From assembly GCA_017547845.1 (NCBI GenBank), contig JAFYNZ010000032.1:1-44658 (forward strand): a DNA stretch of 44,658 nt. Reading direction: 5' to 3'. The first letter of the stretch is position 1; each line of letters opens with the position of its first letter. The position numbers and the translations under genes were made by a program. The notes under the pieces were generated by a model, which was given only the letters and a program-made list of their open reading frames with translations, ran no database searches and was not told the DNA's origin. The DNA is from Muribaculaceae bacterium. GTDB lineage: Bacteria; Bacteroidota; Bacteroidia; Bacteroidales; Muribaculaceae. Of this stretch, positions 1 to 44,658 are shown one piece after another.

Positions 1-90
1 GTTACATCTCGGTTAACCGGTGGTCAGCGAGCGTAGCGAGTGCCACCACCGGAGATGCACCCTCACTCGACACATACCCCGACAGGGGTT
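1..90. repeat. REP-like palindromic element
   Basis: The sequence shows a long hairpin. Arms CATCTC (5-10) plus CGGTGGT (18-24) together are the exact complement of the 13 bases at 45-57, interrupted only by a 7-base bulge (11-17) that is part of the palindrome CGGTTAACCG (10-19). The apex carries the near-repeat GCGAGCGTAGCGAG. A second hairpin, ACCCC-GACA-GGGGT, lies at 76-89. After it GTTACA recurs (86-91), as at base 1, which hints at a tandem unit of about 85 bp cut by the window edge. This resembles extragenic palindromes dispersed in bacterial genomes; mobility or function is inference. Confidence 0.5.
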
Positions 91-465
91 ACACATCATC
101 TCCATACTCTGCTCATCGTGGTCGCATCGTCGCATGTCGCATTGAGGCTGACGCCATGCAACACGACAACGCTGCAACGACTCGACTCCCTATGAATGTG
201 TAAAGTCTAGCGTTTAATGGGGCATTAGAGGCAGGAGGGCAATGTTAATGAAGCAGTGCCTTTTCTCCCTAAGCACCACTTCTCTACTCGCAACTTTGGA
301 AAGGTAGAACGTTTAGGAAAAGTTGGGGATTTAGGGAGTGTGGAGAGCTATGCCTTGTGGCCCTTTGGGGCTTTCAGGGCCTATTCTCCGTTATCACCTA
401 AACCCTTCCCAAACGCCTCTTCGGATAAAAAGGTGTAGAAAAGAAGTTTTATTCGGCTCTATTAA
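91..465. other. gene-free structured spacer upstream of purH
   Basis: No convincing gene is present. A 60-codon frame at 256-438 is open but has no recognisable domain and overlaps self-complementary DNA. GGCCCT (360-365) can pair with AGGGCC (376-381). The stretch around 309-345 is imperfectly inverted relative to about 388-420: CGTTTAGGAAAAG resembles the complement of the later arm, CGTTTGGGAAGGG. This looks like a degenerate or repeat-derived intergenic element. The open frame is probably a by-product. Confidence 0.35.
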
Positions 466-496
466 TTTGAAATATAGATTTTTCTGACTAACTTTG
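466..496 (+). promoter_or_regulatory. Bacteroidetes-type promoter of purH
   Basis: TTTG at 466-469 (-33 element) is followed after 19 bases by TAACTTTG at 489-496, matching the Bacteroidetes consensus TTTG-N19-21-TAnnTTTG. Transcription would start near 500, leaving a leader of about 18 nt before the purH ATG at 518. Confidence 0.75.
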
Positions 497-517
497 CATT
501 CTAAAACTCAATAGAAA

Positions 518-2041
518 ATGGAAGACGTAAAAAAGATTAAATCAGCTCTCGTTTCAGTATTTCACAAAGATGGTCTCGACACTATCATTAAGTTGCTGAA
601 TGACAATGGCGTAAAGATAATTTCAACAGGTGGTACACAGGCATTTATCGAAGGCCTCGGCGTGCCATGCGAAGCAGTAGAAAACCTCACAGGCTACCCA
701 TCTATCCTTGGCGGTCGCGTTAAGACGCTTCACCCAAAGGTGTTTGGCGGTATCCTCAATCGTCGCGACCATGAAGGCGACAAGGCACAAATCGCTGAAT
801 ATGAAATCCCTGAAATCGACCTTGTAATCGTTGACCTTTATCCGTTTGAAGCTACTGTAGCAAGTGGCGCAAGCGATGAAGACATCATCGAAAAGATTGA
901 CATAGGTGGCATCTCACTCATCCGTGGTGCGGCTAAGAACTTCAACGACGTGATTATCGTCGCTTCTAAGGCTCAATATGCTCCACTTCGCGAGATTCTC
1001 GAAAGCCGTGGCGCAGAGTCTACATTGGCAGAGCGTCGCTGGTTTGCCAAGGAAGCATTTGCTGTCTCATCAGCCTACGACAGCGCTATCTTCTCATGGT
1101 TTGACAAAGACGAGCCATCAGCACTTCGCATCGGTGCCAACAATGCTATGCACCTCCGTTATGGCGAAAATCCTCACCAACAAGCAGGTTTCTATGGCGA
1201 TTTCGACGCTATGTTCACTAAGCTTCACGGTAAGGAAATCTCTTACAACAACCTTCTCGACATCGACGCTGCAGTCAACCTCATCAACGACTTCGACGAG
1301 CCTACATTCGCAGTGCTCAAGCACAACAACGCTTGTGGCATCGCTTCTCGCCCTACTATCGAAGAGGCTTGGGACGCAGCATTGGCATGCGATCCTGTGT
1401 CGGCATTCGGCGGCGTACTCATCGCTAATGGTGGCATCGACGTAGCTACTGCTGAGAAAATCAACCAAATCTTCTTCGAGGTGATCATGGCTCCTGCTTA
1501 CGACGAAGAGGCTCTCAAAATCCTCCAAAGCAAGAAAAATCGTATCATCCTCCTCGCTAAGGACTTGACTCTCCCTAACATCAAATATCGCACAGCCCTC
1601 AACGGCATTCTCGCTCAAGAGGCAGACTCTAAGGTGGAATGCATGGCCGACTTCAAGCAAGCGACCAATAAGGCTGTCACCACACAGCAAGCCGAAGACC
1701 TCATCTTCGCCAACAAGATTGTGAAGCACAGCAAGAGCAACGCTATCGTATTGGCTAAGAACAAGCAACTCTGTGCAAGCGGCATCGGTCAGACATCTCG
1801 TGTCGACTCTTTGAAGCAAGCTATCACTAAGGCCAACTCGTTTGAGTTCGACCTCAATGGCGCAGTGATGGCATCTGACGCATTCTTCCCATTTGCCGAC
1901 TGCATCGAAATCGCTCACAACGCAGGCATCGACGCTGTAATCCAACCGGGCGGCTCTGTACGCGACCAAGACACTATCGACTACTGCAACGAGCACGACA
2001 TCGCTATGGTCATCACAGGCTTCCGTCACTTCAAACACTAA
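518..2041 (+). CDS. purH: Bifunctional AICAR transformylase/IMP cyclohydrolase
   Basis: This enzyme catalyses the last two steps of IMP synthesis: formyl transfer from 10-formyl-THF to AICAR, then ring closure. The 507-residue protein has the normal PurH length. An N-terminal MGS-like cyclohydrolase domain (about 1-190, with the ISTGGT and GRVKTLHP motifs) is followed by the transformylase domain, which carries the catalytic K268-H269 in KHNNACGIA. The C-terminus ends in the family-typical VITGFRHFKH. The ATG lies just downstream of a consensus promoter. mreB follows after only 23 bases with no terminator, so purH probably leads the cell-shape operon. A long antisense frame across the gene is a codon-bias shadow. 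Confidence 0.97.
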   Translation: MEDVKKIKSALVSVFHKDGLDTIIKLLNDNGVKIISTGGTQAFIEGLGVPCEAVENLTGYPSILGGRVKTLHPKVFGGILNRRDHEGDKAQIAEYEIPEIDLVIVDLYPFEATVASGASDEDIIEKIDIGGISLIRGAAKNFNDVIIVASKAQYAPLREILESRGAESTLAERRWFAKEAFAVSSAYDSAIFSWFDKDEPSALRIGANNAMHLRYGENPHQQAGFYGDFDAMFTKLHGKEISYNNLLDIDAAVNLINDFDEPTFAVLKHNNACGIASRPTIEEAWDAALACDPVSAFGGVLIANGGIDVATAEKINQIFFEVIMAPAYDEEALKILQSKKNRIILLAKDLTLPNIKYRTALNGILAQEADSKVECMADFKQATNKAVTTQQAEDLIFANKIVKHSKSNAIVLAKNKQLCASGIGQTSRVDSLKQAITKANSFEFDLNGAVMASDAFFPFADCIEIAHNAGIDAVIQPGGSVRDQDTIDYCNEHDIAMVITGFRHFKH

Positions 2042-2064
2042 TCCTCTAATAATTTAGACTCACA

Positions 2065-3084
2065 ATGGGATTCTTCTCTTTCACACAAGAAATAGCGATG
2101 GACTTGGGTACAGCCAATTCCATCATCATCCACAACGACCAGATTGTGGTCGACCAGCCATCGGTGGTCGCTATCGAAAGCAAGACCGGCAAGGTGATTG
2201 CCGTGGGCAACGAAGCACGCCAGATGGAAGGTAAAGAGCCTCCGGGCATCTACACTGTGCGTCCTTTGCGCGACGGTGTGATTGCCGACTTCAACGCTGC
2301 AGAGCTTATGATTCGCGGCATGGTCAACATGGTCTGGCCAAAGCGTCGTTGGTTCTCCCCTACATTGCGTATGGTGGTGTGTATCCCATCAGGCTCGACC
2401 GAAGTGGAAATCCGTGCCGTACGCGACTCAAGTGAGCACGCAGGCGGACGCGATGTCTACATGATCTATGAGCCTATGGCTGCTGCTTTGGGTATCGGCA
2501 TCGATGTAGAAGCACCTCAAGGCAACATGATTGTCGACATAGGCGGTGGCACGACCGAAATCGCTGTCATCTCACTCGGCGGCATCGTGACCAACAAGAG
2601 CATCCGTATCGCCGGCAACGACTTGACTGCCGACATCGAAGAGCATATGCAACGCGTCCACAATGTGCGCGTCAGCAGCGCTATGGCTGAACGCATCAAA
2701 ATCAACGTCGGCTCAGCATTGACCGAACTCGAAAACCCTCCTGAAGACTTCGTGGTCGACGGTCCTAACTTGATGACTGCTTTGCCGATGAAGGTGCCTG
2801 TATCCTACCAAGAGATCTCTCACTGCATCGAAAAGTCGATTGCCAAGATTGAGAACGCCGTGCTTGCAGCATTGGCACAGACTCCACCCGAACTATATGC
2901 CGACATCGTCAAGAATGGCATCTACCTCGCCGGTGGCGGTGCATTGCTCCGTGGTCTCGACAAACGCTTGACCGACAAGATCGGCATCAAGTTCCATGTC
3001 GCTGAAGACCCATTGCACGCAGTGGCCAACGGTACAGGCGTGGCGTTGAAAAACATCAGCAAGTTCTCATTCCTAATCCGATAA
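2065..3084 (+). CDS. mreB: Rod-shape actin homologue MreB
   Basis: MreB is a bacterial actin that forms membrane-associated filaments directing lateral cell-wall synthesis. The 339-residue product has normal length, with the ATPase phosphate-1 motif DLGTAN (13-18), a phosphate-2 motif DIGGGTTEIAV near residue 155, and the adenosine-region motif LAGGGALLRGLD near 290. It is the first of the mreB-mreC-mreD-mrdA-rodA series and probably shares a transcript with purH. No internal promoter was obvious in the 23-base gap. Confidence 0.97.
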   Translation: MGFFSFTQEIAMDLGTANSIIIHNDQIVVDQPSVVAIESKTGKVIAVGNEARQMEGKEPPGIYTVRPLRDGVIADFNAAELMIRGMVNMVWPKRRWFSPTLRMVVCIPSGSTEVEIRAVRDSSEHAGGRDVYMIYEPMAAALGIGIDVEAPQGNMIVDIGGGTTEIAVISLGGIVTNKSIRIAGNDLTADIEEHMQRVHNVRVSSAMAERIKINVGSALTELENPPEDFVVDGPNLMTALPMKVPVSYQEISHCIEKSIAKIENAVLAALAQTPPELYADIVKNGIYLAGGGALLRGLDKRLTDKIGIKFHVAEDPLHAVANGTGVALKNISKFSFLIR

Positions 3085-3098
3085 GCGTTAGATAAGAA

Positions 3099-3953
3099 GT
3101 GCGCAACCTGCTCAATTTCATCATTCGCTACAACACATGGTTTATATTTATATTCTATGTGTTGTTGAGTTGTACACTTCTGTTCAACGGTCGAAACTTC
3201 TACCAGCAATCTGTGTATCTGACATCAGCCAATGGTGTCAGTAGCACAGTGTATGGTATGACCAATAGCGTCACCGGCTACTTCAACCTTAAAGAGATTA
3301 ACGCCGACCTCCAACGTCGCAACGCTTCGCTCGAAAACGAAGTGCTTAACCTCCAAAACCAGCTGAAGTACTATGTCACAATGGTCGACGCCGACTCTGC
3401 CTCTATGAGCTCGACTCACGCAAGCCGATTCGACTATGTGATAGCCTCGGTCATCAACAATAGTGTGCATCACCCACGCAACTACTTCACTATCAACAAG
3501 GGAGCCAACGACGGCATCAAGCCGGGCATGGGCGTCGTGGACCAAAACGGCGTCGTGGGTATCGTCAACGTGGTCGGCAGCAACTCTTCTCGCATCATCT
3601 CGCTGCTCAACACTACCCAGCATTTCTCGGTCAAGATTAAGAACACCGACTACATCGGCTCGCTATCATGGTACGAAGGCAATCCGGGCATCGCATACAT
3701 CGAAGAGATGGCGCAACACATGCAGTTTCATGTCGGCGACACGGTCGTAACAAGCGGATTCTCAACCACTTTCCCTGAAGGAATCCCTGTCGGCACGGTC
3801 ATCTCTCGCGTCAGAACGACCGATGAAAACTTCTTCACTCTCAAAGTCAAACTAATGTCGGACTTCCCTCGATTGAGCACTGTGCGCGTCATCAAAGACG
3901 ACTTCAAGGCAGAGCTCGACTCGCTCCAACTTTACGATGCAGCCAACAACTAA
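3099..3953 (+). CDS. mreC: Rod-shape-determining protein MreC
   Basis: MreC is a bitopic inner-membrane protein whose periplasmic part links MreB filaments to PBP2 and RodA. The 284-residue protein has an N-terminal membrane segment (about 12-30), a predicted coiled coil (about 65-95, rich in Leu, Asn and Glu) and a beta-rich periplasmic domain. That domain contains the family pattern GANDGIKPGMGVVDQNGVVG and TSGFSTTFPEGIPVG. It lies 14 bases after mreB and 21 bases before mreD. Confidence 0.95.
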   Translation: MRNLLNFIIRYNTWFIFIFYVLLSCTLLFNGRNFYQQSVYLTSANGVSSTVYGMTNSVTGYFNLKEINADLQRRNASLENEVLNLQNQLKYYVTMVDADSASMSSTHASRFDYVIASVINNSVHHPRNYFTINKGANDGIKPGMGVVDQNGVVGIVNVVGSNSSRIISLLNTTQHFSVKIKNTDYIGSLSWYEGNPGIAYIEEMAQHMQFHVGDTVVTSGFSTTFPEGIPVGTVISRVRTTDENFFTLKVKLMSDFPRLSTVRVIKDDFKAELDSLQLYDAANN

Positions 3954-3974
3954 GACCACTACCCTTGATCTGCT

Positions 3975-4484
3975 ATGAGTCGCGAACTGATATACTACGC
4001 AATCCTTTTTGTCGCAATGCTGCTTCTGCAGGCGTTGATATGCAACCACATCGTGCTATTCAACGTAGCAGTGCCCATCATCTTCATCTACTTCATCATC
4101 CGATTGCCGATGTCGCTATCGACCAATTGGGTGCTGACGCTGTCGTTTCTGATGGGATTCTGCGTCGACATCTTCTCCGACACTCCGGGCATGAATGCGT
4201 TGGCTTGCACCATCTTTGCTATCGCAAGACGCAAGATTTTCACCCTCTACAACAGCCGTGACGAACACCACGCCGAAATAGTGCCAAGCATCTCTACACT
4301 CGGATTTGCCACCTACTGCAAATACTTGTTAACCACCACATTGTGCTATTGCACTCTGATTTTCCTCATCGAATACTTCTCGTTCAGCCACCTGCCGATG
4401 ATGCTGCTCAAAATCGTTAGCAGCTCGGTGCTGACGTTCCTCTTATTGTTAGGTATAGATAGTTTAATGGCCAGACAATCGTGA
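3975..4484 (+). CDS. mreD: Rod-shape-determining protein MreD
   Basis: This is a small polytopic membrane protein of 169 residues with about five hydrophobic segments, the usual size for MreD. It is the poorly conserved membrane partner of MreC. The identification rests on size, hydrophobicity, the motif LMGFCVDIFSDTPGMNALAC (a Bacteroidetes MreD hallmark) and position between mreC and mrdA. Its stop codon overlaps the GTG start of mrdA by four bases, implying translational coupling. Confidence 0.92.
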   Translation: MSRELIYYAILFVAMLLLQALICNHIVLFNVAVPIIFIYFIIRLPMSLSTNWVLTLSFLMGFCVDIFSDTPGMNALACTIFAIARRKIFTLYNSRDEHHAEIVPSISTLGFATYCKYLLTTTLCYCTLIFLIEYFSFSHLPMMLLKIVSSSVLTFLLLLGIDSLMARQS

Positions 4485-6316
4485 GAAAAGACTATAGCCT
4501 CGAAAAAAGAAAATATATCATAGGCGGTTTCATCACCCTAATTGTGATAATCTACATAATCCGCCTCTTCAACCTCCAAATAGCCGACAACAACCTCAAA
4601 GAAATAGCCGATAGCAACGCTTTCTTGCGACGCACTATTTATCCGGCAAGAGGATTGATGTACGACCGCAACGGTGAGCTGGTGGTGTTCAACCAGCCTG
4701 CCTACGATGTGATGATGATTCCACGCGACGTAGAGAACTTCGACACCATAGCCTTCTGTCGGACTCTCAACATCTCTGTGGAGCAACTCCGTGCATATTG
4801 GGCCGATATGAAAGACCCTCGTAAAAACCCCGGCTACTCCTCCTACACCCCTCAGAAACTCATATCCCACCTTTCGCAAGAAGACTATGGCCGTCTGCAA
4901 GAGAAACTCTATCTCTTCCCCGGTTTCTTCATTCAGAAACGCACCATACGCCAATATCAGCACAACGCCGCTGCCAATGTCTTGGGCAACATTCGTGAAG
5001 TGTCGGCCTCCGACATCGAACGCGACAGTTATTATCGTTCAGGCGACTACACAGGCGACCTCGGTGTCGAAAAAAGTTACGAGCCTTACCTGCGTGGCGA
5101 AAAGGGTGTCGAAATCCTTATGAAGGACTCGCGTGGACGCATCAAAGGCAAGTTTGACGAAGGCCGTCACGACCGCTCCCCTTCTGCCGGTCGCAACCTC
5201 ACACTATCCATCGACATCAAGCTCCAAGAGTATGGCGAGCGTCTGATGCAAGGCAAGAAAGGCGCGATCGTAGCCATCGAGCCGGCGACCGGCGAAATAC
5301 TTGCCATGGTCTCAAGCCCCACCTACGACCCGTCGCTTCTCGTCGGCAAACAACGCGGCAAAAACTATCGCGCTTTGGTCAACGACAGCCATCGTCGTCC
5401 GCTATTCAACCGTGCACTCCAAGCAGCCTACCCTCCAGGATCTACATTCAAGCCTACTCAGGCTCTGATTTTCCTCCAAGAGAATATCGTCACCACCGGC
5501 ACAGCTTTCCCTTGCTACGGCGGATATGTCAATCGCGGACTCAAAGTCGGTTGCCACGGCCACGCATCTCCCATCGCCGTTCGACCTGCACTCGAGACTT
5601 CGTGCAACGCCTATTTCTGCTGGGGATTTAAAAACATGATCGACAAGCGTGGCACCAAACCTGCCGACCAACTCAACAAGTGGAAGGACTACCTCGTCGA
5701 AATGGGCTACGGCTACAAGACAGGCGTCGACCTCCCAAGCGAATCGCGTGGATTTATCCCTAACGCCGAGTTCTACTCCAAGTCCTATCGCGGTGCCAAC
5801 TGGAGCGGCAACACCATCATCTCCGTTTCAATCGGACAAGGCGAAATCCTCGCTACTCCACTTCAGATTGCCAACCTCAGTGCTTTGATTGCCAACCGTG
5901 GATACTTCTACACCCCTCACGTCGTCAAAGCCATTCAGGACACTACGCTCCCTAAAGAGTTCACCACCCGACGCGTGCCGCATATCGACAAGAAGCACTA
6001 TGATGTCGTGGCTGAAGGTATGCGCATGGCGGTCACAGGGGGTACGTGTCGCACCGCCAATCTTCCGGGACTCAACGTGTGTGGCAAGACCGGTACGGCT
6101 CAAAACCCTCACGGCAAGGACCACTCTGCATTCATGGGATTTGCTCCGATGAATGACCCTAAAATCGCTATCTGCGTCTATGTCGAAAACGCGGGATTCG
6201 GTGCCACCTATGGTGTGCCTATCGGTACGCTCATGATGGAAATGTACCTCAAAGGCGAAATCTCTGCCGAACACAAAGACCTCGAACAACGAATGATTAA
6301 TGCTAAAACTTTTTGA
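4481..6316 (+). CDS. mrdA: Penicillin-binding protein 2, elongasome transpeptidase
   Basis: This class B PBP cross-links peptidoglycan during lateral elongation, acting with RodA. The 611-residue protein has one N-terminal membrane segment (about 12-28), a PBP dimerisation/pedestal region and a C-terminal transpeptidase domain. Active-site motifs are visible: S321-T-F-K324 in PPGSTFKP, SCN in ETSCNAYF, and KTGTAQ near residue 532. The start is a GTG overlapping the mreD stop (GTGA). The gene overlaps rodA by four bases. Confidence 0.96.
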   Translation: MRKDYSLEKRKYIIGGFITLIVIIYIIRLFNLQIADNNLKEIADSNAFLRRTIYPARGLMYDRNGELVVFNQPAYDVMMIPRDVENFDTIAFCRTLNISVEQLRAYWADMKDPRKNPGYSSYTPQKLISHLSQEDYGRLQEKLYLFPGFFIQKRTIRQYQHNAAANVLGNIREVSASDIERDSYYRSGDYTGDLGVEKSYEPYLRGEKGVEILMKDSRGRIKGKFDEGRHDRSPSAGRNLTLSIDIKLQEYGERLMQGKKGAIVAIEPATGEILAMVSSPTYDPSLLVGKQRGKNYRALVNDSHRRPLFNRALQAAYPPGSTFKPTQALIFLQENIVTTGTAFPCYGGYVNRGLKVGCHGHASPIAVRPALETSCNAYFCWGFKNMIDKRGTKPADQLNKWKDYLVEMGYGYKTGVDLPSESRGFIPNAEFYSKSYRGANWSGNTIISVSIGQGEILATPLQIANLSALIANRGYFYTPHVVKAIQDTTLPKEFTTRRVPHIDKKHYDVVAEGMRMAVTGGTCRTANLPGLNVCGKTGTAQNPHGKDHSAFMGFAPMNDPKIAICVYVENAGFGATYGVPIGTLMMEMYLKGEISAEHKDLEQRMINAKTF

Positions 6317-7794
6317 CCACAATGGAACTTAGAAACGACAATAAGACCAACACGTCGATGTTCAGATCCATCGATTGGATGACGATCGTGCTCTACATGG
6401 CATTGGTCATCATGGGTGCCATCAGCATCTACGCTGCATCCTACGACTTCGACAACGCAAGCATCTTCAGCTTCCAAGAGTTCTCCGGCAAGCAGATCAC
6501 ATGGATAGGTCTGTCGCTCATCATCGGTTGTGGCATCTTGCTCATCGACTATCGCATCTACGAAAGTTACGCCTACCCCATCTACATCGGCATGCTCCTG
6601 CTGCTGGTCGTCACCATCTTCATAGCCCCCGACATAAAAGGCTCGCGATCGTGGCTCGTATTCGGCCCCGTCAGTCTCCAGCCGGCTGAGTTTGCCAAAT
6701 TCGCCACAGCCCTCGCCCTCGCCAAGCTATTCAGTTCCTACAACTTTGTACTCAACCACAAAGCAAGCAACTACTTCCGTGCCCTGATCATCATATTCCT
6801 GCCTATCATCTTGATTCTGATGCAGAAAGAGACCGGTAGTGCGTTGGTCTACATCTCGCTCATCTTCGTGCTTTATCGCGAGGGAATGAGCGGCATGGTG
6901 CTCTTTTCGATGGTCTGCGCCATAGCCTACTTTGTCATAACCGTGAAGTATTCGATGCCACTCATCATGGGCATACCCAATGGTGAATTTATCGTCTTTG
7001 TGCTCATTATCCTCGTCTTTATCGGAATGCTCATACTATTCTGCAAAGACCTCATCGTGGCACGCAACATCTTCATCGGCTATCTGGTGAGCATAGGCAT
7101 CATCTATGTGTTGAGCCTATTCGACATCCAAATCAATGGTCGCATCTACTTCCTCAGCACCCTGATAGCAGCCCTGGTCTACACCTCTATATCTATGTTT
7201 CGCCATCGCATCGACAAGCACCTCATCACCATCGGCTTTGTCATCGTATCGGTGGTATTCATGTTCTCGACCAACTATGTCTTCAACAATGTGCTCCAAC
7301 CCCACCAGCAAAACCGTATCAAGGTCACTCTCGGCACCATCGAAGACACTCGCAGCGTCGGCTATAATGTCAACCAGTCGAAGATTGCCATCGGCTCGGG
7401 TGGCGTGACAGGCAAAGGATTCCTCAACGGCACACAGACCACACTGAAGTATGTGCCAGAACAACACACCGACTTCATCTTCTGCACCATCGGCGAAGAA
7501 CACGGATTCGTAGGCTCGGTGACAGTGCTGATAATCTATCTGGCACTAATCCTGCGCATCATCTACCTGGCAGAACGACAACGCACAGCATTCGGACGAG
7601 TCTATGCCTACTGCGTCGCTTCCTACCTGATACTCCACCTGTCGATCAACATCGGCATGGTCATCGGGCTGTGTCCCGTCATCGGTATCCCGCTGCCATT
7701 CTTCAGCTATGGAGGCTCGGCTTTGTGGGGGTTCACCATCTTGCTCTTCATCCTCCTACGCATCGATGCATCTCGAAAAGAACGCAGAGATTAA
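6313..7794 (+). CDS. rodA: Rod-shape SEDS glycosyltransferase RodA
   Basis: RodA polymerises lipid II during cell elongation together with PBP2. The 493-residue polytopic protein carries the SEDS family signatures SWLVFGPVSLQPAEFAKF and, near the C-terminus, PVIGIPLPFFSYGGSALWG. It is longer than the proteobacterial homologues (about 370 residues); the additional hydrophobic residues are in the central part (about 190-310), as in other Bacteroidetes. It overlaps mrdA by four bases (ATGA) and is the last gene of the shape cluster. Confidence 0.96.
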   Translation: MTTMELRNDNKTNTSMFRSIDWMTIVLYMALVIMGAISIYAASYDFDNASIFSFQEFSGKQITWIGLSLIIGCGILLIDYRIYESYAYPIYIGMLLLLVVTIFIAPDIKGSRSWLVFGPVSLQPAEFAKFATALALAKLFSSYNFVLNHKASNYFRALIIIFLPIILILMQKETGSALVYISLIFVLYREGMSGMVLFSMVCAIAYFVITVKYSMPLIMGIPNGEFIVFVLIILVFIGMLILFCKDLIVARNIFIGYLVSIGIIYVLSLFDIQINGRIYFLSTLIAALVYTSISMFRHRIDKHLITIGFVIVSVVFMFSTNYVFNNVLQPHQQNRIKVTLGTIEDTRSVGYNVNQSKIAIGSGGVTGKGFLNGTQTTLKYVPEQHTDFIFCTIGEEHGFVGSVTVLIIYLALILRIIYLAERQRTAFGRVYAYCVASYLILHLSINIGMVIGLCPVIGIPLPFFSYGGSALWGFTILLFILLRIDASRKERRD

Positions 7795-7902
7795 GAGAAT
7801 TTTTCGCAGTTAACAAAGATTTTTGGGCTAAAATAAGGCTCAATTCAAGAAAAAGCACTATATTAGCAGATAATTTCATACAACTATTAATACGTAATAA
7901 TT

Positions 7903-8259
7903 ATGGCAAACAAAAGAGACTTTAGAAAATATGTAGGCGAAGTCGTAAACGGCATCTGCCAAGACATGATGATGGCTTACTACAACATCCCTGGTGCAGA
8001 CGTTGACGCTATCGACGAAGCAATCATCGACGTGCTCAAAGCAGGCGAAATCGCATTGGCTCAAAGCAACGTTCAATTCGACAAGAGTGCTAAAGCTTTC
8101 GCCAACAGAAAAGAGTACAACAACGAGAAAGCTAAATATTTCCGCATGGTCTACACCAAGATTCACAAGGAATTCACCGAAGCTCTCGGCGTAGCTCTCA
8201 AGAAGTTCAACGCTGCTATCCCTCAAGAAATCAAGGATATCAACAAGCAAGTTGACTAA
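7903..8259 (+). CDS. Small conserved-looking protein, function unknown
   Basis: I do not recognise a named family. The 118-residue product is soluble and Lys/Asp/Glu/Ala-rich, with no signal peptide, membrane segment or cysteine cluster beyond a single Cys near residue 19. It is predicted mostly helical. It starts with MANKRDFRKYVGEVVNGICQ. The codon use matches neighbouring highly biased genes. It has its own 108-base upstream spacer and a strong terminator 12 bases after the stop, so it is probably a separate, possibly abundant, monocistronic unit. Confidence 0.8.
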   Translation: MANKRDFRKYVGEVVNGICQDMMMAYYNIPGADVDAIDEAIIDVLKAGEIALAQSNVQFDKSAKAFANRKEYNNEKAKYFRMVYTKIHKEFTEALGVALKKFNAAIPQEIKDINKQVD

Positions 8260-8271
8260 CATTACCATCAT

Positions 8272-8317
8272 GGCAAAGAGTGTGGCCCCTCGATTGGTCG
8301 CCCTCTTTGTCTTTTTT
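8272..8317 (+). terminator. Rho-independent terminator
   Basis: GGCAAAGAG (8272-8280) pairs with CTCTTTGTC (8303-8311), allowing one G-U pair. The stem is followed directly by a T-rich run (CTTTTTTATA). It sits just after the small unknown gene and separates it from the nitrilase gene. Confidence 0.85.
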
Positions 8318-8358
8318 ATACTATAGTATATCAGTATCACCAAACCATTATTCCGACA

Positions 8359-9159
8359 ATGACCACCAAGCCACTCAAAGTCGCTTTGTTTCCTCAAGAA
8401 ATCATCTGGAAAGACAAAGCAGCCAACATCGATACTCTCATCAAGCTCATGCCGACTGTGCACCCTGAGACCGACCTACTTATCCTCCCGGAAATGTTCT
8501 CTACAGGATTCGTGACCGGCGACAAGGAAGAAGTGCGCCTACTCGCAGAACGCAACACAGGCAAAACCATCGACCTTATCAAAGAACTCGCAGCGAAATA
8601 CGGCATGGCTATCGCCGGTAGCTTCATTGCCGACACCGGTGGCTCGTTGTACAATCGTGCTTTCTTCATCGAACCAAGCGGCGAAGAGACTTTTGCCGAC
8701 AAAAAGCACCTCTTCACTATGGCTAAAGAAGACCGCGTTTTCTCAAGAGGTCACGACAGAATGCTCGTCAGATATCGTGGCTGGAACATCGCTATGATAG
8801 TCTGCTACGACATCCGTTTCCCTGTCTGGTGTCGCAACAAAACCAACGAGTATGACCTCCTTATCGCAGTTGCCAACTGGCCTCAAGTGCGCGTAGACGC
8901 TTGGAATCAACTCCTCAAAGCTCGTGCCATCGAAAACGAAGCCTACGTCTGTGGTGTCAACTGCAAAGGCACCGACAACTACAATTTCCTTTACACAGGT
9001 GACTCGGCAGCTATCGACTTCAAAGGCAAAGCCATCAACATCTGCCAAGAAGACTCCGACATCATCTACGCTGTGCTCGACCACGAGAAACTCGACGCTT
9101 TCCGCACCAAATTCCCTGCATGGAAAGATGCCGACCCATTCACTTTGACCGATATTTAA
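8359..9159 (+). CDS. Nitrilase-superfamily amidohydrolase (omega-amidase-like)
   Basis: This is a carbon-nitrogen hydrolase that cleaves a small amide or nitrile. The 266-residue protein carries the family triad: Glu45 in LPEMFSTGF, Lys115 in DKKHLF and Cys149 in MIVCYDIRFPVW. The arrangement and size resemble YafV/Nit2-type omega-amidases, which hydrolyse alpha-ketoglutaramate; the exact substrate is inference. It lies 21 bases upstream of an alpha/beta hydrolase gene and may be co-transcribed with it and the MurF-like ligase. Confidence 0.88.
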   Translation: MTTKPLKVALFPQEIIWKDKAANIDTLIKLMPTVHPETDLLILPEMFSTGFVTGDKEEVRLLAERNTGKTIDLIKELAAKYGMAIAGSFIADTGGSLYNRAFFIEPSGEETFADKKHLFTMAKEDRVFSRGHDRMLVRYRGWNIAMIVCYDIRFPVWCRNKTNEYDLLIAVANWPQVRVDAWNQLLKARAIENEAYVCGVNCKGTDNYNFLYTGDSAAIDFKGKAINICQEDSDIIYAVLDHEKLDAFRTKFPAWKDADPFTLTDI

Positions 9160-9180
9160 TCCTATCTATCCACAACCGTC

Positions 9181-9957
9181 ATGCAAAAAGAGATAGTTAT
9201 CGACTCCATCAAGCTCAACTACAACGAGATTGGTCCCCAAGATGGTGCACCGATTATCATGATGCATGGTTGGGGTTGCAACCACACCACCCTCGCCAGC
9301 ATTGAAAAAATTGTCGGCGAACGCATGCATGTCTTCAACATCGACCTCCCCGGTTTCGGCAAAAGTTCCGAGCCTAACGAAGTGTGGGGCGTAGAAGACT
9401 ATACACGCCTTATCGAGAAATTCATCGAGCGACTGGGCATCGTCAATCCTGTGTTGCTCGGACACTCTTTCGGTGGTCGTGTCTCAATCCTCCTATCCTC
9501 ACGCAATAAGGTCAACAAGGTGATCCTCACAGACGCAGCCGGCGTAAAACCTCGTCGCTCTGCTCGCTACTACATCAAGGTCTATAGCTTCAAAGCCGTC
9601 AAACACACCCTATTGACACTCTTTGGCAAAGAAAAGGGTGGCAAAATGCTCGACCGATATCGTGGCAAAGCAGGCTCAAGCGACTACAACAATGCTTCGC
9701 CAATGATGCGTGCCATCCTCAGTCGTTGTGTCAACGAAGACCTCAAGCACGTCATGCCCCTCATCAAAGCTCCTACTCTGCTCATCTGGGGTGAAAATGA
9801 CACTGCTACTCCCCTCTCCGACGCAAAAACCATGGAGCAACTCATCCCAGATGCCGGACTCGTTAGCTTCCCCGGATGTGGTCACTACAGCTTCCTCGAC
9901 AATCCTATCGGCTACAAAGCTGTCATCAAAGAATTTCTTAAAAACGAACTTAAATGA
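9181..9957 (+). CDS. Alpha/beta hydrolase
   Basis: This 258-residue alpha/beta-hydrolase-fold protein has the oxyanion-hole motif MMHGWGCN (about 27-34), nucleophile Ser96 in LLGHSFGGR, an acidic residue in LLIWGENDTATP and the catalytic His in FPGCGHYSFLD. The substrate is unknown. No signal peptide is seen, so it is probably cytoplasmic. Its stop codon overlaps the start of the MurF-like membrane ligase (ATGA), which implies coupled translation and a related role. Confidence 0.9.
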   Translation: MQKEIVIDSIKLNYNEIGPQDGAPIIMMHGWGCNHTTLASIEKIVGERMHVFNIDLPGFGKSSEPNEVWGVEDYTRLIEKFIERLGIVNPVLLGHSFGGRVSILLSSRNKVNKVILTDAAGVKPRRSARYYIKVYSFKAVKHTLLTLFGKEKGGKMLDRYRGKAGSSDYNNASPMMRAILSRCVNEDLKHVMPLIKAPTLLIWGENDTATPLSDAKTMEQLIPDAGLVSFPGCGHYSFLDNPIGYKAVIKEFLKNELK

Positions 9958-11537
9958 TATCAATTCTCGTCGCAATATCACTTGTCATAAGTGGTCTCTA
10001 CCTCATCATCAACTTCAAGCATGACATCCACATGCTTCAGCAAAACAGCTACCGCATCGACCGCTATTGGCGTTGGCTCAAAAACAGCAACATGTGGAAC
10101 GCTTCAGAATTCATCGACATGGCTCTGCTTATGCTTCTGATGTCGACCCTAATGCCTTCCCAAATAGCTGCACTCATAATTGCCATCGTAGCCGCAGTCA
10201 AAATCGTATATACGCTCCGTCGTAAATTCAAGAAGCCACTCGTATTCACCAAACGCGTATGGCGCATCTACGGCACAGCCGGCACATTGGCTACTCTTGG
10301 CTACATCGCTGCCATCATCTTCGGTGGCGGAGTCGACAACCCTCTCATTCCACTTGCTGTGCTGCTCATCATGTCGGGACTCTCATGGGTCATCATCATG
10401 CTGACAGTCGTAATCCTCACCCCGGTAGAAAACGCTATCAACCGCCGTTTCTACAACGAAGCAGCATCTATCCTTCGCTCAATGCCCGACCTCAAAATAG
10501 TCGGTATCACTGGTAGTTTCGGCAAAACAAGCACCAAACATTATCTCCATCGCATCCTCTCAGAGACCTACGATGTGCTCATGACTCCGGGTTCCTACAA
10601 CACTCCGATGGGCGTAATACGCACTATCCGCGAGATGATGAAGCCCTACAACCAGGTTTTCATCTGCGAAATGGGAGCTAAACAAGTGGGCGACATCAAA
10701 GAAATATGCGACCTCGTACACCCTCACATGGGTATCATCACCGCTGTCGGACCAATGCACCTTGAGTCTTTCCGTAGCATCGAAAACGTTCAGGCCACTA
10801 AATTCGAACTCGCTGACGCTCTCCCTGCCGATGGACTCGCTGTCATCAACAACGACTTTGAATACTGTGCCAATCGCAAAGTAAGCAACGTCAATGCCCT
10901 TCGCTACGCCGTAAGCAATCCCGACAATGCCGACTATAAAGCCGTAGACGTTCAATACACCCCTTACGGCACCACTTTCCGCATCGTTGGCCCTAACTCA
11001 TTCTCCATCGACCTCAAGACACAACTCATCGGCGAATGCAACATCTCCAACCTCATCGCTGCAGTCATCATCGCCATCAAGCTCGATGTGCCTGCCGACC
11101 GCATACAATACGCCGTAGCACAGATTGAGCAAGTGGAACACCGTCTCAACCTCAAACGCACAGCCGGTGGCGTCAACATCATCGACGATGCTTTCAACTC
11201 CAACCCTGCAGGCTCACGCATGGCTGTCGACGTACTAAGCCACTTCAACACTGGCAAACGCATCATCGTCACACCGGGCATGATCGAACTCGGAGACAAG
11301 CAATACGAGCTCAACAAAGCCCTTGGAGAGCACATCGGTCGCAACCTCGACGTAGCAATCATCGTCGGTGAATACAACCGTCAAGCCCTCCTCGAAGGCG
11401 TCAAGACAGGCCAAATCGCAGAAGAAAATATCCACGCTGTCGACAGCTTCAACGAAGCCCAAGCATTGCTTGCTCGTATCCTCCAAAGCGGCGACACAGT
11501 CCTCTACGAAAACGACCTCCCCGACACCTTCAAATAA
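9954..11537 (+). CDS. Membrane-anchored MurF-like Mur ligase
   Basis: This is an ATP-dependent Mur-ligase-family enzyme. Residues about 1-160 form a hydrophobic region with roughly five membrane segments (about 2-18, 52-68, 70-88, 108-125, 130-155) in place of the usual MurF N-terminal UDP-binding domain. The catalytic part follows: P-loop GITGSFGKTST with Lys191, then ATKFELADAL, which corresponds to the carbamylated-lysine region, and the MurF-type DDAFNSNPAGSRMAVDVL. Annotation as UDP-MurNAc-tripeptide:D-Ala-D-Ala ligase is possible. The membrane domain and coupling to an alpha/beta hydrolase suggest a specialised amide ligase instead. The total is 527 residues. Confidence 0.85.
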   Translation: MISILVAISLVISGLYLIINFKHDIHMLQQNSYRIDRYWRWLKNSNMWNASEFIDMALLMLLMSTLMPSQIAALIIAIVAAVKIVYTLRRKFKKPLVFTKRVWRIYGTAGTLATLGYIAAIIFGGGVDNPLIPLAVLLIMSGLSWVIIMLTVVILTPVENAINRRFYNEAASILRSMPDLKIVGITGSFGKTSTKHYLHRILSETYDVLMTPGSYNTPMGVIRTIREMMKPYNQVFICEMGAKQVGDIKEICDLVHPHMGIITAVGPMHLESFRSIENVQATKFELADALPADGLAVINNDFEYCANRKVSNVNALRYAVSNPDNADYKAVDVQYTPYGTTFRIVGPNSFSIDLKTQLIGECNISNLIAAVIIAIKLDVPADRIQYAVAQIEQVEHRLNLKRTAGGVNIIDDAFNSNPAGSRMAVDVLSHFNTGKRIIVTPGMIELGDKQYELNKALGEHIGRNLDVAIIVGEYNRQALLEGVKTGQIAEENIHAVDSFNEAQALLARILQSGDTVLYENDLPDTFK

Positions 11538-11575
11538 CCAATTCTCAGAAAGATTAATCATCAGAGAACGTAATC

Positions 11576-11621
11576 TCATCTATAGCATCTATTATATCTA
11601 TAATATCTATTGTATCTATAG
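11576..11621. repeat. 9-bp-period minisatellite array 1
   Basis: Five imperfect 9-base units of the type TCTAT followed by four variable A/T-rich bases (for example TCTATTATA and TCTATTGTA) lie immediately after the MurF-like gene. Same orientation as array 3, opposite to array 2. Confidence 0.75.
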
Positions 11622-11655
11622 TTCCCCAGAGAAAACCACACAATGATAAACAACT

Positions 11656-11685
11656 AAAGGCAGTCCGCACCGGCTGCCTTTTCTC
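11656..11685 (+). terminator. Rho-independent terminator of the MurF-like gene
   Basis: AAAGGCAG (11656-11663) pairs perfectly with CTGCCTTT (11674-11681), and the loop contains an inner CCG/CGG pair. TTCTC follows. The AAAG...CTTT form suits either direction, and the site lies between convergent genes. Confidence 0.85.
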
Positions 11686-11690
11686 ATATT

Positions 11691-11745
11691 AGTACTATAG
11701 ACACTATAAATACTATAAATACTATAGATCCTATAAATCCCTAAA
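11691..11745. repeat. 9-bp-period minisatellite array 2 (inverted)
   Basis: About six 9-base units such as ACTATAGAC, ACTATAAAT and CCTATAAAT are present. They are the reverse complement type of arrays 1 and 3, so the spacer contains inverted arrays that could pair with each other. Confidence 0.75.
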
Positions 11746-11837
11746 GGGACCCAAGACCACAAATTCCCTCAGTCAATGCAATAGACAGCATCTAATCTAT
11801 CAATAGCACCCAAGTAGCCATGCCATCTGTTAATCCA

Positions 11838-11950
11838 CTGCATCTATGCCATCTATTACATCTATGATATCTATTGCTTCTATTATATCTATGATATCTA
11901 TAGTATCTATTGTATCTACTGCTTCTATTGTATCTATTGTATCTATAAAG
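11838..11950. repeat. 9-bp-period minisatellite array 3
   Basis: About twelve tandem 9-base units follow the pattern (T/C)ATCTATNN, for example TATCTATTG and TATCTATAG, with point differences such as CTTCTATTG. Because nine is a multiple of three, the complementary strand reads as repeated Tyr-Asn/His-Arg tripeptides in an open frame (11792-11986, minus). I regard that frame as a repeat by-product. Confidence 0.8.
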
Positions 11951-11966
11951 ACAGGCATAAACCTTC

Positions 11967-13556
11967 TCAATCGATAGTAGAGACAATGCTGATATGTTTC
12001 CCTACCAAGCGACGACGTTCCTTAATCATAGACTGCGGAATATCCTTGCAAGTAGACTTCATCACCACCCTACCAGGATAAATATAGCCATCGATAGAGT
12101 TTGGACATAGAGAGTCAGTATCAGCTTCAGGACGCATCAGAAGAGCCTCCTTACGGCTCTCAAGACGATACGTTGCTGTGTCATTGAGACAAGGTATCAC
12201 CTGCACAATTTCCGTAGAATTCAAGCCATAAATAGTCGCTCCATGCTCCAACTGCTTCTGCATATATCCCCATCCGTATGTCTTAGTCACCGGATTAGCA
12301 AAGCCACTGACAATATAAAAAAGTGATAAAGCGATGCCTAAAATTTGCGATGGTATCTTTGGCAATTTGCACAAAACCAACGGAAACACTAACGCAACAA
12401 TCGGCATCAACGGAAACGAATATCTCGACATCTTTAGCACAGCCGTATACTGCACCAAATAAATACTGATGATAGCAAAAATCGGTAACCACAGATATGC
12501 CTGAATCTTAAACAATTCCTTACCCCTACCCATAACAAGGATAAACGCAATTGCAAAAATCAAAAGCGACAATCCATAAATTTTGAAACTGCCATTTAAA
12601 ATATCTCTAACAAAAACATACTCCAAAACTTTCACAGGCGATTCAAACGCACGACTTGTATGAACAGTCTTATATAATATAAAATTGAAAAATCCGAGAT
12701 ACATAGCCCACGCAATCAACAATCCCAATAATGCAGAACAGACAATTAAAAACGACAACTTTTTATTATCAGTTTTGATTGATGCATATATAAGTACAAC
12801 ACCGATAAGCAACACATATATCGCATTGAGATAACCTGTCGACAAAGCACCGGCAACCGATATGGAAAACATCACGCCATAAAATGACAACGAAATATTT
12901 TGCTTCGAATACAGCTTATTAATATATGCGACAGAAACTAATGTCAAGAAAATCAAGAAAGTTTCAGCAAGCTGATATTCGCGAATCAATAGTGTATTTT
13001 CGATTGAAAGTGGCGTAGCAAAACATACAGCAAGTCCAACTAAAATTAAAACAATTTTATCCCCAAACAAAACTTTCAGCAACAATAGCATCAAAATAAA
13101 TGATACACAAAAAAGCAAAATATTTAAAATAAAACCCACACAAGAAATATAACCTACATCGATATCTTTAGGAGACAAATTAAATAAATCGGATAAATAA
13201 AACGATACTCTCAACAACATATAATACAAACTCGCGTGTGGAGTATCACCATTATTTAGCCATAAATGTTTTAAATCAGATGCAAAGTCTTCGTAATTAT
13301 CACAATCATTTTTTTCAAAATCCGAAGAAACATTTTCATCGAAAATTTTTGATTTTAAATCATTGCCGCTATAAATTCCATCATCAATCGCAGACCAATA
13401 ATGTGGATTATTATTGACCAACATCACCGAATAAATCTCATCAGTATGCAACTCTTTTTTCTCCTGAAAAGAATCAACTCGCAACAAAACCAAGAGAGCA
13501 AAGAGCAATGAAACAAATACGAGACCTAAAATATTTTTCTTGTGACCGGAAATCAT
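11967..13556 (-). CDS. Multi-pass membrane protein, GT-C/GT39-like
   Basis: This is probably a polyprenyl-phosphate-sugar-dependent glycosyltransferase of GT-C type. From the preferred ATG at 13556 it is 529 residues. A first membrane segment (about 8-25) is followed by an extracytoplasmic loop with an Asp-Glu pair (D39-E40 in ELHTDEIYS), the place where PMT/ArnT-type enzymes keep their catalytic acid. About ten further hydrophobic segments and a C-terminal periplasmic tail follow. The frame is open upstream to 13625, but MISGHKKNILG directly before the first membrane segment fits better. Base composition is clearly more AT-rich than in neighbouring genes, suggesting horizontal acquisition. 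The acceptor is unknown. Confidence 0.7.
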   Translation of the reverse strand: MISGHKKNILGLVFVSLLFALLVLLRVDSFQEKKELHTDEIYSVMLVNNNPHYWSAIDDGIYSGNDLKSKIFDENVSSDFEKNDCDNYEDFASDLKHLWLNNGDTPHASLYYMLLRVSFYLSDLFNLSPKDIDVGYISCVGFILNILLFCVSFILMLLLLKVLFGDKIVLILVGLAVCFATPLSIENTLLIREYQLAETFLIFLTLVSVAYINKLYSKQNISLSFYGVMFSISVAGALSTGYLNAIYVLLIGVVLIYASIKTDNKKLSFLIVCSALLGLLIAWAMYLGFFNFILYKTVHTSRAFESPVKVLEYVFVRDILNGSFKIYGLSLLIFAIAFILVMGRGKELFKIQAYLWLPIFAIISIYLVQYTAVLKMSRYSFPLMPIVALVFPLVLCKLPKIPSQILGIALSLFYIVSGFANPVTKTYGWGYMQKQLEHGATIYGLNSTEIVQVIPCLNDTATYRLESRKEALLMRPEADTDSLCPNSIDGYIYPGRVVMKSTCKDIPQSMIKERRRLVGKHISIVSTID

Positions 13557-13749
13557 ATATAAATTACAAATCAAAATAGCTACAGGATTTATCATGCACA
13601 AGTGTTTGCACGGACAAATTTGCAAATTAAATCATAGACACTAATGCTGCATGGCAAGTTGAATCCTCACACATCTTTCATAGCATCAAAAAATCGACAG
13701 ACCGACAATCTCACAACTGAAGAGGAGTGCACAATGTCGATTATATCCA

Positions 13750-14253
13750 TCATCTCTGCGGAACAAACGTTTCATAGCTATTATCGTCATAAAAAACGGT
13801 AATACTCTTCACTTTGCGCAGATTTTCGCTATTTTGAGCTATTTTGAGATGAATATTAGATGGCTGTTGAGGATTCGTAACAACCTTACTACCAACGAAT
13901 TGAGGGGCAATTACCGGGGTAGTTAACTCGTTCTCCTTCTCGTTTTCATCTGCATCTGCATCATCGTCCATGAATTTAGAAGCCTCAGACGCTAACGCCA
14001 CACTGAGTGGAGTCGGGTTAAGCATGTTGCCTTCACCGAACATCAACCAGAGAACTGAGAGCTCCGGATAACGCTCGTGAATCTGTCTAACGATGACATC
14101 GCTGATCTTTTTATTTCGACCGTTTAGAAGCTGCGAGAGAGAAGGGCGGGGGATACCACACTGATCAGCAAACTGTGAGTTGCTAATGCCCATTTTTTCC
14201 ATGAAGAGTTTTAGACGAATAGCTACATTTTCTTCTTCCATAGGTGTTTCCAT
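13750..14253 (-). CDS. XRE-like helix-turn-helix regulator
   Basis: From ATG 14253 (METPMEEEN) the product is 167 residues. An N-terminal cro/C1-type HTH spans about 10-70, with the helix-turn-helix in SNSQFADQCGIPRPSLSQLL. A low-complexity acidic linker of Asp/Glu repeats lies near 92-105. A C-terminal segment (VKSITVFYDDNSYETFVP) is reminiscent of a short beta-rich domain found in Bacteroidales HTH proteins. The frame is open to 14295, but the promoter at 14273-14303 lies inside that extension, so the later ATG is preferred. It borders the 2.9-kb gene desert. Targets are unknown. Confidence 0.82.
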   Translation of the reverse strand: METPMEEENVAIRLKLFMEKMGISNSQFADQCGIPRPSLSQLLNGRNKKISDVIVRQIHERYPELSVLWLMFGEGNMLNPTPLSVALASEASKFMDDDADADENEKENELTTPVIAPQFVGSKVVTNPQQPSNIHLKIAQNSENLRKVKSITVFYDDNSYETFVPQR

Positions 14254-14272
14254 GCGTTTACAATTTACAATG

Positions 14273-14303
14273 CAAATGTAATCATTAAAACGCAAACTGC
14301 AAA
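14273..14303 (-). promoter_or_regulatory. Promoter of the HTH regulator
   Basis: On the minus strand TTTG (14303-14300) is followed after 19 bases by TACATTTG (14280-14273), a full match to the Bacteroidetes consensus. Transcription would start near 14268, about 15 nt before the ATG at 14253. TTTGC motifs recur around it and could be operator half-sites. Confidence 0.75.
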
Positions 14304-15752
14304 CTATTTAGACAATTAAATTTCGAAAACAATTAAAATTTTCATTTGATGACTCAAAGCTCTGTAATTGCAATTCTACACTAAAATAAACGAAGCAACC
14401 CTTTAGGTTTTCAAGGCATTTCACTCATTTTCAAGCACTTATAGCATCACAACATTACCAATCCACGGACATACTGGCATTCTTATACCAGTTTCTTGCT
14501 ACACCACTTTAATCATTTATTCTATATCACTCATTTTCAATGTATTACATTCTATGTTAATAAATCTTAACGAGCAAAATTAGTGATTTCAAACTGCTTG
14601 CGAGAGTAAATTAGCAAAGCAAAACAGCTATTTAAATTACCAATTTGTAAACCGATAATTTGCAGTTGTCTCTTCCATATACCAAACTAACCCTATTTAC
14701 ATTTACATAATTCACGTTTGCATCTCATCCGGCTCTACCTCCATGCCGAGAGGCTGCACAACACCTACCCAACACGAAAAATTGACCAATGCAAAATTTT
14801 TGCATCAAGCCACTCTCCCACTCATAAACAAGGGTCATTGCTTCAACTCGCCGACATATCTGTATTTGCGACCATAATTACGAATTGCAAATCTTGTTAA
14901 AACCTCAGAACGTTAACAATACCGAATTTTACACCCAATACACTGATTTATAACGGATTACAAACATAATTTGCAAACTCAATTTCTTAATCAAATAGAA
15001 TTTACAGACTATAATTTCGCAAATTTACGTTCCTATCCCCTACTCGATCGTCAATTTGTAATTTTCTGAACTCAGCACCATCATATTCAACTTGCACATT
15101 CCAAATTTCCTCGGTCGCCCGATACCCTATTGAGTCAAATAAAATTGCTTAACCACTTCTACTCTACCATCTCGCATCTGGCAAACAATTAGTGACTTTA
15201 CCATCACCGGCAACCAAAACTCGTACACCCTCATTGCACTACCCCAATCTCGCTCTCTCTTAAATCACTGGATCTGTATTTACTCAGACACACATCAAAT
15301 GCTTGTCGACAATGGTAGTGCCAACTTCTCTCACTGGAATATAAACTATAGCTATCAAAAATTTCAAATCCTGCTATTTTCTGTACATTGTGACCTTAAC
15401 TCGCTCATTTTGCGAGAATCCAAAATTTTCGACCACAACAACACTCAATTTAAAATATTAAATTCTCAGCGAGTTAACTTTTTCACAAATTTTTTCACTA
15501 ACCTCGCCAGCAAAGTCAGACGTCTTATGCTCCAGAGTGTGAATTTCGATCGGCATTACAAATTTTACAAAGCCAAGCATCATACGATTATCATAATCAC
15601 TACTCCTACTTCCCAACTCATATATTAATCAAATTTTGCAGGCGATAAAATTGGGAACAAAAAAAACAGAGCCAATCCACCCCGCCGAAATCTTCTATAA
15701 AGAAAACTATGAAACTATAGACTCCTCTACCATCTAATTAAGATTTCCGCTG
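14304..15752. other. AT-rich gene desert, left part
   Basis: No gene can be supported. Short open frames (14718-14900 plus; 15299-15628 plus, 109 codons) have no recognisable domain, no promoter match and atypical composition. Visible small structures are a 14-base direct repeat TCACTCATTTTCAA (14421-14434 and 14527-14540), a CTCGC/GCGAG hairpin at 15400-15416, and scattered AATTTGCAAA-like palindromic motifs. The plus strand is richer in C than G throughout. Confidence 0.6.
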
Positions 15753-16380
15753 CAAACAAATTCCATCACATCTACACAAAACAACTTCAATCAAATAACA
15801 AAATAAACAAATCTCCATAAAACATAAAACAAAACCAACAATCCCAAAACAAAAAATCAATAAATCCAAAAACACACAACCAAACAACAAAAAAACAATC
15901 GCTAATATTTTAGATATAAAAGCAAACAAAAAAGAATCCACACTCCAACAAAAAATATATTACATAAAACTACTAAAACAATAATTTATCCATAATATAA
16001 AAACACCAACAACAATATAACTAAAAATCAAGATTACAGACAAAACAATAAACCAACAAAATATTTTAATCAATACACTTTATAAAATAAAATTATCAGT
16101 AAAACAATCACACAAAACACAACACTAAAATATCAATATTTTCAGTCATATTTTCAACTAATATATTTCCGCTCTACAACCACAATAATTTCCAAAAACA
16201 CAGCAACTTAACAATCCTAAAAACATAGCAACACATCATAACATATTTACACTCTAAAGATAAAGTACACACCACAAAATCACACACTTTAAAATCTCAT
16301 ATACATCATTAATCAAACATCTTCGAATCACAAACATCAAAACACCAAATCCCAAAAGTCAGCAATCACTGCTACAACTA
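15753..16380. other. Extremely G-poor tract
   Basis: By hand count, 15781-16380 contains 17 G in 600 bases (2.8%), while C is plentiful (30 in the first 120 bases of that stretch). The G-free runs include 15753-15900 (148 bases) and 15935-16031 (97 bases). The bases are mainly A and C with some T. The complementary strand is accordingly nearly C-free. A 67-codon minus frame here (15738-15941, GTG start, very hydrophobic) is most simply explained by the T/G-rich composition. No gene or RNA family recognised. Confidence 0.85.
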
Positions 16381-16471
16381 CCCTCCTATTTTCATTTAAA
16401 ATTTCTTTTCGCCGCGTAAGGGAATAGTATATTCTCATAAAACAAAAATATATGTCTAAGGCACGAAATTT

Positions 16472-16585
16472 ATGAACCTGACAAACACCTATGTAAGATT
16501 AAACGAATTACTCCCATCGGCAGAATTGCTACTGCAACAATCGATTCTTAAAGCAAAACAAATCCCTTTAATAAAAACCACATAA
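16472..16585 (+). other. Possible 37-codon ORF, doubtful
   Basis: An ATG-initiated frame (MNLTNTYVRLNELLPSAELL and 17 more residues) ends at TAA 16583-16585, just before the first 48-bp hairpin repeat. It has ordinary composition, unlike the G-poor tract to its left. I recognise no family. It could be a remnant or a small protein, and evidence is weak. Confidence 0.15.
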
Positions 16586-16593
16586 AACATCTT

Positions 16594-16641
16594 ACAAGCA
16601 GCAATAGACGGCCTCTGATGACCGTCTCTCCTATCTTCTAA
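16594..16641. repeat. 48-bp hairpin repeat, copy A
   Basis: This element matches copy B at 16840-16887 at 45 of 48 positions. It contains AGACGG...CCGTCT flanking a 10-base loop, followed by CTCCTATCTTCTAA. It may be a terminator-like or recombination-associated element. Confidence 0.75.
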
Positions 16642-16669
16642 CGCTACATATCCTTATCACCTAACTTAT

Positions 16670-16839
16670 GATATATCGACCATTTTGCCCAAGATATTGA
16701 GGCGTGAACTAAGCATCAATATCCACGGACTGAATACTAAAAACAAGCATATACTGTTCTATGGCAACTTCCTGATGTTTTTCTCATTCTATCTGCTTGT
16801 GCCGATCCTGCCCTGGTCCAACCCATCAACTATCCCATC
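16670..16839 (+). pseudogene. N-terminal remnant of an MFS transporter
   Basis: Read from 16670, the plus strand encodes a stretch ending in HILFYGNFLMFFSFYLLVPI, then LPW. This is the first membrane helix region typical of major-facilitator drug/sugar exporters (LFY.NFL.FFSFYLL.P.LP). No ATG is present in this frame. The homology stops at about 16820 and the frame then runs into the second hairpin repeat and a stop (TGA 16862-16864). About 50 residues survive of an expected 390 or so. It is flanked by the two 48-bp repeat copies. Confidence 0.65.
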
Positions 16840-16887
16840 ACAAGCAGCGAGAGACGGCCTCTGATGACCATCTCTCCTATCTTCTAA
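16840..16887. repeat. 48-bp hairpin repeat, copy B
   Basis: Second copy, in direct orientation, starting 246 bases after copy A. AGAGACGG and CCATCTCT can pair with one mismatch. One change relative to copy A breaks a pair in the inner stem while another extends the outer stem, so hairpin potential is retained. Confidence 0.75.
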
Positions 16888-17234
16888 GTATTCTTAATAT
16901 GGCGAGGTAAACACAAACAGAGGGAAGACCTCTGGATGTGGCTGACTCCACAAGCGCCACGATAAAGAACAAGCCAATCGGCTGTCTTGACAAGCTTCGC
17001 CGTCCATCAATGATGTGAGCCACTGATAGTTGAAGTTATTGACAAATGCTCACATAGACATCGAGGCCTTCCTTTAGGCAGTATAACTTCAACTGCAATT
17101 GCAGACCTATATTATCTATCGCAGACAGACCATGACTTGAACTGCTTAGAGAAATCGTTGTCCTTATCATCGACGAAGATGAATGCAAGGAAGTTATTAA
17201 CGTTGTGACGACTAAACTACCGGAGAACGAATAC
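16888..17234. other. Degenerate spacer before hom
   Basis: No intact gene is seen. On the minus strand a 33-codon patch ending at the stop at 17116-17118 reads FLAFIFVDDKDNDFSKQFKS and has protein-like composition, but its frame is closed upstream (TAG) and I recognise no family. Together with the MFS remnant this suggests decayed genes. Confidence 0.4.
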
Positions 17235-18416
17235 TTAGTCAAACGGATAAGCCGCCACGAAGCAGTCAGGGTGACGCAACTCCTCTTGATGCGCTTTGAG
17301 GTTGGCTATTGTCACGTCGCCTACGATATAATTATAGTCGTCTGACGAGTACTGTTCACGCACCTTAGAGAAGTTGAGCAGATTACGTTGTTCGGCAGTT
17401 TTATAGCGGAAATACACGCGGAATGTATGCTCTTTGGTGTAGGCAGGTAGCACAGAGTTGTTGCGTTTCTTATACTCATAGCGATAGTTGTAGGCACAAG
17501 CAGTGATGTCGCTGAGCACGGCTGAGCCTGTGGGGTGACCACCGGCACCACGACCGAACATAAATTGCTTACCATAGAATAAACCCTTGATTACCACGCC
17601 ATTAAATTCATCTTCCACGCCGTAGATATATTTATTGCGAGAGATGAGTTGCGGAATAACACACATGATGAGTCTATCGTCAAATTTCTCAACATGAGCC
17701 ACAAGCTTGATGCGACGGTCTTTTTCTTTGGTAAAACGAATGTCGGCATCATTCATGGTGGAAATGCCATAGGTGAAGATTTCTTCCGGAGTAACATAGA
17801 CACCAAATGCGTGCATAGTGACGATGATAAGCTTAAACAGTGAGTCCCAGCCATCTATGTCAAGAGTCGGATTGCTCTCAGCGAAGCCGAGTTCTTGGGC
17901 AAGGCGAAGAGCATCGCCGTAGCTCATATGCTCGTTGAAAATCTTGGAGAGAATGAAGTTGGAAGAGCCATTGAGGATACCTTTGACAGAGCAAAGCAGA
18001 TCATTGTCGTAATATTCTTCGAGATTGCGGATCACAGGGATAGAGCCACACGCTGAAGCATCGTAGAGCAATGGTGTGTTGTATTGCTCTTGAAGGTCAA
18101 TCAGCTCGATGATGTGATAAGCAAGCATCTTTTTATTGCCCGACACGACCGGGATACGCTTCTTCAAGGCACGCTTTACGATGTCGTAAGCAGCATCAGC
18201 ATCATCTATCAATTCTACTATGAGATTGATATCCTTATCTTCAAAAATGTCATCAGGATTGTCGGTAAAATGAGCCTCTACGCCACGATTTTTGGCAAGA
18301 TTGCGTACACAGATAGTCTTAATAGTGACACTCTGCGAATTGATACGCTCCAATACGTCATACAATCCACGACCTACGTTTCCAAATCCAAATAGACCTA
18401 TAGTTAAGTTTTTCAT
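17235..18416 (-). CDS. hom: Homoserine dehydrogenase (methionine cluster)
   Basis: The enzyme reduces aspartate semialdehyde to homoserine. The 393-residue protein has the nucleotide-binding motif G10-F-G12-N-V-G15, an SGNKKMLA segment equivalent to the conserved Asn-Lys, ILNGSSNFIL and the catalytic-domain signature TLDIDGWDSLFKL. The C-terminal 70-80 residues may form a divergent ACT-like domain. The usual VVE(L)xGG loop reads VELIDDAD, a noticeable deviation. It is the third gene of metY-metX-hom, 16 bases after metX, which points to a copy dedicated to methionine synthesis. Bacteroidales usually also carry a fused aspartokinase-homoserine dehydrogenase. Confidence 0.92.
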   Translation of the reverse strand: MKNLTIGLFGFGNVGRGLYDVLERINSQSVTIKTICVRNLAKNRGVEAHFTDNPDDIFEDKDINLIVELIDDADAAYDIVKRALKKRIPVVSGNKKMLAYHIIELIDLQEQYNTPLLYDASACGSIPVIRNLEEYYDNDLLCSVKGILNGSSNFILSKIFNEHMSYGDALRLAQELGFAESNPTLDIDGWDSLFKLIIVTMHAFGVYVTPEEIFTYGISTMNDADIRFTKEKDRRIKLVAHVEKFDDRLIMCVIPQLISRNKYIYGVEDEFNGVVIKGLFYGKQFMFGRGAGGHPTGSAVLSDITACAYNYRYEYKKRNNSVLPAYTKEHTFRVYFRYKTAEQRNLLNFSKVREQYSSDDYNYIVGDVTIANLKAHQEELRHPDCFVAAYPFD

Positions 18417-18432
18417 GTGATATCTTAGGGGG

Positions 18433-19452
18433 TTAATAGTTCATAAAATTAGTGATTATGTTGTTGAGTTTCTCGTGTTCGACAAGAAATCCGTCGTGAC
18501 CAAACGATGACTCGATCAAGTGATATTCCACATCCGAGATATACTGACGCATCTGAATATGCGCTTCGACAGGGAATAGAATGTCGGACGAGATAGCGAC
18601 CACAAGCGTGCGAGCCTTAATCTGTCGGAGAGCGTCGGCTACCGATCCACGACCACGTCCGATGTTGTGAGAGTCTACGGCCTCAGTCATGCGATAGTAA
18701 GAGAAGGCGTTAAATCGACGGCGCAGCTTCTCACCTTGGTGCTGTTGATAGGTGTGAGCACGACGCTCAAATGCTGCGTCCGTAGGGTTGTCACGGTCTT
18801 GCTGAGTAGCGTTATATGCCGGTGCACCGCGATAGCTGATTAGGGCTATCGAACGTGCCACAGCCATACCATCAAGGCCGGCATCGTCTCGGAGTTGCCC
18901 CCAAGTGCCATCTGCTCTGATGGCCATACGTTGCGACTCATTGAATGCAGCAGCCCATGGTTCGGTGTTAGTGGTAGTTGCGATAAGAGCGAGATTCTCC
19001 ATGAAATCAGGCTCTGTCACGGCCCATTCCATGCATTGAAATCCACCTATTGAACTACCGATGAGCAACTTCACTCTATCTATACCGAGGTGTTTTGCAA
19101 GCAATCTATGGCAAGTCACCATGTCGCGTACCGTGATGCGTGGGAAATCGTAATACCACTTTTCGCCGGTCGTCGGATTTATTGACAGTGGCGATGTCGT
19201 GCCATAATGAGAACCTAAAAAATTAGCACACACGATAAAATACTTGTTAGGGTCGAGAAATCTACCCTCTTCGACAGTATTCGGCCACCAATCCTTGACA
19301 TCGGAGTTGGCCGTCAAAGCATGACACACCCAAATCACGTTGTCTTTTGCTTCAGAGAGAGTGCCAAATGTGTCGTAAGCAATGACGACCTCCGGCAAGA
19401 TCTCTCCCGACTCCAGCTCTACAGGACTGTTATGATGATAGGTTTTAGCCAT
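18433..19452 (-). CDS. metX: Homoserine O-acetyltransferase
   Basis: The enzyme acetylates homoserine with acetyl-CoA, activating it for direct sulfhydrylation. This alpha/beta-hydrolase-fold protein has 339 residues, with the nucleophile elbow GSSIGG (Ser134), the family segment CHALTANSDV, and FGHDGFLVEH carrying the catalytic His. An acetyl rather than succinyl donor is inferred from adjacency to an O-acetylhomoserine sulfhydrylase. It lies 3 bases downstream of metY and 16 bases upstream of hom. Confidence 0.94.
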   Translation of the reverse strand: MAKTYHHNSPVELESGEILPEVVIAYDTFGTLSEAKDNVIWVCHALTANSDVKDWWPNTVEEGRFLDPNKYFIVCANFLGSHYGTTSPLSINPTTGEKWYYDFPRITVRDMVTCHRLLAKHLGIDRVKLLIGSSIGGFQCMEWAVTEPDFMENLALIATTTNTEPWAAAFNESQRMAIRADGTWGQLRDDAGLDGMAVARSIALISYRGAPAYNATQQDRDNPTDAAFERRAHTYQQHQGEKLRRRFNAFSYYRMTEAVDSHNIGRGRGSVADALRQIKARTLVVAISSDILFPVEAHIQMRQYISDVEYHLIESSFGHDGFLVEHEKLNNIITNFMNY

Positions 19453-19455
19453 ACG

Positions 19456-20736
19456 TTATATCTTTTCAAGTGCTTGTTGATAGTCGGCGATGATATCCTC
19501 CACATTCTCCAAACCGAGAGAGATACGAAGGAGTGTCGGGGTGATACCGGCTGCCTCTTTTGCTTGATCCGAAAGCTGCTTGTGGGTGGTCGATGCAGGG
19601 TGAGTGACCACTGTGATAGAGTCGCCTATCATAGTCATATGGGCCGACAGACGCAGACTTTCCACAAATTTCACTGTGCTTTCGAGCGTACCTTCGAGTT
19701 CGATAGTCATGACAGCCGACGCACCAAATCGGAAATATTTCTTTGCCAATTCGTAGCTTGAATGGTCCTCAAATCCGACAAAGCTGACACTTCTCACCTT
19801 AGGGTGCTGACGACAGAATTCAGCCAAACGATAGGTCGATTCGACTTCATGCTTCACACGCAATGACAGCGTCTCAAGACCTAAAAGCATCAGATAAGCA
19901 TCGAATGATGATGGACAACAACCAAAGTCGCGCATACCATCGACACGACATTTGACGATGAACGCCTGATTGCCAAACGCTTCATAGAGATTGAGTCCGT
20001 GATAACCTTCTGAAGGGCCATCTATTGTAGGGAATTTACCACACGACCAGTCGAATTTACCACCGTCGACGATGATGCCACCCATAGCATTTCCATGACC
20101 ATTAATCCACTTAGTAGCCGAGTCGGTGATAATGTCGGCACCCCAGTCTAAAGGATTGCAGAGATAGCCACCGGCACCAAACGTATTATCGACCACGAGC
20201 GGAATATTGTGACTATGAGCCAACTCAGCCAATGCTTCGATATCTGCCACGCGGCAAGTAGGATTGCCCATTGACTCGACAAAGATAGCACGAGTCTTAT
20301 CGTCGATAAGTCCCGCCATATCTTGAGCATTATCGCTTGCTGCCATACGACAATCAATGCCGAGATTGCGGAGCGAGATAACGAATTGGTTGTGAGTTCC
20401 ACCATAGAGATAAGGCGAGGTCACGATGTTGTCGCCCTGCTTTGCGAGCGATGTGACAGTGAGTAGAATAGCCGACATACCTGACGATGTCGCCAAAGCA
20501 CCCACACCACCATAGAGGGCAGCGATACGTTCTTCGTAGGCAGCAGTCGTAGGATTGTGGAGACGAGTATAAATGTAGCCCGGCTCGCTAAGTGTAAATA
20601 GATTGGCGGCATAGTCGCATGATGGGAAATGATAGGCTGCTGTGGGGTGAATAGCTATTCCTCTTGCTTGTGATTGATCAACATGATATCCGCCATGGAT
20701 CTGAAGTGTCTCAAAATGTAGTTTATCTGATGACAT
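19456..20736 (-). CDS. metY: O-acetylhomoserine sulfhydrylase
   Basis: This PLP enzyme of the Cys/Met-metabolism family makes homocysteine from O-acetylhomoserine and sulfide. The 426-residue protein begins with the characteristic LQIHGGYHVDQ and contains YTRLHNPTTAAYEERIAALYGG, the PLP aspartate region VVDNTFGAGG and the Schiff-base Lys209 in SATKWINGHG. It is the first gene of the leftward met cluster, with a roughly 235-nt leader that contains a Met-rich mini-ORF. It could also use other sulfur nucleophiles. Confidence 0.95.
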   Translation of the reverse strand: MSSDKLHFETLQIHGGYHVDQSQARGIAIHPTAAYHFPSCDYAANLFTLSEPGYIYTRLHNPTTAAYEERIAALYGGVGALATSSGMSAILLTVTSLAKQGDNIVTSPYLYGGTHNQFVISLRNLGIDCRMAASDNAQDMAGLIDDKTRAIFVESMGNPTCRVADIEALAELAHSHNIPLVVDNTFGAGGYLCNPLDWGADIITDSATKWINGHGNAMGGIIVDGGKFDWSCGKFPTIDGPSEGYHGLNLYEAFGNQAFIVKCRVDGMRDFGCCPSSFDAYLMLLGLETLSLRVKHEVESTYRLAEFCRQHPKVRSVSFVGFEDHSSYELAKKYFRFGASAVMTIELEGTLESTVKFVESLRLSAHMTMIGDSITVVTHPASTTHKQLSDQAKEAAGITPTLLRISLGLENVEDIIADYQQALEKI

Positions 20737-20770
20737 AATAATTCCTGTTTATAGATTAATATGATACGCT

Positions 20771-20792
20771 ACACCTTATTATATATAGGTGT
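20771..20792 (-). promoter_or_regulatory. Hairpin before metY
   Basis: ACACCT and AGGTGT are perfectly complementary across a 10-base A/T loop, ending about 35 bases upstream of the metY ATG. There is no following T-run, so it is more likely a regulatory stem than a simple terminator. Confidence 0.5.
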
Positions 20793-20866
20793 GTTGTGAA
20801 ATTCTAAAATATGTAACGAAGAGAAAGTGCGGAGTGATCCTCCATGGAGAAGTAAACAAATAGTGC

Positions 20867-20911
20867 CTAACGGCACATTCGCATAGACATAGACATTGAG
20901 CGTTGCATCAT
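20867..20911 (-). CDS. Met/Cys-rich leader peptide
   Basis: A 14-codon frame encodes MMQRSMSMSMRMCR and ends in TAG inside a GTGCC/GGCAC hairpin. Six of 14 residues are Met and one is Cys, the end products of the pathway encoded downstream. It lies about 60 nt after the promoter and about 130 nt before metY. Amino-acid-rich leader peptides of this form classically sense charging of the matching tRNA by ribosome stalling (established for trp, his and leu operons in other bacteria). Its role here is inference. An in-frame GTG precedes the two ATGs. Confidence 0.6.
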   Translation of the reverse strand: MMQRSMSMSMRMCR

Positions 20912-20976
20912 CACTGATACATACGAATCAATATATATGTTTGACAATAATCTCATTGTTTTGCGTTGTTTGCGTG

Positions 20977-21008
20977 CAAATTTAGACAAATAAATCCAAA
21001 CAACCAAA
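20977..21008 (-). promoter_or_regulatory. Promoter of the met cluster
   Basis: On the minus strand TTTG (21008-21005) is followed after 20 bases by TAAATTTG (20984-20977), a complete Bacteroidetes consensus. Transcription would begin near 20972, giving a leader of about 235 nt, unusually long for this window. Confidence 0.8.
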
Positions 21009-21080
21009 TTTTTGAGACAAAAACACCGATTTTTGCTTTAAATTTGATAATCTCTTCACAGTCATAGTGACAGACTGAGG

Positions 21081-22742
21081 TCAGCACATGCAGATGAGCA
21101 GAACTTGCACTATAATAACTCTGACAAACATACTTAACGGATAGACAGTCGTGTAGGCCACTGCCGGAGCATCATTACCGACCACATCGTTGGCGTAATT
21201 GAGTGCCATCGGATTGGCCATACTACCGCACAACATACCCCCAACCGTCGCATAATCCATCTTCATAATTCGTGAAGCTATAAATCCTACGATAAGCACC
21301 GGAACAATAGTTATCACAAAGCCTATACCAATCCATGCCATACCTTCAGGGCGAATCACGATATCAAAGAAATCACTACCGGCATCGATGCCCAGACAAG
21401 CAAGATAGAGCGACAATCCAAGGGCTCGAAGCATCAGATTGGCACTGCGAGTGACGTATGTGACCATATGCAATCTGGGTCCGAACGTACCCATCAAAAT
21501 GCCTACAATAATCGGACCACCTGCAAGACCGAGCTTCACGGGCATACTGACTCCCGGTATCATGATCGGAATTGAGCCGAGTATCAAGCCAATGGTCAGA
21601 CCGATAAAGACCGACACAAGGTTGGGTTCGCCAAGATTTTTGACAGTGTTGCCCATCATCTCGCTGACCTCTTTGACAGCCTTCGCCTCACCGACAACAA
21701 TCAGACGGTCGCCAAGTTGGAGACGCAATTGAGGGCTTGCCAAGATGGATATACCTCCACGATAGACACGAGTAGTGTTAACACCATAGTCATTGCGTAG
21801 ATGAAGCGAGCCGAGTCGCTTACCATTCAATTCGGGCTTGGTGATGAGGATTTTTTGAGAGACAAGATGCGAGTCGACCTTGTTCCAGTCGATATCACGT
21901 TTGTTCCAATCGGTAGACTCTTGTTCGCCAAAGAGCACTTCAAGAGCAGCGACATCTTTCTCATTGGTCACGACCAAGATTCTGTCGCCTTCCTCAAGGA
22001 CAGTTTCCGAAGTCGGAATACTCACCTCATTGTCTCCTCTCCATAGGCGAGTAATGATGAAATGATGTCCCTTGAGTATATCGATTCCCTTCAAACTCTT
22101 ACCGAAGATAGCCGGGTTTTGAATCTTAAAAGCAGCGATAAAAGTCTCATCATGCTCCTCTGTAGGACGCAATTTATCGTTATTGCGATAGAATATCTTA
22201 CGAGACACCACCAATGCCAAAATCACACCTACCACGCCCAACGGATATGCCACTGCACAGCCCAATGCCAACGAACTGCTGTCGATTCCAAGTTGCTTCA
22301 AGGTCTGCTGAGCAGCACCCAGAGCCGGGGTATTGGTGACAGCGCCACACATCACGCCGACCATGTCGGTAATGGGAATTCCGGTCAAAAAAGCAGCGAT
22401 GACAGTAATGACAATACCGAGCATTATCACAGCCATAGCAAGCATGTTGAGTGTCAATCCACCCTTACGAAACGAACTGAAAAAGCCCGGACCGACTTGG
22501 AGTCCGAGAGCATATACGAAGAGTATCAACCCGAAATTTTCCGCATAGTTGAGCATATCGGCATCTAACGAAAGACCGAGGTGTCCTGCCAAAATGCCCA
22601 CAAAAAAGACTAATGTTGCACCTAATGAAACGCCCAAAACCTTAATCTTGCCCAGTGACAAACCCACGGCACAAATTATAGAGAGCACGATGACTGCTTG
22701 CAACGCACTATGATCGATAAGTATTGATTCAATCCATTCCAT
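21081..22742 (-). CDS. AspT/YidE-family transporter with TrkA_C domains
   Basis: This is a polytopic membrane transporter of the aspartate:alanine exchanger family. The 553-residue protein has two hydrophobic halves (about 12-190 and 375-553, each with a repeat such as GLILFVYALGLQVGPGFF and LALYLACLGIDAGSDFF-like text). Two regulatory TrkA_C/RCK-C-like domains lie between them, each with a GDRILVV or GDRLIVVGE motif. The substrate is uncertain; family members exchange dicarboxylates or amino acids. It is transcribed alone, with a promoter at 22791-22822. Confidence 0.88.
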   Translation of the reverse strand: MEWIESILIDHSALQAVIVLSIICAVGLSLGKIKVLGVSLGATLVFFVGILAGHLGLSLDADMLNYAENFGLILFVYALGLQVGPGFFSSFRKGGLTLNMLAMAVIMLGIVITVIAAFLTGIPITDMVGVMCGAVTNTPALGAAQQTLKQLGIDSSSLALGCAVAYPLGVVGVILALVVSRKIFYRNNDKLRPTEEHDETFIAAFKIQNPAIFGKSLKGIDILKGHHFIITRLWRGDNEVSIPTSETVLEEGDRILVVTNEKDVAALEVLFGEQESTDWNKRDIDWNKVDSHLVSQKILITKPELNGKRLGSLHLRNDYGVNTTRVYRGGISILASPQLRLQLGDRLIVVGEAKAVKEVSEMMGNTVKNLGEPNLVSVFIGLTIGLILGSIPIMIPGVSMPVKLGLAGGPIIVGILMGTFGPRLHMVTYVTRSANLMLRALGLSLYLACLGIDAGSDFFDIVIRPEGMAWIGIGFVITIVPVLIVGFIASRIMKMDYATVGGMLCGSMANPMALNYANDVVGNDAPAVAYTTVYPLSMFVRVIIVQVLLICMC

Positions 22743-22790
22743 AGCAATGAATTATGATATATGTCGGTTATATTGGTAGTATTTAGAGTG

Positions 22791-22822
22791 CAAAAATACA
22801 CAATATTGCTGACTCTGACAAC
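22791..22822 (-). promoter_or_regulatory. Promoter of the AspT-family transporter
   Basis: On the minus strand GTTG (22822-22819; three of four match TTTG) is followed after 20 bases by TATTTTTG (22798-22791), a full TAnnTTTG match. The start codon lies about 50 bases downstream. Confidence 0.6.
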
Positions 22823-22973
22823 CAATCGCCACCACATTTTGTACACAAAAAACTCTGCTATCTGATGTGTCATAACATCGTCCACTACTGCACTGAGAGA
22901 TTTGTCCACTCCCACGCTAAAACTTCGGGACTTGGCGACAACTATGAGGCAGCCAATACCTATATAAACATAG

Positions 22974-22999
22974 CAGCCCGACACGAATGCCGAGCTGCC
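22974..22999 (-). terminator. Terminator after dsbD
   Basis: On the minus strand GCAGC...GCTGC with inner CGGCATTCGTGTCG forms an almost continuous hairpin beginning 23 bases after the dsbD stop. It is followed by TATGTTTATATAG. The weak T-run makes efficiency uncertain. Confidence 0.65.
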
Positions 23000-23022
23000 C
23001 ATTATCGGGAGATTAAAGTTAA

Positions 23023-25023
23023 TTACTTTTTAGCGTTGTACTTTTGAAGACCATTCTTGAGGAACTTCTGATAGTTAGCCACGTCTTGACCATTGTCGTA
23101 GTCCATAGCAGGAGCCAATGGGTTACCTTCGTTGTCGAGGATTACGTGGAATGGCTGAGCGTTAGCACCGAACTTAGAGCGTTGGAGGTAGCTCCACTTG
23201 TCGCCTACGGTGCGAAGAGTGCGTTCTGTGCCATCCTTTTCAGTCACTACGATTGGTTCAGGAAGAGCAGCCTTTTCGTCCACCATAAGAGTGATAAGCA
23301 CGAAATCGTTGTCGATAGAAGACTTCACTTCAGTATCAGTCCACACTGCAGCTTCAAGCTTACGGCAGTTAACACAACCGTGACCAGAGAAGTCTACCAA
23401 TACAGGCTTACCAAGTTCTTGAGCGAGCTTCATACCTTCTTCGTAGTCTGACACTTGTGCGTGTACATCACCCTCGAAGAGCGAGAAGTCTTGAGTGTGT
23501 GTAGGAGGAGCGAATGCACTGATAGCCTTAAGAGGAGCACCCCAAAGACCAGGAACCATGTACATCGCAAATGACAAGCTGATTACAGCCAATGAGAAGC
23601 GACCTACACCCACCTTTTCGAGCTTAGAGTCGTGAGGGAATTGGATCTTGCCGAGCAAATAGAAACCGAGGAGTGCGAAGATGATGATCCAGAGTGATAC
23701 GAACACTTCACGGTCGAGGATACGCCAGCCGTATGCGAGGTCGGCAACTGAGAGGAACTTGAGAGCGAGGGCAAGTTCAAGGAAACCAAGAACAACCTTC
23801 ACTGAGTTCAACCAACCACCACTCTTAGGCATTGACTTAAGCATTGTTGGGAAGATTGCAAACACTGTGAATGGCAATGCCAATGCAAGTGAGAAGCCAA
23901 ACATACCGATAGCAGGCGACAAGAAGTTAGATGTCGCAGCAGCTTCAACGAGGAGCGTACCGATGATAGGACCTGTACAAGAGAATGATACGAGTACCAA
24001 TGTGAATGCCATGAAGAACACGCTGAGGAGACCTGTTGTTGAGTCTACCTTAGAGTCCATCTTGTTGGTCCAAGAAGCTGGCAATGTGAGTTCAAAACCA
24101 CCGAGGAACGAAACTCCGAAGAGCACGAGAAGGAGGAAGAAGATGATGTTGAACAATGCACTTGTCGAAAGGTCATTCAATGCACTTGCACCGAAGATAG
24201 AAGTCACGATAAGACCGAGTGCTACATAGATAACGATGATAGATGTACCATAGATGATAGCAGTGCGGACAGACTTGCTTCTTGACTTATTTTGCTTGAG
24301 GAAGAAGCTCACTGTCATAGGAATCATAGGCCATACACATGGGGTAACCAATGCGATGAGACCACCGACGAAACCTGCGATGAAGATGTAGAGCATGCTT
24401 GCATTGCTTTCATCAGGCTCGTTGGCAAGAGTGCGAAGTTCTTCTTCAACGTTTTTCCACCAGCCATCTTTGCCCTCAGTAGCAGCAGGAGCAGGAAGAG
24501 CAGCAGCTACAGAGTCTGTCAAAGCAGTAGCAGCTGTGTCAACTGCAGCTTCTTCAGTAGCTTCTACTTCCTCAACTTCGCCCTTCACCGGAGCCTTACC
24601 TGTGAATTTCTTGCTACCAAAGATCTGGTGGCAACCTTGGTCATCACAAGCTTGACCCTTGATTTCAACGTTTACAGAGTATTCAGCAGCAGTCGCTTTG
24701 AGCTTCTGAGTGAATGTCACTGAGTTAGCGTAGTAGTATTGGTCTACTTCGAAAGTGTCGTCAAACTCTTTAGTATAAGCCTTGTTGGCAACAGGCTTGC
24801 CTACGAGTTGAGCACCCTTTACATCGAAATAGAATTCCAATGGATTAGAGCCACCAGCAGGGTTTTCCACAGCGTAAAGGTGGAAACCGTCAGCAATAGT
24901 AGCTGTCATCTGGATTTTTGGATTTTCTGTGTTGTCGTCTACAAGTTTGTACGACCAAGTCACTTGAGCGTTAGCCATGATGGCAATCAACGCCAAGAGC
25001 AGTGTTGAAAATAGTTTTTTCAT
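23023..25023 (-). CDS. dsbD: Thiol:disulfide interchange protein DsbD
   Basis: DsbD carries reducing power from cytoplasmic thioredoxin across the inner membrane to envelope proteins. The 666-residue protein starts with a signal peptide (about 1-19). An N-terminal beta domain carries a Cys pair in GQACDDQGCHQ, and an Ala/Glu-rich linker follows (about 145-190). The eight-helix CcdA-like core has its two conserved cysteines in VTPCVWPMIPMT and FSCTGPIIGT. A C-terminal thioredoxin domain carries CVNC (about 550-553) in DFSGHGCVNCRKLE. It is the last gene of the leftward thiol-redox group and is followed by a terminator. Confidence 0.96.
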   Translation of the reverse strand: MKKLFSTLLLALIAIMANAQVTWSYKLVDDNTENPKIQMTATIADGFHLYAVENPAGGSNPLEFYFDVKGAQLVGKPVANKAYTKEFDDTFEVDQYYYANSVTFTQKLKATAAEYSVNVEIKGQACDDQGCHQIFGSKKFTGKAPVKGEVEEVEATEEAAVDTAATALTDSVAAALPAPAATEGKDGWWKNVEEELRTLANEPDESNASMLYIFIAGFVGGLIALVTPCVWPMIPMTVSFFLKQNKSRSKSVRTAIIYGTSIIVIYVALGLIVTSIFGASALNDLSTSALFNIIFFLLLVLFGVSFLGGFELTLPASWTNKMDSKVDSTTGLLSVFFMAFTLVLVSFSCTGPIIGTLLVEAAATSNFLSPAIGMFGFSLALALPFTVFAIFPTMLKSMPKSGGWLNSVKVVLGFLELALALKFLSVADLAYGWRILDREVFVSLWIIIFALLGFYLLGKIQFPHDSKLEKVGVGRFSLAVISLSFAMYMVPGLWGAPLKAISAFAPPTHTQDFSLFEGDVHAQVSDYEEGMKLAQELGKPVLVDFSGHGCVNCRKLEAAVWTDTEVKSSIDNDFVLITLMVDEKAALPEPIVVTEKDGTERTLRTVGDKWSYLQRSKFGANAQPFHVILDNEGNPLAPAMDYDNGQDVANYQKFLKNGLQKYNAKK

Positions 25024-25057
25024 ATTCTAATGGTTAATTAATTAAATTCTTTACTAA

Positions 25058-25915
25058 TTATTCTGCTGAAGGATCATTCTCTTCGCTTACGATGATATCT
25101 ACAAGGTGTGCTTGAAGGATAACATCGTCAGATGCGCGATATACGAAACCTACGATTTCGCAATTATCTGCGTTCCAAGCCTCATTGAGAGTGTAAGTAG
25201 TGGTGATAGTCTCAAGGCGTTGGTTGGCATTGAATGAAGCACCGAGAGACTGACCCCATGTGCCATTGATTGCTGAACGCAACACGTGGTTGTGTTCATA
25301 TTCCCAGTTGACACCCTTTGCTGTCACTTGAGGACCGATGATACCGTTTTCGATCACCCAGAGTTGGAGATAAAGAGTTTCTCCTACCGCTTCAGAGAAT
25401 TCAATATCTGTGGCGAGTGTCACAGTGCGAGTAGTAGCATCATATGTGCTTTCCATTGAAAGATTGACAGGAGTCGAAGCAGTCATCTGTTGGTTGACAT
25501 ATGCAGCCCACTTATCCTTATTATCGAGGAGCTTTGATCCATCGAATGTAGAGCGGTCAATCATTGCTGTTGGGAATGCCTTTACAGAGTATTTCTTGTA
25601 GTAGGCATCTGCATCATCGCTACTAAGGTTGACCATCACGCCATCTTTGCCAGGCATTGGCTTCTGGTAAGGACCAGAAGTCGGGTGAAGACCGACAGCG
25701 ATGAAGTTATCACCAAATGTGTGGTGAATGTTGTCGATAATCGCAGCAGCGTCAGGGCAGTTTACACACTGCATACCTGTGTAGTCTTCAAGCAATACGA
25801 CCTTTTCAGACTTATTGACTTCTACTTCGATGTAGCGATCTTCTTCCGGGATGTTGTCGCAGCTGACAAAAGCCATCGAAGCAGCTACGGCACTAAATAA
25901 AAATATCTTTTTCAT
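25058..25915 (-). CDS. Omp28-type outer-membrane lipoprotein
   Basis: This lipoprotein of 285 residues has a lipobox ending at Cys19 (FVSC). An Omp28-family domain with thioredoxin-like features follows: LLEDYTGMQCVNCPDAA, whose Cys50-x-x-Cys53 resembles a redox-active pair, and a later KAFPTAMIDRS segment placed like a thioredoxin cis-Pro loop. The C-terminal half is beta-rich. Family members are surface-exposed in Porphyromonas (established); the biochemical role is not known. It lies 34 bases upstream of dsbD and 20 bases downstream of DUF6029, so it is likely in the same operon. Confidence 0.88.
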   Translation of the reverse strand: MKKIFLFSAVAASMAFVSCDNIPEEDRYIEVEVNKSEKVVLLEDYTGMQCVNCPDAAAIIDNIHHTFGDNFIAVGLHPTSGPYQKPMPGKDGVMVNLSSDDADAYYKKYSVKAFPTAMIDRSTFDGSKLLDNKDKWAAYVNQQMTASTPVNLSMESTYDATTRTVTLATDIEFSEAVGETLYLQLWVIENGIIGPQVTAKGVNWEYEHNHVLRSAINGTWGQSLGASFNANQRLETITTTYTLNEAWNADNCEIVGFVYRASDDVILQAHLVDIIVSEENDPSAE

Positions 25916-25935
25916 TTATTTGATTCTTGAAGTTA

Positions 25936-27708
25936 TTAGAAGTTGTAGTTATATGCGATTGTGAAACCCTTGCTTGCAGGCACCCAACGGCAAACACCGC
26001 CTGAGCAGTTGTAGCCGGCACGTGTACGACCATAACCTACTTGGAAACGGTTGGCCTTGTAGGTGTAAGTCACCAATGCGCTATAGTAGTTGAGGTTGGT
26101 TTCACCTATATTATATGTATCAGTGATTGTGAACATCCAGTCAGGAGCAACAGAGAGCTCTACGAGACCTGCGATCCAGTCGCCACGGTCTTGTTTTGTC
26201 TGGAGGTATTGCATTTCCCAACGCAACTGACACTTCTTCGACATCTTCCATTGACCTTCGAGAACGAAGATGTTTGACTTCACCATGTCGCCATTGTGGC
26301 CGTGACCTTCTACGACAGCTTGGTTGTAATTCTGATAGAGGTAGAAGAGTGTGAGCGAGAGATTCTTAGTGAGCTTCTTATTGATTTCGATGTTGGCATC
26401 AGCATAGAATGTCTGTCCCATTTCCCAGAATGCTGCACCTGCACCATCTGATCCGATTACGTTTACAGGATTTGATGGATCAGGGTAGTTGCGATTGAGA
26501 CCTGCGATGTACGAACCTGATACGCGTACTTGAGTACCATAGCGACCGCCGAGTGGAGTTTTACGTTTGAAGTTGTAGCGCACTTCGCCTTGGAATGCCC
26601 ATTCACCGTCAGGCTGAGTAGCATAAGGATACATCGCTGCAAGAGCGTAGGTCTGAGTTGTTGTGAAAGCAGGCATGTGGTTGATAAATGAAGATACGCC
26701 CACCATTGAACGCTTAGAGCGGAAGCTCATGTTGTCGCTACGCTTAGCTTGGAGGAATGCACTGAAGCCCTTAGATGAGTATGTGGCAGAGAGCAATGCT
26801 GCTGTACCCGGACGGTAGATATAACCGTTGTCGGCATTAGGGTCACTGCTCTTTGTTGCAAATTCAGCAAGGATATTGAAGTTGCGAATGCGGAATTTAG
26901 TGCGAACGTCAAATGCTGCGATCTTGTTAGGGAGGTTGAGCTTGTAGTTCATGTCAGGAGTGAAGATATCTTCGTCACCTTCATACTTACCTACATAAGA
27001 GAAGCCCATAGACCAACCGAACTTAGGATTGAAGGCATTGCGGAAAGTCTCGTTGAAAGACCATTCCACATCACCACCCCAAACCCAAGAGTCGTTCCAG
27101 TCCCAATAGCGGCGTTGCTTACCACCGAGAGCAGTGAATGACAAGCCATCGATAGGATTGAGTTTGAGACGACCACCACGGATTGCGTTGTCTATACCGA
27201 GGCTACGCTCTTCGTATGAACGAAGCACGAGACCTGAGCCGAATTGTTGATAGAAGTCACCGACAGTGAGTTGAGCCCACTTGTAGCTACCTGTGGCCCA
27301 AATGTAAGGCACACCCCAACCCTTGAAGTCATTTTCGAAGCCAGGCAATGGCCATTCGGTCACTTGGAGACGCGCACCGACAGAGAGGTAAGGAGCGTTG
27401 AAAGTGAGGTCGAAGTAAGTGTTGTTCAACACCGGAGAGTCGTAAGTGCCTGTACCGATAGCTTCATCTTCGAACGGGATTAAGAACTCGGTCTGCACCG
27501 CACCATTGAGGCGAGACTTGCTGAAATAGTTGCAGAAAGGAGTCTGCTTAAACTTTTGCCAACCTGTCAACTCCGGTTGAGCAGCAGCTTCAGAGGCGAT
27601 AGAATCAGCTGAGATAAGCATTGGCTGAGACTCTGAAACAGTATTGGCCATGACCATAGGAGCGACTCCCATAGCGATGGCGCACAAAGTAAGATATCTA
27701 AGTTTCAC
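25936..27708 (-). CDS. DUF6029-family outer-membrane-barrel-like protein
   Basis: The 590-residue protein has a signal peptide (about 1-21, cleavage after VMA) and a long series of alternating aromatic/polar strands ending in Phe (AYNYNF), the pattern of an outer-membrane beta-barrel. It matches my memory of DUF6029, whose function is unknown. Near the C-terminus it carries GYNCSGGVCRWVPASKGF, a Cys-x4-Cys pair that could form a disulfide, plus single Cys residues near 62 and in KKCQLRW. It sits between tlpA-like and omp28-like genes, so a connection to envelope thiol redox is plausible but inferred. Confidence 0.85.
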   Translation of the reverse strand: MKLRYLTLCAIAMGVAPMVMANTVSESQPMLISADSIASEAAAQPELTGWQKFKQTPFCNYFSKSRLNGAVQTEFLIPFEDEAIGTGTYDSPVLNNTYFDLTFNAPYLSVGARLQVTEWPLPGFENDFKGWGVPYIWATGSYKWAQLTVGDFYQQFGSGLVLRSYEERSLGIDNAIRGGRLKLNPIDGLSFTALGGKQRRYWDWNDSWVWGGDVEWSFNETFRNAFNPKFGWSMGFSYVGKYEGDEDIFTPDMNYKLNLPNKIAAFDVRTKFRIRNFNILAEFATKSSDPNADNGYIYRPGTAALLSATYSSKGFSAFLQAKRSDNMSFRSKRSMVGVSSFINHMPAFTTTQTYALAAMYPYATQPDGEWAFQGEVRYNFKRKTPLGGRYGTQVRVSGSYIAGLNRNYPDPSNPVNVIGSDGAGAAFWEMGQTFYADANIEINKKLTKNLSLTLFYLYQNYNQAVVEGHGHNGDMVKSNIFVLEGQWKMSKKCQLRWEMQYLQTKQDRGDWIAGLVELSVAPDWMFTITDTYNIGETNLNYYSALVTYTYKANRFQVGYGRTRAGYNCSGGVCRWVPASKGFTIAYNYNF

Positions 27709-27763
27709 GATAACTTTGTATTAGTTAATGATGTTGATATAAGCTTATAGTATAAAACGACTC

Positions 27764-27792
27764 AAAGGCCTCTCCGTCAAAGAGAGACCTTT
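27764..27792 (-). terminator. Hairpin between tlpA-like gene and DUF6029 gene
   Basis: On the minus strand AAAGGTCTCTC and GAGAGGCCTTT form a stem with one mismatch around a 7-base loop, followed by GAGTCGTTTT. It may terminate part of the tlpA transcripts, so that the downstream genes are expressed at a different level or from their own promoter. Confidence 0.65.
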
Positions 27793-27810
27793 AATGGTCG
27801 TTAGTCGTGA

Positions 27811-28296
27811 TTACTCACCAATGATTTCGCGAATTTTTTCGATGATTTCTTCTTCGCTACCATCTGTGTAACCTTGGTGGCTCCAAACGATGTTGCCCTT
27901 ACCATCAACGATGAAAGTGTGAGGAGGGTTTTGTACACCCATTTGACGCTTAAATTCACCGTTAGGGTCGAGGACTACTTCGTATTCCCAACCTCTACCG
28001 TCGATAGTGGTTTTCACACGTTCAGCGTTTTGAGCTTCGTCGATGCTGACAACGATCAACTTCATGCCTGTCTCGTCTTGCCAATCAGGATAAACTTCGT
28101 GAATAGCCTTGAGCTCGCGTTGACATGGTTTGCACCATGTAGCCCAGAAACTGATTACGAAAGGCTTACCGTCATTGCTGAGTTCAGCAGTGTTGACAGC
28201 GTTACCGTCGACATCTTTGAGTTGCACTGATGGCAATTGAGCCAAAGAAGGCAATGCCATAACCAAAGCAATAATAGCTACTAAAAACTTTTTCAT
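27811..28296 (-). CDS. TlpA-like periplasmic thioredoxin
   Basis: This is a 161-residue exported thioredoxin-fold protein of the TlpA/ResA type. It has a signal peptide 1-19 (ALPSLAQ), the active site WATWCKPC (Cys55, Cys58) and a cis-Pro region in NPPHTFIVD. It probably reduces disulfides in envelope proteins or cytochrome apoproteins, receiving electrons from DsbD. It is the promoter-proximal gene of the leftward group (tlpA-like, DUF6029, omp28-like, dsbD) and is divergent from iorA. No full consensus promoter was found upstream. Confidence 0.93.
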   Translation of the reverse strand: MKKFLVAIIALVMALPSLAQLPSVQLKDVDGNAVNTAELSNDGKPFVISFWATWCKPCQRELKAIHEVYPDWQDETGMKLIVVSIDEAQNAERVKTTIDGRGWEYEVVLDPNGEFKRQMGVQNPPHTFIVDGKGNIVWSHQGYTDGSEEEIIEKIREIIGE

Positions 28297-28519
28297 AATG
28301 TTGATATGTTTAATTGGTTTATATTATCAATTTTGCATTTGGGGGTTAAAATTACAAAAAATCTTTCAATTACACATTCAAATTAAGCAACTAAATTAAT
28401 GCATTAACAATGCCTAATTCTTAATAGCCTAATTATCACGGAGTTAGAAATTATAAAATTTTAGCCGTTTAAACTATTTTAATTATAGACAAGAGAAATA
28501 TAAAAAAGTTACATCAAAA

Positions 28520-28551
28520 TTTGCTGATTTGTCAAATTTGCACTATTTTTG
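28520..28551 (+). promoter_or_regulatory. Promoter of iorAB and aminotransferase
   Basis: TTTG (28520-28523) is followed after 20 bases by TATTTTTG (28544-28551), a complete Bacteroidetes consensus. It places the transcript start near 28556 and excludes a translation start at 28529. Confidence 0.78.
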
Positions 28552-28585
28552 TAGTCAGAAATCAATATCTAAATCTAATATTCCA

Positions 28586-30187
28586 ATGAGCTCTAAAAAA
28601 CTATTGTTAGGAGACGAAGCGTTGGCACTCGGTGCTATCAACGCAGGTTTGTCAGGTGTATACGCCTACCCAGGTACTCCTTCTACAGAAATTACAGAAT
28701 TTATCCAAGTAAACAAAGTTGCACGTGAACGTGGAATCCACAGTCACTGGTCATCAAACGAAAAGACTGCTATGGAGTCTGCTCTCGGTATGTCTTTCTG
28801 TGGCAAGCGTGCTATGGTCTGCATGAAGCACGTCGGTATGAACGTTGCAGCAGACGGTTTCGTTAACTCAGCGATGACAGGTGCTAATGGTGGTCTTGTG
28901 GTAGTAGCTGCAGACGACCCTTCAATGCACTCTTCACAAAATGAGCAAGACTCTCGCTTCTATAGCCACTTCGCTCTCGTGCCTGCTTTGGAACCAAGCA
29001 ACCAACAAGAAGCTTACGACATGGCTGCTTACGGTCTTGAACTCTCAGAAAAGTTCCGCATCCCTGTGCTCCTTCGCATGGTGACTCGCTTGGCTCACTC
29101 TCGTGGTGTGGTCGAAGTTGCAGACGAGCCTGCTAAGGAAAACGAGCTTTCTTACCCACAAAACACTCGTCAATGGGTATTGATGCCGGGTAACTCTAAG
29201 GTGCGTTACAAACAACTCATCCAAGACTGGGACAGCTTCATCGAAGCATCTGAAAACTCACCATTCAACAAGTACATCGACGGTGCAGACAAGTCTAAGG
29301 GTATCATCGTAAATGGTATCGCTTACAACTACTTGATGGAAAACTATCCTGAAGGTTGCCCATTCCCTGTATTGAAGGTGTCGCAATATCCTCTCCCAAC
29401 TAAGTTGGTGAAGAAGATGGCAGAAGAATGTGAGTCTATCCTCATCGTTGAAGAAGGTCAACCATTCATCGAAGAAAAGCTTCGCGGTCTTCTCGACAAC
29501 GGCATTAAGATCTATGGTAAGTTGACAGGCGAACTCCCACGCACAGGCGAATTGACTCCTGACAGCGTACGCCAAGCAGTAGGTCTCGCTCCTATCGAAC
29601 ACGAAGTAGCAAGCCAAGTCGTAATGCCACGTCCTCCAGCATTGTGCCAAGGTTGCGGTCACCGCGATGTATATGGTGCTCTCAACGACGTGATGAAGGA
29701 ATACGAAAATCCTAAAGTATTCGGTGATATCGGTTGCTACACACTCGGCTGGCTCGCTCCATTCAACGCTATCGACGCAGTAGTCGACATGGGTGCATCA
29801 ATCACAATGGCTAAGGGTGCGGCTGACGCAGGTCAACATCCATCAGTGGCTATCATCGGTGACTCTACATTCACTCACTCAGGTATGACAGGTCTGCTCG
29901 ATGCTATCAACGAAAACTCTCACATCACAGTCATCATCAGCGACAACTTGACAACAGGTATGACCGGCGGTCAGGATTCACAAGGTACAGGCAAGATCGA
30001 AGACATCTGCCGTGGTCTCGGTGCAGCTCCTGAACACGTTCGCACTATCGACTCGTTGCCAAAGAACCACGACGACATGATGAAGCTCTTCCGCGACGAA
30101 TTCGAATACAAAGGCTTGTCAGTGATCATCGCTCGCAGAGAATGTATCCAGACAGCACGTCGTCACGCATCAGCTAAGAAAAAATAA
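28586..30187 (+). CDS. iorA: Indolepyruvate:ferredoxin oxidoreductase, alpha subunit
   Basis: This enzyme oxidatively decarboxylates aryl-pyruvates to aryl-acetyl-CoA with ferredoxin, or works in reverse. From ATG 28586 (MSSKKLLLGDEALALG) it is 533 residues. An N-terminal pyrimidine-binding-like domain has YAYPGTPSTEITE. The TPP domain carries CQGCGHRD (Cys354, Cys357), GDIGCYTLG and GDSTFTHSG...ISDN. The protein stops at RRECIQTARRHASAKKK, where archaeal IorA continues into a two-cluster ferredoxin domain; that domain is absent. The frame is open to 28529, but the promoter overlaps that extension. iorB follows after 33 bases. Confidence 0.94.
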   Translation: MSSKKLLLGDEALALGAINAGLSGVYAYPGTPSTEITEFIQVNKVARERGIHSHWSSNEKTAMESALGMSFCGKRAMVCMKHVGMNVAADGFVNSAMTGANGGLVVVAADDPSMHSSQNEQDSRFYSHFALVPALEPSNQQEAYDMAAYGLELSEKFRIPVLLRMVTRLAHSRGVVEVADEPAKENELSYPQNTRQWVLMPGNSKVRYKQLIQDWDSFIEASENSPFNKYIDGADKSKGIIVNGIAYNYLMENYPEGCPFPVLKVSQYPLPTKLVKKMAEECESILIVEEGQPFIEEKLRGLLDNGIKIYGKLTGELPRTGELTPDSVRQAVGLAPIEHEVASQVVMPRPPALCQGCGHRDVYGALNDVMKEYENPKVFGDIGCYTLGWLAPFNAIDAVVDMGASITMAKGAADAGQHPSVAIIGDSTFTHSGMTGLLDAINENSHITVIISDNLTTGMTGGQDSQGTGKIEDICRGLGAAPEHVRTIDSLPKNHDDMMKLFRDEFEYKGLSVIIARRECIQTARRHASAKKK

Positions 30188-30220
30188 TCACTACCATAAA
30201 CACAAAAACACAGATTAACA

Positions 30221-30811
30221 ATGAAAATAGATATAGTATTGGCAGGTGTGGGTGGTCAAGGTATCCTCTCAATTGCAACAATTCTCGGTGCAGCTGCCTT
30301 AAAAGAAAACTTATATATCAAGCAAGCTGAAGTTCACGGTATGAGCCAGCGTGGTGGTGATGTACAGTCCAACCTCCGCATCAGCTCTGAGCCTATCGCA
30401 AGCGACCTTATTCCACAAGGCGGTGCCGACCTCATCGTGTCGCTCGAACCAATGGAATCACTCCGCTACATCCCTTACCTCAGCAAGAGCGGTTGGATCG
30501 TGACAAACACAGCTCCTTTCATCAACATTCCTAACTATCCTGAAATGGAAACTGTGACTGCAGCTCTCGACGCTTGTCCAAATGTTGTAGCGTTCAACAT
30601 GGATGATATGGCAAAGGAAGTGGCTTCTCCACGTACATCAAACATGGTGCTCCTCGGTGCTGCTGCTCCATTCCTTAACATCGAAATCGAAAAGATTGAA
30701 GATGGTATCAACACTATCTTCGGTGCTAAGGGCGAAGCTATCGTAGAGATGAACATCAAGGCATTCCGTGCCGGTCTTGAATACACTCAAAACCTTCTTA
30801 AATCAAGATAA
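30221..30811 (+). CDS. iorB: Indolepyruvate oxidoreductase, beta subunit
   Basis: This is the gamma-type (POR_N/2-oxoacid oxidoreductase gamma) subunit partner of IorA, 196 residues. It has the opening motif GVGGQGILSIATILGAAAL and SQRGGDVQSNLRIS, both typical of the family. It lies directly downstream of iorA and 3 bases upstream of an aminotransferase gene, consistent with transamination of aromatic amino acids feeding the aryl-pyruvate substrate. Confidence 0.94.
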   Translation: MKIDIVLAGVGGQGILSIATILGAAALKENLYIKQAEVHGMSQRGGDVQSNLRISSEPIASDLIPQGGADLIVSLEPMESLRYIPYLSKSGWIVTNTAPFINIPNYPEMETVTAALDACPNVVAFNMDDMAKEVASPRTSNMVLLGAAAPFLNIEIEKIEDGINTIFGAKGEAIVEMNIKAFRAGLEYTQNLLKSR

Positions 30812-30814
30812 GAT

Positions 30815-32119
30815 ATGTTTCCAATCACAAAAGACAGACTTGAAGCTTCAATCAGCAAATTGGCTATCGCTGATGTAACTACAGCAACTATCCGTCAGAT
30901 TTGCTCGCTTGCAGCAGGCCTTGAAGAGGAAGCTCAAGAGAAATTTGTGCACCTCGAAATCGGTAACCCGGGTCTACCAGCTATTAATATAGGTGTAGAA
31001 GCTGAGTGTGCTGCCCTCCAAAGTGGCATCGCCAACCAATACCCAAACATTGGCGGTATCCCTGCTTTGAAGGACAACGGATCAAAGTTCCTCAAGGCAT
31101 TCCTTGACATCGATGTTCCGGGCCGTTGCATCGTGCCTACAGTGGGCTCAATGCAAGGCAGCTTCACAGTGTTGATGCTCATGGCTCAACGCGACCCTAA
31201 AAAGGACTCTATCGTCTTCATCAATCCGGGCTTCCCTGCTACACACAACCAAGCTAAAATCCTCGGTCTCAAAGATGAGTCATTCGACATCTACGAATAT
31301 CGTGGCAAGAAGCTTGAAGACAAGCTCGAAAGCGTTCTCAGCAAAGGAAACGTCACAGCGTTGATCTATAGCAACCCTAACAACCCTGCTTGGACCAACC
31401 TCACAGAAGAAGAACTCGAAATCATCGGCCGCATGGCGACTAAGCATGACGTGATCGTGCTTGAAGACCTTGCTTACCTGGGCATGGACTTCCGTCAAGA
31501 AATGGGCAAGCCATACGAAGCTCCATACGTTCCTACAGTGGCTAAATACACCGACAACTACATTCTCTTCGTGTCGGCGTCTAAGATATTCAGCTACGCA
31601 GGTCAACGCATCGCAATGGTGTGCATGAGCCCTGCTGTCTACGATCGCAAGTATGAATTCTTCGAAAAATTCTACGAAATGCCTGCTCTCGGTGACGCAT
31701 ATATCTTCGGTATCCTCTACACTGCATCATCAGGTACAGCTCACTCAGCACAATACGCTATGGCTGCAATGATGGGTGCTGCTATCGAAGGTAAGCTCAA
31801 CTTCATCGAAGAATGTAAGGAGTATGCTCGTCGTGGCGAAATCACTCGTAAGATGTTCCTCGACAATGGTTTCCACATCATCTACGACATCGACGGCGAT
31901 AAGCCTATCAGCGACGGTTTCTTCTTCACAGCCGGCTACAAGGACCTCACTGGTGGCGAACTTCAGAAGGAATTGATGCGCTACGGCATCTCTTCTATCT
32001 CACTCCACTGCACAGGTTCGGATCAAGAAGGTATCCGTGTCTGCGTATCAATGCTCAACAACGACGAGACATTCGCTGCTCTCAACGATCGTCTTAAAGC
32101 ATTTAACGCTGACCATTAA
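30815..32119 (+). CDS. Class I/II PLP aminotransferase (probably aromatic)
   Basis: This fold-type I aminotransferase has 434 residues. PLP-binding features are YSNPNNPAWTNLTEEE, VLEDLAYLGMDFR and Lys257 in FVSASKIFSYAGQR. The three-base gap to iorB places it in the iorAB operon. It probably interconverts aromatic amino acids and aryl-pyruvates. The direction is open: Bacteroidales can use IOR for assimilation of aryl acids as well as for degradation. A terminator follows. Confidence 0.87.
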   Translation: MFPITKDRLEASISKLAIADVTTATIRQICSLAAGLEEEAQEKFVHLEIGNPGLPAINIGVEAECAALQSGIANQYPNIGGIPALKDNGSKFLKAFLDIDVPGRCIVPTVGSMQGSFTVLMLMAQRDPKKDSIVFINPGFPATHNQAKILGLKDESFDIYEYRGKKLEDKLESVLSKGNVTALIYSNPNNPAWTNLTEEELEIIGRMATKHDVIVLEDLAYLGMDFRQEMGKPYEAPYVPTVAKYTDNYILFVSASKIFSYAGQRIAMVCMSPAVYDRKYEFFEKFYEMPALGDAYIFGILYTASSGTAHSAQYAMAAMMGAAIEGKLNFIEECKEYARRGEITRKMFLDNGFHIIYDIDGDKPISDGFFFTAGYKDLTGGELQKELMRYGISSISLHCTGSDQEGIRVCVSMLNNDETFAALNDRLKAFNADH

Positions 32120-32146
32120 TCGTGATTATCAATCCATGAGATAAAC

Positions 32147-32182
32147 GAGGTCGGGTGGCATTAACGTGCTGCGCGACCTCTT
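32147..32182 (+). terminator. Terminator after the ior operon
   Basis: GAGGTCG (32147-32153) pairs with CGACCTC (32174-32180) with further pairing inside, followed by TTATTAATAA. The downstream CoA-transferase gene therefore probably has its own promoter in 32183-32246, which I could not define. Confidence 0.75.
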
Positions 32183-32246
32183 ATTAATAACACTTCAGGG
32201 AGACACCGCACTCCAAGCGACTCCCTCCTAACACCTTATATAATAT

Positions 32247-33545
32247 ATGAAAGTAAACTATTGCTCGGCTGCAGAGGCCGTGAAATTGATAAAAAGTGGC
32301 GACCACGTTTATATCCAAGGTAGTACATCAGTGCCTGAAGTGCTCTGTGCTGCTCTTGCAGAGCGTGGTAGCGAACTTCGCGATGTGACTCTCTATCAAG
32401 CATTTGCTGTCACAAAGGGTGAAGCTCCTTACTGCCGTCCTGAGTTTAAGGACTCTTTCAATGTCAACACATTCTTCGTGGCTAACTCAGTGAGAAAATG
32501 GATTGACGAAGGTTATGGTTCAACTACTCCTCGCTTCTTGGGTGAAGTGCCAGCATTGTTCCGCGATGGTTCATGCCCTGTCGATGTAGCGATGATCAAC
32601 TGCTCATTGCCTGACGAAAACGGATATGTCAGCTATGGTGTATCAGGCGACCTCGCATTCTCTGCTGTGGAATGTGCCAAGATCGTTATCGCTCAGATCA
32701 ACCCTCACATGCCTTACTCTTACGGCGACCCTGTGATCCACATCTCTAAACTCGCAGCAGCTGTCGAAGTGGACGATCCATTGGTAGAAGTGCCTACAGC
32801 TATCCCAACTGAAAAGGAAATCAAAATCGGTGGCTACATCGCTGAATTGATTCCAGACGGCGCTACACTCCAAATCGGCGTAGGTGGTATTCCTAACGCT
32901 GTGGTACGCGCACTTTCCAACCACAAAAACCTCGGTCTCCACACAGAAGCGATGACCGACGGTGTGCTCCCATTGCTCGAAAAAGGTATTATCGACAATA
33001 GCCAGAAGAAGATTTATCCGGGTCAATCAGTTGCATCACTTGCACTCGGTTCACGCCAACTCTACGACTACATGGACCACAACAAGGACATCGTGTTCCG
33101 TGACGTAGCTTGGACCAACGACCCATTCATCATCGCTCAAAACCCTAAGGTGATGTCAATCAACTCTTGCCTCGAAATCGACCTCACAGGTCAGATTTGT
33201 GCAGACTCTATCGGCACCAAGATTTTCTCAGGTATCGGTGGCCAACACGACTTCGTCTATGGCTCATCTCGTAGCGAAGGTGGTATCTCATTCCTCGCAA
33301 TGCTTGCTACTACCAACAAGGGTCTCAACAAGATTAAGCCGGTGCTTACTCCGGGCGCAGGCGTCGTGACTACACGCTTCCAGACACACTACATCGTAAC
33401 TGAGTATGGTGCAGTCAACCTTCGCGGTAAGAGCCTTGCAGAACGCGCTAAATTGCTCATCAGTGTTGCTGCTCCTGAGTTCCGTGAAGAGCTCGACCGT
33501 GCAGCCGCAGAACGCTTCGGCTACGCTTACCTCAAGCTCAAATAA
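32247..33545 (+). CDS. Acetyl-CoA hydrolase/CoA-transferase family protein
   Basis: This two-domain CoA-transferase of the acetyl-CoA hydrolase/4-hydroxybutyrate CoA-transferase family has 432 residues. It has the glycine-rich GVGGIPNAVVRAL, the likely catalytic Glu234 in HTEAMTDGVLP and the C-terminal EYGAVNLRGKSLAERA. It moves CoA between acetyl-CoA or another acyl-CoA and a carboxylate such as acetate, butyrate or propionate; the acceptor is not decided by sequence. It may convert acyl-CoA products of the neighbouring oxidoreductases to free acids. Confidence 0.9.
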   Translation: MKVNYCSAAEAVKLIKSGDHVYIQGSTSVPEVLCAALAERGSELRDVTLYQAFAVTKGEAPYCRPEFKDSFNVNTFFVANSVRKWIDEGYGSTTPRFLGEVPALFRDGSCPVDVAMINCSLPDENGYVSYGVSGDLAFSAVECAKIVIAQINPHMPYSYGDPVIHISKLAAAVEVDDPLVEVPTAIPTEKEIKIGGYIAELIPDGATLQIGVGGIPNAVVRALSNHKNLGLHTEAMTDGVLPLLEKGIIDNSQKKIYPGQSVASLALGSRQLYDYMDHNKDIVFRDVAWTNDPFIIAQNPKVMSINSCLEIDLTGQICADSIGTKIFSGIGGQHDFVYGSSRSEGGISFLAMLATTNKGLNKIKPVLTPGAGVVTTRFQTHYIVTEYGAVNLRGKSLAERAKLLISVAAPEFREELDRAAAERFGYAYLKLK

Positions 33546-33582
33546 TCAACGTATAGTTCAAAATAACACTCCCTATACAAAG

Positions 33583-33610
33583 AACGCTCGACCATTCCGG
33601 CCGAGCGTTT
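33583..33610. terminator. Bidirectional terminator between CoA-transferase and galE
   Basis: AACGCTCG (33583-33590) pairs perfectly with CGAGCGTT (33602-33609) across an 11-base loop. T-rich sequence lies on the plus side. It serves the convergent genes on both strands. Confidence 0.8.
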
Positions 33611-33679
33611 ACTTTATGACTTTGATACAATCTCGTATTGCATCGCATGAGCTTCAATTCTTGCCTTGGGCGGCAATGG

Positions 33680-34705
33680 CTATTTGTTTTGGAGGTGGAG
33701 TTGCCAGGCCCAGGCGTGGCGCATGGTGTCTTCGATAGGCATTTCTGCACGCCAACCGAGGACGGTGTTGGCCTTTGTCGGCTCTGCCCAGATTTGCTCT
33801 ATATCGCCTGCACGACGCTCTCCTATGACGTATGGCACTGCGACACCGGTAGCGCGTTGGAATGCGTCGATAAGTTCGAGCACCGAGAGTCCACGACCTG
33901 TGCCAAGGTTGAATACCTCTACGGCTTCTGTCTGGTCGTTCTCAAGCATGCGTCTCATCGCTACGACATGAGCCTTTGCCAAGTCGACCACATCGATGAA
34001 ATCGCGAATGCAAGAGCCGTCGGGAGTGTTGTAGTCATTGCCGAAGACTGTGAGTTGCTTGCGGATACCGGCAGCAGTCTGTGTGAGGTAAGGTATAAGG
34101 TTGTTGGGCACTCCGTTGGGCAACTCCCCTATCAATGCCGATGGATGAGCTCCTACGGGGTTGAAATAGCGTAAAATGATGCTCTTAATCGCTGCTCCCG
34201 AACGGATATAGTCGTTGATAATCTCTTCGGAAATCTGCTTGGTGTTGCCGTAGGGTGATGTCGCCACCTTGATAGGTGCTGTCTCGTCGATAGGGTTGAC
34301 ATCGGGCTCACCATAGACAGTGCATGACGATGAGAAGACGATGCCTTTGACGCCGTAGTGTGGCATCATGTCGAGCAGATTGATGAGCGACACGAGGTTG
34401 TTGCTATAGTATTTGAGAGGTTTCTCCACCGACTCTCCGACAGCCTTAGACGCTGCAAAGTTGATGATACCTTTGATGTCGCTATGAGCCTCGAAAAGGG
34501 CGTTGAGCGTCGTTTTGTCGCACACATCACCCTCTACAAACGCCGGGCGAATACCTGTGATTTGCTCAATGCCGTCGAGCACACCGATGTTGGAGTTGGA
34601 AAGGTTGTCGATGATGACCACCTCAAAGCCTGCGTTCTGAAGTTCTACCACTGTGTGGCTGCCTATATAACCTGTGCCACCTGTGACAAGTATCTTTGTT
34701 GCCAT
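33680..34705 (-). CDS. galE: UDP-glucose 4-epimerase
   Basis: This short-chain dehydrogenase-type epimerase interconverts UDP-glucose and UDP-galactose. The 341-residue protein has the NAD motif GGTGYIGSH near the N-terminus, FSSSCTVYGEP, the catalytic YGNTK in ATSPYGNTKQISE, and the C-terminal HAWAWQ. It is the last gene of a leftward run, 19 bases after a nucleotidyltransferase gene, which suggests joint supply of nucleotide sugars for surface glycans. Confidence 0.95.
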   Translation of the reverse strand: MATKILVTGGTGYIGSHTVVELQNAGFEVVIIDNLSNSNIGVLDGIEQITGIRPAFVEGDVCDKTTLNALFEAHSDIKGIINFAASKAVGESVEKPLKYYSNNLVSLINLLDMMPHYGVKGIVFSSSCTVYGEPDVNPIDETAPIKVATSPYGNTKQISEEIINDYIRSGAAIKSIILRYFNPVGAHPSALIGELPNGVPNNLIPYLTQTAAGIRKQLTVFGNDYNTPDGSCIRDFIDVVDLAKAHVVAMRRMLENDQTEAVEVFNLGTGRGLSVLELIDAFQRATGVAVPYVIGERRAGDIEQIWAEPTKANTVLGWRAEMPIEDTMRHAWAWQLHLQNK

Positions 34706-34724
34706 AGCCTACTCTCCTACTCGA

Positions 34725-35627
34725 TTACCAAAGTTTCTGTGGATAAACGCCTTCGTCGGTCAGACGCTTGAATTGCTCGATAGTCGCAGGACGGTCGGCA
34801 GCATATGTGACACCAAACCATTTAGATGGTGTCTTTTCTACCTTCAAGGTCACAGTGCCTGAAGTGATAAGGTCGTTGACCACGGTCGGGATATAGAATT
34901 CTGACTTGAGCTCTGAGGCATTCTTTTGGAGGAATTCGATGAAGGCCTTTTCGGTGTGGACGAAATAGTCGGGTGTGAAGCCCCACATGTTCATCGATAC
35001 GGCTGCTCCGGCAGGGAATTCTGCTTCTGTGCCGTCAGCGAGGGTGTGCACAAGCTTGTCGCCTTTGCGTTGAATGCCGTGACACTCGTTGACACCTGTG
35101 AGGTAGCCCTCTTCAGAGACTTGACAGTGACCGCGAGAGACAGTACCGTTTTCGCTAAGTGTGTTCTCAATCTGGAAGCCGACCATGCAGTAGCAGTTTT
35201 CCTTGTCAGCCACCTTACGGAGTGCATCAGCGAGGATTTGGAAGCTCTCTGCACCGTAGAAGTCGTCGGCATTGATTACGGCAAACGGCTCTTTGATAGC
35301 GTCCTTACCCATCAAGACGGCGTGACCTGTACCCCATGGCTTGGTGCGTTCAGGGTGAGGAGCGAAGCCTGCAGGCAATGCAGTGATGTCTTGGAACACT
35401 ACATCGACGGCGATGTGGTCTTGATATTTTGATATGATTTTGTCTCTGAACTCTTGTTCGAAATCGTGGCGAATGACGAATACCACTTTGCCAAAACCGG
35501 CACGTATAGCGTCATAGACCGAGTAGTCCATGATGGTTTCACCGTTAGGTCCTACGCCATCGAGTTGCTTAAGACCACCGTAACGACTGCCCATTCCGGC
35601 AGCGAGTATAAATAGGGTTGGTTTCAT
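34725..35627 (-). CDS. Sugar-phosphate nucleotidyltransferase
   Basis: This NTP-transferase-fold enzyme of 300 residues has the signature LAAGMGSRYGGLKQLDGVGPNGE-type opening (AAGMGSRYGGLKQ visible), an acidic metal site in INADDFYG and MNMWGFTPDYF. It probably makes an NDP-sugar from a sugar 1-phosphate. A UTP substrate is suggested by the neighbouring galE but not shown. holB lies 14 bases upstream. Confidence 0.88.
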   Translation of the reverse strand: MKPTLFILAAGMGSRYGGLKQLDGVGPNGETIMDYSVYDAIRAGFGKVVFVIRHDFEQEFRDKIISKYQDHIAVDVVFQDITALPAGFAPHPERTKPWGTGHAVLMGKDAIKEPFAVINADDFYGAESFQILADALRKVADKENCYCMVGFQIENTLSENGTVSRGHCQVSEEGYLTGVNECHGIQRKGDKLVHTLADGTEAEFPAGAAVSMNMWGFTPDYFVHTEKAFIEFLQKNASELKSEFYIPTVVNDLITSGTVTLKVEKTPSKWFGVTYAADRPATIEQFKRLTDEGVYPQKLW

Positions 35628-35641
35628 GTCTATATCTGAAT

Positions 35642-36766
35642 TTATGTTTTAATCAATATAATTAGTTTGATGCAGAAGTCAAACATCACAATCTTAGCAT
35701 TGGCATTGCGTGCGATGTCGTTCTCTGCAAGGTTTATTTCGGTCATCAAGCCTTCGACATTACGCTCGTTGATGAATGGCGAGAAGCGAGAGCTGAACTG
35801 ACGGTCTTCGGCATTGAGGCAATTGAGCGACGGAGTCTGAAGGTTGTAGATGAAGTTTTCGCGCACCATAGATGCACAATATGCAAGGAAGCGACGGTTT
35901 TTCTCACGTCCCATCGATGCTATCTTGTCGGCGATGTCTTTGAGCGACCTGATGTCGCGCATGTAGGCCTTACGCATCATCTCCTGGAATATCTTGCGAA
36001 ACTCTGCTGTCTCACCGCTTAAGCTCACATTTCCCACAGCGACATTTACGTTGCCATCGCTTATCGATGCTATCTCGAGGGCAGAATTTTCATCGATGCC
36101 ATATGTCGAACAGAGGTAGAGAGCTATCTCCGATGGGGAAAGTTTCTTGAGGTTGACACGCTGAGTGCGTGAAAAGATGGTCGGCAGGATAGCTTGAGGC
36201 TCGTTGCTGACGAATATGAACTTGGTGTCCTCAAAGGGCTCTTCGATAATCTTGAGCAACTTATTGGCAGCCTCTTCGTTCATCTTCTCAGGTAGCCACA
36301 TTAGCATGATTTTGTGCTTGGCAGCGAAGCTGGAGTGGTGCATCTTGCGTAGAATTTCGGCACTCTCATCGACATAAATCATGGGCTGCGAGTTTCCGGC
36401 ATCCATCAATTCAAGCCATCTCTCGTAGGGCGACATAGGGTCTTCCTCGACAAATTCAATCCACTCAGTCAGATAGTCTTCCGACACAGTCAACTTAGGA
36501 CTTGACTTCTTGACTATCGGATAGACATAGTGCATATCGGGATTGTTGAGCGACTGATGCTGTCGACATGACGGACACTTGCCACAAGAGTCGCCATTGA
36601 CACGATTGGTGCAATGAATGTACTGCGCCAATGCTCTTGCCAACGTCATCTTGCCGATACCCGAAGGACCGGATATCAACAGTGCGTGCGGCAACTGATC
36701 GTTGTCGACACTGTAGCGCAATAGCGACTTCTGCTCCTCATGACCTATTACTTGTGAAAATTTCAT
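35642..36766 (-). CDS. holB: DNA polymerase III delta' subunit
   Basis: This clamp-loader AAA+ protein has 374 residues. It shows the Walker A-like GPSGIGKMTLARAL, a four-Cys zinc module in HCTNRVNGDSCGKCPSCRQH, LLKIIEEP and the sensor-1 region FSRTQRVNLKKLSP. It loads the sliding clamp at the replisome. The sugar-nucleotide genes lie downstream with short gaps, so it may be co-transcribed despite the unrelated function. Confidence 0.93.
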   Translation of the reverse strand: MKFSQVIGHEEQKSLLRYSVDNDQLPHALLISGPSGIGKMTLARALAQYIHCTNRVNGDSCGKCPSCRQHQSLNNPDMHYVYPIVKKSSPKLTVSEDYLTEWIEFVEEDPMSPYERWLELMDAGNSQPMIYVDESAEILRKMHHSSFAAKHKIMLMWLPEKMNEEAANKLLKIIEEPFEDTKFIFVSNEPQAILPTIFSRTQRVNLKKLSPSEIALYLCSTYGIDENSALEIASISDGNVNVAVGNVSLSGETAEFRKIFQEMMRKAYMRDIRSLKDIADKIASMGREKNRRFLAYCASMVRENFIYNLQTPSLNCLNAEDRQFSSRFSPFINERNVEGLMTEINLAENDIARNANAKIVMFDFCIKLIILIKT

Positions 36767-36877
36767 TTAGCTTGCGGCTCTTTATGTGGAGGCATCATTC
36801 GTGTCGACGAAATCGCCCCACAGTTCATATCATCTGCGAAGTTAGTTATTTTTGACCATATATCAAAACCTTTCGAC

Positions 36878-37687
36878 CTACTTAAGGCTGCGTATCAGTT
36901 TGAGAGCTTCGTTTCGTCCGGCATTGACCTTGTCGGGGTGATGCACATCGGAATTGACCACTATCGGCAGACCTGATGCTATCACCTTGTCCATCCACCT
37001 CTGTGAGGGGAAGAAACGCTTATGCTCATCGTAGGCTTTGGTGTTGACCTCTATGGCTACTTGTGCCGAGATGGCGTGGGATATCACATCGTCTATGAGT
37101 GCCTCATACCATGACTCCTCTTCGATACCGGGCGACGCTTGTGACGCATTGCGAGCTATCTTGTCGAAGTGTCCGAGAATGTCGAAGCCTCCGAGTTCTA
37201 TCATGGTCAGCGTATGCTCAAAGAATTTCTCTACGACATAGCGTATATCGCCTCTGAACTCCTCCTTCAATCGCTGGCTGAAGCGTTCGTATCGTCCATC
37301 GCAATCGATAGGGATACCATCGTAGTTGGGCACAAAATGCACCGATGCCAAGCGATAGTCCAATGGCAGGCGTTGGAAATAATCGATGTGCGGACCGAAG
37401 TCGCGACTCAGATAGTCTATCTCCATCGATTGCCACACCTGCATCTGCTCGCCATGAATATCCCTAAGTCGGGCTATCTCCGACAGATATGGGTCGACGG
37501 CTTCACGGACCATGTTGCATGTCGAGTGGCACGCTATGGGAGAGTGAGGGGTGAAACCGAGGTGGAGCATTCCGACACGACGCGCAGCTTCTGCTATCTC
37601 CTGCATCGAAGCCTTGCCATCGCAGAAATGTGTGTGGGAGTGCAAGTTGTAGAGGTCGGTCTGACACGTTATCGACTGCACATTCAT
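36878..37687 (-). CDS. PHP-domain phosphatase (HisJ-like)
   Basis: This is a 269-residue PHP-family metallohydrolase. Metal ligands are visible: His16/His18/His20 and Asp23 in NLHSHTHFCDG, Glu in SMEIDYL, His in ASVHFV, and the C-terminal VNSDVHHPDKV. Histidinol phosphatase is the standard annotation, but other phosphoesters are possible because no his genes are nearby. It overlaps the end of cstA by four bases, implying translational coupling. Confidence 0.85.
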   Translation of the reverse strand: MNVQSITCQTDLYNLHSHTHFCDGKASMQEIAEAARRVGMLHLGFTPHSPIACHSTCNMVREAVDPYLSEIARLRDIHGEQMQVWQSMEIDYLSRDFGPHIDYFQRLPLDYRLASVHFVPNYDGIPIDCDGRYERFSQRLKEEFRGDIRYVVEKFFEHTLTMIELGGFDILGHFDKIARNASQASPGIEEESWYEALIDDVISHAISAQVAIEVNTKAYDEHKRFFPSQRWMDKVIASGLPIVVNSDVHHPDKVNAGRNEALKLIRSLK

Positions 37688-39132
37688 AGACGACTCTTGT
37701 TTTTAGCTCTTACGACAAACATCGCCATGAACAATGCCGACACACCGATACCGAAGGCTACTGCGACTGCATAACTGATGCTACAACCCATCAAAGAGAC
37801 TGTCAGCAGACTGAAACCTTCGGGTGCAAACATGATGTATGTCGAAGTGACCGCTGTCATCAGCAGGGCAGGCAACAGGGTGATGAAATAGTTTTTCTTA
37901 TGGTCGTAGAGCCATATGGTGATAGCCCAAAGAGTGAACACCGATAGCACTTGGTTGCACCACGCAAAGTATCTCCACACCACTTCGTAGGGCAGTAGCA
38001 TTATGACGAAGCACAACACGAAGATCGGCACCGAAATCAGCAGTCGCTTGGAGATTTTCTTCTGCTCGATATGCATAAAATCGGCTGCTATGAGTCGCGC
38101 ACTACGCAATGCTGTGTCGCCCGATGTGATAGGTGCGGCTATGACACCGAGTATGGCCAGAATGCCACCGAATGTACCGAGCCACGACTTGGAGATGTTG
38201 TCGACAAGGATTGCAGGCGACGATGAGCCCATGAATTGTTGCAGACCATCATAGCCACCTGTGAACGTGATTGCTGCCGCTGCCCATATCAAAGCGACGA
38301 TGCCCTCAGCGACCATCGCTCCGTAGAACACCGGTCGTGCGTGACGCTCATTCTTCAGACATCGAGCCATCATCGGCGATTGAGTCGCATGGAAGCCCGA
38401 AATCGCTCCACATGCTATGGACACAAACATCATCGGGAATATAGGGTTGGCATCAGGGTCGGCTTTGTGGTTGTAGAATTCGGTCCACACCTCAGGCAAC
38501 GATGCCGAATTGACCAGCATCATCACCATCACTCCGACTGCCATAAAGAGCAATGCGAAGCCAAACAAGGGGTAGAGTTTGCCTATCAATTTATCGACAG
38601 GCAGAAGGGTGGCAGCCATGTAGTAGGCAAATATCACCACAATCCAGAATGTGCGGTCGAGATACTGTGGCGTCAACATTGCCAATAGGTCGGCAGGATT
38701 GTAGACAAACACAGCTCCGACCAGTATCATCAATAGCAAGGCGAAGATGCGCAAGGCAGTTTTGACACGGTTGCCGAGTTGGTCGCCCACGATTTCGGGC
38801 AACGATGCACCATTGCTTCTCAACGACAACATGCCCGACAGATAGTCGTGCACCGCTCCGGCGAAGATTGTCCCAAAGACTATCCATAGGAATGCTGCCG
38901 GACCAAACATTACGCCCATGATAGCTCCGAATATCGGACCCAATCCGGCGATGTTGAGAAATTGTATCATAAATATCTTCCATGTCGGAAGCTCTACATA
39001 GTCGACGCCATCGGCCATCGTATGCACAGGCGTAGGACGCTGTGGCTCAACGCCAAACACCTTTGCCACATACTTGCCATAGACGAAGTAGCCTGCTATC
39101 AGGATTACGAGTGAAACTACAAATGAAATCAT
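37684..39132 (-). CDS. cstA: Carbon starvation protein A, short form
   Basis: This is a polytopic membrane transporter of the CstA family (peptide or pyruvate uptake in enterobacteria). The 482-residue protein has multiple membrane segments and the family motifs GPIFGAIMG, GAVHDYLSGM, SGFHATQSPMMARC and APITSGDTALRSARL. It is shorter than E. coli CstA (701 residues), as is usual in Bacteroidetes. Its ATG shares one base with the TAA stop of the upstream TPR/PD40 gene, and it overlaps the PHP gene downstream, so the three genes form an operon. Confidence 0.93.
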   Translation of the reverse strand: MISFVVSLVILIAGYFVYGKYVAKVFGVEPQRPTPVHTMADGVDYVELPTWKIFMIQFLNIAGLGPIFGAIMGVMFGPAAFLWIVFGTIFAGAVHDYLSGMLSLRSNGASLPEIVGDQLGNRVKTALRIFALLLMILVGAVFVYNPADLLAMLTPQYLDRTFWIVVIFAYYMAATLLPVDKLIGKLYPLFGFALLFMAVGVMVMMLVNSASLPEVWTEFYNHKADPDANPIFPMMFVSIACGAISGFHATQSPMMARCLKNERHARPVFYGAMVAEGIVALIWAAAAITFTGGYDGLQQFMGSSSPAILVDNISKSWLGTFGGILAILGVIAAPITSGDTALRSARLIAADFMHIEQKKISKRLLISVPIFVLCFVIMLLPYEVVWRYFAWCNQVLSVFTLWAITIWLYDHKKNYFITLLPALLMTAVTSTYIMFAPEGFSLLTVSLMGCSISYAVAVAFGIGVSALFMAMFVVRAKNKSRL

Positions 39133-40586
39133 TATCGTGTCGATTTTTCTGCCTTGTAAATATTATTGCGTATCTCTTTAATCTCTTCTCTGAGCGACTG
39201 CATTTGAGCCTTTACGCTCTTGATTTCTTCGACCACTGCTGCAGAGGGATTGCTATGGTAGCTCTTGCGAAGTTTCGACAGTTGCTCGGTCAAGTCGGTC
39301 AACGCTTCGGTCTTCTCGAGATAGTCGCGCATCAATTCAGTTCCTTCGTGCGTCTTGAAGTCGTCGTAGTTGCGATAGACCACTTCCGACGATATAGGAA
39401 ACTCAAACTCGGTGACGACCACCTTTTGGTCGACATCTATCTCGCTAATTGTCTGCAGGATTTCCGAGTAGTCGGCATCTTCCTCCCAGGTCATCATGTA
39501 GTCGGTCATCTTGGCGTAGGAGACGATATCGGGGTCGTCGATGTTACGATTGACACGCACATCGTTGGGGATAAAGACATAGATTGTCACAGTCGATTGG
39601 TCGCTGTCGCCTGTTGGTGTGTGACGGTCGGTGGCCCACCATCCGATGCCGTTCTCTTCATCGATGGCGAGCATGAAGTCGTTGTAGGGAGAGTTGTAGG
39701 GCATTCCGACATTCAACGGCGACATATACTCATGCGTCTGAGAGTCACGGTTGGAGCAGAAGATGTCGTAGCCGCCGATAGAGCCTTCGCCCTGACTTGC
39801 AAAGTAGAGTGTCGAGCCGTCGGACATCATAAACGGATAAGCGTCGTGATTACTCCTGTCGTCACCGAAATCGACCATCACCGGCTCATGCCATGTGCCG
39901 TCGTTCAGTCGTGATGCCTCATATAGACGTGTGTTCAATGCACTGTCGACATCTGCCCAGAGTATGAAATCATTGTTCTCGTTGGCATAATACATCTGCT
40001 CGACACCACCGTCAGGAGTCTTGACAGGCAACTCATCGAGCGAACGGAGTCGTCCGGCAGAGAGAGCCATGCGATAGTGGGAGAAAAACTTTTCGTAGGG
40101 CACGCTTATGCTGTCGATGACCACAATGCTTTCCACGCGGTCGAGCATCGATTGTGCAGAATTGGCCATATCGACCTCGGCCTCTAAATCTTCAGGCACG
40201 CTCTTCTTCGCTTTTTTCAATGCTTCTTGATATTCGTCATAGGCTTCAAGCGCCGACTCAAAGTCGTAATCGGCAAAGCTTATCTTGCCCAGATAACGGT
40301 AGGCATCAGCATGACGAGAGGTAGCCGCCTCAAAATACTCAGCCGCCTCATCATATCGGTCGAGATGAAAGCAAGCCACGCCTGCCCAATACTTTAGGTC
40401 GATAGCCGTATTAGGCTTCGGTTTGCGTTTGAGTTCATTCTGCAGCGTGGTCAGCACCGCTTGGTAATCTTGGGGTGTCTGCGCTGCATTTATCGATGCT
40501 TTTGCATCATCGACGACAGAAGCCGACACAGAAGTTGCCGACAAAATCATCGATGCAATTATACTATATTTAAATATGTTGTTCAT
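39132..40586 (-). CDS. TPR and PD40/WD40-like repeat envelope protein
   Basis: From ATG 40586 (MNNIFKYS) the protein has 484 residues and a signal peptide (about 1-22, SVSA). N-terminal tetratricopeptide-like helices span about 30-160. PD40-type beta-propeller strands follow, such as MMSDGSTLYFASQGEGSIGGYDIFCS and NGIGWWATDRHTPTGDSDQ-like text. A C-terminal coiled coil lies at about 405-480. It resembles the non-OmpA part of Bacteroidetes gliding/secretion-type PD40 proteins, but no OmpA domain is present. The frame extends upstream to 40604 with a TTG, but the -7 box overlaps that part. Confidence 0.8.
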   Translation of the reverse strand: MNNIFKYSIIASMILSATSVSASVVDDAKASINAAQTPQDYQAVLTTLQNELKRKPKPNTAIDLKYWAGVACFHLDRYDEAAEYFEAATSRHADAYRYLGKISFADYDFESALEAYDEYQEALKKAKKSVPEDLEAEVDMANSAQSMLDRVESIVVIDSISVPYEKFFSHYRMALSAGRLRSLDELPVKTPDGGVEQMYYANENNDFILWADVDSALNTRLYEASRLNDGTWHEPVMVDFGDDRSNHDAYPFMMSDGSTLYFASQGEGSIGGYDIFCSNRDSQTHEYMSPLNVGMPYNSPYNDFMLAIDEENGIGWWATDRHTPTGDSDQSTVTIYVFIPNDVRVNRNIDDPDIVSYAKMTDYMMTWEEDADYSEILQTISEIDVDQKVVVTEFEFPISSEVVYRNYDDFKTHEGTELMRDYLEKTEALTDLTEQLSKLRKSYHSNPSAAVVEEIKSVKAQMQSLREEIKEIRNNIYKAEKSTR

Positions 40587-40591
40587 AGTCG

Positions 40592-40599
40592 CAAAGTTA
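40592..40599 (-). promoter_or_regulatory. Likely -7 box of the TPR-cstA-PHP operon
   Basis: TAACTTTG (minus strand, 40599-40592) matches TAnnTTTG exactly, but no good TTTG is seen 19-20 bases upstream. It ends only five bases before the ATG at 40586, so the transcript could be almost leaderless if this box is used. Confidence 0.4.
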
Positions 40600-40728
40600 A
40601 GCAATAGTTTTGGATTTAGCCGAATTACGGTTGTGAAAAATAGGTTAAATAAGCATAAAATTCGCCTTACACACCTATAAACAAAAAATAATGACTGCCT
40701 GAGACGGCTGATTTCAGAGAAATTTTAT

Positions 40729-40736
40729 TATCTTTG
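40729..40736 (+). promoter_or_regulatory. -7 box of the etfBA-acd operon
   Basis: TATCTTTG matches TAnnTTTG. The -33 region reads GCTG 18 bases upstream (40707-40710), a partial match to TTTG. The transcript would start near 40741, about 45 nt before etfB. Confidence 0.5.
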
Positions 40737-40785
40737 CAACGTAAAATTGTGTAATAAAATTCATTTATAAATAAATATCGACATT

Positions 40786-41655
40786 ATGAGTTTAAATATC
40801 ATTGTACTAGCTAAGCAGGTACCTGATACAAGAAATGTGGGTAAAGACGCGATGAAGGAAGACGGCACAATCAACCGTGCAGTGCTTCCAGCGATTTTCA
40901 ACCCAGAAGACCTTAATGCACTTGAGCAAGCACTCAAGCTTAAGGATCTCTATCCAGGCACAAAAATCACAATCCTCACAATGGGTCCGGCTCGTGCTGC
41001 AGAAATCATCCGCGAAGGTATGTATCGTGGAGCAGACGGCGGTATCGTACTTTCTGACCGTGCATTTGCGGGTGCCGACACTTTGGCAACTTCTTATGCC
41101 CTCTCAGCAGCTGTGAAGAAGATTGGCGAGTATGACATGATTATCGGTGGTCGTCAGGCTATCGACGGTGACACAGCTCAAGTAGGTCCTCAAGTGGCTG
41201 AAAAGCTCGGTCTCCCACAAGTGACTTACGCTGAAGACATCATCGAAGTGATAGATGGCAAGGTGACTATCAAGCGTCGCATCGAGAGCGGTGTAGAGAC
41301 TGTCAAGGCTCCATTGCCATTGGTGGTGACTGTCAACGGTTCGGCCGACGAATGCCGTCCTCGCAACGCTAAGGCTATCCAAAAATATAAATATGCAGCA
41401 GTGCCTTCTGAAGTGGCTGAAGACGAAGCGAAGAAAGCGTTGATCGAAAAGCGCCCTTACCTCGCTATCGGCGAGTGGAACGCTGCTTACGTGGATGCCG
41501 ACCTCGAACAATGTGGTCTCAACGGCTCGCCTACTAAGGTGAAGAGCATCGAAAACGTAGTGTTCACTGCTAAGGAAGCTCGTTGCGTAGGCAACAACGA
41601 CCAGGAACTCGAAGACTTGATTAAAGAACTTATCGTTAACCATACTATCGGATAA
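40786..41655 (+). CDS. etfB: Electron transfer flavoprotein, beta subunit
   Basis: EtfB forms with EtfA the FAD-containing shuttle that carries electrons from or to acyl-CoA dehydrogenase. The 289-residue protein opens with the typical IIVLAKQVPDT and contains NPEDLNALEQAL, GGRQAIDGDTAQVGPQVAE and a C-terminal ETF-specific tail. It is longer than mitochondrial-type EtfB. In an anaerobe with a neighbouring acyl-CoA dehydrogenase, flavin-based bifurcation is possible but not shown. Confidence 0.95.
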   Translation: MSLNIIVLAKQVPDTRNVGKDAMKEDGTINRAVLPAIFNPEDLNALEQALKLKDLYPGTKITILTMGPARAAEIIREGMYRGADGGIVLSDRAFAGADTLATSYALSAAVKKIGEYDMIIGGRQAIDGDTAQVGPQVAEKLGLPQVTYAEDIIEVIDGKVTIKRRIESGVETVKAPLPLVVTVNGSADECRPRNAKAIQKYKYAAVPSEVAEDEAKKALIEKRPYLAIGEWNAAYVDADLEQCGLNGSPTKVKSIENVVFTAKEARCVGNNDQELEDLIKELIVNHTIG

Positions 41656-41670
41656 AACAACTCAACAATT

Positions 41671-42699
41671 ATGGCAGAACAAAACAATTTGATCGTATAT
41701 TGCGAATATGAAGATGGTAAGGTTGCTGACGTAAGTCTCGAACTTCTTACCAAAGGTCGCTCTCTTGCTACCCAGCTCGGCGTTAAGCTCCAAGCCATCG
41801 TAGCCGGCGACAAGCTTGAAGGCATCGAAGCACAGCTCTTCCCTTACGGTGTGGACACTGTCTACAAGGTGGAAGATGCTCGCCTCTACCCTTACACATC
41901 TCTTCCTCACTCTTCTATCCTCATCAACCTTTTCAAGGAAATCAAGCCTCAAATCGCTTTCATGGGTGCAACATCTATCGGTCGTGACCTCGGTCCACGC
42001 GTGTCGTCTTGCCTCCACAGCGGTCTGACAGCTGACTGTACATCACTTGAAATCGGTAGCCACAAAGACCCTAAGACTCAAAAGGAATACGAAAACCTCC
42101 TCTACCAAATCCGTCCTGCATTCGGTGGCAACATCGTAGCGACTATCGTCAACCCTGACTGCCGTCCTCAGATGGCTACTGTGCGCGAAGGCGTGATGAA
42201 GAAAGAGATTTTCGACGCTGACTACAAGGGTGAAGTGATCAACCTCGACGTCAACAAATACACTTCTGCTGAAGACTTCGTAGTCGAAATCATCGACCGC
42301 CACGTCGAAAAGTCTAAGATCAACCTCAAGGCTGCTCCTATCATCGTAGCCGGCGGTTACGGCGTAGGCAGCAAAGAAAACTTCGACCTCCTCTATCAGC
42401 TTGCCGACACACTCGGCGCTGAAGTGGGTGCGACTCGTGCTGCTGTCGACGCAGGCTGGGCAGAACACGCTCGCCAGATCGGTCAGACAGGTGTGACAGT
42501 GCGTCCTAAACTCTACATCGCTTGCGGTATCTCAGGTCAAATCCAGCACATCGCCGGCATGCAGGAAAGCTCTATCATCATCTCTGTCAACAACGACCCT
42601 GCTGCGCCTATCAACAACATCGCAGACTATGTGATCAACGGCACTATCGAAGAAGTGCTTCCTAAATTAATTAAGTACTACAAAAAGAATTCTAAATAA
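41671..42699 (+). CDS. etfA: Electron transfer flavoprotein, alpha subunit
   Basis: The 342-residue EtfA has the C-terminal FAD-binding domain with GGYGVGSKENFDLLYQLAD, GATRAAVDAGW, IGQTGVTVRPKLYIACGISG and the ending SIIISVNNDPAAPI...ADYVINGT. No N-terminal ferredoxin domain is present, unlike some clostridial bifurcating EtfA proteins. It lies 15 bases after etfB and 2 bases before the acyl-CoA dehydrogenase gene. Confidence 0.96.
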   Translation: MAEQNNLIVYCEYEDGKVADVSLELLTKGRSLATQLGVKLQAIVAGDKLEGIEAQLFPYGVDTVYKVEDARLYPYTSLPHSSILINLFKEIKPQIAFMGATSIGRDLGPRVSSCLHSGLTADCTSLEIGSHKDPKTQKEYENLLYQIRPAFGGNIVATIVNPDCRPQMATVREGVMKKEIFDADYKGEVINLDVNKYTSAEDFVVEIIDRHVEKSKINLKAAPIIVAGGYGVGSKENFDLLYQLADTLGAEVGATRAAVDAGWAEHARQIGQTGVTVRPKLYIACGISGQIQHIAGMQESSIIISVNNDPAAPINNIADYVINGTIEEVLPKLIKYYKKNSK

Positions 42700-42701
42700 C
42701 G

Positions 42702-44408
42702 ATGGCAAATTTCTATAACGATAACCCGGATTTGAAGCACCACCTTTCTCACCCTTTGATGGAGAAAATCGTGGAGCTTAAGGAAAGACAATATGCCGAC
42801 GCTGACGTCTATGACTACGCTCCGATGAACTTCGAAGACGCTATGGACAACTACGACAAAGTGCTCGAAATCGTCGGTGAAATCAGTGGTGACATCATCG
42901 GCGAAAACGCTGAAAATGTTGACCACCAAGGCCCTCGCGTCGAAAACAACCGCGTAATCTATGCTGACGGCACTGCTAAGAACCTCGAAGTGTGTCGCAA
43001 GGCGGGATTGATGGGTATGTCAATGCCTCGTCGTTACGGTGGTCTCAACTTCCCTATCACTCCTTACATCATGGCTGCCGACATCGTCAGCCGCGCTGAT
43101 GCAGGTTTCGAAAACCTTTGGGGTCTCCAAGACTGTGCTGAGACTATCTACGAATTTGCCGACGAAGACCAAAAGCAACGCTACATCACTCGCGTTTGCC
43201 AAGGCGAAACCATGTCGATGGACCTCACTGAGCCTGACGCAGGTTCCGACCTCCAGTCTGTAATGCTCAAGGCTACTCAGAAGGAAGACGGCTCATGGGT
43301 GCTCAACGGCGTTAAGCGCTTCATCACCAACGGTGATAGCGACATCCACCTCGTGCTCGCTCGCTCTGAAGAAGGCACTAAGGATGGTCGCGGTCTTTCA
43401 ATGTTCATCTACGACAAGCGCAACGGTGGCGTCAACGTGCGTCGCATCGAAAACAAGATGGGTATCAAGGGTAGCCCTACTTGCGAACTCGTCTACAAAG
43501 ATGCTCCTGCCGAGCTCTGTGGCTCTCGTCGCCTCGGTCTTATCAAATATGTGATGGCACTCATGAACGGCGCTCGTCTCGGTATCGCAGCTCAGTCAGT
43601 CGGTATCAGCGAAGCAGCTTATCGCGAAGCACTCGCATATGCTAAGGACCGTAAGCAATTCGGCAAGGCTATCATCGAATTCCCTGCTGTCTCTGAAATC
43701 CTCTCAGTGATGAAGGGTAAGCTCGACGCTTCTCGCTCACTCCTTTACGAATGCTCTCGCTTTGTCGACATGTACAAAGTCTACGAAGACATCGCTAAAG
43801 AACGCAGCCTCACAGCTGAAGAAAAGGCTGAAATGAAGAAATACAGCCGTCTTGCCGATGCGTTCACTCCTCTTGCTAAGGGTCTCTCATCAGAATTCTG
43901 CAACCAAAACGCTTACGACTGTATCCAGATCCACGGTGGCTCAGGCTTCATGAAGGACTACGCTTGCGAACGCATCTATCGCGACGCTCGCATCACATCT
44001 ATCTACGAAGGTACGACTCAGCTCCAAGTCGTAGCGGCTATCCGCCACGTCACAACAGGCACTTACCTCAACTATATGCGCGACTGCGAAGCTATGGAAG
44101 TGGCTGCTGAAGACCAAGCTATCAAAGATATGCTCATCGGCCTCACCAACCAATATGCTGACGCTGTGGCTGCTGTCGACGCTTGCAAAGAGCCGGGCTA
44201 CATCGACTTCATGGCTCGTCGCCTCGTAGAAATGGCAGGCAACATCATCATGACCTACCTCCTTCTCTCTGATGCTCAACGCAACCCAAGCTTCCGCACT
44301 TCACTCAACGTATTTGCAAAGTTCACTCAGTCAGACGTCGCTAAGCACATCGACTTCATCAGCAAATTCAACGCTGAAGAACTCGGCAACTACATCATCA
44401 AAGACTAA
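42702..44408 (+). CDS. Acyl-CoA dehydrogenase, long Bacteroidetes type
   Basis: This FAD-dependent acyl-CoA dehydrogenase oxidises or reduces the alpha-beta bond of an acyl-CoA with EtfAB as electron partner. The 568-residue protein has DLTEPDAGSDLQSV, GVKRFITNGDSD, DRKQFGKAIIEFPAVSEI and the likely catalytic Glu436 in SIYEGTTQLQ. An extra C-terminal helical region of about 110 residues goes beyond the 380-residue family core. Substrate chain length cannot be read from the sequence; a role as enoyl-CoA reductase in fermentation is possible. Confidence 0.93.
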   Translation: MANFYNDNPDLKHHLSHPLMEKIVELKERQYADADVYDYAPMNFEDAMDNYDKVLEIVGEISGDIIGENAENVDHQGPRVENNRVIYADGTAKNLEVCRKAGLMGMSMPRRYGGLNFPITPYIMAADIVSRADAGFENLWGLQDCAETIYEFADEDQKQRYITRVCQGETMSMDLTEPDAGSDLQSVMLKATQKEDGSWVLNGVKRFITNGDSDIHLVLARSEEGTKDGRGLSMFIYDKRNGGVNVRRIENKMGIKGSPTCELVYKDAPAELCGSRRLGLIKYVMALMNGARLGIAAQSVGISEAAYREALAYAKDRKQFGKAIIEFPAVSEILSVMKGKLDASRSLLYECSRFVDMYKVYEDIAKERSLTAEEKAEMKKYSRLADAFTPLAKGLSSEFCNQNAYDCIQIHGGSGFMKDYACERIYRDARITSIYEGTTQLQVVAAIRHVTTGTYLNYMRDCEAMEVAAEDQAIKDMLIGLTNQYADAVAAVDACKEPGYIDFMARRLVEMAGNIIMTYLLLSDAQRNPSFRTSLNVFAKFTQSDVAKHIDFISKFNAEELGNYIIKD

Positions 44409-44460
44409 TCCCGACACGCAATAGCGTGCCCCTCTTAGAGGGAACATCTATAAATCGACT

Positions 44461-44490
44461 AAAGCCACTCCGTAATCCCGGGGTGGCTTT
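44461..44490. terminator. Bidirectional terminator after acyl-CoA dehydrogenase
   Basis: AAAGCCAC (44461-44468) pairs with GTGGCTTT (44483-44490), with an inner CCG/CGG pair. It is preceded by small hairpins CACGC-AATA-GCGTG (44415-44428) and CCTC/GAGG (about 44431-44441). It lies between the acyl-CoA dehydrogenase gene and the minus-strand mini-ORF. Confidence 0.78.
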
Positions 44491-44510
44491 CTTGCGTCAA
44501 GAGAGAAGTA

Positions 44511-44585
44511 TTAAAAGGCATCGCTGTCGTCCTGAGCATCGAAGAGCCAATTGCCTCGGTCAGTATAAGCCTTGTAGGTTGCCAT
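44511..44585 (-). CDS. Possible 24-residue small protein
   Basis: A minus-strand ATG frame encodes MATYKAYTDRGNWLFDAQDD followed by SDAF and a TAA stop. An in-frame TAA lies upstream, so it is not the tail of a longer gene, and a terminator lies 20 bases after the stop. A weak promoter candidate is TTTG (44655-44652), then 19 bases, then TACATGAC. I recognise no family. It could be a real small gene or chance. Confidence 0.3.
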   Translation of the reverse strand: MATYKAYTDRGNWLFDAQDDSDAF

Positions 44586-44658
44586 ATAGGTTGATTTAAA
44601 ATGTTGATAATTAAATTAATAAAAGTCATGTAAAGCAGTCAGACAGACAGTCAAAAGA

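Follow-up and report, generated by a model that had tools for sequence, protein, structure and literature searches.

The trp, his and similar leaders of Proteobacteria are ribosome-mediated transcription attenuators, and attenuation by a leader peptide has been described for a wide range of amino acids. The RNA sensors of methionine known to us are SAM riboswitches and T-boxes. The locus described here resembles the trp and his attenuators in that a short leader ORF containing codons for the amino acid made by the pathway precedes biosynthetic genes. A sister type of the leader resembles them further, as it combines a terminator with an antiterminator strand one ribosome footprint after the control codon. 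The differences are that the amino acid presumably sensed is methionine, which is also the initiator, that the host belongs to the Bacteroidales, that in the sister type the last codons of the leader ORF themselves contain the antiterminator strand, and that the subgroup to which our locus belongs has no recognisable terminator beyond a weak hairpin at the stop codon.

Several reports describe related leaders. The available part of PMC11109978 presents the ilvB uORF of Corynebacterium as a leader attenuator of an amino-acid operon, and the fthC uORF motif of Streptococcus as one suggested to respond to methionine via initiator tRNA and translation initiation. The latter is like our leader in being a uORF with a suggested methionine response, and unlike it in its initiator-tRNA route and in controlling fthC. 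Candidate Cys leader peptides without a terminator hairpin were described for cys operons of Mycobacterium, with Rho proposed to act there (PMC1262725, available part). They share with our locus a conserved ORF, codons for a sulphur amino acid near the stop, a proposed role for Rho and, the weak stop-codon hairpin of our locus aside, the absence of a terminator hairpin. They carry runs of Cys rather than Met, however, and come from Actinobacteria, and the leader type studied here has one conserved hairpin around the stop codon and a second one beyond it. Closer to our organism, a passage of PMC9723704 gives clues that leader peptides attenuate amino-acid biosynthesis operons of Flavobacterium psychrophilum, a member of the same phylum, although that passage names no amino acid, and a passage of PMC7366714 mentions Bacteroides sORFs reminiscent of leader peptides. 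The mechanism class is therefore not new to the phylum. A SAM-II (metA) element was reported in the Bacteroides group in the available part of PMC1273637. The SAM-I riboswitch (RF00162) likewise occurs at metY of other Bacteroidia (34 of 79 loci), but it binds SAM without translation and has no match at our locus. No Met leader peptide before methionine genes appeared among the matches listed in the literature, subscription papers being mostly outside the scope, nor is one described in the available parts of PMC12121999, PMC2965389 and PMC8632094.

The window, by which we mean the whole 44,658-nt stretch of Muribaculaceae DNA that was analysed, contains the gene order metY-metX-hom 3′ of the leader on the minus strand. 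The leader lies in the gap between metY and an upstream gene for an AspT/YidE-like transporter (22742..21081). The features are:

17235..18416, minus strand: hom, homoserine dehydrogenase (NF004976, 299.5 bits, cut-off 205)
18433..19452, minus strand: metX-like homoserine acyltransferase, below the curated cut-offs (TIGR01392, 341.3 bits, cut-off 500; PRK00175, 309.5 bits, cut-off 331)
19456..20736, minus strand: metY, O-acetylhomoserine sulfhydrylase (TIGR01326, 548.7 bits, cut-off 495.1)
20771..20792, minus strand: hairpin H3, ACACCT/AGGTGT, variable among relatives
20831..20843, minus strand: hairpin H2, here GGAG/CTCC, shifted and short relative to the consensus stem
20863..20876, minus strand: hairpin H1, GTGCC-GTTA-GGCAC, which includes the final codons of the leader and its stop
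20867..20956, minus strand: Met leader peptide ORF, recognised by conservation, shuffles and codon counts
20977..20984, minus strand: promoter -7 box TAAATTTG of the Bacteroidota type TAnnTTTG, with the transcript start expected a few nucleotides downstream

The leader ORF MRLLSNIYIDSYVSVMMQRSMSMSMRMCR runs from 20956 to 20867 on the minus strand and comprises 29 codons followed by a TAG stop codon, which sits within the GTGCC/GGCAC hairpin. It contains seven Met codons, start included, and one Cys codon, and it ends M-R-M-C-R-stop. An earlier note on this DNA had proposed an ORF of 14 codons. The Met and Cys codons that it described are present and form the last 14 codons, but the conserved ORF begins 15 codons upstream of the start proposed there; because 47 of 64 leaders of the same type as the window's span 24-32 codons when measured from the furthest in-frame ATG, MMQRS.. 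is not a likely start. Six Met codons fall within the last 20 codons of the ORF. None of 5000 dinucleotide shuffles of the upstream region reached six and 61 reached at least four, two of those with five. The promoter proposed there also held up: the box TAAATTTG lies upstream of the ORF, so a transcript start downstream of 20867 is not indicated. We take the TAnnTTTG motif to be the -7 box of Bacteroidota promoters, and TAnn(n)TTTG was found before or around the ORF start in 63 of the 64 leaders, compared with 13% in shuffles.

The stretch between 20975 and the metY start (242 nt) folded better than shuffled sequences (z -2.94; 1 of 200 shuffles was as good). The earlier structural proposals fared differently. 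The GTGCC/GGCAC stem at the stop codon was paired in each of 61 distinct sequences from relatives, whereas the pairings AGTGAT/ATCACT, and ATGAT and ACGCT with AGCGTATCAT, were not conserved in an alignment of 24 leaders. A search of the whole window with Rfam 15 at the gathering threshold returned no match to any family, SAM riboswitches and T-box included, as had been predicted for the SAM models. With the SAM riboswitch models of Rfam 15 at the gathering score, the related loci L036, L049, L104 and L107 also gave no match.

We then examined relatives of metY, using the best 80 of the 92 found in a search of named genome contigs. A Met-rich leader preceded 54 of these 80 genes; 23 were of the window type and 31 of the sister type. 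All 23 loci found through metY had a leader ending in ...MRMCR or one residue off, L045 and L053 each deviating by one. The other 26 loci include contigs that were cut short (L039, L078), eight at which metY directly follows an apparent gcvT end (L066, L068, L070, L072, L075, L081, L086, L113), and the close relatives L035, L037, L039 and L041. Among metY intergenic regions of at least 120 nt from these best 80 loci of 92, 47 of 62 contained a uORF with at least three Met codons, compared with 2 of 119 regions before other genes at the same loci.

Further window-type leaders were collected by a pattern search that allowed up to two mismatches, with ATGCGAATGTGCCNNTAGGCAC as bait. Of 26 genomes searched, 21 contained the motif; in the genus of G512 it was present in 56 of 151. 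Removal of duplicates left 64 distinct window-type leaders, of which 63 precede metY and one is cut by a contig end; none was found before another gene. Genome G576 has two copies, each before a metY (L157, L158). A scan of 393 genomes of the window's own order with up to one mismatch found the motif in the window's genome only. In-frame ATG made up 177 of the 1168 variable codons of the 64 leaders, whereas the two remaining frames had 7 and 0; these counts omit the last five codons, which belonged to the search motif. Met was present at position -3 in all 64 and at -5 in 63. With ATGCGAATGTGCCNNTAGGCAC as bait, the uniformity of the last five codons across the 64-leader set is partly a product of the search; the same leader end in the 23 loci found through metY is free of this bias.

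The ORF and its Met codons are thus kept in relatives, and the frame-specific ATG count indicates selection on a Met leader peptide before methionine genes, in agreement with the earlier note. Judged from these comparisons, the leader is a conserved Met leader ORF in many gut Bacteroidales. A chance ORF without function could be argued from its short length and from four close relatives (L035, L037, L039, L041) that have metY and, in the available sequence, no leader. The frame-specific Met enrichment, the metY specificity, the covariation described below and the conservation contradict this reading, to which we give almost no credence. The four relatives do imply that the leader is dispensable. 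A TAnnTTTG-like box stands just upstream of metY in these four loci, in place of the leader. Genome G525 holds two metY genes, one with a leader (L125) and one without (L035); a duplication or a mixed bin is possible there.

The window-type leaders comprise subgroup R1, to which the window belongs (metY about 84-87% identical to the window's), and subgroup R2 (71-77%). In the metY tree, R1 together with the window formed a clade with support of 1.0, comprising 26 R1 leaders and four leaderless loci; R2 was not a clade. Because the sequence of H1 is nearly invariant, its pairing is by itself small evidence of a conserved structure. The covarying stem that the earlier note had suggested looking for was found in H2, which in relatives is a six-pair stem starting 12-15 nt after H1 (13 nt in 43 of 63 rows). 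For each of its six pairs there are sequences in which both sides differ, and 82.5% of its cells were paired. For H1 and H2 together, 73 cells were changed on both sides, compared with a mean of 24.5 in 500 shuffles, none of which reached 73, and with 11 to 21 in slid controls. The covariation score of 0.268 was likewise above that of all 500 shuffles (mean 0.154). Two other measures did not stand out: six pairs had both-side changes, which 53 of 500 shuffles matched, and 15 further pair types were found, which 122 of 500 shuffles matched. The five-base loop of H2 is near TACGC in most relatives though the stem covaries, and the window's loop differs; a loop kept this constant suggests a tertiary or protein contact.

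We also searched the window-type leaders for terminators and for alternative pairings, leaving out L169 and the contig-cut leader from the terminator and GGCAC-partner counts and from the C/G counts given below. Many R2 leaders continue with a third hairpin, and a 5-mer complementary to GGCAC was found there in 18 of 29 leaders (6% in shuffles). Such a partner would give a choice between a 1:2 plus 3:4 layout and a 2:3 layout. In R1, none of 33 leaders had a downstream partner for GGCAC. The only terminator candidate in the window was H1 itself (-10.7 kcal/mol, tail TTTACTTC, five of eight T), which overlaps the stop codon, and R1 as a whole had no canonical terminator beyond this weakly terminator-like hairpin. 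At a threshold of -8 kcal/mol, terminators were found in 20 of 62 window-type leaders, compared with 12.1% of shuffles; the figures were 12 of 62 and 5.6% at -10 kcal/mol, several of these being H1, and 1 of 62 and 2.1% at -12 kcal/mol or better. We folded 12 of the first 24 window-type leaders in five ribosome states, which included a ribosome placed at the stop codon or at Met -3, -5 or -7, and found no structural switch that they had in common. A UUAGG/CCUAA pairing was noticed by eye in some R1 leaders.

The sister-type leaders were defined by at least three Met in the last 20 codons, with two Met no more than one residue apart. Their ends differ from that of the window type (for example ...MMCMRSRRSRV), and two of the 31 are cut by a contig end (L087, L098). 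Between leader and metY, a hairpin followed by a T-rich tail qualified as a terminator at -8 kcal/mol or better in 28 of the 31, compared with 6.5% of 310 shuffles; at -12 kcal/mol or better the count was 26 of the 31, compared with 2.3% of shuffles. The last leader codons paired with the 5′ arm of the terminator, better than in 95% of shuffles, in 20 of the 28; the remaining eight failed this antiterminator test. In the 20 leaders that passed, the antiterminator strand started 11-16 nt (median 13) past the first base of the nearest preceding Met codon and 8-13 nt before the stop codon. A ribosome covers about 12 nt ahead of the first base of its A-site codon. A ribosome stalled at Met would therefore leave this strand free, and one at the stop codon would cover it. 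In a few sister-type leaders a further Met codon lies within or after the strand. By sequence, the sister type reads as a textbook terminator/antiterminator attenuator. The earlier proposal of ribosome-mediated attenuation is thus well matched by the sister type, with its terminators and antiterminator strands, and by the layout of R2; it is not seen in that form in R1, where no GGCAC partner and no terminator beyond the weak H1 were found.

We consider it probable that the window region is a cis-acting methionine sensor. Stalling at Met codons is the best explanation, given that the leader occupies the homologous position, that its Met codons are conserved and that the sister type shows a switch by sequence. 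According to our model, scarcity of charged Met-tRNA would cause the ribosome to stall at the Met codons three and five positions before the stop. The front of the stalled ribosome would reach about the stop codon, such that H1 would be open and GGCAC and the RNA beyond it would be free. When Met is plentiful, the ribosome would get to the stop codon and be released, the downstream RNA would fold or be bound, and transcription would end before metY. In this way a shortage of methionine would, through stalling, switch on the methionine cluster. Speaking against the model, Met is the initiator too, and deep starvation could lower initiation on the leader itself.

A different kind of sensing would be a nascent-chain arrest peptide, in which the M-R-M-C-R end would stall the ribosome in response to a metabolite rather than to codon shortage. 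The R codon at -4 is always CGA and the C codon at -2 always TGC in the 64 leaders (the search motif included both codons), and the same end recurs at the 23 loci found through metY, apart from the single-residue deviations in L045 and L053. However, overlap with H1 explains the nucleotide invariance at C -2 and R -1, the upstream Met positions vary yet the leaders stay Met-rich, which fits codon counting, and the sister type has a different end. An arrest peptide is accordingly a distinctly improbable account of the leader.

Returning to codon-dependent stalling, we favour premature transcription termination as the output in the window's lineage, with Rho as the leading candidate. In this scheme, the C-rich, G-poor RNA after H1 would load Rho once the ribosome is released at the stop codon, and stalling would block Rho by refolding or coupling. 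In R1, the RNA after H1 had a C/G ratio of 1.65, with C exceeding G in 31 of 33 leaders, and the best 40-nt C-minus-G excess was 11.9, whereas 300 shuffles averaged 9.3 and did not exceed 10.3. In the sister type, which bears terminators, the ratio was 1.26 and the excess 7.3, which is within shuffles (mean 6.9, maximum 8.0). Rho is favoured because the C-rich signal was strongest where the terminator is missing. Of the first 24 leaders, 17 also carried CAACC downstream of H1. On the other hand, R2 was weaker (C/G 1.24, C exceeding G in 16 of 29; excess 8.3, shuffle maximum 8.2), the stretch after H2 alone had a ratio of 1.32 with C exceeding G in 43 of 62, and the window itself lacks CAACC and has an average excess of 9. 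Moreover, no conserved structure that would mask the C-rich stretch on stalling was seen in the 12 folded leaders. Thus the Rho-dependent output is a serious possibility that we hold tentatively.

Alternatively, with the same sensor, H1 could itself pause or weakly terminate transcription unless kept open by the leader ribosome, with no need for an antiterminator. At pyrBI, the leader ribosome directly holds the terminator hairpin open. Consistent with such a role, H1 is nearly invariant and overlaps the stop codon, its 5′ arm would be covered by a ribosome stalled at either Met -5 or Met -3, and in the window H1 with its tail TTTACTTC scored as terminator-like, as did the matches at -10 kcal/mol or better described above, several of which are H1. 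However, most relatives have no U run after H1, the leaders do not exceed shuffles at -12 kcal/mol or better, and a ribosome at the stop codon would also mask H1. These points make direct occlusion of H1 rather unlikely. Action on metY translation or mRNA stability instead of transcription would suit the stable H1 and H2 and the absence of a canonical terminator in R1. This reading is improbable, as the metY start lies 99-151 nt past the leader stop in 62 of 63 leaders (244 nt in the other), no conserved structure was seen over the metY start, and the homologous sister type has terminators.

The origin of the cassette was examined by comparing metY with a neighbouring gene. A close metY (E 1e-130 or better) was found in 6 of 111 genomes of the window's genus. 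The other five of its own genus were 70-72% identical to the window's, and three of them had a Met-rich leader; no leader was seen at L031, where the region is cut short, or at L033. The window's metY lies inside the R1 clade, at 84-87% identity, and the R1 genomes are probably of another genus, since the own-genus metY search did not meet them. By comparison, the neighbouring dsbD-like protein was 61-76% identical, over near full length, to those of most of its own genus (54 of 61 genomes matched); in the genus of G512, where 40 of 41 genomes gave a match, identity was 41-58%, mostly over partial length. With metY close to another genus and the dsbD-like neighbour of its own, the cassette looks to have moved between genera. 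The leader-metY-metX-hom cassette (17235-20984, G000) is therefore a probable case of transfer of a self-regulated methionine module.

To place the leader in a wider context, we surveyed 296 Bacteroidia genomes, 74 of which, the window's included, had metY at E 1e-90 or better, and examined the upstream regions of all 79 metY places besides the window's (L177-L255). An earlier Met-only measure (at least three in the last 20) had found 17 of the 66 loci handled by the start finder. A uORF with at least six Met or Cys in the last 18 residues was found at 33 of the 79 loci and in 0 of 1580 shuffles, this combined measure having been chosen after Cys runs were seen in the data following the Met-only count. 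Several of these leaders are dominated by Cys, for example ...GCICMCCCCC. When the leaders and the 34 loci with Rfam matches to SAM-I were compared locus by locus, 20 loci had both, 13 the leader alone, 14 SAM-I alone and 32 neither; place and orientation were checked for some matches only. At the loci inspected by coordinates, the Cys-run ORF begins just after the SAM aptamer. The presence of leader and SAM-I at the same locus suggests two sensors in series. A scan of 15 further loci gave SAM-I matches in three of them, L004, L006 and L008. Since 16 of the 33 class-wide leaders had a terminator-like hairpin and four passed the antiterminator test, their mechanism is less clear than that of the sister type. 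Locus L017 has two tandem Met leader ORFs (1158-1232 and 1304-1393), each followed by a terminator-like hairpin, in front of metY, a metX-like gene and an apparent aspartate kinase gene.

As a tentative overall picture, which we regard as quite possible, leaders for sulphur amino acids, with Met, Cys or both, would be widespread before metY in Bacteroidia, where they would replace SAM-I or work in series with it. The window's branch may have kept the Met sensor and lost the intrinsic terminator, its output now involving an invariant stop-codon hairpin, a covarying hairpin and a C-rich stretch. Methionine is a special case, as starting the leader itself uses Met. With a conserved Met leader and a sister form that fits the ribosome footprint, whether elongator Met-tRNA can gate an operon becomes directly testable. 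The class-wide Met and Cys leaders, some with SAM-I at the same gene, offer a natural series in which one sensor may be seen to replace or join another.
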